From Methylobacterium mesophilicum SR1.6/6 (lineage in GTDB: Bacteria > Pseudomonadota > Alphaproteobacteria > Rhizobiales > Beijerinckiaceae), in contig NZ_CP043538.1 in assembly GCF_000364445.2 (NCBI RefSeq), positions 2,053,612 through 2,117,611 of the forward strand: DNA of 64,000 nt. The letters run 5' to 3'. Under the pieces are notes generated by a model, which saw only the letters and a program-made list of their open reading frames with translations, was not told where the DNA came from and did not search any database. This document shows, piece after piece, positions 1 to 64,000 of the stretch. A program made the translations under genes and the position numbers. Position 1 is the first letter of the stretch, and each line of letters opens with the position of its first letter.

Positions 1-1
1 C

Positions 2-1129
2 GCGCTCGGCCTCGTGTCGGCCGGGACCGCCGCGGCGATCCTGGCGCTCGCCTTCGGCACGACCCTGTTCGAGGGCTCCACCGAGATCGCCCGCACGCGC
101 CTGCAGGCCGGCGCGGTGGCGGCCTCGGTGATGAGCCGCGCCGTGCTGATCCTCGGCCTCGGCAGCCTCGCACTGAAACTCTCGGAGGATCCGCTGCACC
201 TCGCCTACGCGGTGGCCGCCGCCAATGCCCTGGCGGCCCTGCCGGCCGCCGCCACCACGGCGCCGATGATGCCCGGGCGCGGCAGCCGGGCCGAGGCCCT
301 GCGCCTGTTCGCCTACGGCTGGCCGCTGGTGCTCTCCTTCGGGACGGCGGCGCTGGCCCAGAGCCTCGACCGGCTGATCATCGCCAAGACGGTGGGGCCG
401 GCCGGGCTCGGTGCCTATGGGGCGCTCGCCGACTTCCTCCGGCAGAGCTTCATCGTGTTCGGGGAGGCGATCGCCCTGTCGCTGATCTCGATCGCCAAGC
501 GCGAGGCCCGGGCGGGCGACATGGCCGGCGCCCTGGGCGTCCTGAGCGACGCCGCCCGCGCCATGACGCTGATCGCGGCCTTCGGGGCGGTGTTCTTCCT
601 CGCCTTCGACGACGTCGTCGTCACGATCCTGCTCGGGCCGGACTACCGGGCGGAGGCGCGCCAGCTCGCCCCGGTGCTGATCCTGGCGAGCATCCTGATG
701 ATGTTCCGCGCCTACTATTTCGGGCAGGTGATCTACTTCACCCGCTCCAGCCGGCTCGAGGCGGCCGCCGCCTTCGCGACGCTCGTCGCGGTGGCGGCCC
801 TGTCGCTGCTGCTGATCCCGCGGCTCGGCGCCGCCGGCGCGGCGCTCGCCTTCGCGGGCGGGCAGACGGCGGCCTGCCTCGTGCTGGTGCTCGGCGCCCG
901 GCGGGCCGGCACGACGATGCCGCTGCCCCTGGCCGACATGGCCGGCATCGCCGGCATCGCCCTCGCGTGCGCCGCGGTGAATGCCGGGATCGGCCTCGTG
1001 CCGGGCGGACTCATGGTGCCGGGGCAGGTGCTGCGCCTCGTCCTCCTCGCCGTGGCGGCGGGCGCGGCCGCGTGGCGCTACGACGTGCTCGGCTTCGCCG
1101 GCGCGATCCGCCACCGGCTGGCCGCCTGA
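2..1129 (+). CDS. Polysaccharide flippase (MATE/Wzx-like), 5' partial
   Basis: Integral membrane protein with about ten hydrophobic segments spaced as in oligosaccharide flippases of the MATE-like (Wzx/MurJ) superfamily, which move lipid-linked glycans across the inner membrane. The reading frame is already open at base 2, so the N terminus lies outside the window; GTG 14 is only the first start codon inside it. Motifs visible include a LDRLIIAKTVG stretch, the usual segment after a central helix, and a C-terminal Ala/Gly/Leu-rich helix pair. Ten bases downstream starts a CelD-like acetyltransferase, a pairing common in exopolysaccharide loci, so the two probably belong to a larger operon to the left. 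The substrate is not identifiable. Confidence 0.8.
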   Translation, partial: ALGLVSAGTAAAILALAFGTTLFEGSTEIARTRLQAGAVAASVMSRAVLILGLGSLALKLSEDPLHLAYAVAAANALAALPAAATTAPMMPGRGSRAEALRLFAYGWPLVLSFGTAALAQSLDRLIIAKTVGPAGLGAYGALADFLRQSFIVFGEAIALSLISIAKREARAGDMAGALGVLSDAARAMTLIAAFGAVFFLAFDDVVVTILLGPDYRAEARQLAPVLILASILMMFRAYYFGQVIYFTRSSRLEAAAAFATLVAVAALSLLLIPRLGAAGAALAFAGGQTAACLVLVLGARRAGTTMPLPLADMAGIAGIALACAAVNAGIGLVPGGLMVPGQVLRLVLLAVAAGAAAWRYDVLGFAGAIRHRLAA

Positions 1130-1138
1130 GGATCGCCC

Positions 1139-2356
1139 ATGCGCACCACCGCCACGCTTGCCGGAGGCCTCGTGGCGGCGGTCCGGTCCCTCGACCCGGG
1201 GCAGCCCTGGATCCCGGCCTGGCGGGCCCTCGGCGCGGCCGCGATGGTGCGAAACCCGTTCTACGAGGCCGGCTACGCGCTGGCCGCCCGCGACGCGTTC
1301 GGGGCCGGCGTGCGGCTCCTGATCGTGGCCGACCGGTCCCCCGAGGCAGCCGGAGTCCGGCTCCGCGCCGCCTGGCCGTTCCGGGTGTCGTGGCGGCGCT
1401 GGGGCGTGCCGCTGCCGCTCCTGATGGGCTGGACCCACGGCTACTGCCCGTTCGGCGCGCCGCTCCTCGATCGCGCCGATCCGGCGGCCGCCCTGGCGGC
1501 CCTGCTCGCCGCCCCGCGGGCGCTCGGCCTGCCGCCGCGTCTCCTCCTGCCCAACGCGCCCGCCGACGGGCCGCTGGCCGACCTTCTGACGGATCTGGGC
1601 CTGCGCCATGCCGGCTACTGGCCCCACGCGCGCGGGATGCTCGACCTGACCGCGCGCGCGCCGGAGGACCGGCCCGCCTATCTCGATCACCTGTCCGGCC
1701 AACGTCGGCGCAAGCTGCGCCGCGCCCGCGCGCTCCTGGAGGCGGACGGTCCGGTGGCGTTCGAGATCCTCGACGCGCCCGCCGCCATCGACGCCGCCCT
1801 GGACGCCTACGTCGCCCTCGAGGCGGCCGGCTGGAAGGACCGGGCGGGCACGGGGCTGGGGCACCGGCCGGAGGAGGTGGCGTTCCTGCGCGCGGCGCTG
1901 GCCGATCTCGGCGCCGAGGGCGGGGTGCGCGTCGCCCGCCTGCGCCGCGGCGAGCGGACGCTCGCCGCCATGATCCTGCCGGTCACCGGCGCCGAGGCCT
2001 GGGTCCTGAAGATCGCGCACGACGAGACGCGGCCGGAGGCCGCGCCCGGCGTCCAGCTCGTCCACCGCCTGACCGAGGCGGTGGCCGCGGGCGATTGGCC
2101 GATCGACCGGATCGATTCCTGCGCGCCGCCGGACTTCGCCCTCGGCTCCGCTTTCTGGATGGAGCGGCGCGACATCGCCCATCTTCTGGTGGAGGCGGGG
2201 CGCGATCCGCTGTTCCCGCTGGCCCGGGCGCTGGAGCGGGCCAGGGAACGCGTTGCGAAGGCGCGGGCGGCCCGGGCGCGCGAGGCCCAGCTCACCAGCT
2301 CAACCGGGCGATCGGCTCCAGCCGCGCCCGCGCCGCCGCTGCATCCTGCCCCATGA
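1139..2356 (+). CDS. GNAT-family N-acetyltransferase, CelD/BioF2-like
   Basis: A 405-residue soluble protein resembling the CelD/BioF2-like branch of GNAT acyltransferases found in polysaccharide loci. The C-terminal half (about residues 170-360) carries the typical pattern: a Ser-Gly-Gln-Arg-Arg-Arg-Lys basic patch, an ALEAAGWKDRAGTG segment, an FLRAAL helix, then RVARLRRGERTLAAMI beta strands. ATG 1139 sits 10 bases after the flippase stop, so the two are probably co-transcribed. It may acylate a sugar or lipid-linked glycan intermediate; the substrate is unknown. The last 20 or so residues are low complexity and overlap, tail to tail, a broken minus-strand gene, so the true C terminus may have been extended. 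Confidence 0.75.
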   Translation: MRTTATLAGGLVAAVRSLDPGQPWIPAWRALGAAAMVRNPFYEAGYALAARDAFGAGVRLLIVADRSPEAAGVRLRAAWPFRVSWRRWGVPLPLLMGWTHGYCPFGAPLLDRADPAAALAALLAAPRALGLPPRLLLPNAPADGPLADLLTDLGLRHAGYWPHARGMLDLTARAPEDRPAYLDHLSGQRRRKLRRARALLEADGPVAFEILDAPAAIDAALDAYVALEAAGWKDRAGTGLGHRPEEVAFLRAALADLGAEGGVRVARLRRGERTLAAMILPVTGAEAWVLKIAHDETRPEAAPGVQLVHRLTEAVAAGDWPIDRIDSCAPPDFALGSAFWMERRDIAHLLVEAGRDPLFPLARALERARERVAKARAARAREAQLTSSTGRSAPAAPAPPLHPAP

Positions 2357-2647
2357 CGGCGATCCGGCCGGACAGGCCGTAGCAGGTCGCGGAAGGGGCA
2401 TGGCATCAGCACGTACCCGTCGTCGCGCCCCCGGACGACGGAGGCGATCAGGCAGGGCAGGACCGGCTGATCCGCCGACCCGGCGAGGCAGTCGGCGCGG
2501 GGGCTGCCGGAGGCCGGGCGGTTGGGCCAGGTCAGCAGGAGCGTGGTGCCGCCCCTCCGGTCGGGCGCCCGGTGGCAGGGTCTAGCCGCGCAGGAACAGC
2601 GCGCCGGCCGGGAGGACGAGGCCGAGGGGGATCAGGCTCCAGCGCAT
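2292..2647 (-). pseudogene. Small exported protein gene broken by two +1 frameshifts
   Basis: Starts at ATG 2647 behind a strong GGGAGG ribosome site with a signal-peptide-like stretch (MRWSLIPLGLVLPAGALF), then hits TAG after 21 codons. Shifting +1 there opens a frame with very strong GC3 bias (CHRAPDRRGGTTLLLTWPNR onward) down to about 2405. A second +1 shift in a CCCC run near 2400 joins it to the segment YGLSGRIAVMGQDAAAARAR, which ends in TGA at 2294-2292. Joined, it would be a Cys-containing exported protein of about 118 residues. Each segment has the third-base bias of real genes, which is why I read it as one decayed gene. Sequencing error in GC runs is the alternative. It follows the 2665-2919 gene by 17 bases. 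Confidence 0.55.
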
Positions 2648-2664
2648 CCGCGACCTCCCGGGCC

Positions 2665-2919
2665 TCAGTCGCCCTCGTCGAACCGCGTGCGATAGAAGAC
2701 CTCTCGGCCGGCGCCGTCGATCACCCGGACGGCCTCGGCCGGCTCGCCCGCGCGCTGGGGTACCCGGGCCCGCGCGAACAGGCGCAGCGCCCGCTCCTGC
2801 GCGCTCTCCAGGCTGCCGACGCGCACGGAGATCCGGGTCTGGATCTCGTCCGGATCCGGTCCGAGGACTTCGATGTGGAAGGTCTCGCGCAAGGGGATCG
2901 CCTGATCGGTGGGCCTCAA
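2665..2919 (-). CDS. Hypothetical small protein, start unresolved
   Basis: The region coding ETFHIEVLGPDPDEIQTR to RTRFDEGD has strong GC3 bias and reads as a real small alpha/beta protein of about 80 residues. No family was recognised. The start is uncertain: TTG 2919 is the nearest in-frame start before the conserved-looking part, but it lacks an obvious ribosome site. The frame stays open to ATG 3156 through Cys-Lys-rich codons contributed by a 12-bp tandem repeat, which looks non-coding. The stop is 17 bases before the broken exported-protein gene, so the two may have formed a pair. Confidence 0.5.
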   Translation of the reverse strand: MRPTDQAIPLRETFHIEVLGPDPDEIQTRISVRVGSLESAQERALRLFARARVPQRAGEPAEAVRVIDGAGREVFYRTRFDEGD

Positions 2920-2994
2920 CGGCCGGATCGGGTGGTCCGGCCGTGGCGCGGCATAGCATGATCCGGTGTCGTGTCGGCCCCCGGTTGCCCGCCC

Positions 2995-3030
2995 GGGCTT
3001 GCACACGGGCTTGCACACGGCCTTGCAGAC
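2995..3030. repeat. 12-bp direct repeat, three units
   Basis: Two exact copies of GGGCTTGCACAC followed by one diverged copy (GGCCTTGCAGAC). The unit is a multiple of three. On the minus strand it reads as repeated Val-Cys-Lys-(Pro/Ala) codons, in frame with the region upstream of the 2665-2919 gene, but nothing indicates it is translated. Confidence 0.8.
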
Positions 3031-3232
3031 CGACTTTGCAGGCAGCGCGAGGCAACGCGGAAGCGCCCCGAACTCACGAGGGCGCGGGGTCGGATCGCTC
3101 CGCTCGCACGGGTGCTCGGCCCTGCCGGATGACGGCTTCGAAATTGATCTCGGCACGAAGTCGAATTGCGTCCCGCGCCACGTCGGCTCTATGAGGACCC
3201 CGTCATCGGAGGGAGATCACCGGAGGAACCCC

Positions 3233-3532
3233 GTGGACCCGCTCAAGGCTGCCGCCGCGACGTTCGTCTGCCTCGCCCTGTTCTGGCTGGCCTTCCGGCT
3301 GACCCGGCGGCTGGTCGACCTCGCCATCGCGGGGGGCTACGCGGAGGAGCGCCGCCGCCTGGCGGAGGAGGCGGCTCAGGCCGATGCGGGCGCCGTGCCG
3401 CAGGCCTCGGCCATCCGGGCCACCGCGTCGAGCTTGGCGGCGAACTGGGACCAGTCGTCCGCCGCGGCGATCGGCGCCCACAACGCCTCCACCTCGTCGA
3501 TCAGGAGCGTGCAGGGCGCCTCCGCGAAGTAG
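3233..3532 (+). CDS. Small single-pass membrane protein, unknown function
   Basis: GTG 3233 is preceded by CGGAGG at 3221-3226 and begins VDPLKAAAATFVCLALFWLA, one clear transmembrane helix. A basic, Glu-rich helix follows (RLTRRLVDLAIAGGY, then [12 protein letters not shown]). The frame stays open to 3532 and so runs 157 bases into the 3' end of the opposing selO gene. The part after about residue 48 is antisense to selO and may be junk gained by loss of an earlier stop. ATG 3191 is also in frame but has a poorer ribosome site. No family was recognised. Confidence 0.5.
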   Translation: MDPLKAAAATFVCLALFWLAFRLTRRLVDLAIAGGYAEERRRLAEEAAQADAGAVPQASAIRATASSLAANWDQSSAAAIGAHNASTSSIRSVQGASAK

Positions 3533-4803
3533 GGGTGGTCGAGCCGCGCCCCCGGCGCGGGCGCGAGCGGCCCCAGCGCGGTCCGCACCGGCGCGAAGGC
3601 CTCGGCGCGGTAATGGGTCGCGGACGGCCCGGCCTGCGCGCGATCAGCGCTCGCGAGGCCTCCGTACCAGTCGAAGAAGAACCGCTCGAAGGGGGCCTGC
3701 GTCTCGGCCAGGAACCGCCAGACCGCGGACACCAACCGGTCGGTCTCCGGCTGCGGCGCCGCGGCGAGGCCGAGCCGGCGGAACAGAGCCTGCGCGAAGG
3801 CCTCCTGCAGGGCCGGCCCGAAGCGCGAGAGCGCGGATTCCAGACGCGCCTGGGGTGCCAGGGTCAGCAGGCAGTCGGCGAGCCGGCAGAGGTTCCAGTA
3901 CAAGGCCTCCGGCTGGCGGCCGAAGCTGTAGAGCCCTGTCTCGTCGAAATAAGCCGCGGTGAAGTCCGGGTCGAAATGGGGCAGGAAGCGCCAGGGGCCG
4001 TAATCGAAGCTCTCGCCGGTGACGTTGATGTTGTCGCTGTTGAGGACTCCGTGGACGAAACCCGCGGCCGCCCACTGCGCCCCGAGGCGGCCCACGCGGG
4101 CGACGACGTCCTCCAGGAAGGCGACGCCTCTGTCCTCCAGGCGCTCCCGCCAGAGCTCCGGCCGGTGGGTCTCGATGGTGTGGTCGAGGAGCCGGGCGAT
4201 GTTGTCGGTCTCGCCGAGCGCCAGGAAGCGCTGGAAGGTCCCGATGCGGATGTGCCCGTGGGACAGGCGCACCAGCACGGAGGAGCGGGCCGGCGAGGGC
4301 TCGTCGCCGCGCACGAGATCCTCCCCGGTCTCGATCAGGCTGAAGCTCTTCGAGGTGTAGACGCCCTGCGCCTCCAGGAGCGCTGTCGCCAGCACCTCGC
4401 GCACGCCGCCCTTCAGGGTGAGGCGCCCGTCGGCACCGCGCGACCAGGGCGTGGTGCCGCTGCCCTTGGTGCCGAGGTCGAGGAGGCGCCCGTCCGCCCG
4501 GTCGTGGAGCTGAGCGAACAGGAAGCCGCGGCCGTCCCCGAGCTCCGGATTGTAGGAGCGGAACTGGTGGCCGTGGTAGCGCAGCGCCAGCGGGCTCTCG
4601 AAGCTGCCGGGCAGGGGCTCGAACCGGCCGAAATGGGCGATCCAGTCCGCCTCGGAGAGGCCGCCGAGGCCGACCCGCTCCGCCCAGGCCTGGTTGCGGT
4701 AGCGCAGGATCGTCTGCGGGAACCGGGCCGGCGTCACGGCATCGAAGAAGGCGGCCCCGAGATCGGCGTGGCGCCGGGAGGGCCTGAAGGCGGGGTCTTC
4801 CAC
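3376..4803 (-). CDS. selO: Protein adenylyltransferase SelO (YdiU/UPF0061 family)
   Basis: Pseudokinase-fold enzyme that transfers AMP from ATP to Ser, Thr or Tyr of target proteins, linked to redox stress in characterised members. Family motifs are plain: YHGHQF near residue 76, GDGRG near 89, [13 protein letters not shown] near 110, [13 protein letters not shown], and [20 protein letters not shown] in the catalytic core. GTG 4803 gives 475 residues, close to the E. coli protein (about 478). The frame continues upstream to 5067, but that part lacks family similarity and has poor codon bias. Its 3' end overlaps the convergent small membrane protein gene. It stands alone in its direction. Confidence 0.88.
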
Positions 4804-5056
4804 GGGGTGCGTCTCACGGTGGGCGGAGTCTATCGTACCAAGTGGGCGAGGCGGGATCCGTTGCCGCGTTCCGACTCCCGTGCGCGGACCATCGCGCGTC
4901 GCCGCTACGCTGCGCTCCGCGCGTCGAGACTGCCGGCGACCCGACCTGGCGGCTCGCGCGCCTCCAGCGGCGTGGTCCGGCACAGGGTGCGCTGCAGCGC
5001 GGCGTGGAGGGTCCGTAATCCCCGGTGAAGTCCTCGGTCGACGCCTTGGATTATTG

Positions 5057-5067
5057 TTGTGCCACAA
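5057..5067. promoter_or_regulatory. AT-rich palindrome upstream of collagen-like gene
   Basis: TTGTGCCACAA is a perfect 5+1+5 palindrome in an unusually AT-rich patch (about 5045-5105) of a GC-rich genome, 41 bases before ATG 5108. It is a possible operator or part of the promoter; no convincing -35/-10 pair could be fixed. Confidence 0.3.
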
Positions 5068-5107
5068 TTTTTATGCATCTTGGGTTCGATATGCTTTGGA
5101 TCGGCCG

Positions 5108-5785
5108 ATGCTGCGACACGTCAAATATGGTTCGGCTGCGCTCGGCATCCTGGTGTTCTTCGCGCAGATTTCGCGCGCGACGGCAGAAATAAAGATCGAG
5201 GCGGCCAAGATCACCGGCGGTGAGCTTTGGATTTTGGGCCATTCCGACGAGCTCGACGCTGAAGTTCTCCTCGACGGACGCTTTTCCCAGAAATCCGACC
5301 GGCGCGGCTATTTCGAATTCCACGTCGTCTATCACCCCCCGACCTGCATCGTGGCGCTCCGCACGGCGAGCGAGGCGCGTGATGTGGTGGTCGGCGAGTG
5401 CGGCCAGCGCGGCCCGCAGGGACCCAGCCTCGCGGGTCCGGCCGGGCCGCCCGGGCCGCCCGGGCCGCCCGGTCCGAAAGGTGAAGCTGGACCGATCGGC
5501 CAAACCGGGCCGGTGGGCGCGCCCGGGATCCAAGGTCCGCCCGGTCCGGAAGGGAAGCAGGGTGCCCGCGGTGCCCCGGGCAGCGATGGTCTGGCCGGCC
5601 CCCCTGGTCCGCGCGGACCGCAAGGACCGCCCGGAGCCACCCCGAAAGCGAAGCCGGCCCCCGCGCCGGCGGCTCCCATGAACAAGCCGCGCCGGCCCGC
5701 GCCGCCGCGCGAGCCGGACGCCACAGTCGAAGCACCGCTCGAGCTCAACCCTGGCGCGGGAATTTCGGCGGAGGACCGCTATTAA
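5108..5785 (+). CDS. Secreted collagen-like protein
   Basis: ATG 5108 gives 225 residues: a signal peptide (about 1-26, ending ISRATA), a small N-terminal domain (about 27-98) with two Cys, then about 26 Gly-X-Y triplets (about 98-178), interrupted once at GPSLAGPA. A Pro/Ala/Lys-rich tail follows, ending GISAEDRY. Gly-X-Y tracts of this length can form collagen triple helices, and bacterial collagen-like proteins are usually surface or extracellular adhesins. There is no membrane anchor or sorting tail, so secretion or outer-surface attachment is open. The frame extends upstream to 4880, but the AT-rich promoter-like region and lack of signal sequence argue for 5108. It has its own transcription unit. 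Confidence 0.8.
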
Positions 5786-5860
5786 AGCCGTGCCCGATCA
5801 CGTTGCGCACGGGACACGACCCAAGCCAGGACGCCTCGGTTCGGCTGTCCAGTTCGCCTC

Positions 5861-5967
5861 CTCATCCTGAGGTGCCGGGGCGCAGCGAGTCCTCGAAGGA
5901 GCCCTCCAGCCAGCCGCGCGATCCCTGGAGTGTTCCCTCGAGGCGGCTGCGCCGCACCTCAGGATGA
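5861..5967. repeat. Dispersed nested inverted repeat, family A copy 1
   Basis: Bounded by CTCATCCTGAGGTGC on the left and GCACCTCAGGATGA on the right, so the ends are inverted copies. Inside is a second pair based on TCGAAGGAGCCCTCCAG and CCCTGGAG/CCCTCGAGG. The same design recurs at 20275-20386 and 30045-30160, all between genes. It lies in the 590-base gap between the collagen-like gene and aspA; the rest of that gap (5968-6375) shows no gene I can support. Confidence 0.85.
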
Positions 5968-6375
5968 CGGGGATGGGTGGGATCCGCGGGAACACCGTCC
6001 GACTGGGTCCTGTCGCGTACCGTGCGCGTTGCCATCGGGCACAACTCCACGCCTCTGTCGTGACGCGCTCTCCGGCGCCGATGCGGCGTCCCTTTCGGCA
6101 GAGAGCGCCCTGACCGCACAGGATCCGGCCACGCAGGAGCAGCTCCGGAACGCCGACCGCAGGCTCGGCGCCGCGCGAGCGCCGACATCCGGCAGGTCTG
6201 GGGCGCCCCGGTCGTGGCCCGAGGCGCCGAGGGAGCGGCGCCAAGGCGCGACGCACATGCCGGTTCTGTCGCTGACGGCACGCGCGTCCGGATGCGGAGG
6301 ACGGCCGGAACGACAATAATCGAGCGGGCGATCTCTGAAGACCGCAAGGCGAACACCTGAAACGGGGGCAGTCAC

Positions 6376-7920
6376 ATGGCGCGGAAGCATCCCAGTGCGG
6401 GCCGGAGAACGGGAGCGGCGGCGCCGGCCGCGCCGACCCAGGCAGCCCCATCCGCCGAGATCGCGGTCGCCACCGTGCGAACCGTGGAACTGGAGCCCGC
6501 CAGGACCCGCTCCGAGCACGATCTGCTCGGCGATGGTGAGGTCCCGGCGGACGCGCTCTGGGGCATCCACACCAAGCGCGCGGTGACCAACTTCCCGATC
6601 ACGGGCGTGCCGGTCGGCCATTTCCCGGAATTCGTCCGGGCGCTCGCCCTGGTGAAACAGGCCGCCGCCCGCGCGAACCGACGCCTCGGCTACCTCGAGC
6701 CGGGCAAGGCCGACCTGATCGACCGGGCCTGCACCGTGGTCGCCGAGGACCGCAGCTACGACGCCGCCTTCGTGGTCGATGCCATCCAGGGCGGCGCCGG
6801 CACCTCGACCAACATGAATACCAACGAGGTCATCGCCAACGTGGCGCTCGGCCTGATGGGACGGAAGCCGGGCGACTACGCCGCGCTCCATCCCAATGAC
6901 GACGTGAACATGGCGCAGAGCACCAACGACGCCTACCCGACCGCTCTCCGGCTGGCGGTGATTTTCGGGACGCAGCCGCTCATCAAGGCGCTCGATGACC
7001 TCGCCTACGCCTTCAAGGGCAAGGCGGTGGAGTTCGCCGACGTGCTCAAGATGGGGCGCACCCAGCTTCAGGACGCCGTGCCGATGACGCTCGGCCAGGA
7101 ATTCGACGGCTTCCACGCCACCCTCAAGGAGGATGTGGCGCGCCTGGGCGAGATCGTCGGGCTGTTCCGCGAGGTGAACCTCGGGGCCACGGCGATCGGC
7201 ACCGGGATCAACGCGGATCCGCGCTACGCCGCGCTCGCCGTCGAGGAACTCTCGCGCGTCTCTGGCCAGCCGATGGTGCTGGCCTCGAACCTGATCGAAG
7301 CGACGTCGGATCTCGGCGCCTTCGTGCTGTTTTCGGGGACGCTCAAGCGGGTGGCGGTCAAGCTGTCGAAGATCTGCAACGACCTGCGGCTGCTGTCGTC
7401 CGGCCCGCGGACGGGTTTTGGCGAGATCCGGCTTCCGGCCGTGCAGGCCGGCTCCTCGATCATGCCGGGCAAGGTCAACCCGGTGATCCCCGAGGTGGTG
7501 AACCAAGTCGCCTACATGGTCATCGGCCAGGATCTGACCGTGACGCTGTGCGCCGAGGGCGGGCAATTGCAGCTCAACGCCTTCGAGCCGACGATCGGCT
7601 ACTGCGTGCTCTCCTCGCTGCGCATGCTCACGGCGGCGGTGGATACGCTCACGAAGCGCTGCGTGGACGGCATCGAGGCCGACCGGGAGCGTTGCCGCGC
7701 CCTCGTCCAGGGCTCGATCGGGCTGGTGACGGCGCTCGCCCCGACGCTGGGCTACGAGGCGAGTTCGCGCGTGGCGCAGCGCGCACTGAAGGAGAACCGG
7801 CCGGTCGCCGACCTCGTTCTGGAGGAGGGTCTGCTGACCGAGGCGGAACTCAACAAGCTGCTGGAGCTGGAGGCGATGATCCAGCCGACGCGACGGCAGC
7901 GGGCGGCCACAACCCTCTGA
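6376..7920 (+). CDS. aspA: Aspartate ammonia-lyase
   Basis: Catalyses L-aspartate to fumarate plus ammonia; a cytosolic tetramer of the fumarase/aspartase superfamily. Signature GSSIMPGKVNP lies at residues 359-369, the active-site Ser-containing loop. Aspartase-specific features are SEHDLLGDGEVPADALWG near residue 46, GGAGTSTNMNTNEVIAN and NDDVNMAQSTNDAYPTA. Length is 514, about 40 longer than typical (about 475), because of an Ala/Pro-rich N-terminal extension before the conserved start; a later start would remove it, but no better ATG is evident before the conserved block. It is flanked by long gaps, so it is probably monocistronic. Confidence 0.9.
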   Translation: MARKHPSAGRRTGAAAPAAPTQAAPSAEIAVATVRTVELEPARTRSEHDLLGDGEVPADALWGIHTKRAVTNFPITGVPVGHFPEFVRALALVKQAAARANRRLGYLEPGKADLIDRACTVVAEDRSYDAAFVVDAIQGGAGTSTNMNTNEVIANVALGLMGRKPGDYAALHPNDDVNMAQSTNDAYPTALRLAVIFGTQPLIKALDDLAYAFKGKAVEFADVLKMGRTQLQDAVPMTLGQEFDGFHATLKEDVARLGEIVGLFREVNLGATAIGTGINADPRYAALAVEELSRVSGQPMVLASNLIEATSDLGAFVLFSGTLKRVAVKLSKICNDLRLLSSGPRTGFGEIRLPAVQAGSSIMPGKVNPVIPEVVNQVAYMVIGQDLTVTLCAEGGQLQLNAFEPTIGYCVLSSLRMLTAAVDTLTKRCVDGIEADRERCRALVQGSIGLVTALAPTLGYEASSRVAQRALKENRPVADLVLEEGLLTEAELNKLLELEAMIQPTRRQRAATTL

Positions 7921-8449
7921 CGCCCTGACCGCCCCTGGCGGGTCGGCCTCCCCTTCGCGCCACCAGGGTCTGGACCGGCCGGACTGAGGGCGCGGTCGAG
8001 GTCCCTCCGCGGTGTTCGTCGGAGCCGCACCGAAAACGCGCCCACCGAGCCGGAGGGCCGCAGATCAGGTCCGCTGCGATCGGCCGGGTCCGGCCGTCGC
8101 GCCGGCGTGCATGAAGGACCGAGGCGACCGGTTTCGCGACGGTCGGCCCTCTCGCGGCAATGCAACTTGCGACAGGCGTGCGCATTGATGGCCTGCACCG
8201 CCCCTGCGGAGAATGGACGGAGGTCTCCATGTCGGATCCTCCGCCCATCGCGTGGGACGGTGTCTGTCGCGCAGCCCGTGGGAAGCTTGGCTGATTGATT
8301 TGAGAGAAAGCCCATCCGGCTGAAAGCAGAAATGCAATCGCTGTGTCGCGATGGACACTGAGTACGCGCTGCTATACTGAACGGGAAGATTGTATCTGCT
8401 GAGCAGAGATCGGCGACAAGAATCTCGACGCCCTTCGACCGGAGGCCCC
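7921..8449. other. Intergenic region, nothing recognised
   Basis: 529 bases between aspA and the FecR-domain gene. Only a weak hairpin (CCGCC-CCT-GGCGG) lies just after aspA, without a T run. The last 150 bases are less GC-rich and probably hold the promoter of the FecR-domain gene. No supported ORF. Confidence 0.5.
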
Positions 8450-9646
8450 GTGAAGCCCGCTGTTCGAGTCTGTTGCGCCACCGCCATGGCTGGTCTTCTG
8501 CTCGACGGCACCGCCTTCGGGAGGACGATGAATATCGGCAAGGCGGAACTCGTGGTGCCCGATGTCAAGAGCACGTCGGTCGAACAGGAGGAGCGACGTC
8601 TGCAGGTCGGGATTGATGTGTTCAAAGACGACGTCGTGCAGACCGGCGGCATCGGTGCTGTCATACTTCAGTTCACCGATAAGACGACGCTGAAGATTTT
8701 TCCGAACTCGACAGTCAAGCTCGATAATTACGTCTACGACGCGGACAAGACCGTGTTGCAGATCGGGCTGAGCCTTCTCTCCGGAGCGATGCGGATCGCG
8801 TCCGGCGGCCCGCACACGGCCGACAAATATCAGCTGCGGACCCCCCTGGCGACGATCGGCATCCGAGGCACCGTTGTCCACATCGTTTCTGAAAAGGACA
8901 GGACCGTCGTCGAGGCGCTGCACGGGACCTTCAACGCCTGCGCGACGACGAGTTCGGCGTGTCGAACCGTGCTGGCGACGGACGACATGAACGCCCTTCA
9001 ACTCTGGAGCGACGGCCGACTCGAAAAGGCCCGTGCACGCCGGGATCTCGGGGTACGTTCGGCCCATGGAAGCAGCACCCTTTCGGCGGCGGGTGGATCC
9101 GCCACGACGGTGATATCGACCGGCTCGGATCCTTATGATCTGATCGGGCAATCTTACAGCTTGAATATCGGCGGTTATGTCTCGGGCGGAAATAATATAT
9201 CCGTCGGCGGCTTCACCCGCGCAAATCCCGGTTATTCGCCGATCGGCAATGGAGGGAATGCTTTATATTACAGTGTCAGTAATTCGACCGCCAGTCCTAA
9301 CGGGATTGGTGGACAGGCTTTCGGGAATGGCGCGGGCGAATTTGGTCTCGCGCAGGGTACGGGGTCCTTGGAGGCTCTGTTCTCCTCGGCGCCAGGAGCC
9401 GGCAGTGGAGCCGGCAGTGGGTCCGGCAGCGCGCCCACGCTGGAGGCGAACGCCAATCTCCTGGAGGCTCTGCTCGCCGCAATCCCGAGTGGCGGTGGCG
9501 GTGGTGTCAGCAGCGGATCCGGTGGCGGATCCGGTGGTGCGCCGTCGCCCGCGGTGAACACGGGCGTCGGTCTGCTGCTGGCTGGGGCGACCTTCGCTTT
9601 TCTCCGGCGCAAGGGCCGTGGCCGGCACGCGCGCGTCGCGGCCTGA
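8450..9646 (+). CDS. Exported FecR-domain protein with C-terminal anchor
   Basis: GTG 8450 follows GGAGG by five bases and gives 398 residues. Residues 1-25 form a signal peptide. A FecR domain (about 40-150) shows the family pattern: an LQVGIDVFKDDVVQTGG strand, a TDKTTLKIFPNSTVKLDNY core and a TPLATIGIRGT motif. After about residue 290 the chain is Gly/Ser/Ala-rich, with repeated GAGSGAGSGSGS and SGGGGGVSSGSGGGSGG. The last 30 residues are a hydrophobic helix (TGVGLLLAGATFAFL) ending in RRKGRGRHAR, shaped like a C-terminal sorting or anchor signal. No TonB receptor or sigma factor sits beside it, so it is unlikely to be a FecR-type anti-sigma; a surface or periplasmic scaffold role is inferred. 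Confidence 0.7.
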   Translation: MKPAVRVCCATAMAGLLLDGTAFGRTMNIGKAELVVPDVKSTSVEQEERRLQVGIDVFKDDVVQTGGIGAVILQFTDKTTLKIFPNSTVKLDNYVYDADKTVLQIGLSLLSGAMRIASGGPHTADKYQLRTPLATIGIRGTVVHIVSEKDRTVVEALHGTFNACATTSSACRTVLATDDMNALQLWSDGRLEKARARRDLGVRSAHGSSTLSAAGGSATTVISTGSDPYDLIGQSYSLNIGGYVSGGNNISVGGFTRANPGYSPIGNGGNALYYSVSNSTASPNGIGGQAFGNGAGEFGLAQGTGSLEALFSSAPGAGSGAGSGSGSAPTLEANANLLEALLAAIPSGGGGGVSSGSGGGSGGAPSPAVNTGVGLLLAGATFAFLRRKGRGRHARVAA

Positions 9647-9847
9647 CGGCGCATCATCAGCCGGCGTCGCGGGGCTTCCGGTTCCAGGCATGGCCGCCGG
9701 CATGCGGACGATCGCGCATACGCCGTGCGCCGACGAAGGGCCGCGGCCGGTTCGTCACGGCCCGCGCAGACCCCACGATCTGCACCACACGACCGGGCAG
9801 GGTCGCGCGCCGCTGCGCGCACGGCCGGCGGATCCTGAAGGCGGATC

Positions 9848-10318
9848 CTAGACGTCAGGCCGCGCTGGCCCCGCCGTCTGCCGCAGGGCCTCGCCGGCGA
9901 TCATCGCGGCCGCCACCGCGACGTTGAGGGAGCGCAGGCCCGGCCGGATCGGCACCACCACCCGGGCATCGGCCGCCGCGTGGACCGCCTCCGGCACGCC
10001 GGCGGATTCGCGCCCGACCATCAGGCAATCGTCCGGGCGGAAGGCGAAATCCGTGTAGGGCAGGGCACCCGACGTGGTGGCGAGGACGAGCCGGATCCCG
10101 GCCTCGGCCCGCCACGCCGCGAAGGCCGCGAAGGAGCGGTGCCGGGTGATCGCCACGTGGTCGAGGTAGTCGAGGCCGGAGCGGCGCAGGTGCCGGTCCG
10201 AGACGTCGAAGCCCGCCGGCTCCACGATCTCCACCGCCAGGCCCAGGCAGGCGGCCATGCGCAGCATCGTGCCGGTGTTCTGCGGGATGTCGGGCTGGTA
10301 GATCGCGAGGCGGAGCAT
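9848..10318 (-). CDS. trmL: tRNA (cytidine/uridine-34-2'-O)-methyltransferase
   Basis: SPOUT-family enzyme that 2'-O-methylates the wobble base of tRNA-Leu isoacceptors using SAM. ATG 10318 gives 156 residues, the family length. Motifs: the N-terminal LAIYQPDIPQNTGTMLRMAA block, a MVGRESAGVPEAV loop (motif 2) and the C-terminal knot IRPGLRSLNVAVAAAMI (motif 3). The frame extends 16 codons upstream, but ATG 10318 matches the family start. It is divergent from the PRC-barrel gene, sharing a 189-base intergenic region. Confidence 0.88.
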   Translation of the reverse strand: MLRLAIYQPDIPQNTGTMLRMAACLGLAVEIVEPAGFDVSDRHLRRSGLDYLDHVAITRHRSFAAFAAWRAEAGIRLVLATTSGALPYTDFAFRPDDCLMVGRESAGVPEAVHAAADARVVVPIRPGLRSLNVAVAAAMIAGEALRQTAGPARPDV

Positions 10319-10507
10319 GGCACCGGCCTTGTGGCGGCCGGACGCCCGACCGTCAAAGTCCGGCATCGCCGATGCGCAGCCGGCAAACCGCCGCGCCGGC
10401 CCCGAGACCCGCCGAAGTCCCGCGAGAATGCGCGGAACTTAAACCCCGCCGGAACCTTGAGGCGGCGCGACCCTCGTCCGCGGCTCCCGTCCGAAAGACC
10501 TGCTCCG

Positions 10508-11011
10508 ATGCGCATCCCGCTCCTCGCCTCGGCCCTCCTGCTGGCCGGCCTCGCCACCGCCGCGGCGCAGAATGCCGGCCCCAACGCGGACGGCGGCAGC
10601 GCCGCGACCCCGGTGCCCGGCCAGCCCGCCACCATGGCCGACAGCCTGCGCCCGACCTTCGTGGCCCAGACCCCCGACGACATGGTGGCCAGCAAGCTGA
10701 TCGGTTCGAGCGTCGTGAACGGCGCCAACGAGACGATCGGGCAGATCGCCGATTTCGTCCTGGACCAGAAGGGCGCCGTGAAGGCCTGGATCATCGGGGT
10801 CGGCGGCTTCCTGGGGATCGGCTCGAAATACGTCGCGGTCGATCCCTCCGTGCTCAAGCTCGACCGGACCGACGACAAGACCCTCCAGGCCCGGATCGAC
10901 ACGACCAAGGACCAGCTCCGCGCCGCGCCGGAATACGTCTATCTCGGCAAGGAGCCGCCGAAGGGCGCCGCCCCCGCCAGCCCCGCCGGGGAGACGGCGC
11001 GGAAGCCCTGA
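10508..11011 (+). CDS. Exported PRC-barrel domain protein
   Basis: 167 residues with a clean signal peptide (MRIPLLASALLLAGLATAAA, then Q). The PRC-barrel (about 58-130) begins MVASKLIGSSVVNGANETIG and includes a GAVKAWIIGVGGFLGIGSKYVAV stretch, typical of the photoreaction-centre H-subunit barrel used as a periplasmic or membrane-associated adaptor. The C terminus is Pro/Ala-rich. The partner is unknown. It lies 96 bases upstream of the SCO gene in the same direction. Confidence 0.75.
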   Translation: MRIPLLASALLLAGLATAAAQNAGPNADGGSAATPVPGQPATMADSLRPTFVAQTPDDMVASKLIGSSVVNGANETIGQIADFVLDQKGAVKAWIIGVGGFLGIGSKYVAVDPSVLKLDRTDDKTLQARIDTTKDQLRAAPEYVYLGKEPPKGAAPASPAGETARKP

Positions 11012-11107
11012 CGGCAGCACGCCAAGGCAAGGCGGCACCGTGCCGGCTTGCCTCGACGCGCTGTTCTGTGCTGTGCCGGCCCCCGTCCGGAGGTCGGAAC
11101 CTGTTCC

Positions 11108-11689
11108 ATGCGCCGCGCCCTCGTCCCGCTTCTCGCCTTCTGCCTCGGCCTCGTCGGCCTGACCGGCGCGGCGGTGTTCGCCTTCCTGCCCGAGAAGGCG
11201 CCGGTGGGCGTGCCCGGTGTCGGCGGCCCGTTCACCCTGGTGGATCAGGACGGCCGCACGGTCACCGAGCGCGACTTCGCCGGGGCGACGCATCTCCTGT
11301 TCTTCGGCTTCACCCATTGTCCGGACGTGTGCCCGACAACCCTGCAGCAGATCTCCGACGTGCTGGCCGCCCTGGGGCCGAAGGGCAAGGGGATGCGGGT
11401 CGCCTTCATCACGGTTGACCCCGAGCGCGACGATCCGGCGAGCCTGAAGACCTACCTGTCGAGCTTCGACCCGCGCATCACCGGCCTCACCGGCAGCCCC
11501 GAGCAGGTCGCCGCCGCCGAGAAGGCCTACCGCGCCTATGCCCGCAAGGTCCCCGGCAAGGAGGGCGACTACACGATGGAGCACACCGCCCTGGTCTACG
11601 TGATGGACGCCCGGAACCGCTTCCTCGGCGCCCTGGACCTGTCGCGCCCGGCGGAGGACACCGCGGCGCAGCTCGCCAAGAAGATCTGA
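11108..11689 (+). CDS. SCO1/SenC/PrrC family copper chaperone
   Basis: Membrane-anchored thioredoxin-fold protein that delivers copper to, or reduces the CuA site of, cytochrome c oxidase. It has an N-terminal anchor helix (about 4-27), the copper motif CPDVC with Cys71 and Cys75 inside FTHCPDVCPTTLQQ, and the third ligand His159 in MEHTALVYVMD. Length is 193 residues, normal for the family. No cox genes are adjacent. ATG 11108 was chosen because the signal/anchor starts there; the frame extends 20 codons further up without a better start. Confidence 0.87.
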   Translation: MRRALVPLLAFCLGLVGLTGAAVFAFLPEKAPVGVPGVGGPFTLVDQDGRTVTERDFAGATHLLFFGFTHCPDVCPTTLQQISDVLAALGPKGKGMRVAFITVDPERDDPASLKTYLSSFDPRITGLTGSPEQVAAAEKAYRAYARKVPGKEGDYTMEHTALVYVMDARNRFLGALDLSRPAEDTAAQLAKKI

Positions 11690-11725
11690 GGTCGGGCACC
11701 CGGGCGACGACCGGCCGGGGACGCC

Positions 11726-12364
11726 CTACAGCGTCATCCCGGCGTGGAAGCGGTCGGGGGAGAGCGGCAGCAGGAACTGGACGCCGAAGCCGCCCTCGAA
11801 GTAGCGGACCAGCCGCCCCGGGGTGCTGCCCACAGTCACGGCGGCGCCGAGCGGCAGCGTGGCCGGGCAGGCGATCGCGACGCCCGACATCGAGATGTCG
11901 ATGAGCCGGGCCGGGATCTCGCGCCCGCCGTCGAGCCGCAGGAGCACCGCCGTGTGGGTCGGCACGAGGCGCTCGTGGGAGCGCCCCTCCGGCAGGCCCA
12001 GGATCTCCCGGTTGGCGAGCCACGTCAGCTGCGAGGCGAGCTTGTCGCGCTTGCGCGGCGTGGCGTTGAGCTGGACCGCGAACCCGTCCGCGCAGTGGCG
12101 GGCGATCGTGCCCTCGATCCGGCCGATATGCTCCAGGTACAGCACCACCCGCTCGCCGACCTCGCCCAGCACGGCGCAGGTCAGGCGCACGCCGCCCGGT
12201 GACATGTCCACCGTCTGGCACGGATATTCCCGGCGGTCGGCCAGCATGTAGCGGCCGAGGACGGCGACCCGCACCCGCTGGTGACGGCGCGCATCGGCGG
12301 CACCGCGCGCCGGCTCGGGGGCCGCGCGAAACTCTCGTCTGGCGGTGGCGTCGACCGCGATCAT
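11726..12364 (-). CDS. Double PilZ-domain protein
   Basis: 212 residues with two PilZ-like barrels. The first (about 25-105) begins RRHQRVRVAVLGRYM and has CQTVDMSPGGVRLT, matching the RxxxR plus (D/N)xSxxG c-di-GMP binding pattern. The second (about 135-210) has ARLIDISMSGVAIAC but lacks an obvious RxxxR just upstream, so it may be a non-binding partner barrel. It is cytosolic, with no signal or membrane segment. It probably changes motility, adhesion or polysaccharide output in response to c-di-GMP; the target is not visible here. It is monocistronic and convergent with the SCO gene. Confidence 0.8.
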   Translation of the reverse strand: MIAVDATARREFRAAPEPARGAADARRHQRVRVAVLGRYMLADRREYPCQTVDMSPGGVRLTCAVLGEVGERVVLYLEHIGRIEGTIARHCADGFAVQLNATPRKRDKLASQLTWLANREILGLPEGRSHERLVPTHTAVLLRLDGGREIPARLIDISMSGVAIACPATLPLGAAVTVGSTPGRLVRYFEGGFGVQFLLPLSPDRFHAGMTL

Positions 12365-12582
12365 CCAGAAATTGGCCCTGCGCCGCGATAATCGAAGCTG
12401 CAGACTAGAATCCGACGGTTACGAAACCCTTTTCCTCCTTCAGTTCCGCGCCTTTCGCGCGGATATTTCGGCGATCAAGCACCACCGCAGACCGGCCGAG
12501 TGACTGCGATGCTGTGATCTCTGTTGTTCGTGTAAAATAGTCATAATCGGGGGTTCGAATTGATCTAGGTCAGGAATACTCC

Positions 12583-13182
12583 TCAAATCCGGCCGCCCGC
12601 GTGGACGAAGAGGTGGCCGCGGCGCACCGGTCCCGGATAGCCGGCCCCGGATCGGACCGCCGGCCGCGCAGGCGGTCCGGCCTCCGGCCTCCGGCTCGGC
12701 AGGATGCGCAGGGACGTGGTCTCCGCCTGAACCAGCGGGCGCAGGCCGATCCAGGGCGGCGCGCCGTCGAGGCTGAGGGTGCCGAGCGCCCGGACCTGGG
12801 TGCGGCCGCGGTGCCGCAGCGGCAGGAGCAGGAGTTCGAGGTCCGCGGCTTCGCCGGCCGTGTTGGTGGCGCGCAGGCCCGCCACGACGCCGAGCGTATC
12901 GGTTGCGACGATCTCCACGATGCGCCAGGGGTCGGGCGCCTGCGAGCCCCAGAGCCGGGCGAAGGGCGCGCCCTTCAGTTCCTGGCCGTAGAGGGCGCAG
13001 ACCCGCGTCCCGGCGAGCCGGACGGTGGCGGCGCGCGCGGCCATGTCGAGCTCGAGGATCAGGCTGTCGGCGAGGAGGTGGCGGATCTCGCCCGGCTCGA
13101 TCTCGGCCCGCTCCGGCGCGGAACGCTCGCCGCGCAGACGCTCCCAGTAGGCGTGAAGCATGCGGCTGGTGGGATTCTTCAT
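12583..13182 (-). CDS. PAS_5-type (DUF1430-like) sensor-domain protein
   Basis: 199 residues from ATG 13182. The N-terminal two-thirds match the alphaproteobacterial PAS_5 pattern: a YWERLRGERSAPERAEIEP start, LADSLILELD, then RLAGTRVCALYGQELKG and FARLW. No output domain follows; the C terminus is Pro/Arg-rich and disordered-looking. Proteins like this are common in Methylobacterium and related genera but their roles are unclear. An alternative start lies 17 codons upstream at 13233. It is flanked by gaps on both sides. Confidence 0.65.
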   Translation of the reverse strand: MKNPTSRMLHAYWERLRGERSAPERAEIEPGEIRHLLADSLILELDMAARAATVRLAGTRVCALYGQELKGAPFARLWGSQAPDPWRIVEIVATDTLGVVAGLRATNTAGEAADLELLLLPLRHRGRTQVRALGTLSLDGAPPWIGLRPLVQAETTSLRILPSRRPEAGPPARPAVRSGAGYPGPVRRGHLFVHAGGRI

Positions 13183-13547
13183 CGGTGTCCCGACTCTAAA
13201 CGCCTGTTGTTCATCCCTGGGTCGATCTGGCACATCCGCGAGGCTGTGGCCGGCCGAACCGGGCTCTCACGGCGTCGCCGCGCACGCCCCGTGCCGTTCG
13301 ATTCGCGGACGCTGTCCGGGGGCGGCTTGTGGCTGAATCGGATTCCGGGCGCCACAAGGTTCTGGGCGCCGGCGTCGCCGGCATCGCGCATCCGAGCCGG
13401 CGGAGGCCGCGAAGCTGCTGAGTTCCAAGACAGCTTGGCTGTTAACCCTATATCGACTGAGAATTTGAGACGCGCCGTCTTCATCCGCGAGCGTCAATAG
13501 ATCGCCGGGGCTTGCCCATCCGCCCCGAGCCCCGACATGGTGCCGCG
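13183..13547. other. Intergenic region, nothing recognised
   Basis: 365 bases between divergent genes (PAS_5 and rhomboid). A less GC-rich patch at about 13420-13470 contains CCAAG-ACAG-CTTGG and a TATAT, a plausible promoter zone for the rhomboid gene. No gene seen. Confidence 0.4.
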
Positions 13548-14369
13548 ATGGATGCCTCCCCCGAATTTCCGCGGCAGAGCCGCGTGCCCGTCTTCAACAT
13601 GCCGGGGGTGGTGACGCTCTCGATCGGGCTGCTCCTGCTGATCCAGGCGGTGCGCGAGTTCCTGCTGCCGGATACGCTCGACATCCGCGTCGTCCTCGAT
13701 CTCGCCCTCGTCCCCGCCCGCTGGACGGTGTGGTTCGATCCCGGCCGGGCCTCCGAGGTGATCCGCGCGGCGGCCGATGGCGGCGATGCCAGCCTGGACG
13801 CTGCGCGCGAAGCCTTCGCCCGCTACATCGTGGGCGAGCACGCGCTCCAGCCGTGGACGCTGGTCACCTACGCGTTGCTGCACGGCTCGTGGATGCACGT
13901 GATCTTCAACAGCGTCTGGCTCGCCGCCTTCGGATCGCCGGTGGCCCGGCGCTGCGGGGCCCTGCGCTTCGGCGCCCTGGCCCTGGCCGGCACGGCGGCC
14001 GGCGGCGTGCTGCACGTGCTGGTCGATCCCCTGAGCGCGGGGCCGCTGGTCGGCGCCTCGGCAGGCATCTCGGCCCTGATGGCCGCCGCCGCCCGGTTCG
14101 TGTTCCAGCCGCCGGCCTCGGGCTACCGGGGCCCGTCCTGGCAGCTGCCGCCGCACCGGGCCGCCGAGACGATCCCGGAGCTCCTGCGCAACCGGACCGC
14201 CGTGTCATTCCTGGCGATCTGGCTGCTGACCAACCTGCTGTTCGGCCTCGTCAGCGTGCCCCTCGTCGGCGAGAACGCCGCCATCGCGTGGGACGCGCAT
14301 CTGGGCGGTTTCATCGTGGGCTTCCTGCTGTTCCCGCTGCTCGACCCGCGGGAGGCGCGGCCGCACTGA
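13548..14369 (+). CDS. Rhomboid-family intramembrane serine protease
   Basis: 273 residues with about six to seven hydrophobic helices. The catalytic pair is visible: Ser171 in GASAG (169-173) and His251 in WDAHLGGFIVGF. A third family feature, LLHGSWMHVIFNSVWL, supplies the His and Asn of the oxyanion region. It cleaves substrates within or near the membrane; the substrate is unknown. ATG 13548 was preferred to 13512 because the residues before it are not conserved-looking. A CBS-domain gene follows 130 bases later. Confidence 0.85.
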   Translation: MDASPEFPRQSRVPVFNMPGVVTLSIGLLLLIQAVREFLLPDTLDIRVVLDLALVPARWTVWFDPGRASEVIRAAADGGDASLDAAREAFARYIVGEHALQPWTLVTYALLHGSWMHVIFNSVWLAAFGSPVARRCGALRFGALALAGTAAGGVLHVLVDPLSAGPLVGASAGISALMAAAARFVFQPPASGYRGPSWQLPPHRAAETIPELLRNRTAVSFLAIWLLTNLLFGLVSVPLVGENAAIAWDAHLGGFIVGFLLFPLLDPREARPH

Positions 14370-14499
14370 GCACCTTGCCAACGCGGCGGATCGGACACAC
14401 ACTCGCCACAATGTGAAGAAGCCGGGCTCACCCGGACACCAGCGTAACCAAGGCGCCGCGGGCTGACGGCGCACCGGCCGCGTCACAAGGGAGAGATCC

Positions 14500-14931
14500 A
14501 TGACCGTCGCACGCATCCTCGCCGAGAAGGGCAGCTCCGTCGTCACCGTGAGCCCCGACAAGACCCTCGACGAGGTGATCCAGATCCTGGCCGACAAGCG
14601 GATCGGCGCCCTCGTGGTGGCGCATCCGGACGGGGCGGTGGCCGGCATCATCTCCGAGCGCGACATCATGCGGGCGCTGGCCCGGCACGGGGGCTCGGCC
14701 TTCGACGCGCCGGCCTCGACCCACATGACCGCGGACGTCACCACCTGCGGCAAGAGCACGACGATCGAGGAGGTCATGACGCTGATGACCGAGGGCCGCT
14801 TCCGCCACGTGCCGGTCTGCGAGGACGGCCGGCTGATCGGCCTCGTGTCGATCGGCGACGTGGTGGCCCGCAAGATCGCCACCGTCGAGGCCGAGCATCA
14901 GGCGCTGCGGGACTACATCACGATGGCGTAG
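14500..14931 (+). CDS. CBS-domain-pair protein
   Basis: 143-residue soluble protein consisting of two CBS motifs (about 10-65 and 75-130), with GIISERDIMRAL and GLVSIGDVV at their ends. CBS pairs bind adenine nucleotides (AMP, ATP, SAM or NAD) and sense energy state. Stand-alone CBS proteins are common in alphaproteobacteria. A GGGAGAG ribosome site is at 14489-14495. No partner domain is present, so the regulated target is unknown. Confidence 0.85.
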   Translation: MTVARILAEKGSSVVTVSPDKTLDEVIQILADKRIGALVVAHPDGAVAGIISERDIMRALARHGGSAFDAPASTHMTADVTTCGKSTTIEEVMTLMTEGRFRHVPVCEDGRLIGLVSIGDVVARKIATVEAEHQALRDYITMA

Positions 14932-14936
14932 GGGGA

Positions 14937-15155
14937 CGTTCCCCCTCTCCCCGCTTGCGGGGAGAGGCCCGCGCGGACCTCGTCGTCCGCGCGGGAAGCG
15001 GAGGCGCAGCCGGAGCGGCGGTGAGGGGGCGCCTCAGGAAGAGGCTCGTCCTGAACCGCCCCCTCACCCTCGGCTGCCGCCTCGCCGCGCTCCCCAGCAA
15101 GGGGGAGACGCGGCCCTCTCCCCGCGAGCGGGGCGCGGGGATTCCCGCCTCCAAG
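14937..15155. repeat. Dispersed GC-rich hairpin repeat, family B copy 1
   Basis: Fills the gap between the CBS and phoD genes. It starts with a perfect hairpin CTCTCCCC-GCTT-GCGGGGAGAG-like stem and ends with CTCTCCCCGCGAGCGGGGCGCGGGG. Between are paired CCCCTCACC/GGTGAGGGGG tracts. A related element lies at 31588-31702. Small ORFs inside are by-products of the repeat. Confidence 0.75.
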
Positions 15156-15212
15156 CCTTCGTTCGAGCTGCAAGGCGTCCTGTGAATTCGCACGCTTGCA
15201 GGGGTGCCCGCC

Positions 15213-16784
15213 TCACGCCTTCGCGGGATCGAGCGTGACGTGCCAGAGGTCGGTGTCGGCGGCGTCCTTCAGCGTCACGGTCATCTGCTCGGTGGCGCCG
15301 TCCACCGCCACGTGGCCGAAGAACTGGTAGCCGGCGGCCGGCGACAGGTTCACCTGTCCCTTGTCGGGCGCCTTCACGTAGCGCAGCTGCGGCCCGAACG
15401 TGTTGTCGAGCGCGTTCGGCCCGAAGGTGCCGGCGTGCAGCGGCCCGGAGACGAACTCCCAGAACGGATCGAAATCCTGGAACTGCGCCTTGCCGGGGTC
15501 GTAGTAGTGGGCGGCCGTGTAGTGCACGTCGGCGGTGAGCCAGACCGTGTTGCGGATGCCCGCGCTCTTGATGAAGCGCAGCAGGTCGGCGATCTCCAGC
15601 TCGCGGCCCAGCGGCGGCCCGTCGCCCTGCGCCACCGCCTCCGAGCCGAAATTGCGGTCGGTGTCGTAGGTGACCACGAGGCCGAGCGGCATGTCGGCGG
15701 CGATCACCTTCCAGGTGGCGCGCGAGTCGAGCAGCGCCCGCTTCAGCCACGCGAGCTGCTGCGGCCCGAGGAAGTAGGACTCGGGCCCGTACGCCGTCTG
15801 CGTGTTGTCGCCGTTCGGGCCCCGGTAGGAGCGCATGTCGAGCATGAACACGTCGACCAGCGGCCCGTAGCCGATCTTCCGGTAGACCCGGCCGGGCTCG
15901 GCCGGCTCGAAGCGCATCGGCATGTATTCGTGGAAGGCGCGTGACGCCCGCAGCTGCAGGGCCAGCGCGTTCGGGTCGGTGTATTTCTTCTTGAGGTGCT
16001 CGGCGCGGGTGAGGGGCTCGCCCGGCCACCAGTTGTTGGTGACCTCGTGGTCATCCCACTGCGCCAGGATCGGCACGGCGGCGTTCATCGCCAGCACGTT
16101 CCGGTCGGTGAGGTTGTACTTGTGGCGGCCCCGGAACTCCGCGAGGGTCTCGGCCGGCTTGGCGACGTCCTCGGTGACGCGGTTGCGCCAGAGGCTGCCG
16201 TCGGGGAGCTTCACCTCGGCCTGGATCGGCCCGTCGGCGTAGATCGTGTCGCCGGAATGGATGAAGAAGTCCGGCCGGTTCTTCAGGATGGCGGAATAGA
16301 TCGTCATGCCGCCGCGGGCCTCGTCGATGCCCCAGCCCTGGCCGGCCGTATCGCCCGACCAGCAGAACGAGACCGAGCGCCGGTCGGCCGGCGCGGTGCG
16401 GAACCGCCCGACCTGCCCCTGGCCGACGATGGTCGGCGCGGCGATATCCTGGAGGCGGACCCGGTAGAACACGTCCTGGCCGGCGGGCAGGCCGGTCAGC
16501 GCCACCTTCACGGTCCCGTCGGTCTCCGGAAGGGCGTCGGCGAAGACGCCGCCGCGGATCTCGGCAAAGCTCTCGGTGGTGGCCCACTCGATGATCGCGC
16601 GGGACGGCCGGTCGGCGCGGGCCCAGACCATTGCCGAGTCGGTGCCGACATCGCCCGATTGCAGGCCGTGGGTCAGGACCGGCCGGTCGGCGGCGCGGCT
16701 GAGGCCCGGGCGGGCGAGGCCGGAGACCAGCCCGACGAGGCCGGCGCCTCCGGAGAGCAGGATCTGACGGCGGCTTGCGGACAT
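15213..16784 (-). CDS. phoD: Alkaline phosphatase D, Tat-exported
   Basis: 523-residue metallophosphatase/phosphodiesterase of the PhoD family, acting in the periplasm to release phosphate. The N terminus is a Tat signal with the twin-arginine motif SRRQILL, followed by a hydrophobic stretch. An N-terminal Ig-like domain (about 38-140) has THGLQSGDVGTDSAMVWARA. The catalytic domain shows HSGDTIYADGPI, WDDHEVTNNWWPGE and WLTADVHYTAAHYY, the Asp/His metal ligands. Length is normal. No Pho box was identified. The next gene on the same strand is upstream-unlinked. Confidence 0.88.
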   Translation of the reverse strand: MSASRRQILLSGGAGLVGLVSGLARPGLSRAADRPVLTHGLQSGDVGTDSAMVWARADRPSRAIIEWATTESFAEIRGGVFADALPETDGTVKVALTGLPAGQDVFYRVRLQDIAAPTIVGQGQVGRFRTAPADRRSVSFCWSGDTAGQGWGIDEARGGMTIYSAILKNRPDFFIHSGDTIYADGPIQAEVKLPDGSLWRNRVTEDVAKPAETLAEFRGRHKYNLTDRNVLAMNAAVPILAQWDDHEVTNNWWPGEPLTRAEHLKKKYTDPNALALQLRASRAFHEYMPMRFEPAEPGRVYRKIGYGPLVDVFMLDMRSYRGPNGDNTQTAYGPESYFLGPQQLAWLKRALLDSRATWKVIAADMPLGLVVTYDTDRNFGSEAVAQGDGPPLGRELEIADLLRFIKSAGIRNTVWLTADVHYTAAHYYDPGKAQFQDFDPFWEFVSGPLHAGTFGPNALDNTFGPQLRYVKAPDKGQVNLSPAAGYQFFGHVAVDGATEQMTVTLKDAADTDLWHVTLDPAKA

Positions 16785-16845
16785 TGGAAGGCCTCCAGTG
16801 TGTAAGGTGGCCTTGGCAGGCGGGCGCGACAGGGGGATGACGGCC

Positions 16846-17829
16846 TCATGCCCGCGCCGCTGCTCCCTCCACCACCGCCCGGATCCGCGGTACGGCGGCC
16901 CGCGCCGCCCGGTACCCCAGGGCGATCCCCTCCGCGGCCCGGTGGAAGTCGAACAGCCCGAAGGCCGCCAGATCCGGGCCGATGGCCACGTCCGGCGGGT
17001 CGCGCTCCAGCCGCGACCGGGAGATCCGGTCCTGCGTGGTGTTGAAGGCGTCGAGCACCACCCGGGCGATGCCCGGCACGGGGATCTCGGGCTCCGGCCG
17101 CTCAGCGCCCGAGAGGCGCCCGCGGATCAGCTGCAGGACGCTGCGGCGCGGCGGCGGATGCGGCGCCTCGCGCACCACCGGACCGCCGGTGTCGCCGTTG
17201 AGGTTCACGCAGATCACCAGATCGGCGCCGAGCGCCCGGGCGAGCGCCACCGGCACCGGGTTGACCAGCGTCCCGTCCATCAGCACCCGGCCGTCATGGG
17301 CCACCGGAGGGAACAGGCCGGGGATCGCGTAGGAGGCGCGCACCGCATCCACCGCCGGCCCCTCGGTCAGGCTGACCTCGTGGCCGGTGCCGTACTCGGT
17401 GGCGACGCAGCCGAAGCGGATCGGCAGGGTCTCGATGCGGCGCTCGCCGAGATCGGCGGCAAGCCGCTGGCGCAGGCGGTTGCCGGCGATCAGTCCGGAC
17501 CCCGGCAGCCGCGGGTCGATGAGCCCGACCACCCGGCGCCGGGTCAGCGCCCGGGCGAAGGCTTCGAGCCGGTCGAGCCGCCCGGCCGCGTAGCAGGCGC
17601 CCACCACCGCGCCGATCGAGCAGCCCGCCACCACGGTCGGGTGGATGCCGGCCTCCTCCAGGGCGCGGATCACCCCGATATGCGCCCAGCCCCGGGCCGA
17701 GCCGCCGCCCAGTGCCAGCCCGATCCGCGGACCGGCCCTGGGCGGAGGCCGGACCGGCTCGACGGTGCCGGGCTGGAAATGGACGACGGCCGGACACTCT
17801 TGCCACCGGGTGGCAAGGGACGGGTTCAT
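16846..17829 (-). CDS. Patatin-like phospholipase (NTE family)
   Basis: 327-residue Ser-Asp lipid acyl hydrolase. An oxyanion-hole GGGSARG lies at residues 41-47, the nucleophile Ser71 in GCSIG (69-73), and the catalytic Asp185 in [11 protein letters not shown]. The arrangement resembles bacterial RssA/NTE-like patatins. There is no signal peptide, so it is cytosolic or peripheral to the inner membrane. Its start overlaps the hisI stop by four bases (ATGA), so translation is probably coupled and hisI, with folE 40 bases further up, likely forms one transcript with it. The physiological lipid substrate is unknown. Confidence 0.83.
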
Positions 17830-18248
17830 GCCCCGACGGGCTCCAGCCGGGCACGCCCGTCATGCCCGCGGACGACGCGGCGGTAGAAGCAGTCCCGCCG
17901 CCCGGTGTGGCAGCAGCCGCCATCGCCGCCGACTTCCACGCGGATCAGCAGGGCGTCCTGGTCGCAATCGACCCGCATCTCGACGACGCGCTGGATCTGG
18001 CCGCTGGTGGCGCCCTTGTGCCAGAGCTCGCCCCGCGAGCGCGACCAGTACCACGCCTCGCCGGTCTCGATCGTGCGCGCCAGCGATTCGGCGTTCATGT
18101 GCGCGAGCATCAGCACCCGGCCGTCCACCGCGTCCACCGCGATGCAGGCGACGAGGCCGTCCCGGTCGAAGCGGGGCGTCAAGGCCGCGCCTTCCTCGAC
18201 CGCGGCCCGGGTGCCGGGGGCGTCGAAAGCGGTGTCGCGCGCGGTCAT
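17826..18248 (-). CDS. hisI: Phosphoribosyl-AMP cyclohydrolase
   Basis: Third step of histidine biosynthesis: opens the purine ring of PR-AMP. 140 residues from ATG 18248, family length. Motifs are plain: [38 protein letters not shown] and [10 protein letters not shown]. The Zn/Mg site Cys residues sit in CDQD and [14 protein letters not shown]. The rest of the his genes are not nearby, as is usual for alphaproteobacterial hisI. It lies between folE (40 bases upstream) and a patatin gene that it overlaps by four bases. Confidence 0.93.
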
Positions 18249-18288
18249 GGCGTGAAGCGGCAATCCCCGAATCTGGGCGTGCTGTAGA

Positions 18289-19047
18289 CTACTTGGCGCC
18301 GCCGCGCACCAGGGTCAGGAAGCGGACCTGTTCGTTGGCATTGTCCTTGAACACGCCGCGGAACTGGCTGGTGATGGTCGAGACGCCGGCCTTCTGCACG
18401 CCCCGCATCGCCATGCAGAGATGCTCGGCCTCCACCATCACGGCGACGCCGCGGGGCTTGAGGATGCTCTCGATCACGTCGGCGATCTGGGCCGTCATGG
18501 TCTCCTGCGTCTGCAGGCGACGGGCGAAGGTGTCGACCACCCGGGCGAGCTTCGACAGGCCGACCACGCCCCGGGTCGGGTAATAGGCGATGTGCGCGAG
18601 CCCCATGAACGGCACCATGTGGTGCTCGCAGTGGGAATGGAACGGGATGTCGCGCACCAGAACGATGTCCGAATAGCCCTCGACCTCCTCGAAGACGCGC
18701 TCCAGCAGCTTCTCGGCGTCGACCGCGTAGCCGCCGAACAATTGCTCGTAGGCTTTGGCGACGCGGGCCGGGGTGTCGAGTAGGCCCTCGCGCGCCGGAT
18801 CGTCGCCGGCCCAGCGCAGGAGCGTGCGAACCGCAGCCTCGGCCTCGGCGCGGCTCGGGCGGCCGGTCTCGATCCCGTCCGGGACCCGGGTGGCGGAGGC
18901 CGGCTCCGGGGCGATATCGACGGCGCGGCCGTCATCCGCCGGCCGATTGTCATTGCGCATGCCGTTCAGACCTTGCCCGTCGATCCCGTTCCGGTCGAAA
19001 CCCTGGCCGTCGCCCTGATACGACAGGGATTTGAGCGCGGCATCCAT
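18289..19047 (-). CDS. folE: GTP cyclohydrolase I
   Basis: First step of tetrahydrofolate synthesis (GTP to 7,8-dihydroneopterin triphosphate). Catalytic and zinc residues appear in [13 protein letters not shown] and [15 protein letters not shown]. The C terminus [11 protein letters not shown] matches type I enzymes. ATG 19047 has GGAG five bases upstream and gives 252 residues, including an about 70-residue non-conserved N-terminal extension. The frame reaches 19227, but earlier starts lack ribosome sites. It is the first gene of a probable folE-hisI-patatin unit and divergent from the IscU-like gene. Confidence 0.92.
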
Positions 19048-19367
19048 GGCATCTCCGGCCCGCGCGATGCGGGACTTCATCGGGGTGCTGTCGGGCTTGG
19101 CGTACATCGTCGGATCGCGTCGGGCGTTCGAGGGAAGGTCCCGGGCTCGAAAAGGTTTCAAGCCGGCGCCCCGGGATGGACGAAAAGCCGTAGAATCCAC
19201 CGTGGCCGTGGGCGCGACCCTGGTCAACGGCCCGCCTCCTCGCGAAGTGGCCGCAGGGGGCCTATATCATCGTTCGCGGGGCAACGCGCAATGCGCACAC
19301 GATGCGCGTCCGGCGTGGCAGAGTCCCGAAGAACTTGAGGGCTCTGCGCCCCCCGGCCGAGGATCCG
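19048..19367. other. Divergent intergenic region
   Basis: 320 bases between folE and the IscU-like gene, expected to hold promoters for both directions. A plus-strand TATATCAT near 19262 may be a -10 element. No riboswitch-like structure was recognised. Confidence 0.35.
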
Positions 19368-19811
19368 ATGCTCGACGACATCTACAACCGCCGCATCCTC
19401 GAACTCGCCGCCGACATCCCGCGGCTCGGCCGCCTGGAGAACCCGGACGCGAGCGCGACCGCGCATTCCCGCCTGTGCGGCTCGACCGTGACGGTCGACC
19501 TCGTGCTCGGCGCGGACGGCCGGGTCGCCGACTTCGCCCACGAGGTCCGGGCCTGCGCCCTGGGTCAGGCCTCCTCGTCGCTGATGGGCCGGCACGTGGT
19601 CGGCGCCAGTGCAGAGGAGCTCCGCGGCGTCCGCGAGACCATGCGGGCGATGCTCAAGGAGAACGGCCCGGCGCCCGAGGGCGCCTGGGCAGACCTTGCA
19701 GTGCTGGAGCCGGTGCGGGAGTTCAAGGCGCGCCACGCCTCGACGCTCCTGACCTTCGACGCGGTGGTGGACGCCCTCGACCAGATCGCCGCCAAGCGGC
19801 AGGCCGCGTGA
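19368..19811 (+). CDS. IscU/NifU-like Fe-S scaffold homologue
   Basis: 147 residues from ATG 19368. The IscU/NifU_N pattern is recognisable: LRENP-like LGRLENPDASA, SRLCGSTVTVDL with the first Cys, and ACALGQASSSLMG with the second. The third scaffold Cys, normally in an R..C..L context near the C terminus, appears replaced in FKARHASTLLTFDAVVDAL. That points to a cluster-trafficking or divergent scaffold rather than a standard IscU. YidD follows after four bases, so they are co-transcribed. Confidence 0.75.
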   Translation: MLDDIYNRRILELAADIPRLGRLENPDASATAHSRLCGSTVTVDLVLGADGRVADFAHEVRACALGQASSSLMGRHVVGASAEELRGVRETMRAMLKENGPAPEGAWADLAVLEPVREFKARHASTLLTFDAVVDALDQIAAKRQAA

Positions 19812-19815
19812 GGGC

Positions 19816-20148
19816 ATGGTCCGGCGCGCGGCGCATTGGGCGATCCGGGCCTATCAGCTCACCCTGTCGGGCCTGATCGGCCGCCACTGCCGCCACTGGC
19901 CGAGCTGCTCCGAATACACCGACATGGCCATCGCCCGGCACGGGCTGTGGCCCGGCGGCTGGATGGGCTTCGCGCGAATCTGCCGGTGCGGGCCGTTCGG
20001 CACCCACGGCATCGACCTCGTGCCGGAGCGCCTGCCCGACGACGCGGCCTGGTACCGGCCCTGGGCCTACGCGCGCTGGCGCGGCGTCGAGGCGCCGCCC
20101 TCGCCCTTCGTCTGTGAGGGGGTCGGGGAGGAGGCCGACGCGCGTTGA
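19816..20148 (+). CDS. yidD: Membrane protein insertion efficiency factor YidD
   Basis: 110 residues with the family core AIRAYQLTLSGLIGRHCRHWPSCSEYTDMAI and the GxxxGxxRIxRC-like GGWMGFARICRCGPFG. It assists YidC-dependent membrane protein insertion at the inner membrane. It is usually beside rnpA and yidC near the origin; here it follows an IscU-like gene with a four-base gap, an arrangement frequent in Rhizobiales. It lies 18 bases upstream of a parS site. Confidence 0.9.
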   Translation: MVRRAAHWAIRAYQLTLSGLIGRHCRHWPSCSEYTDMAIARHGLWPGGWMGFARICRCGPFGTHGIDLVPERLPDDAAWYRPWAYARWRGVEAPPSPFVCEGVGEEADAR

Positions 20149-20165
20149 CGCTTGTGTTCCGGTTT

Positions 20166-20181
20166 TGTTTCACGTGAAACA
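20166..20181. promoter_or_regulatory. parS: parS centromere site (ParB-binding)
   Basis: TGTTTCACGTGAAACA, a perfect 16-bp palindrome identical to the widely conserved chromosomal parS consensus bound by ParB. It is intergenic, just after yidD. parS sites cluster close to oriC in most bacteria, so this implies an origin-proximal position. parA and parB are not in the window, and no further perfect copy was noticed here. Confidence 0.9.
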
Positions 20182-20274
20182 CGTCTCGCCGAGCGAGCAT
20201 CGCGCTGCATGGACGTGCCGGAAGAGTCCCAATCGCGTGCAGACTCCCAGCAGACCGCCGTTCGCATCCGCGCC

Positions 20275-20386
20275 CTCATTCTGAGGTGCCCGCATCAGCA
20301 GGCCTCGAAGGAGGGCTCCAGGGATTGGGCAGCCGGCTGGAGGGCTCCTTCGAGGTCTTCGCTGCGCTCCGGCACCTCAGGATGAG
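20275..20386. repeat. Dispersed nested inverted repeat, family A copy 2
   Basis: Ends are CTCATTCTGAGGTGC and GGCACCTCAGGATGAG, inverted copies of each other. The inner pair is CTCGAAGGAGGGCTCCAG and CTGGAGGGCTCCTTCGAGG. It matches the copies at 5861 and 30045. It lies between parS and the PdxA2-like gene, about 60 bases past that gene's stop. Confidence 0.88.
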
Positions 20387-20448
20387 GGCGCGGCTCGGAG
20401 ACGCGCGGTCGTTCCTATCCGACGGCCCGCCCCCGTATCCCCAGATCC

Positions 20449-21470
<1,022 letters not shown>

Positions 21471-21474
<4 letters not shown>

Positions 21475-22574
21475 GCGTCGCTCCTGTCGGGCGGGAATCC
21501 GTTGCTGTGAAGTAGATCGCGCCAGACGCCCTCCGTTCCGAAGGCGCCGGATTTCGACACCACCGCGAGCCCGTCCCAGCGGCCGCCCCGCAGGGTCGAG
21601 CGCGGCAGGCCCGGGATGATCTGGCCGGTGACGTCGAGGCGCTCGACCCCGAGGGCGAGGCAGAGGGCCTTCAGCGTCTCCCCGCCGGCCACCAGCAGCG
21701 TGCCCGGCCTCGCGATCCGGCCGACCGCGCCCGCGTAGGTCTCGGCGATCCGCGCCGCCGCGGCCTCGCGGGCCGTGCCCCGGGGCAGCGCGAGACTCGC
21801 CAGCACGACCCCGTTCCGGTCGAGGGACGCCGCGAGCGATCCGGCATGGTCGGGATCGTCGGGCGCGAGGATCCGGTGGTGCGGGCCGCAGGCCGCGAGC
21901 TGCGCCGCGGTCTCGGGCCGGTCGGAGCCGAAGAGGCCGAGCACGGGACCGGCGAGGCGGTGGTCGCTCGGCGGCGCCGCGCCCCGCGCCAGGGCCGCCG
22001 CGAGGCCGCCGCTCCCGCACCACAGGACCGGACCGTCGTCGCCGAGTTCCGCGATCCGGGCGAGATCGTCGTCGCTCGCCGCATCGTAGATGGCCACGCC
22101 GGCCACGGGGCCGTCGGCCGCGGCGGCGCTGCGCGCCGGCAGACCCGCTGCGCGCAGGGCCTCGGCGATGTCGCCGGAGACCGCGTCCCAAACGCCGTCG
22201 CGCCGGGCTAGCTGTCGGCCGTCCACCGTGCGGCGGCCCTGATAGGGGAAGGCGGGCGCCACGACGCAGCGGCTCCAGGGACCCAGGCGCATCACCGCGG
22301 CGAGTTCCGCCGCCCAGGGGCCGCGCAGCAGGCTGTCGACCTTCTTGAATGCGACGTCGGCGCCGTGGAGCCGAGGGGCCAGATCACCGACGACCCGGGC
22401 GGCGACGTCCGCCGACAGCTCTCGGGTGCCGGAATCGATCGCCAGGCATCCGGGAGCCTCCGCCGACAGGAGTTCCGGCCACGCCACCGGGATCGGCCCG
22501 CACAGGCCGGTGAACCCGGCCGCGGTGTCCAGGGTACCGGTGAGATCGTCGGCGATGAGGCGCAGGCGGGTCAT
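21471..22574 (-). CDS. Four-carbon acid sugar kinase (DUF1537 family)
   Basis: 367 residues. The N-terminal domain starts LRLIADDLTGTLDTAAGF, the DDxTG substrate-binding motif of the family; FKKVDSLLRGPWAAEL follows. The C-terminal nucleotide-binding domain has GTLLVAGGETLKALCLALGV and the glycine-rich SKSGAFG. Characterised relatives (DtnK, OtnK, DenK) phosphorylate D-threonate, D-erythronate or related acids at C4. It is the first gene of a two-gene unit with pdxA2 and is divergent from a KdgT-type transporter. Confidence 0.85.
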
Positions 22575-22680
22575 GACGGGGCTAAGGCAGGACGATCATC
22601 GGGAGGCGGATCCCCGATCTCCGATCCGCGCGTTCGGGCCGGCCCTGCCGGACGGCTTGCACAGCGGCGCGTATTGTCAG

Positions 22681-22700
22681 CTTGTTATCGCGCTTACAAG
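22681..22700. promoter_or_regulatory. Imperfect palindrome in sugar-acid divergent promoter
   Basis: CTTGTTATCGCGCTTACAAG, 16 of 20 positions symmetric, in the AT-richer centre of the 275-base region between the kinase gene and kdgT. The size and placement suit an operator for a GntR- or LacI-type regulator controlling both directions. No regulator gene is adjacent. Confidence 0.45.
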
Positions 22701-22849
22701 CGATGAACCCGCCGGCTTGTCAATGAAATCCCGGCACCTGCCAAGTGTTGTGTGCGTGTTGCGCGTGCTCGGCGAAAGGTTGTAGCAGGCGCGCCGGGGG
22801 GGACGGCGGGTGTCAGACCTGGGATGCGGGCGACACCGGAGGACGGCCC

Positions 22850-23860
22850 ATGCAGATTCCGATCAAGCGCTCCCTGGAGCGTATCCCCGGCGGCCTGATG
22901 GTGGTCCCGCTGTTCCTGGGCGCGATCCTCCACACGCTGTTCCCGAACACCGCGACGTTCTTCGGGTCCTTCACCGGCGCCCTGTTCAACGGCGCCCTCC
23001 CGATCCTGGCGGTCTTCTTCGTCTGCATGGGGGCGGGCATCGACTTCCGTGCCACTCCGGCGATCGCCCGCAAGGGCGGCGTCCTGCTGGCCGCCAAGGT
23101 CGGCATGGCGGCGATCATGGGCGTGGTGTTCGGGCACGTCCTCGGCGAGGCACCGGTGGTCGGCGGCGCCTTCGCGGGGATCTCGACGCTCGCGATCGTC
23201 GCCGCCATGAACGACACCAACGGCGGGCTCTACCTCGCCCTCATGGGTCAGTTCGGCCGTCCGAAGGATGCGGGCGCCTACGCCATCATGAGCCTGGAAT
23301 CCGGCCCGTTCCTGACCATGGTGACCCTGGGCCTCGCCGGCCTCTCCGCCTTCCCGTGGCCGACCCTCGTGGGCAGCATCCTGCCGCTGCTCATCGGGAT
23401 GGTGCTGGGCAACCTCGACCGCGACATGCGCGCCTTCCTGTCGGGGGCGGCGCCGGTGATGATCCCGTTCTTCGCCTTCGCGCTCGGCTTCGGGCTCGAC
23501 CTCGCTAAGATCTGGCAGGCGGGCCTCCTGGGCATCGGGCTCGGCGTGGCGGTGGTGGCGGTGACCGGAGCGGCCCTGTTCGTGGCCGACCGGCTCACGG
23601 GCGGCAACGGCGTCGCCGGCGTGGCCGCCGCGTCAACGGCCGGCAACGCCGCCGCCGTGCCGGCGATCATCGCGGCCGCGAACCCGGCCTACGCGGAGGC
23701 CGCCGGCCCCGCGACCGTGCTGGTGGCGGCGAGCGTAGTGGTCACGGCGCTGCTCGTGCCGCTGCTGACGGCCTTCGTGGCCGCGCGGGTCCGGCAGGAG
23801 ACCGCCCAGCCGGAGCCGCTTCTGGATCCGGCCCCACGGCCCGCGACACGGCCGCACTGA
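22850..23860 (+). CDS. kdgT: 2-keto-3-deoxygluconate permease family transporter
   Basis: 336-residue inner-membrane protein with about ten helices, KdgT family throughout: [21 protein letters not shown] at the N terminus, [29 protein letters not shown] and [13 protein letters not shown]. KdgT is a proton symporter for 2-keto-3-deoxygluconate. Beside a DUF1537 kinase and PdxA2 it more likely imports a four-carbon sugar acid such as threonate or erythronate; that is inference from context. A CGGAGGA ribosome site precedes ATG 22850. Confidence 0.87.
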
Positions 23861-23980
23861 CCCGTCCACCCGCGTTGCCGGCCGCGCATCGGGCGCGGCA
23901 ACCGAAATCGAGGACGTCCTGTTGTCTCGACAGACAGCCCGGCGCGGCCGCGGCTCATCGATCATCAGAGCGGGCACAGC

Positions 23981-24151
23981 ATGTCCACCGAATCCCGAGG
24001 CAAGACGCACATCGATATCTATGACCGCACCACGCGCGAGGCGTGGGCGCAGCGCTTCGGCGTGAGCGAGGAACGCCTGCGCAAGGCCGTGACGATGGTG
24101 GGCAGCCGGATCACCAGTGTGGCCGCCTATCTCGACAAGCCGGCCTCCTGA
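23981..24151 (+). CDS. DUF3606 small protein
   Basis: 56 residues matching the DUF3606 pattern: THIDIYDRTTREAWAQRFGVS, then EERLRKAVTMVGSRITSVAAYL. Widespread in alpha- and betaproteobacteria with no assigned function; probably a small helical, DNA- or protein-binding fold. The start ATG 23981 is supported by the conserved beginning. The DUF2934 gene starts 17 bases after its stop. Confidence 0.75.
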   Translation: MSTESRGKTHIDIYDRTTREAWAQRFGVSEERLRKAVTMVGSRITSVAAYLDKPAS

Positions 24152-24168
24152 TCCGGCGGGTAGCCCCC

Positions 24169-24426
24169 GTGAAGTCCGATCCACGCCTGCCTCCTGAGCC
24201 GGGCTATCCGCCCGTGCCCGACGACACACACGCTCCGGTGCCGGCTCCGGGCGGCATCACCTTCGAGCAGATCCGTGAACGCGCCTACGAGTTGTGGGAG
24301 CGCAATCACCGCCCGGAGGGGTTCGAGATCGAGTTCTGGCTCCTCGCCGAGCGGGAACTGCGCAAGGAGCGGGAGCGCCGGACGGACGACGAGCCGGCGC
24401 CTTCCGGGTCCAAGCCGCCGCGCTAG
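24169..24426 (+). CDS. DUF2934 small protein
   Basis: 85 residues from GTG 24169. The DUF2934 core is IRERAYELWERNHRPEGFEI followed by EFWLLAERELRKER. The N-terminal 30 residues are Pro-rich and the C terminus is charged and disordered-looking. The function is unknown; such proteins are frequent in Rhizobiales, often near stress genes. It is likely co-transcribed with the DUF3606 gene. Confidence 0.75.
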   Translation: MKSDPRLPPEPGYPPVPDDTHAPVPAPGGITFEQIRERAYELWERNHRPEGFEIEFWLLAERELRKERERRTDDEPAPSGSKPPR

Positions 24427-24829
24427 CGGCCGATCAGGCTGGCCGGATCATCCCGGGCGGGGTACCGGGATCGGCCCGCGCATCGGGAGGGTGAACCCGC
24501 CGTCCCGAGCCGGCACAATGGGGCCTGAACTCCGGAGCGGCTCTGCGGGCAGGGCGGGGCGCCGTTCCGGACCGCCCGCGTTCAGCATGCTCTCGCGGAT
24601 CCGGGCTTCCTGCGACGCCCGGGATGCGTGTCCGGTCGATGCCGTCCGCGTCGCCGTCCACGCGAGCGGAACGCAGCGACCCAGTCGGCGCCACCTGCAG
24701 GTCGCGCTCCCCTGGGTCACGTCGCTTCGCTCGTGATGACGGTGAGGGCGGCGTCAACCGGAGCGTTCAACCCGACATCGTATGAGGCGGCAGACGGTCG
24801 TGCTGGCCCGCGATCGCCGGGCCGGCCAG
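24427..24829. repeat. Intergenic region with family C repeat remnant
   Basis: 403 bases between convergent genes. At about 24700-24745 lies CTCCCCTGGGTCACGTCGCTTCGCTCGTGATGACGG-like sequence, a dispersed element recurring (inverted) at about 37186-37282 and in part at 60731-60765. The short ORFs on both strands are typical by-products of this repeat; I see no gene. Confidence 0.6.
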
Positions 24830-26083
24830 TCAGCCGGCCGCCGCCCGGGCCTCAGCCACCGCGGCCTCGAAGGCCATGAACGCCTTGGTGGCGTCGTCCC
24901 AGGCCTGGCTGCGGACGTGACGGGCAAGCGCCGCCGCCTGCTCGCGCGCCTGTGCCAGGGGCGCCTCCACGGCCGCTGGCCGCGCCGGATCGGCGGGGAT
25001 TCCGGGCGGCGGCGCATCCGCCGAGCGCATCCCGACCAGGGTTGCCGCCATTGCCCGGCGCCAGGCCGCGCAATCGGCCGGGATGCGGGCGACCAGCAGG
25101 TCCGCGCCCTCGCGCTCCTGCTGGTCGAGCAGGGTCCGGCTCAGATCCTCGATCTGCTCGAGCTGTGCGAGGGCATCGCCGATCTCCCGGCGGGCCTTGT
25201 CGGTGCCCTGCGCGATCTGGCCGACGTTGCGCGCGATGTCGCCCGTCGCCTGGATCTGCTGGGTCATGATCTCGGAGGCATCGCGCATCTGCGCCGCGAC
25301 CGTCGCCACGGCGCCGCTCTCGGCCTCGACCCGGGCATTGGCCCGCACCATGGCGGCGGCGCCGGTCTCGACGGCGCTGCGGCTGCGCGTCACGGCCGCC
25401 TGCATCGCGGCCATCTCCTCGCGCAGGCCGTTCACCCGGGCGCGGATCTCGTCGGTCGCCTTGGCGGTCTGGGCCGACAGGGTCTTCACCTCGGCGGCCA
25501 CCACGGCGAAGCCGCGACCCGCCTCGCCGGCCCGCGCCGCCTCGATGGTGGCGTTGAGCGCCAGCAGGTTGGTCTGCGCCGAGATCGCCGCGATGGTCCC
25601 GGCCATCTCCTCGATGCGCAGGGCCGCGGCCGAGAAGCTGTCGAGGCGGCTGCCGATCTCCTCGGTGCCCTCCTCGATCCCGCGCATGCCGTCCGAGGCG
25701 CGCTGGAGATCGCCGACGCAGGTGGCGATGCCGGCGCGCGCCGTCTCGGCGGTCTCCGCCGCCGAGGAGGAGCGCGCGGCGATCTCACCGGTGGTGGCGG
25801 CGAGCTCCTCGCTGGCGGCGGCGATCAGGCGGGCCTGCTCGGCGGTGCCGGAGGCGTCGTGGGTCATCCAGCCGATCGAGACGCCGGCATCCGAGGCCGA
25901 CGCGGAGAGCCGCGCCAGAAGCGGCAGCCAAGCGCGGCTCGCCGCCGGGGCGGCCGGGGGCTTCGGGGCCGCCGAGACCGGCGCCGTGACGGCCGGCGCG
26001 ACAATCGCCTCGGCCGGGACGCGCGCCAGCCCGATGGGATCGGCCGCGCCCTGGTTCTGACGCCGCCGGCGCAAGCTGAACAT
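24830..26083 (-). CDS. Soluble methyl-accepting chemotaxis protein
   Basis: 417 residues, no membrane segment, no HAMP. The signalling domain (about 90-330) includes the conserved hairpin tip region [20 protein letters not shown] followed by [20 protein letters not shown]. The C-terminal 90 residues ([20 protein letters not shown] onward) are helical with a Cys, perhaps a sensory module like CZB but not matching it clearly. It is cytoplasmic and likely senses an internal cue. No che or flagellar genes are nearby. Confidence 0.83.
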
Positions 26084-26253
26084 GCTGTAACCTCCGCCCT
26101 TTCAATCAGAGCGAAAGTCGCACGGAATCTTCAATCAATGGTGAAAGATGATCCCGCGACATCGCCGGCGATAAGCGGCTGTGCTGCAGCTTATCGCCGA
26201 ACGGACCGAGGTTTGATGGTGCTCCCGGAGCGAATTTTTCCGGACGCCCGTAT

Positions 26254-29200
26254 TCACTCGCCCGTGAGCGCGGCCTTCGTCCGGGACCACCATCCGGCGC
26301 GCTTCGGCCGGTCCGGATCGGCGGGCGGCGTCAGCACAACCGCCACGGGCTCCGGCGCCGGCTCAAGGTCAAGTTCACGGGCCGCCTCACCGGCCGCTTC
26401 CTGGGCAGGCTCGGGCTCAGCCCCGCGAGCGGCCGCGCGGTCCGGTGCCGCGTCGGCACCCCCGGTCGCGGATGTCTCCGGCGCGGCAGCGACGGGTCGA
26501 TCGACCGCGGTCTCGCCCCGGCCTTCCGACGGTACAGCCTCAACGGCTTCCGCCACGGCCTGCGCGCTCACCGGTTCCTCCGCCGACAGGGCGACCGTAT
26601 CGCCCGTCGCCTCGGGGGCATCCTCCGCCTCGGCCGCATCCCGGGTGCGGCCCTCGCCGCGCCCGCGTCCGCCCCGGCGTCCGCGGCGACGGCGTCGCCC
26701 GCCCTCGTCCTCGGCGCGGGCGGACTCGTCCGGCCCGGCCACCGCCGCGTCGGGCTCCCGGGCTTCGGCCGCGGCGACCGGCGCAGGCTCGGACGGCTCC
26801 CCGGCCTCGGCCGCGTCCTCGCCCTCCCAATCCTCGTCCCGGCCGTCCTCGCGGTCGTCCTCCTCCGGACGCTCGCCGCCCTGGCGCTCGTCCTCGGAAC
26901 GGCCCTCTTGCCGGCCGCCGCGGCGGCGGCGGCGACGGCGCCGACGACGGCCGTCGCCCTCGTCGCGGGATCCGTCCTCGCGGGCCTCGGCACCGCCCTC
27001 TTCGGCCTCGCCCTCGACGTCCGCCTCGGCCTCGGCCTCATCGACCTCCTCGTCCTCGTCGTCGAACTCGGTGGTGGGCGAGATCGCCTGGGCGCGTACG
27101 CCCGTCACCGGGCCCTCGGCCCGCTGGGCCGGCTCGCCGCGGTCGAGCTGGAAGGCGGCGGTGGCGGCGAGCCGCTCGTCGGCCGCGATCGTGATCGTCA
27201 CGCCGAAGCGCACCTCCAGCTCGCGCAGGTGTCCGCGCTTCTGGTTGAGGATGTAGAGGGCCACCTCGGTGCGGGTCCGCAGGACGAGGTTGTGGGAGGC
27301 CGACTTGAGCAGCGCCTCCTCGATCGAGCGCAGGATGTGGAGCGCCACCGACGCGGTGGCGCGCACGAAGCCGGACCCGCCGCAATGCGCGCAGGGGATC
27401 GAGGAGGACTCAAGGACGCCCGTGCGGATGCGCTGGCGGCTCATCTCCAGGAGGCCGAAGGGCGAGATCCGGCCCACCTGGATGCGGGCGCGGTCGTTCT
27501 TCAGGCACTCGTTAAGCTTCTTCTCGACGGCGCGGTTGTTGCGCTTCTCCTCCATGTCGATGAAATCGATGACGATCAGGCCCGCGAGGTCGCGCAGCCT
27601 GAGCTGGCGGGAGACCTCCTCGGCGGCCTCCAGGTTCGTCTTGAGGGCGGTGTCCTCGATGTCGTGCTCGCGGGTCGCGCGGCCCGAATTCACGTCGATC
27701 GAGACCAAAGCCTCGGTCGGGTTGATCACGAGGTAGCCGCCGGACTTCAGCGAGACGTGCGTGGAGAACATCGCGTCGAGCTGCTGCTCGACGCCGAAGC
27801 GGGCGAAGATCGGCGTCGGGTCGCGGTAGGGCTTCACGACCTTGGACTGGCCGGGCATCAGCATCCGCATGAAGTCCTTGGCCTCGCGGTAGGCGTCCTC
27901 GCCCGCGACCAGAACCTCGTCCAGATCCTTGTTGTAGAGGTCTCGGATGGCCCGCTTGATCAGCGAGCCCTCCTCGTAGACCAGCGCTGGGGCCATCGAG
28001 GTCAGCGTCAACTCGCGGACCGACTCCCACAGGCGCATCAGGTACTCGAAGTCCCGGGCGATCTCGGGCTTGGAGCGCGAGGCGCCGGCGGTGCGCAGGA
28101 TGACGCCCATCCCCTCCGGCACCTCCAGATCCTGCACGACCTCCTTGAGGCGCTTGCGGTCGGCCGCCGAGGTGATCTTGCGGGAGATGCCGCCGCCCCG
28201 GCCGGTGTTGGGCATCAGCACCGAGTAGCGGCCGGCGAGCGACAGGTAGGTGGTGAGCGCCGCGCCCTTCGTGCCGCGCTCCTCCTTGACCACCTGCACC
28301 AGGATGATCTGGCGGCGCTTGATCACCTCCTGGATCTTGTACTGGCGGCGGTAGTGGCGGGGGCGCTCGGGGATCTCGGCCAGCGCGTCGCCGTTGCCGC
28401 CGACCTGGGCGATCTTGGGCTCGGCGTCGGGATCGTCGGATTCCTCGTCCGAGTCCTCGTCGGATTCGTCCTCGTCGTCCTCAGACTCGTCCTCGTCCTC
28501 ATCCTCCTCGTCGGATTCCTCGTCCTCCTCGTCGGACAGGTCGTCGGCCTCGCCCACGGGCGCCGCGGTCAGTCCGGACGCGTCCGCGGTATCCTCCGCA
28601 ACGGCCTCGGCGGGCTCCTCCGCCACGGTCAGGGCCTCCGCCACGGCGATGCGGGCCTCGGGCTCGGCCGGGCTGTCCTGGTCGGTGGCGGCGTGGGCGG
28701 GCTGCGCCTCGGTCGGCGCGGGGTTGCCGGCCTCGGGGGCCGCTTCGTGGACCGCTTCGCCGGCCGGGGCCGACTCGGCCTGCGGCTCGGCGATGTCGGC
28801 GGCCGCGGTCTCGGAGGCGAGGGCCTCCTGCACCGCCTCGGGATTCTCGGCGAGGGTGTCGGGCATGCCGGTGGGGGCGACCGCGGCTTCCTCGGGGGCC
28901 TGATCCGCCGCCTGCACGTCGACCTGCAGCGCGTCGGTCGTATCCTCGAACGTGTCCTCGGCGCTCACCGTCTCGTCCGTGCTGCGGGCGCGGGCTTCGG
29001 CGCGGCGGCCGCGGGAGCGGCGGGGCGAGCGGCGGCGGCGCTCCTCGCGCTCGCGGTGCTCCTCGGCGTCCCGGGCCTCCTCCTCGAGGAGCGCCTGCCG
29101 GTCGGCGAGCGGGATCTGGTAATAGTCGGGGTGGATCTCGTTGAAGGCCAGGAAGCCGTGGCGGTTGCCGCCGTACTCGACGAAGGCCGCCTGGAGCGAC

Positions 29201-29355
29201 GGCTCCACGCGGGTGACCTTGGCGAGGTAGATGTTGCCGCGCAGCTGGCGCCGGTTGGCGGCTTCGAAGTCGAACTCCTCGACCCTAGACCCGTGGACCG
29301 TGACGACCCGGGTCTCTTCCGGGTGCATCGCGTCGATCAGCATTTTGTTGGCCAT
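26254..29355 (-). CDS. rne: Ribonuclease E/G with long acidic insertion
   Basis: 1033-residue endoribonuclease, core of the RNA degradosome. The S1 RNA-binding domain begins near residue 38 (GNIYLAKVTRVEPSLQAAFVE) but is split by an insertion of about 240 residues (about 88-330): a basic Arg/Ser patch, then Ala/Glu/Pro-rich sequence, then an almost pure Asp/Glu/Ser tract. The catalytic DNase I-like domain carries the two metal Asp in LVSIDVNSGRA and LIVIDFIDMEEK; the Zn-link is CAHCGGSG. After about residue 700 the C terminus is disordered: acidic, Arg-rich (RRRRRRRRRRGGRQEG) and Ala/Pro-rich, a likely scaffold for degradosome partners. It is monocistronic with a long upstream region. Confidence 0.93.
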   Translation of the reverse strand: MANKMLIDAMHPEETRVVTVHGSRVEEFDFEAANRRQLRGNIYLAKVTRVEPSLQAAFVEYGGNRHGFLAFNEIHPDYYQIPLADRQALLEEEARDAEEHREREERRRRSPRRSRGRRAEARARSTDETVSAEDTFEDTTDALQVDVQAADQAPEEAAVAPTGMPDTLAENPEAVQEALASETAAADIAEPQAESAPAGEAVHEAAPEAGNPAPTEAQPAHAATDQDSPAEPEARIAVAEALTVAEEPAEAVAEDTADASGLTAAPVGEADDLSDEEDEESDEEDEDEDESEDDEDESDEDSDEESDDPDAEPKIAQVGGNGDALAEIPERPRHYRRQYKIQEVIKRRQIILVQVVKEERGTKGAALTTYLSLAGRYSVLMPNTGRGGGISRKITSAADRKRLKEVVQDLEVPEGMGVILRTAGASRSKPEIARDFEYLMRLWESVRELTLTSMAPALVYEEGSLIKRAIRDLYNKDLDEVLVAGEDAYREAKDFMRMLMPGQSKVVKPYRDPTPIFARFGVEQQLDAMFSTHVSLKSGGYLVINPTEALVSIDVNSGRATREHDIEDTALKTNLEAAEEVSRQLRLRDLAGLIVIDFIDMEEKRNNRAVEKKLNECLKNDRARIQVGRISPFGLLEMSRQRIRTGVLESSSIPCAHCGGSGFVRATASVALHILRSIEEALLKSASHNLVLRTRTEVALYILNQKRGHLRELEVRFGVTITIAADERLAATAAFQLDRGEPAQRAEGPVTGVRAQAISPTTEFDDEDEEVDEAEAEADVEGEAEEGGAEAREDGSRDEGDGRRRRRRRRRRGGRQEGRSEDERQGGERPEEDDREDGRDEDWEGEDAAEAGEPSEPAPVAAAEAREPDAAVAGPDESARAEDEGGRRRRRGRRGGRGRGEGRTRDAAEAEDAPEATGDTVALSAEEPVSAQAVAEAVEAVPSEGRGETAVDRPVAAAPETSATGGADAAPDRAAARGAEPEPAQEAAGEAARELDLEPAPEPVAVVLTPPADPDRPKRAGWWSRTKAALTGE

Positions 29356-29849
29356 GTCGGACTCTCGGCATGGCGGCCGACGTCGTTCTCCGTGCCCGTG
29401 GTCCCGGCGGCGCCTCGCCCGACGTCAAACCTGTCGGGCGCGGTGCCGGCCTCGTCGCCGAGGCGGATGGATTCGAGGGGAAATTGCCGTCAACCGCCGT
29501 TCGGCGCCTTTGGCGCCTGGGGTTGAAACAGGCCGGGTAGAGGGACGGACCGGGACGACGCACCGATTGCGCCTCCGGGGCACGCGCAGCGCTCTGCTGG
29601 GCCGTGCGTCCGTCCATCGTTGTCCCGACCTCGCGAAACACTCTCGGCCGGATGGGACCGGCCGTGAATTCCTGGGGTGCGACGGAGGATCTCCGCCGCG
29701 ACGTGCGACACCTGCCCGATCGGGGAAGACACCCGTCGCCGCCAGGCGGACCGACAGGGCCCGCCGCGACACCGCGCCCGTTTTCGCGAGGAATTCGGCC
29801 GCGTCCGCGGGCCGTTGCGGCGGCCGACGGGACCGGAAAGGGGTCGTCA

Positions 29850-29879
29850 TCATTACAGACCGCTGCGCGGATTTGGCAA
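29850..29879 (-). promoter_or_regulatory. Candidate sigma-70-type promoter for rne
   Basis: On the minus strand TTGCCA (29879-29874), an 18-base spacer, then TAATGA (29855-29850). It would start transcription near 29843 and leave a leader of about 490 nt before rne ATG 29355. Confidence 0.45.
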
Positions 29880-30044
29880 GGGTCAAGTGGGAATAGATGT
29901 CACGGAGGTGTCACCCGACGCCTTGCCCGGTGATCTGTCTATGACCGGCGCGGGTGTCCCGGGCGGCCCGGAGTCCATCCTGCGGCGGACGGCGAGGCGC
30001 ACGCCGATTGTGCTGAACCGGCCCGGATCGATCGTCCAACCCAC

Positions 30045-30160
30045 CTCGTCGTCCTGAGGTGCCGGAGCGCAGCGCGGGTCTCGAAGGAGGCCTCCAGGGA
30101 TCGCAGAGGCTTCTGGAGGACTCCTTCGAGGCCCACTGGCGCGGGCGCCTCAGGATGAGG
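30045..30160. repeat. Dispersed nested inverted repeat, family A copy 3
   Basis: Left arm CTCGTCGTCCTGAGGTGC, right arm GCGCCTCAGGATGAGG, with the inner pair TCGAAGGAGGCCTCCAG and CTGGAGGACTCCTTCGAGG. Flanking CCCACCTC (left) and GAGGTGGGTGGG (right) extend the symmetry. GGTGGGTGGGATC after the right arm is also next to copy 1 (5861-5967) as GATGGGTGGGATC. Confidence 0.88.
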
Positions 30161-30244
30161 AGGTGGGTGGGATCACGCGTTCAGGGTGCCAAGCGCCTAG
30201 GTGCGTCCGCAGCGGATCCCCCGATGCCAGAGCCGAACCGCCCT

Positions 30245-31573
30245 CTACTCCGCCGCTTCGAGGCGCGGCGCCAAGCCGGCCAGCGCCGCCGGCTTCGGGC
30301 CGCCGGTCGCCCAGTCGAGCAGCTCCACCGTGTGGACGATGGGGATGCCGGTGCCCTTCCCGATCTGCGTGGCGCAGCCGATGTTGCCGGTGGCGATCAC
30401 GTCGGGGCGCACGCGCTCGATGTTGGCGACCTTCCGGGCGCGCAGCTTCGCCGCCAGCTCCGGCTGCAGGATGTTGTAGGTCCCCGCCGAGCCGCAGCAG
30501 ATATGGCCCTCGGGCACGTCCTTCACGGTGAAGCCGGCCCGCTTAAGCAGCGTCTTCGGCTCGGTGCGGATCCCCTGGCCGTGCTGCATCGAGCAGGCCG
30601 AGTGGTAGGCCACCACGAGGTCGTTCTCCGCCACCGGCGCCAGATCGAGCAGCGCGAGGTACTCGGTGACGTCCTTGGCGAGGCCCGAGACCCGCCGGGC
30701 CTTCTCGGCGTAGGCGGGATCGTCGCGGAACATGAAGCCGTAATCCTTGATGGTCGTGCCGCAGCCCGACGCCGTCACCAGGATCGCGTCGAGACCCTTG
30801 GCGATCTCCGCGTCCCAGGCGTCGATCGCCTGCTTGGCGTGGGCGTGAGCCGAGTGCTCCTTGCCCATGTGGTGGGTCAGCGCCCCGCAGCAGCCCTCGT
30901 TGGCGTGCACCACCTCGACCCCGTGCCGGTTGAGCAGCCGGATCGCCGCGCCGTTGAAGTCCGGCCGCAGGACGCTCTGGGCGCAGCCCCGCAGCAGGGC
31001 GACGCGCTTGGTCGCCTGTCCGGTCCCCGGCGGGAAGCGGCCCGGCCGGTTCGTCGGCTCGCTGGGCGGCATCCCGGCGGGGGCGAGGTCGAGCATGGCG
31101 GCGAGGCGGTTGCCGACCCGGGGCAGCCGGGCGACCAGCCCCCGGAACGGCGCCCCGAGCTTGGCGGCGCCCAGCGCGAGGCGGAAGCGGTTCGGGTAGG
31201 GCAGGACCTGGGCGAGCAGCGCGCGCAGGAACCGGTCGCCGGCGGGTCGCGCGTAGGTCTTCTCGATGTGGGTTCGGGCGTGGTCGACGAGGTGCATGTA
31301 GTGCACCCCGGACGGGCAGGTGGTCATGCAGGACAGGCAGGAGAGACAGCGGTCGACGTGCTTGACCACCTCCGGCGAGGCCGGCTTGCCGCCCTCCAGC
31401 ATGTCCTTGATCAGGTAGATCCGGCCGCGCGGGGAGTCGAGCTCGTCGCCCAGCAGCAGGTAGGTCGGGCAGGTCGCCGTGCAGAAGCCGCAATGCACGC
31501 AGGTCCGCAGGATCTTTTCCGAGGCCGCCATCGCGGGGTCGGCGAGCTGGGCGGGAGCGAAGTTGGTCTGCAC
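30245..31573 (-). CDS. glcF: Glycolate oxidase iron-sulfur subunit GlcF
   Basis: 442 residues. Two 4Fe-4S ferredoxin motifs are near the N terminus: CVHCGFCTATCP (about 25-36) and CLSCLSCMTTCP (about 75-86). Two CCG domains follow, with NEGCCGALTHHMG and GHICCGSAGTYN. It passes electrons from the GlcD/GlcE flavoproteins to the quinone pool during glycolate to glyoxylate oxidation on the inner membrane face. It follows glcE with a 129-base gap filled by a family B repeat. glcD is not in the window. Confidence 0.92.
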   Translation of the reverse strand: MQTNFAPAQLADPAMAASEKILRTCVHCGFCTATCPTYLLLGDELDSPRGRIYLIKDMLEGGKPASPEVVKHVDRCLSCLSCMTTCPSGVHYMHLVDHARTHIEKTYARPAGDRFLRALLAQVLPYPNRFRLALGAAKLGAPFRGLVARLPRVGNRLAAMLDLAPAGMPPSEPTNRPGRFPPGTGQATKRVALLRGCAQSVLRPDFNGAAIRLLNRHGVEVVHANEGCCGALTHHMGKEHSAHAHAKQAIDAWDAEIAKGLDAILVTASGCGTTIKDYGFMFRDDPAYAEKARRVSGLAKDVTEYLALLDLAPVAENDLVVAYHSACSMQHGQGIRTEPKTLLKRAGFTVKDVPEGHICCGSAGTYNILQPELAAKLRARKVANIERVRPDVIATGNIGCATQIGKGTGIPIVHTVELLDWATGGPKPAALAGLAPRLEAAE

Positions 31574-31587
31574 GGTCTCTTCCTGCC

Positions 31588-31702
31588 TTCTCTCCTCCCC
31601 CTTGCGGGGAGGAGGCGGAGGTGGGGGTGGCTCAGGATCGAGCGATGCGTTGCCTCCTGCACCACCCCCGCCCCTGGCCCCTCCCCACAGGGGGAGGGGA
31701 AA
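31588..31702. repeat. Dispersed GC-rich hairpin repeat, family B copy 2
   Basis: Sits between glcE and glcF. Starts CTCCTCCCCCTTGCGGGGAGGAGG (a strong hairpin) and ends CCCCTCCCCACAGGGGGAGGGG (a second hairpin), with GGTGGGGGTGG/CCACCCCC pairing between. It resembles 14937-15155. The stems could act on the polar expression of glcF. Confidence 0.75.
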
Positions 31703-32890
31703 CTACAGTCCGGCGTACATCCGGCCCGGGTTGAGCACGCCCTTCGGGTCGTGCGCCGCCTTGATGCCGGCGGTGAGCCGCATCAGCGGCTCGGCCAGCG
31801 GTTCGAAGACCGGCACGGCGGCGCGAACAGCATCGGGCGCGCGGACCAGCGTGGCGTGGCCGCCCTGGGCCCGGACCGCCTTCCGCACCGTTTCGGCGCC
31901 CGCATCGCCCTCCGAGCCGGTGGCCAGCCAGATCAGGCCGCCGCCCCAGTCGAAGAACCAGCGCGCGGCGCGCTCCGCCGCGACCGCCGCCGCCAGGGCC
32001 GGCCCGCGGGTCGGGGCGGTGGAGATCCGCCAGAGCGCGGCGTCCCGGGGCTCGGCCAGGGGCGCGGCGTCGCGCACCCCGCGCCAGAGGGCGGCGCCGG
32101 CCTCGCCGTCGAGAATCTCGGGCTGGCCGTAACGCTTCAGCAGACGGCGCAACTCGCCCGTGCGGTAGTCGATGGACTCCGAGAACCCCTCGAGGCGCAT
32201 CAGGGTCCGCGCCCCGGCCGCGCCGATCCCGTCCGGGAGATGGGCCGCGCCGGTGAGTTCGAAGGGCGAGCCGAGGGCTTCCGCCAGGGCCGTGACGGCC
32301 CGGGAGTCATCCAGGCCGGGGAAGACCAGGGTGGCGACCCGCTCGCTGGCCGGCAGGACCTTGAACGTGACCTCCGTGAGGAAGCCCAGGGTGCCGTGGG
32401 CGCCGGCCATCAGCTTCACGAGGTCGAGGCCGGTGACGTTCTTCATCACGCGTCCGCCCGACTTGATCGCCTCGCCGCGGCCATTGACGAAGCGCACGCC
32501 GATCAGGCTGTCCCGGGCCGCGCCGGCGTTGATCCGTCGGGGACCGGCATTGTTGATCGCCGCCACGGCCCCCAGCGTCGGTTCGCCGGTGCTGCCGTAG
32601 AGGCCGCGCAGGTCCATCGGCTCGAAGGGCAGCATCTGGCCCCGGGAGGCCAGCAGCGCCTCGATCTCCGCGAGCGGCGTGCCGGCGCGCGCCGCCACCA
32701 CCATCTCGGCGGGCTCGTAGAGCGTGACGCCGGTGAGCGCCTTGGCCGAGAGCGTCGCGCTGTCCTGCGCGGGCCGGCCGAGCCCCGCGGCTGTGCCGCC
32801 ACCGGCGAGGCGCAGGCCCTCGCCGCGCCCGGCGGCCGCCCGCACGATCTCTCCGGCTTCCGCCTCGGTGCCGGGCTCGTAGACGCCCAT
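31703..32890 (-). CDS. glcE: Glycolate oxidase FAD-binding subunit GlcE
   Basis: 395 residues of the FAD_binding_4 (VAO) fold. FAD-site features: LRLAGGGTAAGLGRPA near residue 35, GLYGSTGEPTLGAVAAIN and GGRVMKNVTGLDLVKLMAGA followed by HGTLGFLTEVTFKVLP, a block very characteristic of GlcE. With GlcD and GlcF it oxidises glycolate from 2-phosphoglycolate salvage. It starts at ATG 32890, 90 bases from the stop of the GlxA-type regulator gene on the same strand. Confidence 0.92.
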   Translation of the reverse strand: MGVYEPGTEAEAGEIVRAAAGRGEGLRLAGGGTAAGLGRPAQDSATLSAKALTGVTLYEPAEMVVAARAGTPLAEIEALLASRGQMLPFEPMDLRGLYGSTGEPTLGAVAAINNAGPRRINAGAARDSLIGVRFVNGRGEAIKSGGRVMKNVTGLDLVKLMAGAHGTLGFLTEVTFKVLPASERVATLVFPGLDDSRAVTALAEALGSPFELTGAAHLPDGIGAAGARTLMRLEGFSESIDYRTGELRRLLKRYGQPEILDGEAGAALWRGVRDAAPLAEPRDAALWRISTAPTRGPALAAAVAAERAARWFFDWGGGLIWLATGSEGDAGAETVRKAVRAQGGHATLVRAPDAVRAAVPVFEPLAEPLMRLTAGIKAAHDPKGVLNPGRMYAGL

Positions 32891-32980
32891 CGCTTCCGCC
32901 CCGGTCTAACTTGGATCTTTTCCAGGATGGGTGTCGCCGGATCCGGGGCTGGTTTCAAGCGGAGGTGGAGTCGCGGGGTT

Positions 32981-34123
32981 TCAGCGGCAGGATTTCCTAC
33001 GGGGCGCGGCTTGCGCGGCGCCCGGGCGCGGGAACGCGGAGCCCGCCCTTGTCCAGCCCTTGTCCAGCCCTTGTCCAGCCCTTGTCCAGCCCTTGTCCAG
33101 CCCTTGTCCAGCCTTGTCCAGGCCCTGTCCGTCCGCGCCCCTGGCCCTGAGGCTGGACGGCGCCGCCGCGTGGATGCGGCCCCACACGCGGCGCATGTGC
33201 CGGGCCGAACCGAAGCCGGCACGCGCGGCGACCTGCTCCAGGCCGAGGTCCGACTGGGCGATCAGGTCCCGGGCCAGCGCGATCCGGGACCGGTTGACGG
33301 CATCGGTCAGCGTCATGCCCGCGTGCAGCCTGAACAGGCGCGCGAGGTTGCGCGGGCTCGCCCCCACGATCCGGCCGAGCGTTGCGGGCGACCAGTCCCG
33401 GGCCGGATCGGCCGCGATGGCATCCTGCGCCCGGTGCACCGCCGGGTGCAGGTGGCTGCGGCCTTCCAGCCAGGGCGAGAGCTGGGGGTCGTCCGGACCC
33501 CGGCGCATGTACACGACCAGGGTGCGGGCCACCGCGACGGCCGCCCCCGGGCCGGCCCAGTCCCCCACGAGATGCAGCATCAGGTCGATACCGGCGGTGA
33601 CCCCGGCGCTGCTGAACCGGTCCCGGTCCTGCACGAACAGCCGGTTCTCCAGGACCGCGGCCCGCGGTGCCGTTGCGGCGAGGCGCGCGCAGCTTCCGTG
33701 ATGCGTGGTGCAGGCGTAGCCGTCGAGCAGCCCGGCCCGCGCGGCCAGCAGCGCGCCCTCGCAGACGGTCACGACGATGTGGCCCGGACGGATCGCCGCG
33801 CGCAGCCACGCCACGATTTGCGCCTCCGCGGCGGCCTCGGCCTCCCGGTCCCGATCCGGGCCGAGCGGCTGCTCGGTCGAACCCGGCAGGAGCACAACCG
33901 TCCCGGGAGCGATCTCCGGCGGCAGCGGACCGGCGCCGCCGAGATCCAGCCCGACCGAGCTGCGCGTCGATCCCTGTGGCGCCGCGTAGCGCAGGTCGAA
34001 GGCGACCCGGTCCTGCACCGCCCCGGCGATCCGCAGCACCTCCACCGGACCGGCCAGGTCGAGCAGCAGCGCGCGGGGCGGCAGCACCACCAGAACCGGG
34101 ATGCGGCGCTCGGGTCCGCTCAT
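32981..34123 (-). CDS. GlxA-family (DJ-1/AraC) transcriptional regulator with repeat-built tail
   Basis: 380 residues. The N-terminal DJ-1/PfpI-like domain (about 8-190) has VLVVLPPRALLLDLAGPVEV and TVCEGALLAARAGLLDG. The C-terminal AraC HTH domain (about 235-330) has ATLGRIVGASPRNLARLF and LEQVAARAGFGSARHMRRVW. The tail after residue about 330 is made from an 11-bp tandem repeat and reads as LDKGWTRAGQG units followed by a Pro/Ala/Arg end. The start overlaps the stop of the isochorismatase-like gene by four bases (ATGA). It probably regulates that hydrolase gene or the neighbouring glcEF; the ligand is unknown. Confidence 0.85.
   Translation of the reverse strand: MSGPERRIPVLVVLPPRALLLDLAGPVEVLRIAGAVQDRVAFDLRYAAPQGSTRSSVGLDLGGAGPLPPEIAPGTVVLLPGSTEQPLGPDRDREAEAAAEAQIVAWLRAAIRPGHIVVTVCEGALLAARAGLLDGYACTTHHGSCARLAATAPRAAVLENRLFVQDRDRFSSAGVTAGIDLMLHLVGDWAGPGAAVAVARTLVVYMRRGPDDPQLSPWLEGRSHLHPAVHRAQDAIAADPARDWSPATLGRIVGASPRNLARLFRLHAGMTLTDAVNRSRIALARDLIAQSDLGLEQVAARAGFGSARHMRRVWGRIHAAAPSSLRARGADGQGLDKAGQGLDKGWTRAGQGLDKGWTRAGSAFPRPGAAQAAPRRKSCR
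33046..33121. repeat. 11-bp tandem repeat inside regulator gene
   Basis: Six exact units of CCCTTGTCCAG (33046-33111) and a seventh lacking one C (33112-33121), then a degenerate GCCCTGTCC. Because 11 is not a multiple of three, each unit shifts frame and three units encode an 11-residue period. Gain or loss of a unit would change the sequence and end of the regulator's tail. Confidence 0.95.
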
Positions 34124-34680
34124 GCGGCGGCTGGAAGGTCCCGGCCGGCCAGCGCCTGCGCCACCGTGGCGATGCGGGCGAAGCGGTCGGCGAGCACCAG
34201 CTCGGTCCGGGCCTTGATGTCGTCGGCGCCGAAGCGGCGGCCGTCGGGATGGGTCATGGCGAAGGTCAGGGTCGCCTCCGTGACATAATCCACCTGCCAG
34301 CCGCTGTCGGAGGCGTGGCGCGCCGTCGTCTCGCAGCACTGCTCGGTCCGGATCCCGGAGACGATCAGCCGGCGGATGCCGTGCTGCGTCAGCCAGCTCG
34401 CCAGTCCGGTATCGACCAGGGCGCTGTGGCGGTGCTTGTGGAAGGTGGCGGTCGGCGCGATCGCGACCGGCTCCAGGGTGCGGACATGGCCGGAGGCGTG
34501 GGCGAACGGTCCGGTGTCGGTCACGTGGAACACCTGCAGGACCGGGATCCGGCGCGCGGCGGCGCCGTCGATGAGCCCCTGCAGCCGCTCGGTGAAGCGC
34601 GGGACATCGGCGTCGTCCCAGAAGGGCCTGTGCCGGAAGGATTCCTGGACATCGATGACCAGCAGCGCAACATCGGACAT
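34120..34680 (-). CDS. Isochorismatase-family cysteine hydrolase
   Basis: 186 residues from ATG 34680. Catalytic triad pattern of the family: Asp in ALLVIDVQESF near residue 10, Lys in TFHKHRHSAL, and Cys in VSGIRTEQCCETTARHA. It could act on an amide such as nicotinamide, ureidoacrylate or N-carbamoyl compounds; the substrate is not predictable. It is co-transcribed with the GlxA regulator (four-base overlap) and divergent from the sirtuin gene, whose start is 121 bases away. Confidence 0.85.
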   Translation of the reverse strand: MSDVALLVIDVQESFRHRPFWDDADVPRFTERLQGLIDGAAARRIPVLQVFHVTDTGPFAHASGHVRTLEPVAIAPTATFHKHRHSALVDTGLASWLTQHGIRRLIVSGIRTEQCCETTARHASDSGWQVDYVTEATLTFAMTHPDGRRFGADDIKARTELVLADRFARIATVAQALAGRDLPAAA

Positions 34681-34800
34681 TTCGTGCTTCCCGCTCGGTG
34701 AAGGCAGCCGCACAATCGACCGGACCGGTCGAGCGCGAAAGAAACCGCTCCGCCAACCACCGGACATATCCGGCCAACCTTGACCGAGCAGGAGCGGCGC

Positions 34801-35514
34801 GTGGCGGATTCACCCAGGACGATCTTCGTGCTCACCGGAGCCGGCGTCTCGGCCGAGAGCGGGCTCGGCACGTTCCGGGACCGCGGCGGGATCTGGGCGC
34901 GGTTCGACCCGATGAAGCTCGCCACCCCCGAGGCCTACGCGGCCGACCCCGACACGGTGCTCGACTTCTACGATCATCGCCGCCGGGGCTTGATCGCGGC
35001 CGTTCCCAACGCCGCGCACGGCGCGCTGGCGCGGGCCGAGGCGCGGCTCGCCGACAGGGGCGGCCGGCTGTTCCTGTGCACGCAGAACGTCGACGACCTG
35101 CACGAGCGGGCCGGCTCCCGGTCGGTCACCCACATGCACGGTGAGCTGCTCAAGGCCCGCTGCTGCGCCTGCGGGGCCGTCATACCGTGGCGCGCCGACC
35201 TCGGACGGGCGGATGCGTGCCCCGCCTGCGGCACCCCCGCCCGGATGCGGCCGGACGTGGTGTGGTTCGGCGAGATGCCGATGCACCTCGACGCGATCGA
35301 GGCGGCGCTGGCGGAGGCCGACCTGTTCGTGGCGGTGGGCACCTCGGGGGCGGTCTACCCGGCCGCCGGCTACGTGCGGCAGGCCCGCAGCCTCGGCATA
35401 CCGACTTGCGAGATCAACCTCGAACCGTCCGACAACGCCGATGCTTTCGACGCGGCGCATTACGGTCCCGCGAGCGAAGCCTTGCCGCGCTACTTGGCGG
35501 ATCTGGGGCTGTGA
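34801..35514 (+). CDS. cobB: NAD-dependent protein deacylase (class III sirtuin, CobB type)
   Basis: 237 residues from GTG 34801, which has GGAG seven bases before it; TTG 34780 is an alternative. NAD-binding motif VLTGAGVSAESGLGTFRD, catalytic His in HMHGELLK, and zinc Cys in CCACG and CPACG. Class III residues YDHR (Tyr, Arg three further) indicate preference for succinyl/malonyl-lysine as in E. coli CobB. TQNVDDLHERAG and VAVGTSGAVYPA complete the Rossmann pattern. Reverses acyl-lysine marks on metabolic enzymes. Confidence 0.9.
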   Translation: MADSPRTIFVLTGAGVSAESGLGTFRDRGGIWARFDPMKLATPEAYAADPDTVLDFYDHRRRGLIAAVPNAAHGALARAEARLADRGGRLFLCTQNVDDLHERAGSRSVTHMHGELLKARCCACGAVIPWRADLGRADACPACGTPARMRPDVVWFGEMPMHLDAIEAALAEADLFVAVGTSGAVYPAAGYVRQARSLGIPTCEINLEPSDNADAFDAAHYGPASEALPRYLADLGL

Positions 35515-35732
35515 GGATCGGATCGGCCGTAACGCACCAGCCGGCCTGGCTTTTCTGACTCGTCGCCGGGAATCCCCTGCCAGGACCAAAGTCTCAATTG
35601 CTGCGAATCACATCCGCGCGACCTGTCAAGAACTGGCCGGGCCGTTGCCCACCGGTTACAACAGTCAAGCTCGGGTTCGGCGTCGCGGCCCGCCCGGGCG
35701 TTCGTTGAAGCCACAAGGGGAAGCCACGACCC

Positions 35733-35957
35733 ATGCAGCACTTCACCGTAACCGACCGCGAGCGCGACACCGTCCTGGCGGCGCTGCGCTATTACCAGTT
35801 CTACCGGATGCAGGGTCACCCCTTCGACCCGCGCCAGGACCATCTGATCGATACGATCGCCGGCCAGACCGGCGATGCCCTGGACCTCACCGAGATCGAC
35901 GATCTCTGCGCAGGCCTGAACGGCCATCGCCACGCGCTGGCGGCCACCGCCGCCTGA
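35733..35957 (+). CDS. Small conserved-looking hypothetical protein
   Basis: 74 residues, starting MQHFTVTDRERDTVLAALRY with good codon bias and an AAGGGGAAGCC region upstream. Mostly helical, with FYRMQGHPFDPRQDHLIDTI and LDLTEIDDLCAGLNGHRHAL. No signal or membrane segment. I recall similar short proteins in Methylobacterium but no function. It stands alone between the sirtuin and DUF1194 genes. Confidence 0.6.
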   Translation: MQHFTVTDRERDTVLAALRYYQFYRMQGHPFDPRQDHLIDTIAGQTGDALDLTEIDDLCAGLNGHRHALAATAA

Positions 35958-36203
35958 GCGCGCCGCTCCGCGCGTCCCGCCGGAGGCGCGGGACGAAACC
36001 GAGGCAATCCGTTCCGAGATGAGCATCAGTGCCGCCGGAGGCGGATCCCTCGCCGGACCCGGGCGCGACCCCCGGGTCTTCATCATCCCCGCCGCGGTCG
36101 CCGCGGCCGGGACTCCCCCCGAAAGGCCGGTTTGATCCGGCCGAGAAACGTGCCCTAACGGGCCCGCGACGGTCCTCCGGCCGCGCGAGGTCCGGGAACA
36201 CGG

Positions 36204-36992
36204 ATGCCGACGATGCGGACGGGCTCGGGGGGATTCCGGCGCGGCGTGATGCGTGTCGTCGGCATCCTGCTCTTTGGCCTCGCCCCCGCCGCTGCCGCGC
36301 CCGAGAGCGTCGCCACAGCCCTCGTCGTCTCGGTGGACGTGTCGCAATCCGTCGACGACACGCGCTTCCGCCTGCAGATGGAGGGCATCGCCGAGGCCCT
36401 GGAAGATCCCTCCGTGGTCGGCGCGATCACCGGCAATCCGGGCGGGATCCTGTTCGCCATGGTCACCTGGGCGGACCGGGCGAACCTCGCGGTCGGATGG
36501 CGGCGGATCGCCAGCCGTGCCGACGCCGCCGCCACCGCCGCCCTGGTGCGGGCCACGCCCCGCCAGGCCGGCGAGTTCACCTGCCTCGGCCAGATGTTCC
36601 GGACGGTCACCGCCGCCGTGCTGCCGGCGCTGCCGATGCCGGCGGACCGCGTCGTGGTCGACGTCTCGGGTGACGGGATCGACAACTGCACCGACGCCGA
36701 CAGCCTCGCGGAGGCGCATACGGCGCTGCTGGCCACCGGCGCGACCGTCAACGGCCTGCCGATCCTGGTGTCCGGCGAGAACGACGTGGTCGGGGCCGGC
36801 GCCTACCGGGCGCCGGGCTACGGCCTGCTCCCGACCCCGCTGCCGCAGGAGCGCACGAGCCTGGAGCAATGGTATCGCGCGCACGTGATCGGGGGGCCTG
36901 GGGCGTTCCTGCTCGCGGCGGCAGGCTACGGTGACTTCTCCCAGGCGTTGCGGCGGAAATTCGTGATCGAGATCAGCGCGCTGGGGCGGTAG
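36204..36992 (+). CDS. Exported DUF1194 (von Willebrand A-like) protein
   Basis: 262 residues. A signal peptide (RVVGILLFGLAPAAAA) is followed by a vWA-like fold: ALVVSVDVSQSVDDTRFRLQ carries the DxSxS metal-site pattern, and RVVVDVSGDGIDNC carries a second conserved block of DUF1194. The C terminus has IGGPGAFLLAAAGYGDFSQAL and ends in LRRKFVIEIS, typical of the family. It is probably periplasmic with a divalent-metal site; the role is unknown. ATG 36249 would give a tighter signal peptide, but the ribosome site is better for 36204. Confidence 0.8.
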   Translation: MPTMRTGSGGFRRGVMRVVGILLFGLAPAAAAPESVATALVVSVDVSQSVDDTRFRLQMEGIAEALEDPSVVGAITGNPGGILFAMVTWADRANLAVGWRRIASRADAAATAALVRATPRQAGEFTCLGQMFRTVTAAVLPALPMPADRVVVDVSGDGIDNCTDADSLAEAHTALLATGATVNGLPILVSGENDVVGAGAYRAPGYGLLPTPLPQERTSLEQWYRAHVIGGPGAFLLAAAGYGDFSQALRRKFVIEISALGR

Positions 36993-37310
36993 GCTGCCTT
37001 TTCCGAGGTGCATGGAGCTTCGGTGGAGCTCGGCCCGGGATTCGGCACAACAAGATTTGAGATGCTTCTGTGAGGTGGCGATGCGCCGCTGACCCAGCCC
37101 TCCGCCGCCTTCCTGACGTCCGGGACCTGGCGCGATCCTCGAGAGCCGCTCAGACCAGATGGTGTCTTCGGCGGGTGTCGCTCCTTCCGTCCTCACGAGC
37201 GAAGCGACGTGACCCAGGGCAGCGCGACCTCGAAGAGCTAGCGTTGCCCTGGTTTGCTTCGCTCTGCTCGCAAAGACGGCGCGAGCAGAGCAGAAAGCCG
37301 GATCAGCCTC
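36993..37310. repeat. Intergenic region with family C repeat
   Basis: 318 bases. About 37186-37282 contains CTCACGAGCGAAGCGACGTG, CCCAGGGCAGCGC and TTTGCTTCGCTCTGCTCGCAAAGACGG, matching in inverse the element near 24700-24745 and in part 60731-60765. No gene seen. Confidence 0.6.
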
Positions 37311-37691
37311 TTACGGCGCCTTCTTCAGCTGCTGCTCGGCGCGGGTGAGCGCCGCCTCGCAGCCCTTCGCGTCGCCCTTCGAATCCGCCGTGCGGGCCTC
37401 CTCCAGGGCGACCTTGGCCTGCTGGGCGGCGTCCGCGCCCTGGCCGGCCTGGGCCGACTTCTCCGGGGGTGCCTGCGGCGACTCGTTCGCCCGCTGGCCT
37501 TCCGTGCCCGTGACCCCCTCGCCACCGCGCTTGGCGGCGTTGCCCTGGCCGCTGGTCGAGGCGGAGATCGACTGGGTCAGCTCGGACTGGACCCGCTTCG
37601 ACACGCCGTCGATCCGATCGCCGCACGGCGAGGCGAGGGCGGGGACCGTCAGCATCAGGGTCAGGCAGGCCGTCAGGGCGGGACGCATCAT
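37311..37691 (-). CDS. Small periplasmic hypothetical protein
   Basis: 126 residues: signal peptide (MMRPALTACLTLMLTVPALA), two Cys, then a helical Gln/Ala/Glu-rich body (RVQSELTQSISASTSGQGNA, AKVALEEARTADSKGDAKG, CEAALTRAEQQLKKAP). The end resembles a short TPR- or coiled-coil-like helix pair with one Cys. It follows the molybdenum hydroxylase large subunit by 74 bases on the same strand and may be co-transcribed. No family recognised. Confidence 0.65.
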   Translation of the reverse strand: MMRPALTACLTLMLTVPALASPCGDRIDGVSKRVQSELTQSISASTSGQGNAAKRGGEGVTGTEGQRANESPQAPPEKSAQAGQGADAAQQAKVALEEARTADSKGDAKGCEAALTRAEQQLKKAP

Positions 37692-37765
37692 CGGGTCGGG
37701 TACTTTCCAAAAGAATGGGGCCGCGGGTTCCCCCACGGCCCCAACGCCTTGCGGCTGGTGACGGT

Positions 37766-40093
37766 TCAGGCGCTCAGCTGATCGCGGATCGGCAATTGCC
37801 GCACTCGCCGGCCGGTGGCCGCGAAGATCGCGTTGGCGATGGCCGGCGCCACCGGCGGCACGCCGGGCTCGCCGACGCCGCCGAGCGGTCCGTCCCAACT
37901 GCCGCTCGGCACGAGGTGCACGCGGACCGCCTTCGGGGCGGCGTCGATCCGGAGCACCTCGTAGCCGTCGAAGTTGTTCTGCACCGTCCGGCCCTGCTTG
38001 AAGGTGATCTCGGAGGTGAGGGCGAGCCCCATCCCCATGACCACGGCGCCCTCCATCTGCGAGCGGATGCGCTCCGGGTTCACCTGCGGACCACAATCGA
38101 CCGCGATGTCGATCGCCTTCACCTGGACCTGGCCCTTGTTGTCGACCTCCACCTCGGCCGCCACCGCCGTGTAGGTGACGAAGCTGTAGTGGCCTGCGAT
38201 GCCGAGGCCGGTGCCCTTCGGCATCTGCCGCCCCCAGCCCGCGCCCTTGGCGGCCGCCTCGATCACGCCGCGCAGGCGGCCCGTCTCGATCGGGTAGCGG
38301 TTCGGATCCTCGCCGTAGTTCCAGACGTCGCCGATCTCGGTCGGGCTGATCTTGCGATCCGGTCCGATGAGCGCGAGCAGGTACTCCTTCGGCTCGCGGC
38401 CGGCGGCGTGCGCCAGCTCCGACACGAAGGACTGGATCGCGAAGGCGTGCGGGATGTTCGACACCGAGCGGAACCAGCCGATGCGGGCATGGGCGGCGGC
38501 CTCGGGGTTCTCCAGCCGCATGTTGGGGATGTCGAGCGGCGTGTTGACCAGCCCCATCCCGAGCTCGAACGGCAGCTCGTGCTTCGGATCGGGCGCGAAG
38601 ATCGAGCCGATCGTCGGCGCCACCGAGCGATGCAGCCACGCCATCGGCATGCCCTTGTCGTCGAGGCCGGCCTCCAGGTGCTCCACCGAGATCGTGTGGT
38701 AGAAGCCGTGGTGGATGTCGTCCTCGCGGGTCCAGGCGAGCTTCACCGGCGCGCCGCCGACGGCCTGCGAGCAGAGCGCCGCCTCGACCACGTAGTCGGG
38801 CTTCGACTTACGGCCGAACCCGCCGCCGAGCAGCGTGACGTTCACCTTGACCTTGTCGTCGGGCAGCTTGAGCGCCTTCATCAGGCGGTCGTTGGCCGCC
38901 TGCGGACCCTGGACGCAGGCCCAGGCCTCGCAGAACCCGTCCTTCACGCGGGCCACCGCCGCCGGGGGCTCCATCGGCGCCTGGGCGAGGTGGGGCACGA
39001 AGTACTCAGCCTGCACCTTGGTCTTGGCCTTGGCCATGGCGCCGTCGACGTCGCCCTGCGTGCGCACGACCTTGCCGGGCTTGCGGGCGGCGGCCTCCAG
39101 CTCCTTGCGGAACGCGTCGGTGTCGTAGCCGGCGTTCGGGCCGTCATCCCAGGTGATCTTGAGGGCGTCCCGCGCCTTCATGGCCGACCACGTGTTCTTG
39201 GCGACCACCGCCACGCCGCCGAGCGGCATGAACTCGGACGGGATCTCGCCGCCGTCGATCTTGAAGATCTTGACGACGCCCGGGACCTTCTTGGCCTCGC
39301 TGTCGTCGTAGGACTTCACCGTGCCGCCGTAGACGGCCGGGCGCGCGACGACAGCGTACAGCATCCCGTCGAGCTTGGTGTCGAGGCCGTAGATCGCCTT
39401 GCCGGTGGTGATGTCGACATTGTCGATCAGCCCGACCTTGCCGGTGCCGATGTAGCGGAAGTCCTTCGGGTCCTTCAGCTTGACGTCGGTCGGGACCGGC
39501 AGCTCGGCGGCGGCCTTGGCAACCGCGCCGTAGCCGAGGGTGCGGCCCGACTTGGCGTGGGTCAGCGTGTGGTTGACGGCCGTCACCTCGGAGGCCGGCA
39601 CGCCCCACTGCTTGGCCGCCGCCTGGATCAGCATCAGACGCGCGGCCGCGCCGGCGTGGCGGAAATGCTGGAAGAAGTGGCGGGTCGAGCGCGAGCCGTC
39701 CGTGTCCTGGTTGCCGAAGCGGTTCTCGTCGCCCCAGGCCTGGACCACCTTCACCTTCGACCAGTCGGCCTCCAGCTCGTCGGCGACCGTGAAAGCCACC
39801 GAGGTGCGGATGCCCTGGCCCATGTCGGAGCGGTGGTTCGTCACCGTGACGGTGCCGTCCGGCGCGATGGCGACGAAGACCTTCGGATCGTCGCGCCAGC
39901 CATGCGGCATGCCGTCGGCACCGAACTTCTGCTGCTTCTGCTCCTCGGTCTGGGTCTCGTCGGCCCGGGCCGGACGCAGGGAGAGAGCCAGCACCAGGGC
40001 GCCGGCGCCCCCGAGGATGCCGCGGCGGCTGACGTTCTCGAGGGCCGGCTTGGCCGTGGCCATGTCCGCCATCATCTTCGCGTCGTGGATCAC
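37766..40093 (-). CDS. iorB: Molybdopterin-binding large subunit, isoquinoline 1-oxidoreductase-like
   Basis: 775 residues of the xanthine oxidase family, IorB/aldehyde-oxidase type. A Tat signal is present ([18 protein letters not shown]). Molybdopterin-binding blocks include [38 protein letters not shown] and [19 protein letters not shown], the last holding the catalytic Glu region. GTG 40093 overlaps the 2Fe-2S subunit gene by GTGA, so the pair is coupled. It acts in the periplasm, oxidising an aldehyde or N-heterocycle; the substrate cannot be named. No dedicated maturation (XdhC-like) gene is beside it. The gene symbol is by similarity only. Confidence 0.85.
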
Positions 40094-40569
40094 AGGCGCT
40101 CTCCCTTGCTGGCGGGTGCCGCCTGTCCGGCGGCCTGATGGATCGCGGTGCGGATGCGCGGATAGGTGCCGCAGCGGCAGATGTTGCCGCTCATCGTGTC
40201 GTCGATGTCCTGATCGGTGGGCTTGGGCGTGTCCTTCAGGAGCGCGGCGGCCTGCATGATCTGGCCGCACTGGCAGAAGCCGCACTGGGCGACGTTCTGG
40301 TCGCGCCACGCCACCTGCACGGGGTGGTTGCCGTCCGGCGACAGCCCCTCGATGGTCACGACCTCCTGGCCGGCGGCCGCCGAGACCGGCGTGATGCAGG
40401 CGCGGGTCGCCGCGCCGCCGAGGTGGATGGTGCAGGCCCCGCAGAGTGAGACGCCGCAGCCGAACTTGGTGCCGGTGAGCCCGAGCTCGTCCCGCAGGTA
40501 CCACAGCAGCGGCATGTCGGGGTCGCCGTCGAAGCTGCGCGCAGCCCCGTTCACGGTGAGTTTGATCAT
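40090..40569 (-). CDS. iorA: 2Fe-2S small subunit, isoquinoline 1-oxidoreductase-like
   Basis: 159 residues with two 2Fe-2S domains. The plant-ferredoxin type has [13 protein letters not shown] (about 41-53) and the helical type has [11 protein letters not shown] plus [12 protein letters not shown]. There is no signal peptide of its own, so it would be carried by the large subunit's Tat signal. It starts at ATG 40569 and is first in the pair. Transfers electrons from the Mo centre to a cytochrome or other acceptor. No cytochrome gene is next to it here. Confidence 0.9.
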
Positions 40570-40904
40570 CGATGCGTCCTGTCTGGCAGCGCCGGAGCGG
40601 CGTTCAGTCGGGTTCGAGCCAGGCCTGAGGCCAAGGCCGGCATTGCCGGCTCACGCGTGCCGATGCGGAGGAGATCGCCGGGCAAACGCTCAAGCTCAGA
40701 ATAATAAATATTCTAAAGCAGGCCTTGGGCCGAGTGCAACGCAGGGATCCGGATAGTCATCCTGCCATGGTTGCGTTCCGGGTATGGCGCGTGCGGTGGC
40801 GCACACAGTCGGATCATGGGACGGCGGTCGCCAAACTGAGGGCGGGCGGAGCACTATCGTTGTCCGCCCGCTGTGCCGAAGACCGCTCTTGAGAACTGAT
40901 GTCT
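40570..40904. other. Intergenic region with AT-rich palindrome
   Basis: 335 bases between iorA (start) and vapC (end). At 40698-40714 is AGAATA-ATAAA-TATTCT, a 6-bp perfect inverted repeat in an AT-rich island about 130 bases before iorA. It includes a minus-strand TATTAT that could be a -10 element. No gene seen. Confidence 0.45.
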
Positions 40905-41309
40905 TTACGGGACGGTCTCCAGATCCGTCCTGCGAAATTCGTCGGCCGTGGCGAGGATCGGCATGCAGAAGAACCGCGCGGCCGCGTAGTGGAGGCAATC
41001 GCCGAGATTGAGTCCGTGGCGGCCGGCCCGGTATCGATGCGCGGCCGAAAGGGCGAGCGCCGTCGTCTCGCTGGCCGGCGGGAGATCGCAGATCTCGATG
41101 CCCCTGGCATCGAGAAATTCGAGGACGATTGGTTCGACTGCTTCGACTGTCATGTCGAACTTGTCGGGCCGCGCGAGCGCCAGCACAGTTTCGAGAACCG
41201 CAACAGGTGAGGTTCGACACTGACTGGCCGAAGCGAGCGCTGCGGAGATCCGGTCGGCCTCCGGCTCGTCCGCCAGCAGGGCGACGATCGCGGAGGCATC
41301 CACGAACAT
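40905..41309 (-). CDS. vapC: VapC-type PIN-domain toxin
   Basis: 134 residues from ATG 41309. PIN-domain acidic residues are visible: Asp in MFVDASAIVALL, Glu in DEPEADRI, Glu in VAVLETVLAL, and Asp in HGLNLGDCLHYAAA. PIN toxins cleave tRNA or rRNA and block translation. The start overlaps the antitoxin stop by one base (TGATG); an in-frame ATG at 41324 would overlap it by 16. Gene order antitoxin then toxin is typical. Confidence 0.88.
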   Translation of the reverse strand: MFVDASAIVALLADEPEADRISAALASASQCRTSPVAVLETVLALARPDKFDMTVEAVEPIVLEFLDARGIEICDLPPASETTALALSAAHRYRAGRHGLNLGDCLHYAAARFFCMPILATADEFRRTDLETVP

Positions 41310-41554
41310 CAGCGGCTTTCCCACATTGCGTCGTAGATCTCCCGCGGCAGAGGCTCCCGGGCGGTGTCGCCCAGCGTGATCCCATGCTGTGCGCGCAACC
41401 GGGCCGCGGTCTCCCGCGGCGTCTCCGCCCGGTGCCTGCGCTCGATCGCCTCCCGCATGGCGATGACGATCGCCTCGCTGATGCCGACGCCCGCCATGGC
41501 GGCGAACCGGCGCGTCAGCGCGTCGGCTTCGGGATTGTTGACGTTGATCGCCAT
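41309..41554 (-). CDS. vapB: VapB-type antitoxin (PSK/Rv0623-like)
   Basis: 81 residues. The N-terminal MAINVNNPEADALTRRFAAM is characteristic of the PSK_trans_fac antitoxin family, with a helix then a C-terminal toxin-wrapping segment (ARLRAQHGITLGDTAREPLP). It neutralises VapC and probably represses its own promoter. It is co-translated with vapC. Confidence 0.87.
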   Translation of the reverse strand: MAINVNNPEADALTRRFAAMAGVGISEAIVIAMREAIERRHRAETPRETAARLRAQHGITLGDTAREPLPREIYDAMWESR

Positions 41555-41635
41555 GGGGATTCGCCTTCGTTGCCCGATGTAGATAGTCCCGCGCGTCGAT
41601 CTACACCAGCGGCTGGCACGTTGCCGTCACCTGCC

Positions 41636-41971
41636 TCACCCCTCGAAGATCTTGTCCATGCCGATCAGTAGATCGCGGCCGTTCTTCGGGATCGGAAAGC
41701 CGTATCCATCGCCTGGCTTGTCCCACATCTGAGTGCCGGCCTTGTGGGCGTCGCAGACGTAGAGGTCGATGCCGATTTTCTGCATCGTCAGATGGAGCGC
41801 CTGCAGTGCATCGACGCCGGCTCCGAAGCTGTCCCGCGGCTCTCCGGGCCAACCGATCGTGTAGCGGCAGATCCAGTGGCCGTCGTCATATTCCGGCGCG
41901 CAGAGCCGGACCGGAACGGAAATATCCGCGTCCGGACTCCGGATGGTCAAGATGCGCGTGCCGATGACCAT
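41636..41971 (-). CDS. Hypothetical protein, DUF6968-like
   Basis: 111 residues with a compact alpha/beta pattern: ILTIRSPDADISVPVRLCAP, WICRYTIGWPGEPRDSFGAG, then VDALQALHLTMQKIGIDLYV. The shape resembles the DUF6968 family, but I am not certain. Codon use is less GC-rich than neighbours, as in vapBC, suggesting the 40.7-42.0 kb block is accessory. It is flanked by vapB (82 bases) and kup (13 bases). Confidence 0.55.
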   Translation of the reverse strand: MVIGTRILTIRSPDADISVPVRLCAPEYDDGHWICRYTIGWPGEPRDSFGAGVDALQALHLTMQKIGIDLYVCDAHKAGTQMWDKPGDGYGFPIPKNGRDLLIGMDKIFEG

Positions 41972-41984
41972 GGCGGCGCGATCC

Positions 41985-43988
41985 TCACACCGTCACCTGC
42001 GTCCCGACCTCCACCACCCGCCCGGTCGGGATCTGGAAGAAGTCCGTCGCGTCGTTGGCGTTCTTGGCCAGCGTGATGAAGATCCGGTCCTGCCAGAGCG
42101 GCATGCCCGAATGCGCCGCCGGCCGGATCGAGCGGCGCGACAGGAAGAACGACGTCGCCATGATGTCGAACTTGAAGCCCTGGCGGCGCAGCAGCACCAG
42201 GGTCTTCGGGATATTCGGCGTCTCCATGTAGCCGAACTTCATCACGACCTTGTAGAAGTGCGGGCCCACCGGCTCGATCCGCACCTTGTCGGCCTCGTTG
42301 GAGCGCGGCGTGTCCACCGTCTCGACGGTGAGGATCACGTTCTTCTCGTGCAGCACCTTGTTGTGCTTGAGGTTGTGCAGCAGCGCCGCCGGGGCGATCT
42401 CGGGGTCGCTCGTCAGGAACACCGCGGTGCCGCGCACGTGGTGGGGCGGGCTCTTCTCCAGCATGCCGACCAGTTCGACCAGCGGCACGTCGGTCTTGCG
42501 GGTCTTGTTGAACAGGATCGTGACCCCGCGCACCCAGGTCCACATCAGGATGATCAGGCCCCCCGCGAGCAGCAGCGGCACGTAGCCACCTTCCACCACC
42601 TTGATCAGGTTGGAGAGCAGGAACAGGAACTCCAGCACGATGAAGGGCAGCATCACGGCCGCGGCCGCCACCGGCGACCATTTCCACATGCGCCACATCA
42701 CCAGGAAGGTCAGCGAGGCGGTGAGCAGCATCGTGCCGGTCACCGCGATGCCGTAGGCGGAGGCGAGCGACGACGAGGTCTTGAACAGCACGGCCAGCAG
42801 GACGACACCGATCATCAGCAGCGAGTTGATCTGCGGCAGGTAGATCTGGCCGGCATGCGACTCGGAGGTGTGACGGATCTCCAGCCGCGGCAGCAGGCCG
42901 AGCTGGATCGCCTGCCGGGACAGCGAGAAGGCGCCGGTGATCACCGCCTGGCTCGCCACCACAGTGGCCAGCGTGGCGAGCAGCACCATCGGCAGCAGGC
43001 CCCAGGCCGGCACGAGCTGGAAGAACGGATCGGCGGTGTCGGGCTTCTCCAGCACCAGGGCGGCCTGGCCGAGGTAGTTGAGGGCGAGCGCCGGGAAGAC
43101 GAGGCCGATCCAGGCCACCTGGATCGGCTTGCGGCCGAAATGGCCGAGATCGGCGAACAGCGCCTCGGCCCCGGTCACAGCCAGGAACACGGCACCCAGC
43201 GCCACCAGCGCGCCGGTGCCGTGGCCGAGCAGGTAGACCACCGCGTGCACGGGATTGATCGCCCGGAACACCTCCGGGTGCAGGGCGATGTGCGGCAGCG
43301 CCGCCAGCGCCATGGCGAGGAACCACACGATCGTCATCGGCCCGAAGAAGGCCGCGACCTTGCCGGTTCCGCGGTTCTGCACGAGAAACAGGGCGACGAT
43401 GATCACGACGGTGATCGGCAGGACGTAATCGTCGAGGGCGGGCGTGACGAGCTTCAGGCCCTCCACCGCCGAGAGCACCGAGATCGCCGGGGTGATCACC
43501 GCGTCGCCGTAGAACAGCGAGGCGCCGAGCAGCCCCAGCATGAACACGATGCGCGAGCCGCCGAGCGCCTTCCGGGCGAGCGCCATCAGCGAGAGGATGC
43601 CGCCCTCGCCGTTGTTGTCCATGCGCAGCAGGATCGCGACGTACTTCACCGTCACGATCATGAACAGCGCCCAGAGGATCAGCGAGACGGTGCCGATCAC
43701 CTCCTCGGGCAGCAGGATCCCGTCCGTCCGGGCCGGGCCCAGGGCCTCGCGGAATGCGTAGAGCGGGCTCGTGCCGATGTCGCCGTAGACGACGCCGACC
43801 GAGCCGACCAGCAGCGTCCAGAACCCGGCATGGCCGTGCTGGGTCTCGGCCTTCTCGGGGGCGTCGAGGGTGCCGGAGGTGGCCGGCCCCTGCAACGGGC
43901 CCTGACCGTCCGCGTCACTGGTTGGGGCCGAGTCGCGGGCGTCGGACGCGGGCTGGGCTGCGACGCCGGGTGCGAAGATTTGGCTCAT
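41985..43988 (-). CDS. kup: Low-affinity potassium transporter Kup
   Basis: 667 residues with 12 helices and a C-terminal cytosolic domain; KUP/HAK family K+/H+ symporter. Motifs include [20 protein letters not shown] near residue 60, [36 protein letters not shown] and [20 protein letters not shown]. An Asp/Pro-rich N-terminal extension of about 45 residues precedes the first helix. It is monocistronic; ATG 43988 is the start with the best support. About 246 bases separate it from ispG. Confidence 0.93.
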
Positions 43989-44234
43989 GGGAATGTCGGA
44001 AGCTCGGGCGTGGCCGGCGCTTCGCGGTTCGGCTCAGGGGCCAGTCGGGGCCGGGCAGAAAACGCGAAGACTCCGCCGAACCGCGCGGGCCGGCCACCGG
44101 GCCGACCGCTCACGGGATCGTGGCGCGTTGCTACCACGGCCGCGTGCGGCCGGAAACCGTGTTGCATTGCGAAGGGCGCGGAGCTGGGTCTCGGCGCGGC
44201 GAGGCTGAGGGACGCGGGCGCGATGCGCCCGTCG

Positions 44235-45563
44235 TCACTCCGCCGCGGTGCGCGTCCCGCCCTGGCCGAATCGGCGCTCGATGTAGTCGATGACGATCGT
44301 CTCGAAGTCCTTGGCCAGCGTCGGGCCGCGGAGCGTCATCGCCTTCTTGCCGTCGATGAAGACCGGCGCGGTCGGCGTCTCGCCGGTGCCGGGCAGGGAG
44401 ATGCCGATATCGGCATGCTTCGATTCGCCCGGGCCGTTCACGATGCAGCCCATCACGGCGACGTTCAGCCCCTCGACGCCCGGATAGGTCTTCTTCCACT
44501 CCGGCATCGAGGTGACGATCCAGTTCTGGATGTCGCGGGCCAGCTCCTGGAACGTGGTCGAGGTCGTGCGGCCGCAGCCCGGGCAGGCCGCCACCATCGG
44601 CACGAAGGTGCGGAACCCCATGGTCTGCAGGAGTTCCTGGCTGGCCTTGACCTCGACGGTCCGGTCGCCGCCGGGCTCGGGGGTCAGCGAGTAGCGGATC
44701 GTGTCGCCGATCCCCTCCTGGAGCAGCACGCCGATGGCGGCCGAGGCGGCGACCAGGCCCTTCGAGCCCATGCCGGCCTCGGTGAGGCCGAGATGGATCG
44801 CGTAGTCCGAGCGGCGCGCCACCTCGCGGTAGACCGCGATGAGATCCTGCACCGCCGAGACCTTGGCCGAGAGGATGATCTTGTTCTGCGGCAGGCCCAG
44901 CGCCACGGCGCGGTCGGCCGAGCTGATCGCCGAGCGGACCATCGCCTCGCGCATCACCGCACGGGCATCGATCGGCCGCGGCGACTTGGCGTTCTCGTCC
45001 ATCAGGTGGGTGAGCAGCTCGCCGTCGAGCGAGCCCCAGTTGGCGCCGATCCGCACGGTCTTGTTGTGCTTGATCGCCTGCTCGATGATCGCCGAGAACT
45101 GCGTGTCCTTCTTGGCCTTGAAGCCGACGTTGCCGGGATTGATCCGGTACTTGGCCAGCGCCTCGGCGCAGGCCGGATGGTCGGCGAGCAGCTTGTGGCC
45201 GATGTAGTGGAAGTCGCCCACCAGCGGCACGTGGACGCCGATCCGGTCGAGGCGCTCGCGGATCTTCGGCACCGCGGCCGCCGCCTCGTCCCGGTCGACC
45301 GTGATGCGCACCAGCTCCGAGCCGACCCGGGCGAGCTGGGCGACCTGCGCCACCGTGGCGTCGATGTCGGCCGTGTCGGTGTTGGTCATCGACTGGACGA
45401 CGATCGGGGCACCGCCGCCCACCGTGACCGCGCCCTCACCCTCGCCGACCGTGACGCCGACCGTGCGGTGCCGCGGGGCGGGGCCGGCGATCTCCGGGCC
45501 GCCGCCGGCCAGCGGGTTCTCGGCGGGGATTTCGGAGGGGTTGGTGGCTTCCATGACTTCCAT
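44235..45563 (-). CDS. ispG: 4-hydroxy-3-methylbut-2-enyl diphosphate synthase
   Basis: 442 residues; the penultimate step of the MEP isoprenoid pathway, a 4Fe-4S enzyme. Motifs: [29 protein letters not shown] and [19 protein letters not shown] with two cluster Cys. [19 protein letters not shown] carries the third Cys and the Glu. A 30-residue non-conserved N terminus precedes the core. It lies alone between kup and a patatin gene and is likely essential in an organism with only the MEP route. Confidence 0.94.
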
Positions 45564-45722
45564 CGTGGACCTTCGCGTGCGCGCCTCGCGGGGTGCCGGA
45601 GCCGGGACGGCTGCCGGGCCGGTCCCGGGGACACGCCTCGCCGGAACTTCGGGGCTGCCGCGGGTTAGCTGCGGATGACCCGGCGCCGCGTCAAGGCGGC
45701 GCCGCGCGGGGCAGCATCGCGC

Positions 45723-45744
45723 ATGACAGCATCGCGGCTGTCAT
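45723..45744. promoter_or_regulatory. 8-bp inverted repeat, possible operator or hairpin
   Basis: ATGACAGC and GCTGTCAT separated by six bases, 195 bases upstream of the patatin gene and 160 upstream of ispG on the other strand. The role is unknown. Confidence 0.35.
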
Positions 45745-45889
45745 GTCGTATCCGCGCGCGGATGTCGAGTTCGCTGCACGTCCCGCAGGCGTCTGCCGAC
45801 CGCGAGACAGAGTTTTCATCCCCCTCTGTTGCTGATTCGCTCGAGCAGGGTGGAGCGCGATCCGCCGGGTGCATCCCTGGCGTCCGGTT

Positions 45890-45908
45890 GATGCTGCATT
45901 GCAGCATC
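45890..45908. promoter_or_regulatory. Perfect 19-bp palindrome before patatin gene
   Basis: GATGCTGCATTGCAGCATC has 9-bp perfect arms around one central T and ends 30 bases before ATG 45939, between any promoter and the AGGAGG ribosome site. The position suits a repressor operator or a translation-controlling hairpin. Confidence 0.5.
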
Positions 45909-45938
45909 CCATCTTAGCGGGCTGATCAGGAGGCCCAT

Positions 45939-47066
45939 ATGAGCGAGCAGTCCGGCGGCGCCGAGCCGCACAATCCCGCCACCGCGGTACCGGAGGCGCC
46001 CGTTTCGGACGCAATCGAGGCGCCCCCCGCCCACGCGCCGGGTCACATGCTGGCTGGTCCCGGCGCCGAGAAGCCGGTCGCCCTGGCGCTACAGGGCGGC
46101 GGCGCGCACGGCGCCTTCACCTGGGGCGTCCTCGACGCTCTGATCGAGGACGGGCGGCTCGGTTTCGAGGCGGTGACGGGGGCGAGCGCCGGCGCGATGA
46201 ACGCCGTCGTCCTCGTGGACGGCTGGCTGAAGGGCGGACCGGACGGGGCCCGCGAGGGGCTGGAGCGCTTTTGGCGCGAGGTCAGCCTCGACGGCGATCT
46301 CGGGCCGGCCCAGCGCAACCTCGTCAGCGGCCTGTTCAGCCTGTGGAAGGGCAACCCGGTGGCCGAGTTCTGGGCCAAGATGCTGGCGCCGAGCCCCTAC
46401 GTGTCGAACCCGCTCAACATCAACCCGCTGCGCAAGGCGCTGGCCGAGCAGGTCGATTTCGACCGCCTGCGCGAGGCCGACACGGCGGGCCTGTTCGTCT
46501 CGGCCACCAATGTCTGGACCGGCAAGCTCGCGGTGTTCGAGCGCGAGCGACTGACCGTCGACCACCTGATGGCCTCGGCCTGCCTGCCCACCGTCTTCCA
46601 GGCGGTCGAGATCGACGGCGTGCCCTATTGGGACGGCGGCTATCTCGGCAACCCGCCCCTCTACCCGCTTCACCGCGGCGCCCAGACCCGCGACATCGTG
46701 CTGGTGCAGATCAACCCCGTGGAGCGGCGCGAGACGCCCCGCACGGAGAACGAGATCCGCGACCGTCTCAACGAGATCACCTTCAACGCCAACCTGATGC
46801 GGGAATTGCGGGCGATCGACTTCCTCGACGGGCTGATCGAGGAGGGCGTCCTCGGTCAGGGCGAGTACCGCCGGGTCCTGGTGCACCGGATCGACGGGAC
46901 CGACGCGCTGGAGGACTACAACGCCGCCTCCAAGCTCGATGCCCGCTGGACCGTGTTCAAGCGCCTGCGCGACAAGGGCCGCGGCGCCGCGCAGACCTGG
47001 CTCGCCGAGAACTACGAGCGGATCGGCCGGGATTGCACGGTCGATCTGCAGCAAGCCTATCAGTGA
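45939..47066 (+). CDS. Patatin-like phospholipase
   Basis: 375 residues with AGGAGG at 45928-45933. It has an Ala/Pro-rich leader (1-48), then the patatin core: oxyanion hole QGGGAHGAFTWGVLDAL, nucleophile Ser in TGASAGAMNAVVL, and the catalytic Asp in WDGGYLGNPPLYPL. LVQINPVERRETPRTENEIR and FNANLMRELRAIDFLDGLI match a branch common in Rhizobiales. No signal peptide. It is distinct in sequence from the patatin at 16846-17829. The lipid substrate is unknown. Confidence 0.87.
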   Translation: MSEQSGGAEPHNPATAVPEAPVSDAIEAPPAHAPGHMLAGPGAEKPVALALQGGGAHGAFTWGVLDALIEDGRLGFEAVTGASAGAMNAVVLVDGWLKGGPDGAREGLERFWREVSLDGDLGPAQRNLVSGLFSLWKGNPVAEFWAKMLAPSPYVSNPLNINPLRKALAEQVDFDRLREADTAGLFVSATNVWTGKLAVFERERLTVDHLMASACLPTVFQAVEIDGVPYWDGGYLGNPPLYPLHRGAQTRDIVLVQINPVERRETPRTENEIRDRLNEITFNANLMRELRAIDFLDGLIEEGVLGQGEYRRVLVHRIDGTDALEDYNAASKLDARWTVFKRLRDKGRGAAQTWLAENYERIGRDCTVDLQQAYQ

Positions 47067-47470
47067 CACGGGCCGCTGATCGCGAACGTGCGAAGCGGTC
47101 TCCAGTCGAAGCTTCCTGTCGGTGAAGACCGCTCCATCATCGCGCGCAGCGAAAAGGCGTGAGGACGGTGCGATAACCACGAGCGTGGCGCCGGCCGGAC
47201 CGCTTCGCCGCGCTCGTACAAATGGCGCCGCCGAGACGATCGGCCGGAAGCGGCATGATTGATATCTTGATCGCGTTCGCGAAGATTTTTAGGCGAGAAA
47301 AGGCCCAGACCTCGCGAACGCATATCTAAAAAAGGCAATTGGCTATATTTTTCCGCCTAAATTTCCAGAAACACAACTACATATATTCTTCACGAACCTC
47401 CGTTACGCGCACCGGGATGGGGCGCACATCGCAGAATAGCGCGTCCGTCACTTTGGGGAGGTGCTGAAAC
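47067..47470. other. AT-rich intergenic region with long inverted repeats
   Basis: 404 bases before the CHASE3 chemoreceptor gene. From about 47250 to 47400 base composition drops sharply in GC. It contains GCGTTCGCGA (47273-47282) pairing with TCGCGAACGC (47312-47321), and TTTAGGCG (47288-47295) pairing with CGCCTAAA (47354-47361). It could be a structured leader, an operator array or a small RNA locus; no ORF is supported. Confidence 0.5.
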
Positions 47471-49162
47471 ATGTCGCTTCGTATGTCTGATTACAGGATC
47501 AGCATCAAGATTGCGCTGGTCATGGGTGCGATGCTCGTCGTTACGCTGATCGTCGCCGCCATAACCCTGCGGAACACCGATGAGATCCGGGACACGCAGG
47601 ATTGGATCGGGCACACGCAGACCCTCTTGACACACGTCGACCGGTTGAACCTCGCGATCGTCAACCGTGAGACGGGCCTGCGCGGCTACCTGCTCTCCGC
47701 GGAGCAGCGCTTCCTCGAACCCGAGACGGCCGGGCGCGAGGCTTTCGCGGCCGCCTGGGCGGAGGTGCGGCGGCTGACGGCGGACAATTCCGCGCAGCAG
47801 ATCCGCTTGGCTGACCTGAAGGCCCTGGCCGACCGCTGGGGCAGCGAGTTCGCGGATCGCGAGATCGCCCTGATGGGCGACGCGGCGACCCGGGAGGAGG
47901 CCCGCCGGATCATGCTCACGGGCGTCGGCAAGGCGGTCATGGACAAGATGCGCGCGAAGACGGCCGAGATCGCCCAGACCGAGCGCGCGCTGATGCAGGA
48001 GCGGGCGAATGCCGCTGCGGCGGCCATCGCCACGACGCGCTCCGCCATCCTGACCGGGCTCGGGCTGATGGCGGGCATCGGCCTCGTCGGGCTGACGCTC
48101 CTGCAACTCGGCATCGCTAAGCCGGTCCGCGCCATCACGGCCGCGATGACCCGGATGGCCGGCAACGACCTCAAGACCGAGGTCCCCGGCGTCGGACGCG
48201 GCGACGAGATCGGCGCCATGGCCGATTCGGTTCAGGTCTTCCGGGACGGCCTCGTGCGGGCCGCGGCCCTGGAGGCGGAGGCGGCGCAGGCGCGCGTCGC
48301 CCTGGAGGCGCAGCGCAGGGCCGCGATGTCGGAGATGGCCGACGGCTTCGAGACGGCGGTCGGCGGCGTGGTCCGCGCCGTCTCGGCGGCGGCGACCGAG
48401 CTGGAATCCGCCGCCGCGCGCATGAGCGCCGCCGCGACCGAGACGGCCGACCAATCCACCGCGGTCGCGGCGGCGGCCGAGCAGGCGGCCTCGAACGTCA
48501 ACACGGTGGCGGCCGCCGCCGAGGAGCTGGGTGCGACCGTCAACGAGATCGGCCGTCAGGTGCAGACGGCGGCCGGCTTCGCCGACACGGCCGTCTCCGA
48601 GGCCGGGAAGTCCTCGGACCTGATGCGCAGCCTGCGCGAGAGCGCGATGCGGATCGGCGACGTGGTCGGGCTAATCTCGGGCATCGCCGCGCAGACGAAC
48701 CTGCTGGCGCTGAACGCCACCATCGAGGCGGCCCGGGCCGGTGAGGCGGGACGGGGCTTCGCGGTTGTCGCCAGCGAGGTCAAGGAACTGGCGGGCCAGA
48801 CCGCCAAGGCCACCGAGGAGGTGGCCCGGCAGATCGGTGAGATCCAGTCCTGGACCGGAGACGCCTCGCAGGCGATCGCCGCGGTCGTCAGCCGCATCAA
48901 CGAGATCAGCGCGGTCTCCGGCGGGATCGCCGCGGCGATCGAGGAACAGGGCTCGGCGACCCAGGAGATCGTCCGGAACGTCGGGCAGGCGGCGCTCGGG
49001 ACCGGAGCCGTCACGTCGAACATCGCGGCCGTGGCACATGCCGCCGGAGGGGCGGGGACTGCCGCCGCGCAGGTGCTCGACTCGGCTTCCGGCCTGTCGG
49101 GGCAGGCCCGGCAGCTCGACGCCGAGATGCGCCGCTTCCTCGACACCGTCCGGGCGGCCTGA
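47471..49162 (+). CDS. Methyl-accepting chemotaxis protein with CHASE3 sensor
   Basis: 563 residues; GGGGAGG lies nine bases before ATG 47471. Order: TM1 (about 12-33), periplasmic CHASE3 domain (about 38-185) with [23 protein letters not shown]2 (about 190-212), and HAMP (about 213-265) with [20 protein letters not shown]. The signalling domain follows, with tip region [20 protein letters not shown] and [20 protein letters not shown]. No C-terminal pentapeptide tether is seen. The CHASE3 ligand is unknown. No che genes are adjacent. Confidence 0.9.
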
Positions 49163-49319
49163 GGCTGGCCCCGCAGACCTTCGCTTCCGCCGGCCGGCGG
49201 CTCTGCGTCCATTCAGCCGCCCCGGCCCGTGAAACGATGGTGGGCTTGGCGCGTTGGCGCGCGAGCGGAAGCGTCCGGCCCGGCTTGGTCCGGCCCGGTC
49301 CGGCAAGGAGGTCGACGCC

Positions 49320-49874
49320 ATGACGATGCTGCGCCGCGAAGCCCTGATCCTGATCGGTGCCGGCCTCGCAGGGGGTGCCCGCGCCGCCGAGGCCGCGCGG
49401 GCCACTGACTTCGCCTTCGAGACGGCCGAGGGCGCGCCGATGCCGCTCGCCGCCTATGCGGGCAAGCCGGTTCTGGTGGTGAACACCGCCACCGCCTGCG
49501 GCTATGCCGGCCAGCTCGCCGGGCTCCAGACCCTGTGGACCCGCTTCGGCGACAGAGGGCTCACGGTGATCGGCGTGCCGTCCCCTGATTTCGGCAATCA
49601 GGAGCCGCTGGACGGGCCGGCCATCGCGGAGGCCGCCCGGAAGAACCACGGCGTCACCTTCCCGCTCACCGCCAAGACCCGGGTGAAGATGCCGGGCGCT
49701 CATCCCTTCTACCGCTGGGCCGCCGCGGAGCGCCCGGGCGAGACGCCGCGCTGGAACTTCCACAAGTACCTGATCGCCCGCGACGGCAGCCTCGCGGCGG
49801 CCTTCGCCACGCAGGTCGAGCCCACGGATCCGCGGATGATCGCGGGCATCGCGGGCGCCCTCGAACAGGCCTGA
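49320..49874 (+). CDS. Exported glutathione peroxidase-like protein
   Basis: 184 residues from ATG 49320 (AAGGAGG upstream). An N-terminal signal sequence (about 1-24) has LRREALILIGAGLAGGARAA, perhaps a Tat type, since Arg-Arg precedes a hydrophobic run. The peroxidatic Cys60 is in NTATACGYAGQLAGLQ; WNFHKYLIARDG provides the Trp/Asn of the active site. Conserved PSPDFGNQEP replaces the usual PCNQFGxQEP. It removes hydroperoxides in the periplasm, likely thioredoxin-dependent. It lies 56 bases upstream of an ECF sigma gene in the same direction, suggesting a shared stress regulon. Confidence 0.83.
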   Translation: MTMLRREALILIGAGLAGGARAAEAARATDFAFETAEGAPMPLAAYAGKPVLVVNTATACGYAGQLAGLQTLWTRFGDRGLTVIGVPSPDFGNQEPLDGPAIAEAARKNHGVTFPLTAKTRVKMPGAHPFYRWAAAERPGETPRWNFHKYLIARDGSLAAAFATQVEPTDPRMIAGIAGALEQA

Positions 49875-49930
49875 GACGCCGCGAGTCCGGGAGGCGGGAT
49901 TAAAGGCCGGCGCCCCCGCGTTCACACCCT

Positions 49931-50569
49931 ATGACATTGGACAAGCAGAAGCGCCCGGACATTATCGACCTGCTGGTGCCTCTGCGGCGCTATGCGCGGT
50001 CCCTGACCCGCGACGCGCTGCGGGCGGACGACCTCGTGCACGATACATTGGTGCGCGCGCTGGAAATGCAGCATTCCCTGCGCCCGAACACCAACCTGCG
50101 CACCTGGATGATGACGGTGCTGCACAACGCCTTCATCGACGAGCAGCGCCGCCGACAGGTCGAGGCACGTCACGCCGACACCCTGGTGCGGATGGCCGAG
50201 GATATGGCGCCCCCCGCCCAGGAGGGGCGGGTGCGCCTCGCCCAGATCCGGCAGGCGTTCCTCACCCTGCCCGAAGAACAGCGCGCGGCGCTTCACTTGG
50301 TCACCCTGGAAGGCATGGCCTACGCGGATGCCGCCGCCGTGCTCGGCATCCCGATCGGCACGCTGATGTCCCGCCTCGGCCGAGGCCGGGCGGCGCTGCG
50401 GGCCTTCGAGGAGGGCGGGCGTGCTGACCGGCCGACCGACGAGGCCGAGCCCGGCGCGAGCGCCCCGGGCGCGCGGCGCGGGCCGCCCTCCGCCCTCAGG
50501 CTCGTCGTGTCGGACGAGCCGAAGGGCCGGTCCGGATGGCCTCTCCGCCGCGCGGCCGGAGAGAACTGA
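49931..50569 (+). CDS. ECF-type RNA polymerase sigma factor
   Basis: 212 residues. Region 2 (about 10-80) has LVHDTLVRALEMQHSLRPN and LRTWMMTVLHNAFIDEQRRR. Region 4 (about 110-160) has LTLPEEQRAALHLVTLEGMA and AAAVLGIPIGTLMSRLGRGR. The C-terminal 55 residues are Pro/Ala-rich and non-conserved. An anti-sigma gene follows 92 bases later, the normal partner arrangement. The likely target is oxidative or envelope stress genes, including perhaps the glutathione peroxidase upstream; that is inferred from position. Confidence 0.88.
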   Translation: MTLDKQKRPDIIDLLVPLRRYARSLTRDALRADDLVHDTLVRALEMQHSLRPNTNLRTWMMTVLHNAFIDEQRRRQVEARHADTLVRMAEDMAPPAQEGRVRLAQIRQAFLTLPEEQRAALHLVTLEGMAYADAAAVLGIPIGTLMSRLGRGRAALRAFEEGGRADRPTDEAEPGASAPGARRGPPSALRLVVSDEPKGRSGWPLRRAAGEN

Positions 50570-50661
50570 GAGCAACAGCCCGGCGCCGACGGTGCCGGTA
50601 CGATCGAACGACTGGAGCCGGCGGATCGCCTCCAGGGCACGCTGGATTCGAGGACTTCACG

Positions 50662-51426
50662 ATGATGGATCCGATCACAGACGACGATCTCATCGCCTTC
50701 GTCGACGGGCAGATCGACCCGATGCGCCGCCTCGAGGTGGAGGCTCATCTGGCGAACGATCCCGCGAGCGCGGCCCGGGTCATGGCCGAGATGCACGACC
50801 GCGACGCCCTGCGGGCCTGCTTCACGCCGGTCCTGGGGCCCGGGCCCGATCGCAACGTCGTGCTGGCGCGCCGCTTCGACCGGAACCTGCGCTGGCGCCG
50901 GGTCGCGTCGCGCCTGAAGCGGGCCGCGGCCATCGCGGTGCTGGTGGGCGCGGGCTGGCTCGCTCATGACGAGATCGGCCGCTTCGGTATCCCCGACACG
51001 CTCGCGGCGACGCCCGACCCGGCCCTGATCGCGGATGCCAAACAGGCCCGCGCCGTCGCGCAGCTGCGCAAGAGCATCGCCAACCAGGGCAACAGCCCCG
51101 TCTACGACCGGGCGCGGCTGCGGACCGTCACGGGAATTGACCTTCCGGCACTTCCGGACGGCTGGCGGGTGCGCGACATCCAGATCTTCCCGGCCCGGCA
51201 CGGGACCGGCATCGAGATCGCCCTCGATGCCGGCGACCTCGGCGAGGCATCGCTGTTCGCGACCCGCGGCATCCGCGGCGGCCCGGCGACGCTCACCGGC
51301 TCGGACGACGGCGATGTGCTGTCCTGGAACGCGGGCGACACCGCCTACGCGCTGAGCGGCCCACGGGACGACGCGGATCTGCGGCAGGCCGCCAGCCTGC
51401 TCGGCGCGGGCACGGCGGTGCGCTGA
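50662..51426 (+). CDS. Anti-sigma factor, membrane anchored
   Basis: 254 residues from ATG 50662. The N-terminal anti-sigma domain (about 5-50) has DDLIAFVDGQIDPMRRLEVE and AHLANDPASAARVMAEM, the pattern of single-pass ECF anti-sigmas without a ZAS zinc motif. A transmembrane helix (about 90-106, AAAIAVLVGAGWLAH) is followed by a periplasmic part of about 145 residues. Holds the neighbouring sigma factor until a signal is sensed outside. An alternative ATG is three bases later. Confidence 0.82.
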   Translation: MMDPITDDDLIAFVDGQIDPMRRLEVEAHLANDPASAARVMAEMHDRDALRACFTPVLGPGPDRNVVLARRFDRNLRWRRVASRLKRAAAIAVLVGAGWLAHDEIGRFGIPDTLAATPDPALIADAKQARAVAQLRKSIANQGNSPVYDRARLRTVTGIDLPALPDGWRVRDIQIFPARHGTGIEIALDAGDLGEASLFATRGIRGGPATLTGSDDGDVLSWNAGDTAYALSGPRDDADLRQAASLLGAGTAVR

Positions 51427-51490
51427 GCGCACGCTGAGGCTGATCGGGGACCCTCGACAGCGCACCCCGGCTGGTGCCAATGATCGGCCC

Positions 51491-51919
51491 ATGCAGGCCG
51501 CGGATTCGGAACGGGCAGGTGACGGGCTGACGGCCCTGTTCGAGGCCGCCCGCGCGGTCCGCGCGCAGGCGCACGCGCCGTATTCCCGCTTCCGCGTCGG
51601 TGCGGCGTTGCGCGATGACCGGGGCGGGGTCCACGCCGGCTGCAACGTCGAGAACGCGGCTTATCCGGTGGGGACCTGCGCGGAGGCCGGGGCGATCGCC
51701 GCCATGGTGGCCTCCGGCGGGCGGCGCATCGCGGCGATCCTCGTCTGCGGGGACGGCGTCGGCCTCGTAACGCCCTGCGGGGCCTGCCGCCAGCGCATCC
51801 GCGAATTTGCCGGGCCGGACACGCCGATCCATGCCGCCGGGCCTGACGGTGTCGCCCGCACCTTCACGCTGGCGGAACTGCTCCCGGAATCCTTCGGTCC
51901 GGAGACGCTGGGTGAGTGA
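51491..51919 (+). CDS. cdd: Cytidine deaminase
   Basis: 142 residues; deaminates cytidine and deoxycytidine to uridine forms. Zinc and proton-shuttle residues: Cys-Ala-Glu in VGTCAEAGAIAAM and PCGACRQRIREF. HAPYSRFRVGAAL at the N terminus is family-typical. It is the first gene of a four-gene nucleoside salvage operon; the next gene overlaps its stop by eight bases. Confidence 0.92.
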   Translation: MQAADSERAGDGLTALFEAARAVRAQAHAPYSRFRVGAALRDDRGGVHAGCNVENAAYPVGTCAEAGAIAAMVASGGRRIAAILVCGDGVGLVTPCGACRQRIREFAGPDTPIHAAGPDGVARTFTLAELLPESFGPETLGE

Positions 51920-52736
51920 GGCGGCCGCCCTCGCGGCCCTGCGCGCCGCGGGCTTTGCCGGACCCTATGCCTGCGCGCTCGTGACCGGCACCGGGCTCGG
52001 CGGCGTCGCGGCGGCCCTCCATGACGCGACTGCCCTCGACTACGCGGCGATCCCCGAATTCCCGGGGCCGGGCGTCAGCGGCCATGGCGGCCGGCTGCAC
52101 CGCGGGCGCCTCGCGGGGCGGCTCGTCCTGGTCTTCGAGGGGCGCGCGCACGCCTACGAGCGCGGCGATCCGGCGGCGATGCGGGTGCCGCTCGCCTGCG
52201 CACACGGTCTCGGTGCCCGGCGCCTGCTGCTCACCAACGCCTCCGGCTCGCTGCGGCCGGAGGCCGGCCCCGGTCGCCTCGTGCTGCTCGCCGATCACAT
52301 CAACCTCTCCGGGCTGAATCCGCTGATCGGCGAGGCGAGCGACGCGCGCTTCGTGCCGATGACCGAGGCCTACGATCCGGATCTGCGGCTGCGGCTGCAC
52401 GCGGCGGCCGCAGCCTGCGACCTGCCGCTGGGGGAGGGGATCTACGCGTGGTTCTCCGGTCCGAGCTTCGAGACGCCCGCGGAGGTCCGGATGGCCGGCA
52501 TCCTGGGGGCCGACCTCGTGGGCATGTCGACCGTGCCCGAGGTCATCCTGGCGCGCTTCCTGGGTCTGCCGGTGGCGGCGATCTCGGTCGTGACCAACCT
52601 CGCGGCCGGGATCGCCGGGGGCGCACCGCACCACGCGGAGACGAAGGCGATGGCGGCCCGCGCCGCGGAGGATCTCGGACGCCTCGTCCGGGCCTTCGTG
52701 GCCGGCCTGCCCGAGGGAGAGACGGCCGATGACTGA
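51912..52736 (+). CDS. punA: Purine nucleoside phosphorylase
   Basis: 274 residues from GTG 51912, trimeric PNP family. Motifs: ALVTGTGLGGVA, phosphate-binding VFEGRAHAYERGD, TNASGSLRPEAGPGRLVLLA with DHINLSGLNPL, FSGPSFETPAEVRM and VGMSTVPEVILAR. It releases purine bases and (deoxy)ribose-1-phosphate from inosine and guanosine. It overlaps cdd and deoC by eight bases each, so translation is coupled. Confidence 0.92.
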   Translation: MSEAAALAALRAAGFAGPYACALVTGTGLGGVAAALHDATALDYAAIPEFPGPGVSGHGGRLHRGRLAGRLVLVFEGRAHAYERGDPAAMRVPLACAHGLGARRLLLTNASGSLRPEAGPGRLVLLADHINLSGLNPLIGEASDARFVPMTEAYDPDLRLRLHAAAAACDLPLGEGIYAWFSGPSFETPAEVRMAGILGADLVGMSTVPEVILARFLGLPVAAISVVTNLAAGIAGGAPHHAETKAMAARAAEDLGRLVRAFVAGLPEGETADD

Positions 52737-53460
52737 TGCCGAAGCCGGTGCCGTCGCGCGCCGGGCGCTGCCGCTCCTCGATCTCACCGATCTCGGCGAG
52801 ACCTGCACGGAGACCAAGATCGATGCCCTCTGCCGGGACGCGAAGCGCGGTGCCGTCGCGGCGATCTGCGTCTGGCCGCGCTTCGTCGAGCAGGGCGCCC
52901 GGGCGCTCGCCGGCACCGGCATCCGGGTCGCCACGGTGATCAACTTCCCCGCCGGCGGCGAGGATTGCGCCCGCGCCACCGACGACACCGCCGAAGCCCT
53001 GCGCGACGGGGCCAACGAGATCGACCTCGTCCTGCCTTATCGCGCCCTCCTGCGGGGTGACGGGGCCCTCGCCCGCGACATGGTGGAGGCCGTGCGCGAC
53101 ACCTGCGGCGTGGCGACCCTGAAGGTGATCCTGGAGACCGGCGAACTCGGCGATCCCGGGCGGATCCGGGAGGCCAGCCGGCTCGCCCTGGAGGCGGGCG
53201 CCGACTTCCTGAAGACCTCCACGGGCAAGAGCCCGGTCTCGGCAACGCCGGAGGCCGCCGAGGCGATGCTGGCCGAGATCCGGGCGAGCGGTCGGCCCGC
53301 AGGCCTCAAGGTCTCCGGGGGCCTGCGCAGCGTCGCCGATGCCGGAATCTATCTGGACTTGGCCGACCGGATCATGGGGCCGGGCTGGGTGGGTCCCAAA
53401 ACCTTCCGGCTCGGCGCGAGCAGCCTGTTCGAGACGCTGATCCAGGCCCGGGACCTGTGA
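52729..53460 (+). CDS. deoC: Deoxyribose-phosphate aldolase
   Basis: 243 residues; splits deoxyribose-5-phosphate into acetaldehyde and glyceraldehyde-3-phosphate. Schiff-base Lys is in [11 protein letters not shown] and the partner Lys in [10 protein letters not shown]; the acidic residue is in [16 protein letters not shown] 52729 overlaps the PNP stop by eight bases, and its own stop overlaps deoA by four (GTGA). No phosphopentomutase gene (deoB) is present in the operon. Confidence 0.93.
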
Positions 53461-54761
53461 GCGTGCGGCTGCCCCAGGAGACGATCCGCGCCAAGCGCGA
53501 CGGCCTGCCCCTCGCTCCCGAGGAAATCGAAGCCTTCGTGCGCGGGCTCACCGACGGCGCGGTGGGGGAGGGGCAGGCGGCGGCCTTCGCCATGGCGGTG
53601 TTCTTCCGCGGGCTGACACTGCCGGAGCGGGTGGCGCTGACCCGGGCAATGGCCGAATCCGGCCGCGTCCTCGCCTGGGATCTGCCGGGGCCGGTCCTCG
53701 ACAAGCACTCCACCGGCGGGATCGGCGACACGGTGAGCCTGCCGCTCGCCGCCATGGTGGCGGCCTGCGGCGGCTACGTGCCGATGATCTCAGGCCGGGG
53801 CCTCGGCCATACCGGCGGCACGCTGGACAAGCTCGGCAGCATCCCGGGCTACGACGCGACGCCCGGGCTCGACGCCTTCCGCCGGGTCGTCGGCGACGTC
53901 GGCTGCGCGATCATCGGCCAGACGGCCGACCTCGCCCCCGCGGACCGCCGCCTCTACGCGATCCGCGACGTGACCGGCACGGTGGAATCCCTCGATCTGA
54001 TCACCGCCTCGATCCTGTCGAAGAAGCTCGCCGCCGGCCTCGACGGGCTGGTGATGGACGTCAAGCAGGGGTCCGGCGCCTTCATGGCGACCCTCCCCGA
54101 TGCGCGGGCGCTGGCCGGGAGCATCGTTACGGTGGCGGAGGGGGCCGGGCTTCGCACCGCCGCGCTGATCACCGACATGGACGCGCCGCTGGCCAGCGCC
54201 GCCGGCAACGCCGTCGAGGTCGCCTACGCCATCGACTACCTGACCGGCGCGCGCCGCGAGCCGCGCTTCCACGCGGTCACGCTGGCGCTCGGGGCCGAGA
54301 TGCTGGTCGCCGGGGGGCTCGCGGCGGACCGCGCCGCCGCCGCGGAGCGGCTGGAGCGGAGCCTCGCGTCGGGGCAAGCGGCCGAACGCTTCGCCCGCAT
54401 GGTCGCAGCCCTCGGCGGGCCTGCCGATCTATTGGACAAGCCGGGTCAGCATCTGCCCGCGGCGCCGGTGCGGCGGCCGGTCCATCAGGACGGGACCGTG
54501 GCGGGCATCGCGACCCGCGCGCTCGGTCTGGCTGTCATCGAACTCGGCGGGGGCCGGACCCGGCCGGAGGATCGCATCGACCCGCGTGTCGGCTTCACGG
54601 ACCTAGCCGGACACGGCTCGGCGGACGGTCTGCTCGGGATCGTCCACGCGGCCGACGCGGCGTCGGCGGAGCGGGGCGAGGCGGCTCTGCGCAAGGCCTA
54701 CAGGATGGGCGAGGCGGCCGCCCCGCGACCGGCCGTGATCGAGGCTGTCGGCGCCCGATAG
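53457..54761 (+). CDS. deoA: Thymidine phosphorylase
   Basis: 434 residues from GTG 53457, nucleoside phosphorylase class II. Motifs: the [20 protein letters not shown] start, [20 protein letters not shown] phosphate loop, [16 protein letters not shown] signature, and [14 protein letters not shown]. It converts thymidine or deoxyuridine plus phosphate to base and deoxyribose-1-phosphate. Length is normal and it is the last gene of the operon. No rho-independent terminator was recognised after it. Confidence 0.94.
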
Positions 54762-54861
54762 CCCACCGCACCGGGGGCGGGCCGCACCCGGGCATGACCG
54801 GGCGCGGCGTTCTCGTCTCAGCGCACGTCCCCGCGTCGGATCAGAGACGGCACTGTCGGGC

Positions 54862-55176
54862 TTACCAGCGGCCGTGGCCGTGACGATGGCCCCAGCCGCC
54901 GTGGTGATGGTGGTGACGCGGGCCGAAGCCGTGGTGGCGCCAGCCGTGATGGTGCCCGCGTCCCCAGCCGTGATGATGATGGCGCGGGCCGAAGCCGTGA
55001 TGGTGACCCCATCCGCCGTGGCGGTGGCCGTAGCCATACTGGACAGTGGTGATGTCGGAGCCCTGCTGCAGTCCGGCATCCCGGCTGAGTGGCGCCGCCA
55101 CGGCCGGCCCCGCGACGGCGAGCCCTCCGAAAGCCAGTGCGGTAGCCCAGCGGATACGTGCGGTCTTGGTGAACAT
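54862..55176 (-). CDS. Exported His/Gly-rich small protein
   Basis: 104 residues from ATG 55176 with AGGAGG upstream. A signal peptide (about 1-28) ends VAGPAVAAP. The mature chain has a short polar segment (LQQGSDITTVQYGYG) followed by a 60-residue tract of His, Gly, Trp and Arg arranged as repeats of HHHGW and FGPRHHHH. Such tracts bind Ni, Zn or Cu or act as periplasmic buffers; similar RHGG-rich proteins are common in Methylobacterium. The DNA is a near-repeat, so slippage variants are possible. It is flanked by convergent and same-strand genes. Confidence 0.75.
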   Translation of the reverse strand: MFTKTARIRWATALAFGGLAVAGPAVAAPLSRDAGLQQGSDITTVQYGYGHRHGGWGHHHGFGPRHHHHGWGRGHHHGWRHHGFGPRHHHHHGGWGHRHGHGRW

Positions 55177-55285
55177 CGGCGTCCTCCTGCTCCACGCCGG
55201 GCGCGATGCCGCGTCCGGCCGTGTCACAGGTTTGCGCGCCTTAAGTTGACGCAAACGTGATCCATTCGCTCAGGCCGTGTTCAGG

Positions 55286-55924
55286 TCAGGGCCGGCGGTA
55301 GACCCAGACCCGGGCGGGCGGCAGGTTGAGCCAGACCCGGTTCGAGCGGTCGGCGGTGTAGCTGCCCGCCTCGCATCGGGCCGGGATCGGCGGCACCACC
55401 GCGTAGGTGAACTGCACGAAGGGCGCGCCCGGCCGCATCAGGTCATGGGCCGCGTTGAGCAGGTCTAGCCGCTGCTCCAGTGGCTTGGTGAACAGTGGCA
55501 GGCTGGAGATCGTCGCTGCGGCGGGTTGGTCGAGCACGCTTCGAAGAGTGCTGCGCATGTCGTAGGCGTCACCGCGGATGACGGTCACGCCCGGGAAGCG
55601 ATGGGTCAGCAACCGGCAGAAATCGGGGTTGAACTCGACCAGGATCAGACGCTCCGGGGCGATGCCGCGCCGGATCAGCGCCTCGGTCACCGGGCCCGTG
55701 CCGGGGCCGAGCTCGACCACGGGCCCCTCAAGCCGCGGATCCACGTAGGACGCCATGGTCCGGGCGAGCATCTTGCCCGAGGGCGTCACCGCGCCGGTGA
55801 CGAGGGGGCGCTCCAGCCAGGAGCGGAGGAACCGGGCCTCGTCCTCCAGGGGGTCGCGCCGCGGCCCGAAAATCGCGCTCCTGGCGGCAGGAGCATTCGC
55901 GTTGGGACGGCGGAGCGGCGGCAA
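55286..55924 (-). CDS. pmtA: Phospholipid N-methyltransferase-like (PmtA family)
   Basis: 212 residues; class I SAM methyltransferase of the rhizobial PmtA type, which methylates phosphatidylethanolamine toward phosphatidylcholine at the membrane. SAM motif I is VVELGPGTGPVTEALIRRG; post-I acidic residue in LILVEFNPDFCRLL; then VIRGDAYDM. ISSLPLFTKPLEQRLDLLNAA and FVQFTYAVVPPIP are family features. The N-terminal RFLRSWLERPLVTGAVTPSG is also typical. Could alternatively be an rRNA methyltransferase relative, less likely. Confidence 0.8.
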   Translation of the reverse strand: MPPLRRPNANAPAARSAIFGPRRDPLEDEARFLRSWLERPLVTGAVTPSGKMLARTMASYVDPRLEGPVVELGPGTGPVTEALIRRGIAPERLILVEFNPDFCRLLTHRFPGVTVIRGDAYDMRSTLRSVLDQPAAATISSLPLFTKPLEQRLDLLNAAHDLMRPGAPFVQFTYAVVPPIPARCEAGSYTADRSNRVWLNLPPARVWVYRRP

Positions 55925-56063
55925 GTCCTGGATTCCTTGATGCCGGATGAGAATGAAAGGCTAGGGACGGCGTTGTCTTACAGTCAAGCCGGGACGGCGC
56001 CTAGGGTGCGCCGGCCACGCCGGCCGGATGCATAACAGGTCTGCCCCCGTTTCGGATCCGGCC

Positions 56064-57212
56064 TCATGGCCGGACCGCGCCCCCGAAGAAGTCCCGCACC
56101 TTCGAGAAGAAGCCCGCGGATTCGGGATGGTTCTCCGGGGAAGCCGACTGGTCGAACTCCTGGAGCAGCTCGCGCTGGCGCTTGGTCAGGTTCTGCGGGG
56201 TCTCGACGAAGACCTGGATGTAGAGGTCGCCGACCTCCCGCGAGCGGAGCACCGGCATGCCCTTGCCCTTGATGCGGAACTGCTTGGCGGTCTGCGTCCC
56301 CGCCGGGATCCGGACCTGCGTCTGCGAGCCGTCGATCACCGGCACGGTGATCTCGCCGGAGAGCGCCGCGGTCACCATCGAGATCGGCACCCGGCAGAAG
56401 AGGTCCGCGCCGTCGCGCTGGAAGAACTCGTGCTGCTTGATCGACAGGAAGACGTAGAGGTCCCCCGCCGGCCCGCCGCGCAAGCCGCTCTCGCCCTCGC
56501 CGGCGAGCCGGATGCGCAGCCCGTCATCGACGCCCGCCGGCACGTTGATCGAGAGAGTGCGCTCGCGGTTGACCCGGCCGGCGCCCTGACAGGCGGTGCA
56601 GGGATCGTCCACGATCTCGCCACGGCCGTGGCAGTTCGGGCAGGTGCGCTCGATGGCGAAGAAGCCCTGCGCCGCCCGCACCCGTCCGTAGCCCGCGCAG
56701 GTCGGGCAGGTCCGCGGCTTCGAGCCCGGCTTGGCGCCGGAGCCGTCGCAGGCTTCGCAGGTCACCGACGTCGGGATCTTGATCGTCTCGGCCTTGCCGG
56801 CGAAGGCCTCCTCCAGGGTGATCTCGAGGTTGTAGCGCAGGTCGGCCCCGCGCTCGCGCCCCGGCGCGCCGCCGCGCCCGCGCGCACCGCCGCCCCCGCC
56901 GCGGCCGTCGCCGAAGAAGTTGTCGAAGATGTCCGACATGAAGTCGCCGAACTCGTTGCCGAATCCGGGTCCGCCGCCCCCGCCCTGGCTGAAGGCCGCG
57001 TGGCCGAACCGGTCGTAGGCGGCGCGCTTCTGGCCGTCGGAGAGGCACTGATAGGCCTCGTTGATCTCCTTGAACTTGATCTCGGCGTCCTTGTCGCCGG
57101 GATTGCGGTCCGGATGATAGGTCATCGCGAGCTTGCGGAAGGCGACCTTCATCTCGCCGTCCGTGGCGGTCTTGGTGACCCCCAGGATCTCGTAATAGTC
57201 CCGCTTCGACAT
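56064..57212 (-). CDS. dnaJ: Chaperone DnaJ (Hsp40)
   Basis: 382 residues. J domain (about 3-70) with the HPD motif in [16 protein letters not shown]; Gly/Phe-rich linker (about 75-130). Four CxxCxGxG zinc repeats: [24 protein letters not shown] and CTACQGAG. C-terminal substrate-binding domains follow. It stimulates DnaK ATPase. It lies downstream of dnaK on the same strand, 181 bases away, separated by a strong terminator-like hairpin, so it is expressed by readthrough or from its own promoter. Confidence 0.96.
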
Positions 57213-57342
57213 CCCGCCCTCAGGTGCCTTCCCGTCCCGGTCCGGCCTCCGGATCGCGACGTATCTACCATCGCACCGTCATCCCGGACTCCGCTTCGCG
57301 TACCCGGAACAGCGGAGCCTTCAGATGAGCAGCGCACGCAAA

Positions 57343-57370
57343 CGCGGGGCCGGATCGCTCCGGCCCCGCG
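57343..57370 (-). terminator. Terminator-like hairpin after dnaK
   Basis: Perfect 12-bp stem (CGCGGGGCCGGA / TCCGGCCCCGCG) with a four-base loop, then TTTGCG, 23 bases past the dnaK stop on the minus strand. The T run is short, so it may be a partial terminator or an mRNA-stabilising stem that sets dnaK above dnaJ. Confidence 0.7.
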
Positions 57371-57393
57371 CGGTCGTATCAGACTCGCGCGCC

Positions 57394-59310
<1,917 letters not shown>

Positions 59311-59698
59311 GGTGGGATCCCTCTTCTGTCGCGTTCAAGCAGACCGCCGAGCCCCGAAGCAGCTCGGCCCATGGCGGTGTCAGGGGTGATGTGAGTATGG
59401 GACCCGGGCCGGATCAAGGGCCGTGAACGGCTGAAACCCAGCGCGCAATCCCGCGTCGAGGGCGATATAAGAAGCGCCTTCCGGGCTCGCAAGGCGAAGC
59501 CTGCGCATTGCGACCGGAGGTAGGTGCCGGCGCTATCCCGTTGTGGTTAAACAGTAATGCCGCTGGAGGCCACGGCCGCGCCGGATGGCGTGATCGCATT
59601 TTGTTGCTTCGTTGCCACGTCCGCGCCATCGAGAGCATGTTAACGTTTCGACAAGGGGTTGCATGTGGCCCCGCCACTTCGTGTCCCTGTAGAGAACG
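59311..59698. other. Divergent dnaK / hypothetical intergenic region
   Basis: 388 bases holding the dnaK leader and RpoH-type promoter (59463-59493). The right half is AT-richer, with GTGGTTAAACAG and CATGTTAACGTTTCG, likely the promoter zone of the plus-strand gene at 59699. No CIRCE inverted repeat was seen. Confidence 0.55.
59463..59493 (-). promoter_or_regulatory. RpoH (sigma-32) heat-shock promoter of dnaK
   Basis: On the minus strand CTTG (59493-59490), 18-base spacer, CTTATATCG (59471-59463). This matches the alphaproteobacterial RpoH consensus (CTTG, 17-18 bases, CyTATnTnnG) and would give a leader of about 145 nt. Confidence 0.75.
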
Positions 59699-60691
59699 AT
59701 GCGTCTGAACCGCAGCCTCTTGCTCCCGTTCCTGGCTGCCGCGGTCGCGGCGCCGGCGATGCTCGTCGCGCCGCCGGCTCAGGCGCAGAATTTCTTCGAG
59801 CGTCTGTTCGGCATCAAGCCGGAGCGGCCGCCGGTGCCGCCCCGCGGCGTGCCCGAAGCCCCGACCCCCGCGCCCGCCCCGGCGGCACCCGGCGAGCCGG
59901 GTCAGCCTCCGGCCGCCGAGGCGCCGCGGCCTGCGCCCCAGCCCGCCCGGCCCGTGGTGCTCAAGACTCCGTCGGAAGACGGCGTGCTCGGGCAGGACCT
60001 TCAGTTGAACGGCCTGTCGGGCAACCTGAAGCTGGAGCGGTCCGGGACCGCCGTGACGGCGCGGATCAAGCTGCCGGGCACCAAGATCTCCCAGCCGGCG
60101 GAGTCCTGCACGGTGCCGCTCGGCGGCGGCAACCCCATCGCGTTGAGCACCGAGGGCAAGCCCGAGGGCGTGCCGCGCTTCGAGGCGGCCGGGGCGGAGT
60201 GCCCGCTGCGCTTCGACGTGACAGAGGGCGGAGTGCTGGTCTCGACGCTCGCCTCCGGTCCGGTCTGCACCTTCTCGGCCGCGGATTGCGCCACGACGCC
60301 CACGGGCCTGTGGGGCCCGCCCGCCGCGACCCTGATCCCGCGGGCGGGCGAGTTCGACACGGCGCGGGGCGTCGCCGACAAGGCGGTGCGCGACAACTAC
60401 AAGCTCATGACCCAGCGCGCCCGGCGCGAGGACGTGCGGCCGATCGTGAGTGAGCAGGCGGCCTTCTCGTCGGATCGCGAGCAGCTCTGCCGGACCTACG
60501 CGCGAGAAGGGGCGCACGGGTTCTGCCACCTGCGGGTCACCGAGAACCGGGCGCTGGCGCTGGCGACGCGCCTCGGCGCCAACACGGCGGTGCCCACGGC
60601 CGCGGTCGCCCCGCGCAGGCCGCGGCCGAAGCCCGCCGTGGAGGGCATGAACCCGGATGCGGGCGTCGGCGCCGACGTCGCTCCGGAATAG
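59699..60691 (+). CDS. Exported hypothetical protein with Pro-rich linker
   Basis: 330 residues. Signal peptide (about 1-29, ending PAQAQ) then NFFERLFGIKPERPP, a Pro/Ala-rich linker (about 40-85) and a globular domain (about 86-290) with six Cys: ESCTVPLGGG, AECPLRF, VCTFSAADC, QLCRTY and GFCHLRV. That suggests three disulfides. The tail is basic and Pro-rich. The NFFERLFG motif after a signal is frequent in Methylobacterium and Bradyrhizobium envelope proteins, but I know no function. It is monocistronic. Confidence 0.75.
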   Translation: MRLNRSLLLPFLAAAVAAPAMLVAPPAQAQNFFERLFGIKPERPPVPPRGVPEAPTPAPAPAAPGEPGQPPAAEAPRPAPQPARPVVLKTPSEDGVLGQDLQLNGLSGNLKLERSGTAVTARIKLPGTKISQPAESCTVPLGGGNPIALSTEGKPEGVPRFEAAGAECPLRFDVTEGGVLVSTLASGPVCTFSAADCATTPTGLWGPPAATLIPRAGEFDTARGVADKAVRDNYKLMTQRARREDVRPIVSEQAAFSSDREQLCRTYAREGAHGFCHLRVTENRALALATRLGANTAVPTAAVAPRRPRPKPAVEGMNPDAGVGADVAPE

Positions 60692-60730
60692 GCGGCCGCG
60701 CCGATCGGGGCCTCGCCGCTGCCCGGCGGT

Positions 60731-60765
60731 TCTGGGTTGCTTCGCTCCGCTCGCAAGGACGGGGT
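60731..60765. repeat. Partial family C repeat
   Basis: TCTGGGTTGCTTCGCTCCGC then TCGCAAGGACGGGG, part of the element seen near 24700-24745 and 37186-37282, in the 100-base gap between convergent genes. Confidence 0.6.
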
Positions 60766-60791
60766 GCCGCCCCGCCAAACCTCAGGCGGGC

Positions 60792-61466
60792 TCAGGCGCG
60801 GCCGGCGGTCATCGACAGCATGGCGGGATCGATGCCGTTGGCGCGCAGGACCAGATCGTACTTGGCGTCCAAGTCGGCGTTGAAGATCAGTGCCGGGTCG
60901 GCCGGGCAGTTGAGCCAGCCGTTGGCCATGATCTCGCTCTCGAGCTGGCCCGCCTGCCAGCCGGCATAGCCCAGTGCCAAGACCGCGCTCGCCGGTCCCT
61001 CGCCGCTGGCGATGGCCCGGAGGATCTCGACGGTGGCCGTGAGGCAGATGCCGTCGTCGATGATCAGCGTCGATTGCTGGATGTGGAAATCGTCGGTGTG
61101 GAGCACGAAGCCCCGCCGCCCCTCCACGGGCCCCCCCATCAAGACCGGCATGTGCCCGACCCGCTCGCGCAGGCGAATCGCGTCCGCCTCGGGCGCCACG
61201 TCCAGCTGGACGAGGAGGTCCGGCATGCTGATGTCGGTGGCCGCCTTGTTGACGATGATGCCCATCGCGCCGTCGGCCGAGTGGGCGCAGACATAGATCA
61301 GCGAGCGGGCGAAGCGCTCGTCGGCCATCCCGGGCATCGCGACGAGGAACTGACCGTCCAGAAAGTCCGGTCCCGACAGGGATGTCTGCTGCGGGCCGGC
61401 GCCCTTTCCGGCCCGTGCAGGAGCCGGAGGTGTGGAATCCGGTTTGCGGTGCAGAGGAGGCGCCAT
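60792..61466 (-). CDS. yqgE: YqgE/AlgH family protein
   Basis: 224 residues of UPF0301. Motifs: [55 protein letters not shown] and [20 protein letters not shown]. The function is not firmly known; the family is linked to transcriptional regulation of alginate genes in Pseudomonas but is widespread. The N-terminal 35 residues are Pro/Ala-rich and variable; ATG near residue 40 would also fit. It is cytosolic. Confidence 0.88.
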
Positions 61467-61613
61467 GACACTATGCTACGCCGCGTCCTCCGGTTGTCCA
61501 GCGGGCAAAAGGGACGCGGCAAGCGCGCTGCAAGCTTTGCGCGGTCCGATCCCGTGCGGAAGGATGGGCGGCCGGCGCGAGTCGCGCGCGTCCCGGTGAC
61601 TCTTCGAGGCGCG

Positions 61614-61910
61614 ATGATCGGGGCGCGTTCCGCCTCTCCGACCACCTTCGATCTTGAGGCGCAGCGCGCGCGGATCGAGCGCGCCCATCGAGCGCGTCCA
61701 TCAGGAGACGCGGAGCTTCGTCGCCGGGCATCACAAGCTGATCGCGGAGCAGTCGAAGCTCGCCGCCGAGAAGACCAAGCTCGCGGTTGAGACCGCCAAG
61801 CTCGGGCGCGACCGGAGCCTCGCGCCCTGCCAAGGCGCACTGTCCGGCATGACGGCCGGGGCGCCCTGGTCGGTACGGGAGCCGCCTTCATCAAGCTCGT
61901 CGGGCCGTGA
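61614..61910 (+). pseudogene. Decayed coiled-coil small membrane protein gene
   Basis: The frame from ATG 61614 reads TTFDLEAQRARIERA, then is thrown off by a 13-bp tandem duplication (61674-61686 and 61687-61699, ATCGAGCGCGYCC). The +1 frame continues as VHQETRSFVAGHHKLIAEQS, KLAAEKTKLAVETAKLGRDR and LAPCQGALSGMTAGA. A one-base loss near 61860 returns to the first frame, giving GALVGTGAAFIKLVGP and TGA 61908-61910. Restored, it would be a protein of about 95 residues with a helical/coiled coil and a C-terminal hydrophobic helix, a type I recall from Methylobacterium. As written, translation stops at 61790. Confidence 0.6.
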
Positions 61911-62013
61911 AGCTGCGTCAGCCCGCGATCCTCGACAGGCCCACGCCGCCACGCTAGGTCAGGCGCGCTGCTCACGCGTGCGATCCCAGCGCGCGGCAAC
62001 GAGGGACCTCGCG

Positions 62014-62493
62014 ATGATCCAGGTCGGCGACCATCTGCCCCAGGCCACCTTCCGGGTGATCGGCCCGGATGGCCCCATCGCCCGCACCACCGACGACGTG
62101 TTCAAGGGCCGGCGCGTGGTGCTGATCGGCGTGCCGGGCGCCTTCACCCCGAGCTGCCACCGCAACCACCTGCCGGGCTTCGTCACCCACAAGGACGAGA
62201 TCCTCGGCCGCGGCATCGACGCCATCGCGGTGACGAGCGTCAACGACGTGTTCGTCCTCGACGCGTGGTCCAAGGCCAGCGGCGCGGAGGGCCTGGAGTT
62301 CCTGGCCGACGGCAATGCCGACTTCGCCAAGGCCCTCGGCCTGGAAATGGACGGCACGGGCTTCGGCCTCGGCATCCGCTCGAAGCGCTACTCGATGGTG
62401 GTCGAGGATGGCGTGGTCCGCAACCTCAACGTCGAGGAGACCCCGTCGAAGGCCGAGGCTTCCGGGGCCGAGGCGCTGCTGAAGGTCCTCTGA
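62014..62493 (+). CDS. Prx5-type peroxiredoxin
   Basis: 159 residues from ATG 62014. The peroxidatic Cys48 is in VPGAFTPSCHRNHLPGFV, the typical PxxxTxxC motif with HxxxxP of the Prx5/AHP group. No clear resolving Cys is present, so reduction is by glutathione/glutaredoxin. It reduces H2O2 and alkyl hydroperoxides in the cytosol. The frame extends back to 61654 only because it runs through a decayed gene; ATG 62014 matches the family start. Confidence 0.9.
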   Translation: MIQVGDHLPQATFRVIGPDGPIARTTDDVFKGRRVVLIGVPGAFTPSCHRNHLPGFVTHKDEILGRGIDAIAVTSVNDVFVLDAWSKASGAEGLEFLADGNADFAKALGLEMDGTGFGLGIRSKRYSMVVEDGVVRNLNVEETPSKAEASGAEALLKVL

Positions 62494-62584
62494 GCCGGCC
62501 CGCGCCGCAGCTCGGCCCTCTTAAGGCCACGTTCCGCCGGCTTCAGTCGCCGCGTTTCGCCCGAAGACCGGCCTCGAGGATCGT

Positions 62585-63226
62585 ATGGCCTTCCTGCACG
62601 ACCTTCCTATCGCAGAGTTGATCGCGAATTACGGCTACATCGCCATCTTCGTGATCATCACCCTGGAGAGCGCGGGGGTGCCGTGCCCGGGCGAGACGGT
62701 GCTGATCTCGGCCGCCGTCTATGCCGGCAGCACCGGCAACCTGAACATCGGCCTCGTGATCGCCGCCGCCGCGGGGGCCGCGATCCTGGGCGACAATGTC
62801 GGCTACTGGGCCGGGCGGCGCTGGGGCATGCCCCTGCTCCTGCGTTACGGTCACCTCATCGCCCTCGATCACGGGCGGCTCAAGCTCGGCCAGTACCTGT
62901 TCCGCCAGCACGGCGGGAAGATCGTGTTCTTCGGCCGGTTCACCGCGATGCTGCGCGCCTACGCGGCGCTGCTGGCCGGCGTGAACCGCCTCGATGCGCG
63001 CCGCTTCTTCGCCTTCAACGCGCTGGGCGGCATCGTCTGGGCGGCCGGTATGGGCATCGGCTCCTACTATTGCGGGCGCCAGATCGAGCACATCGTCGGA
63101 CCGGTCGGGCTGACGCTGCTGGCGCTCGTCGTGTTCGGCGGACTGGCCCTGTGGCTGTTCGTGCGCCGGCACGAGGCGCGCCTGCTCAACGAGGCGGAAC
63201 TCGCGATCCCCGGCCCCCTCGCCTGA
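62585..63226 (+). CDS. DedA-family membrane protein
   Basis: 213 residues with about five hydrophobic segments. Motifs: LESAGVPCPGETVLISAAVY (Glu and Pro of the re-entrant loop), GAAILGDNVGYWAGRRWG and HGGKIVFFGRFTAMLRAYAA with the FxGRF-R pattern of DedA. DedA proteins act in lipid-carrier (undecaprenyl phosphate) or phospholipid translocation and proton-motive-force maintenance. ATG 62585 follows the Prx gene by 91 bases; co-transcription is possible. Confidence 0.87.
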   Translation: MAFLHDLPIAELIANYGYIAIFVIITLESAGVPCPGETVLISAAVYAGSTGNLNIGLVIAAAAGAAILGDNVGYWAGRRWGMPLLLRYGHLIALDHGRLKLGQYLFRQHGGKIVFFGRFTAMLRAYAALLAGVNRLDARRFFAFNALGGIVWAAGMGIGSYYCGRQIEHIVGPVGLTLLALVVFGGLALWLFVRRHEARLLNEAELAIPGPLA

Positions 63227-63232
63227 ACCGCC

Positions 63233-63982
63233 TCACGCGGCCGCGAGGTCGATCGCGTCCAGCGCGTCGTGGTGGATGAGGAGAACGCCGGTCGCTGCGG
63301 CGAGCCGGCGGGCGGCCGGCGTGAAGCCGGCATTCGAGACCACCGCGGCCCGGTCGCCCGACCAGTAGCGCTGCGCGGCGGCCGCTTCCTGCACGGCGGC
63401 GTTGCCGACCGGCTTGCTCAACCGCTTGCACTGGACCACGAGGCGCAGTCCGTCGCGCACCGCGACGATGTCGGCGCCCTGATCGCCGCTCGCCGGCGTC
63501 CGGTGGGCCCGCCATCCGGCCTGCACGAGGCGCGCCGCGCAGAACCGCTCGTAATCGAGGCCGTCCTCCGGCGCGTCCTCCTCCTCGGGCAGGGCCACGG
63601 CGGCCGCTTCCGCCTCGACGATCGCCAGCATCCGCGCGCGTTCCGCGTCGGCGAGATCGGCGTAGCGAGACCCGATCTGCGGCAGGACCGTGCGGTCGAT
63701 GAAATAGTCCCGCTCGCGCAGCCAGCCATCCTCGATCCAGTTGCCGTAGGCGTCGCTGAAGCTCTCCTGCCGACGCCGCAGCGCCAGCGTCTCCCGATGC
63801 GCCCGCGCGATCCGGCGTACCCGGGCCCGGAAGCGGCGCGGGCGCCCGAGATGGCGCAGCACCACCAAGACCAGGGCGAACCCGGTCGCCGCCAGAGCGG
63901 GCCGGCCGTACCAGAGCGCGAACGGGCAGCCGATCACGGCCGTCCAGAACAGGCGGGCGACGAGATTGGGCTTGCCGGGCAT
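63233..63982 (-). CDS. Membrane-anchored Mrr-type endonuclease-like protein
   Basis: 249 residues. Two N-terminal hydrophobic helices (about 8-25 and 30-45), a basic/Arg-rich coiled region, then a C-terminal Mrr_cat domain (about 145-245): DYERFCAARLVQAGWRAHRT, SGDQGADIVAVRDGLRLVVQCKR and VGNAAVQEAAAAQRYW. The Asp of GADIVA and the Gln-x-Lys of VQCK form the PD-(D/E)xK-type active site with Gln replacing Glu, as in Mrr. It possibly restricts foreign or modified DNA at the membrane. No methyltransferase is adjacent. ATG 63982 is close to the window edge, and a start outside cannot be excluded. Confidence 0.75.
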   Translation of the reverse strand: MPGKPNLVARLFWTAVIGCPFALWYGRPALAATGFALVLVVLRHLGRPRRFRARVRRIARAHRETLALRRRQESFSDAYGNWIEDGWLRERDYFIDRTVLPQIGSRYADLADAERARMLAIVEAEAAAVALPEEEDAPEDGLDYERFCAARLVQAGWRAHRTPASGDQGADIVAVRDGLRLVVQCKRLSKPVGNAAVQEAAAAQRYWSGDRAAVVSNAGFTPAARRLAAATGVLLIHHDALDAIDLAAA

Positions 63983-64000
63983 CGGGGAGCGTTGGCGTGG

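Follow-up and report, generated by a model that had tools for sequence, protein, structure and literature searches.

The 16-base palindrome TGTTTCACGTGAAACA at positions 20166..20181 of the window (the whole 64-kb stretch analysed, corresponding to 2,053,612-2,117,611 of a genome held in one contig of 6,555,179 bases, 6.56 Mb) is predicted, with a probability of roughly 0.9 on sequence grounds, to be a chromosomal parS of a Methylobacterium ParABS system; very probably it is a working ParB site. This reading is well supported by enrichment of such sites over a reversed control pattern, by the co-occurrence of parAB, and by recurrence at the same gene junction in relatives. An earlier note on this DNA had taken the site for a parS that places the window near the replication origin: parS identity stands, and origin proximity finds support only indirectly, through relatives, so that the interpretation as a whole is partly supported.

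Within the window the palindrome lies exactly where the earlier note had put it, is assigned to neither strand, and is identical to the ParB consensus, as expected of a predicted ParB nucleation site. It is the sole site at three mismatches or fewer; dinucleotide shuffles of the window yield a mean of 0.07 such sites, with at least one in 6 of 100 shuffles. The element is intergenic: it starts 17 nt past the stop of yidD (membrane protein insertion efficiency factor, 19816..20148, + strand; TIGR00278, 74.2 bits against a cut-off of 40), and a pdxA-type gene convergent with yidD ends at 20449. The ORF in question (20449..22191, - strand) scores 358 bits with TIGR00557, above cut-off; the pdxA-type dehydrogenase homology is confined to its residues 244-575, which reduces the gene proper to about the last 340 residues. 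Upstream of yidD lies a SufU/IscU-like Fe-S scaffold-type protein (19302..19811, + strand; TIGR01994, 64 bits, below the cut-off of 92.5), and folE (GTP cyclohydrolase I, 18289..18864, - strand) served as synteny anchor. The placement right after yidD, the presence of dnaK (57394..59310, - strand) and dnaJ (56064..57212, - strand) in the window, and the location of parAB outside it had all been proposed in the earlier note and hold good. The note had also taken dnaKJ for a sign of an origin-proximal locus.

A scan of the home genome finds 11 sites at one mismatch or fewer: two perfect, four of a hybrid form (TGTTTCACGGGAAACA, in either orientation), four variants at the outermost base, and one TGTTCC form. 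None occurs at exactly two mismatches and one at three; the reversed control pattern gives none within one mismatch and one within three. On the same contig parB is at 1,096,754, preceded by parA, with a perfect parS at 1,095,197. The ParB scores 193.6 against TIGR00180 (cut-off 58.45), and there is a second, weak ParB_N match at 998,731; each of the 59 genus genomes has a single ParB match at E <= 1e-30. A 16-bp palindrome matching the ParB consensus thus shares its chromosome with parA and parB. When the site at three mismatches is included, 10 of 12 share a gene junction with a site in at least one relative, the counterpart of the site at 3,839,025 being weak (72% flank). The site at three mismatches, CGTTTCACGTGAAAAC (G000:C1:1111741-1111756), is found letter for letter in relatives G010, G007, G002 and G049, 15-19 kb from the parAB site, in a comparison that covered the 16 bases; it may be either a weak ParB site that has been conserved or a piece of conserved coding sequence.

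In ParABS systems a ParB dimer nucleates on the parS palindrome, clamps, and slides along adjoining DNA; ParA moves the ParB-DNA complex, and the complex loads SMC, so that the origin domain is segregated first. By this established biology, a ParB dimer would nucleate on the 16-mer, clamp, and slide onto the DNA flanking it; the resulting complex would be moved by ParA, and SMC loading would favor early segregation of the origin domain. The yidD copy would be an accessory site some 0.5-0.7 Mb from parAB (a distance taken from relatives), one of 8-11 sites by which a single clade of the genus would have a broader origin domain. The 16-mer is identical to the chromosomal parS of many other bacteria and of Bacillus subtilis (consensus TGTTNCACGTGAAACA, in the accessible part of PMC4409726), with which the Methylobacterium set also shares several copies, a single arc in relatives, and cognate parAB on the same chromosome. 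It departs from the typical case in the breadth of the arc (0.8-1.5 Mb), in the distance of parAB from dnaA (1.1-1.7 Mb in four relatives) and in its many hybrids. Judged by its letters, the window's site is ordinary in kind, a real and recurrent parS.

Proximity to the origin is best approached through four relatives, in each of which a single arc holds parAB and all sites at one mismatch or fewer: 808 kb (G002), 1137 kb (G007), 1463 kb (G010) and 981 kb (G049). These arcs amount to 0.13-0.23 of the contig, with probabilities of 7e-5 to 5e-7 under uniform placement. The orthologue of the yidD site is 476 kb (G010), 591 kb (G002) or 708 kb (G049) from parB. A first guess at dif found nothing close in the stretches examined; with a looser pattern, a dif-like sequence, CGCATAAGATATATTATGGAA, appears in three Methylobacterium genomes (L353, L354 and L355) of the nine genomes searched, the home genome being among those in which none was found. 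In all three genomes that have it, parB is 158-266 kb from the point opposite this sequence, and in G010 that point is 278 kb from the yidD-site orthologue. As an origin marker dnaA was rejected, since in the four relatives 1.08-1.73 Mb separate it from parB; in the home contig it is at 2,237,229. Beside dnaA itself, G010 has 24 other DnaA-family matches, which score far lower and in many cases identically; they look like IstB-type transposition helpers, which would make this genome rich in such elements.

The home contig gives a different picture. There 977 kb separate the yidD site from parB, and the arc of the 11 sites measures 3306 kb, 50% of the contig (chance 0.012 for an arc so small). 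GC skew, sampled in 100 pieces of 20 kb each (together 30.5% of the contig), is weak when cumulated, with a minimum at 3.09 Mb, a maximum at 5.98 Mb and a correlation of 0.14 between neighboring stretches; it was rejected as sole locator of the origin. Among octamers with at least 150 copies in this genome, GGGCAGGG (as its complement) has the top strand-bias spread. The cumulative count of GGGNAGGG, which we take to be KOPS-like, drops to 2.7-2.8 Mb, stays low until about 3.9 Mb and rises after that with dips; by this bias, which is stronger than the GC skew, the origin side falls in the broad region of 2.7-3.8 Mb. Skew and strand bias both indicate an origin near 3 Mb, a place that lies about 1 Mb away from the window (2.07 Mb) and does not agree with parAB (1.1 Mb) either. 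The earlier note had expected copies of the 16-mer to gather near the skew minimum and had named even scatter round the chromosome as evidence against its reading; in the site order of this contig, clustering near the origin is not seen and, read literally, the scatter is half there, with 11 sites over 50% of the length.

The order of sites in the home contig differs from that in G010, G007 and G002; for this reason the relatives are given more weight in locating the origin. The places of the sites at 1,821,515 and 3,799,954 stand 1.98 Mb apart here and 28-37 kb apart in those three genomes (placement in G010 being by flank, its near site about 900 bases off), and the stretches ending at 1,199,371 and 1,137,417 are neighbors within about 1.1 kb in G010 and G002. 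The sampled contig contains single undetermined bases and one run of 10,000 N near 402.5 kb, which may be an assembly gap; errors of order are therefore plausible, and misordered scaffolding is a simpler reading than real rearrangement. It is rather unlikely that the assembly is correct and that genuine parS sites were dispersed by large rearrangements, leaving the site away from the origin in this strain. Such dispersal would fit the spread of sites over half the contig, the 1.98-Mb separation and the profiles that indicate about 3 Mb; against it stand the single arc kept in four relatives, among them G010, one of the two closest by ParB identity, the undetermined bases and N run, and the finding that extra parS sites at mid-arm are disfavored in Caulobacter (according to the accessible text of PMC5815017). 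The yidD site would be origin-proximal by way of the relatives, an indirect form of support, and is not so by its own assembly.

At least one site at one mismatch or fewer occurs in each of the 59 genus genomes, for 236 sites in total, and the number per genome varies widely: 1-3 sites in 39 genomes and 5-11 in the other 20, the cut at five between few- and many-site states being our choice. On the ParB tree, well-supported branches force three changes between these states. Every member of a 16-genome clade, in which ParB identity to the home protein is 86% or more, carries 8-11 sites. Among the 59 loci fetched by ParB alone, 30 have such a site about 1.5 kb ahead of parB, at the far margin of the piece; the other 29 pieces have no site, and they are not countable as lacking one because the home genome's own piece breaks off 42 bases before reaching its site. 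The idea that ParB evolves faster in the multi-site clade was considered and rejected, since, whichever groups are compared, the divergence of ParB is about twice that of ParA (ratios 1.82-2.40; 58 of 59 genomes, the fetched piece of G050 being without ParA). What causes parS numbers to differ, and what makes the sites cluster, are questions raised in a review (PMC7333895, in the part available). Sister species with one and with ten sites, and junctions that hold a perfect site, a hybrid or none, make the question of number testable; sites that have multiplied and are often lopsided in some branches of this genus could help to explain why bacteria differ in parS number.

The lopsided sites are the hybrids, in which one half, and never both, has C in place of A at position 6. 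The exact form TGTTTCACGGGAAACA has 93 copies in 22 of the 59 genomes. In the 16-genome clade hybrids make up 84 of 155 sites, beside 71 other sites at one mismatch or fewer, and in G007 they are 8 of 11, outnumbering perfect ones. The exact form with C in both halves, TGTTTCCCGGGAAACA, is absent from all 59 genomes, and a search for it within one mismatch returned, genome by genome, just the hybrid counts. With independent change in the two halves one would expect some 25 double-C sites, a figure that serves as a guide and not as a test, orthologous sites being non-independent. Hybrids recur at orthologous junctions in the loci of up to ten genomes (at the site at 1,821,515; these loci were fetched through the motif). 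Which half is altered may differ: at the site at 1,984,231, G007 differs from the home genome, G017, G041 and G010, and at 3,799,954 the home genome differs from G002, G007, G021 and G037. The junction of the site at 2,155,378 holds a perfect site in G002, G049 and G013, a position-1 variant in the home genome and G010, and a hybrid in G007, G043 and G052, in a comparison where as many as 145 bases separate the end of the flank alignment from the site; within one junction, sites may have been gained separately. At locus L239 (G052:C3) a hybrid runs straight into a second, partial hybrid copy, the two overlapping by the last base of the first, as though a half-site had undergone duplication. 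That hybrids might be unique to Methylobacterium was rejected: the exact form is present in 15 of 388 genomes of the order outside the genus (one copy in 14, two in one) and in four of the nine genus genomes drawn in the same survey, where the reversed control matches 3 of 397.

These sites are read here as ParB sites that are tolerated and probably somewhat weaker, made frequent, at a genomic GC content of about 70%, by mutation pressure toward G+C, with loss of both halves presumably prevented. A stronger proposal, that selection keeps a second, lopsided class of parS with exactly one C6 half, the altered half flipping in some cases between species at one and the same junction and the double form being forbidden, strikes us as quite doubtful; were it true, lopsided sites would load ParB more weakly and in graded fashion over about 1 Mb, and centromere strength would be tunable by single-base changes. 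Position 6 is also where Noc differs: its site, the NBS, has in each half an A as first base and a C as sixth, and Noc carries the residue set Q173/K179/K184/R201 (numbering and roles of these specificity residues as given in the accessible portion of PMC7383237). A hybrid half shares the position-6 C with the NBS, but hybrids keep G at position 1 and are altered in one half only, and the home ParB has R173, T179, N184 and G201 in place of Noc's Q/K/K/R. Neither the window's site, with G at position 1 and A at position 6, nor this ParB, which scores 216.9 against a Noc model cut-off of 315, belongs with Noc and its NBS. Residues 173, 179 and 201 are R, T and G in all 59 genomes, so that a switch of ParB specificity behind the hybrids was rejected; at residue 184 the 16-genome clade and six other genomes have N, and 37 have Q.

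It is very unlikely that the hybrids are degenerate relics, no longer bound, and that only perfect or near-perfect sites work. They do depart from consensus at the base that separates parS from the Noc site (same part of PMC7383237), and the three invariant residues are of ParB type throughout; yet relics would hardly account for 93 exact hybrids beside no exact double-C form, or for recurrence at orthologous junctions in the motif-fetched loci, and the accessible part of PMC7383237 lends plausibility to C6 tolerance, because G201 has no side chain with which to read base pair 6. In Thermus thermophilus HB27, moreover, ParB binds the chromosomal parS TGTTTCCCGTGAAACA by EMSA (PMC4409726, in the part available), a sequence that also stands in a table of PMC7022226 (likewise available in part) and is the same as the hybrid of the Methylobacterium clade. 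As far as these sources extend, the hybrid is an already known parS variant, with the difference that Thermus has one such site, whereas in the Methylobacterium clade hybrids occur alongside perfect sites and the window's own site is perfect. Among open-licence papers, no description of the abundance of hybrids in the clade or of the one-half-only rule was found, and a search by title and abstract start found no paper about parS in Methylobacterium.

Conservation of the site after yidD is patchy within the genus and close where the site occurs. Of 80 loci fetched with FolE as anchor, two (L116 and L117) have a site at one mismatch or fewer, both perfect and after yidD, and L169 and L179 have a two-mismatch match each. 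Among the Methylobacteriaceae loci fetched in this way, 15 of 17 show no site within two mismatches, though yidD is present in all 15 (M. brachiatum, 13 other Methylobacterium-named loci and one Methylobacteriaceae MAG); the yidD-junction site is therefore dispensable in the genus. Four further genomes, fetched through the 16-mer itself (G002, G049, G017 and G010), have a site at the same yidD junction. The window and these six relatives, two of them free of motif selection, carry the identical perfect 16-mer 15-19 nt past the yidD stop amid differing flanks, so that the 16-mer is conserved beyond its surroundings; for the four fetched by motif, identity of the 16 bases is partly due to selection, and the shared position is not. 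That the element is an ordinary transcription factor site or a hairpin at the end of the yidD transcript, resembling parS by chance or symmetry, would suit its place 17 nt past a stop codon between convergent genes and is barely credible when the same 16-mer adjoins parAB, variants stand at other gene junctions, the sequence outside the 16 bp varies among species, the window sequence has no run of T downstream, and a perfect 16-bp palindrome leaves no loop.

By FolE, the nearest named relative is Methylobacterium sp. UNC378MF at 99%, records of the home genome itself having perhaps been left out of the comparison. A tRNA search of the window found none. Just 3' of the parS site, at 20270-20400, an inverted-repeat-like element was spotted by eye; its 17-base core occurs once in the window and five times in 2 Mb of sampled genome, which marks it as dispersed.
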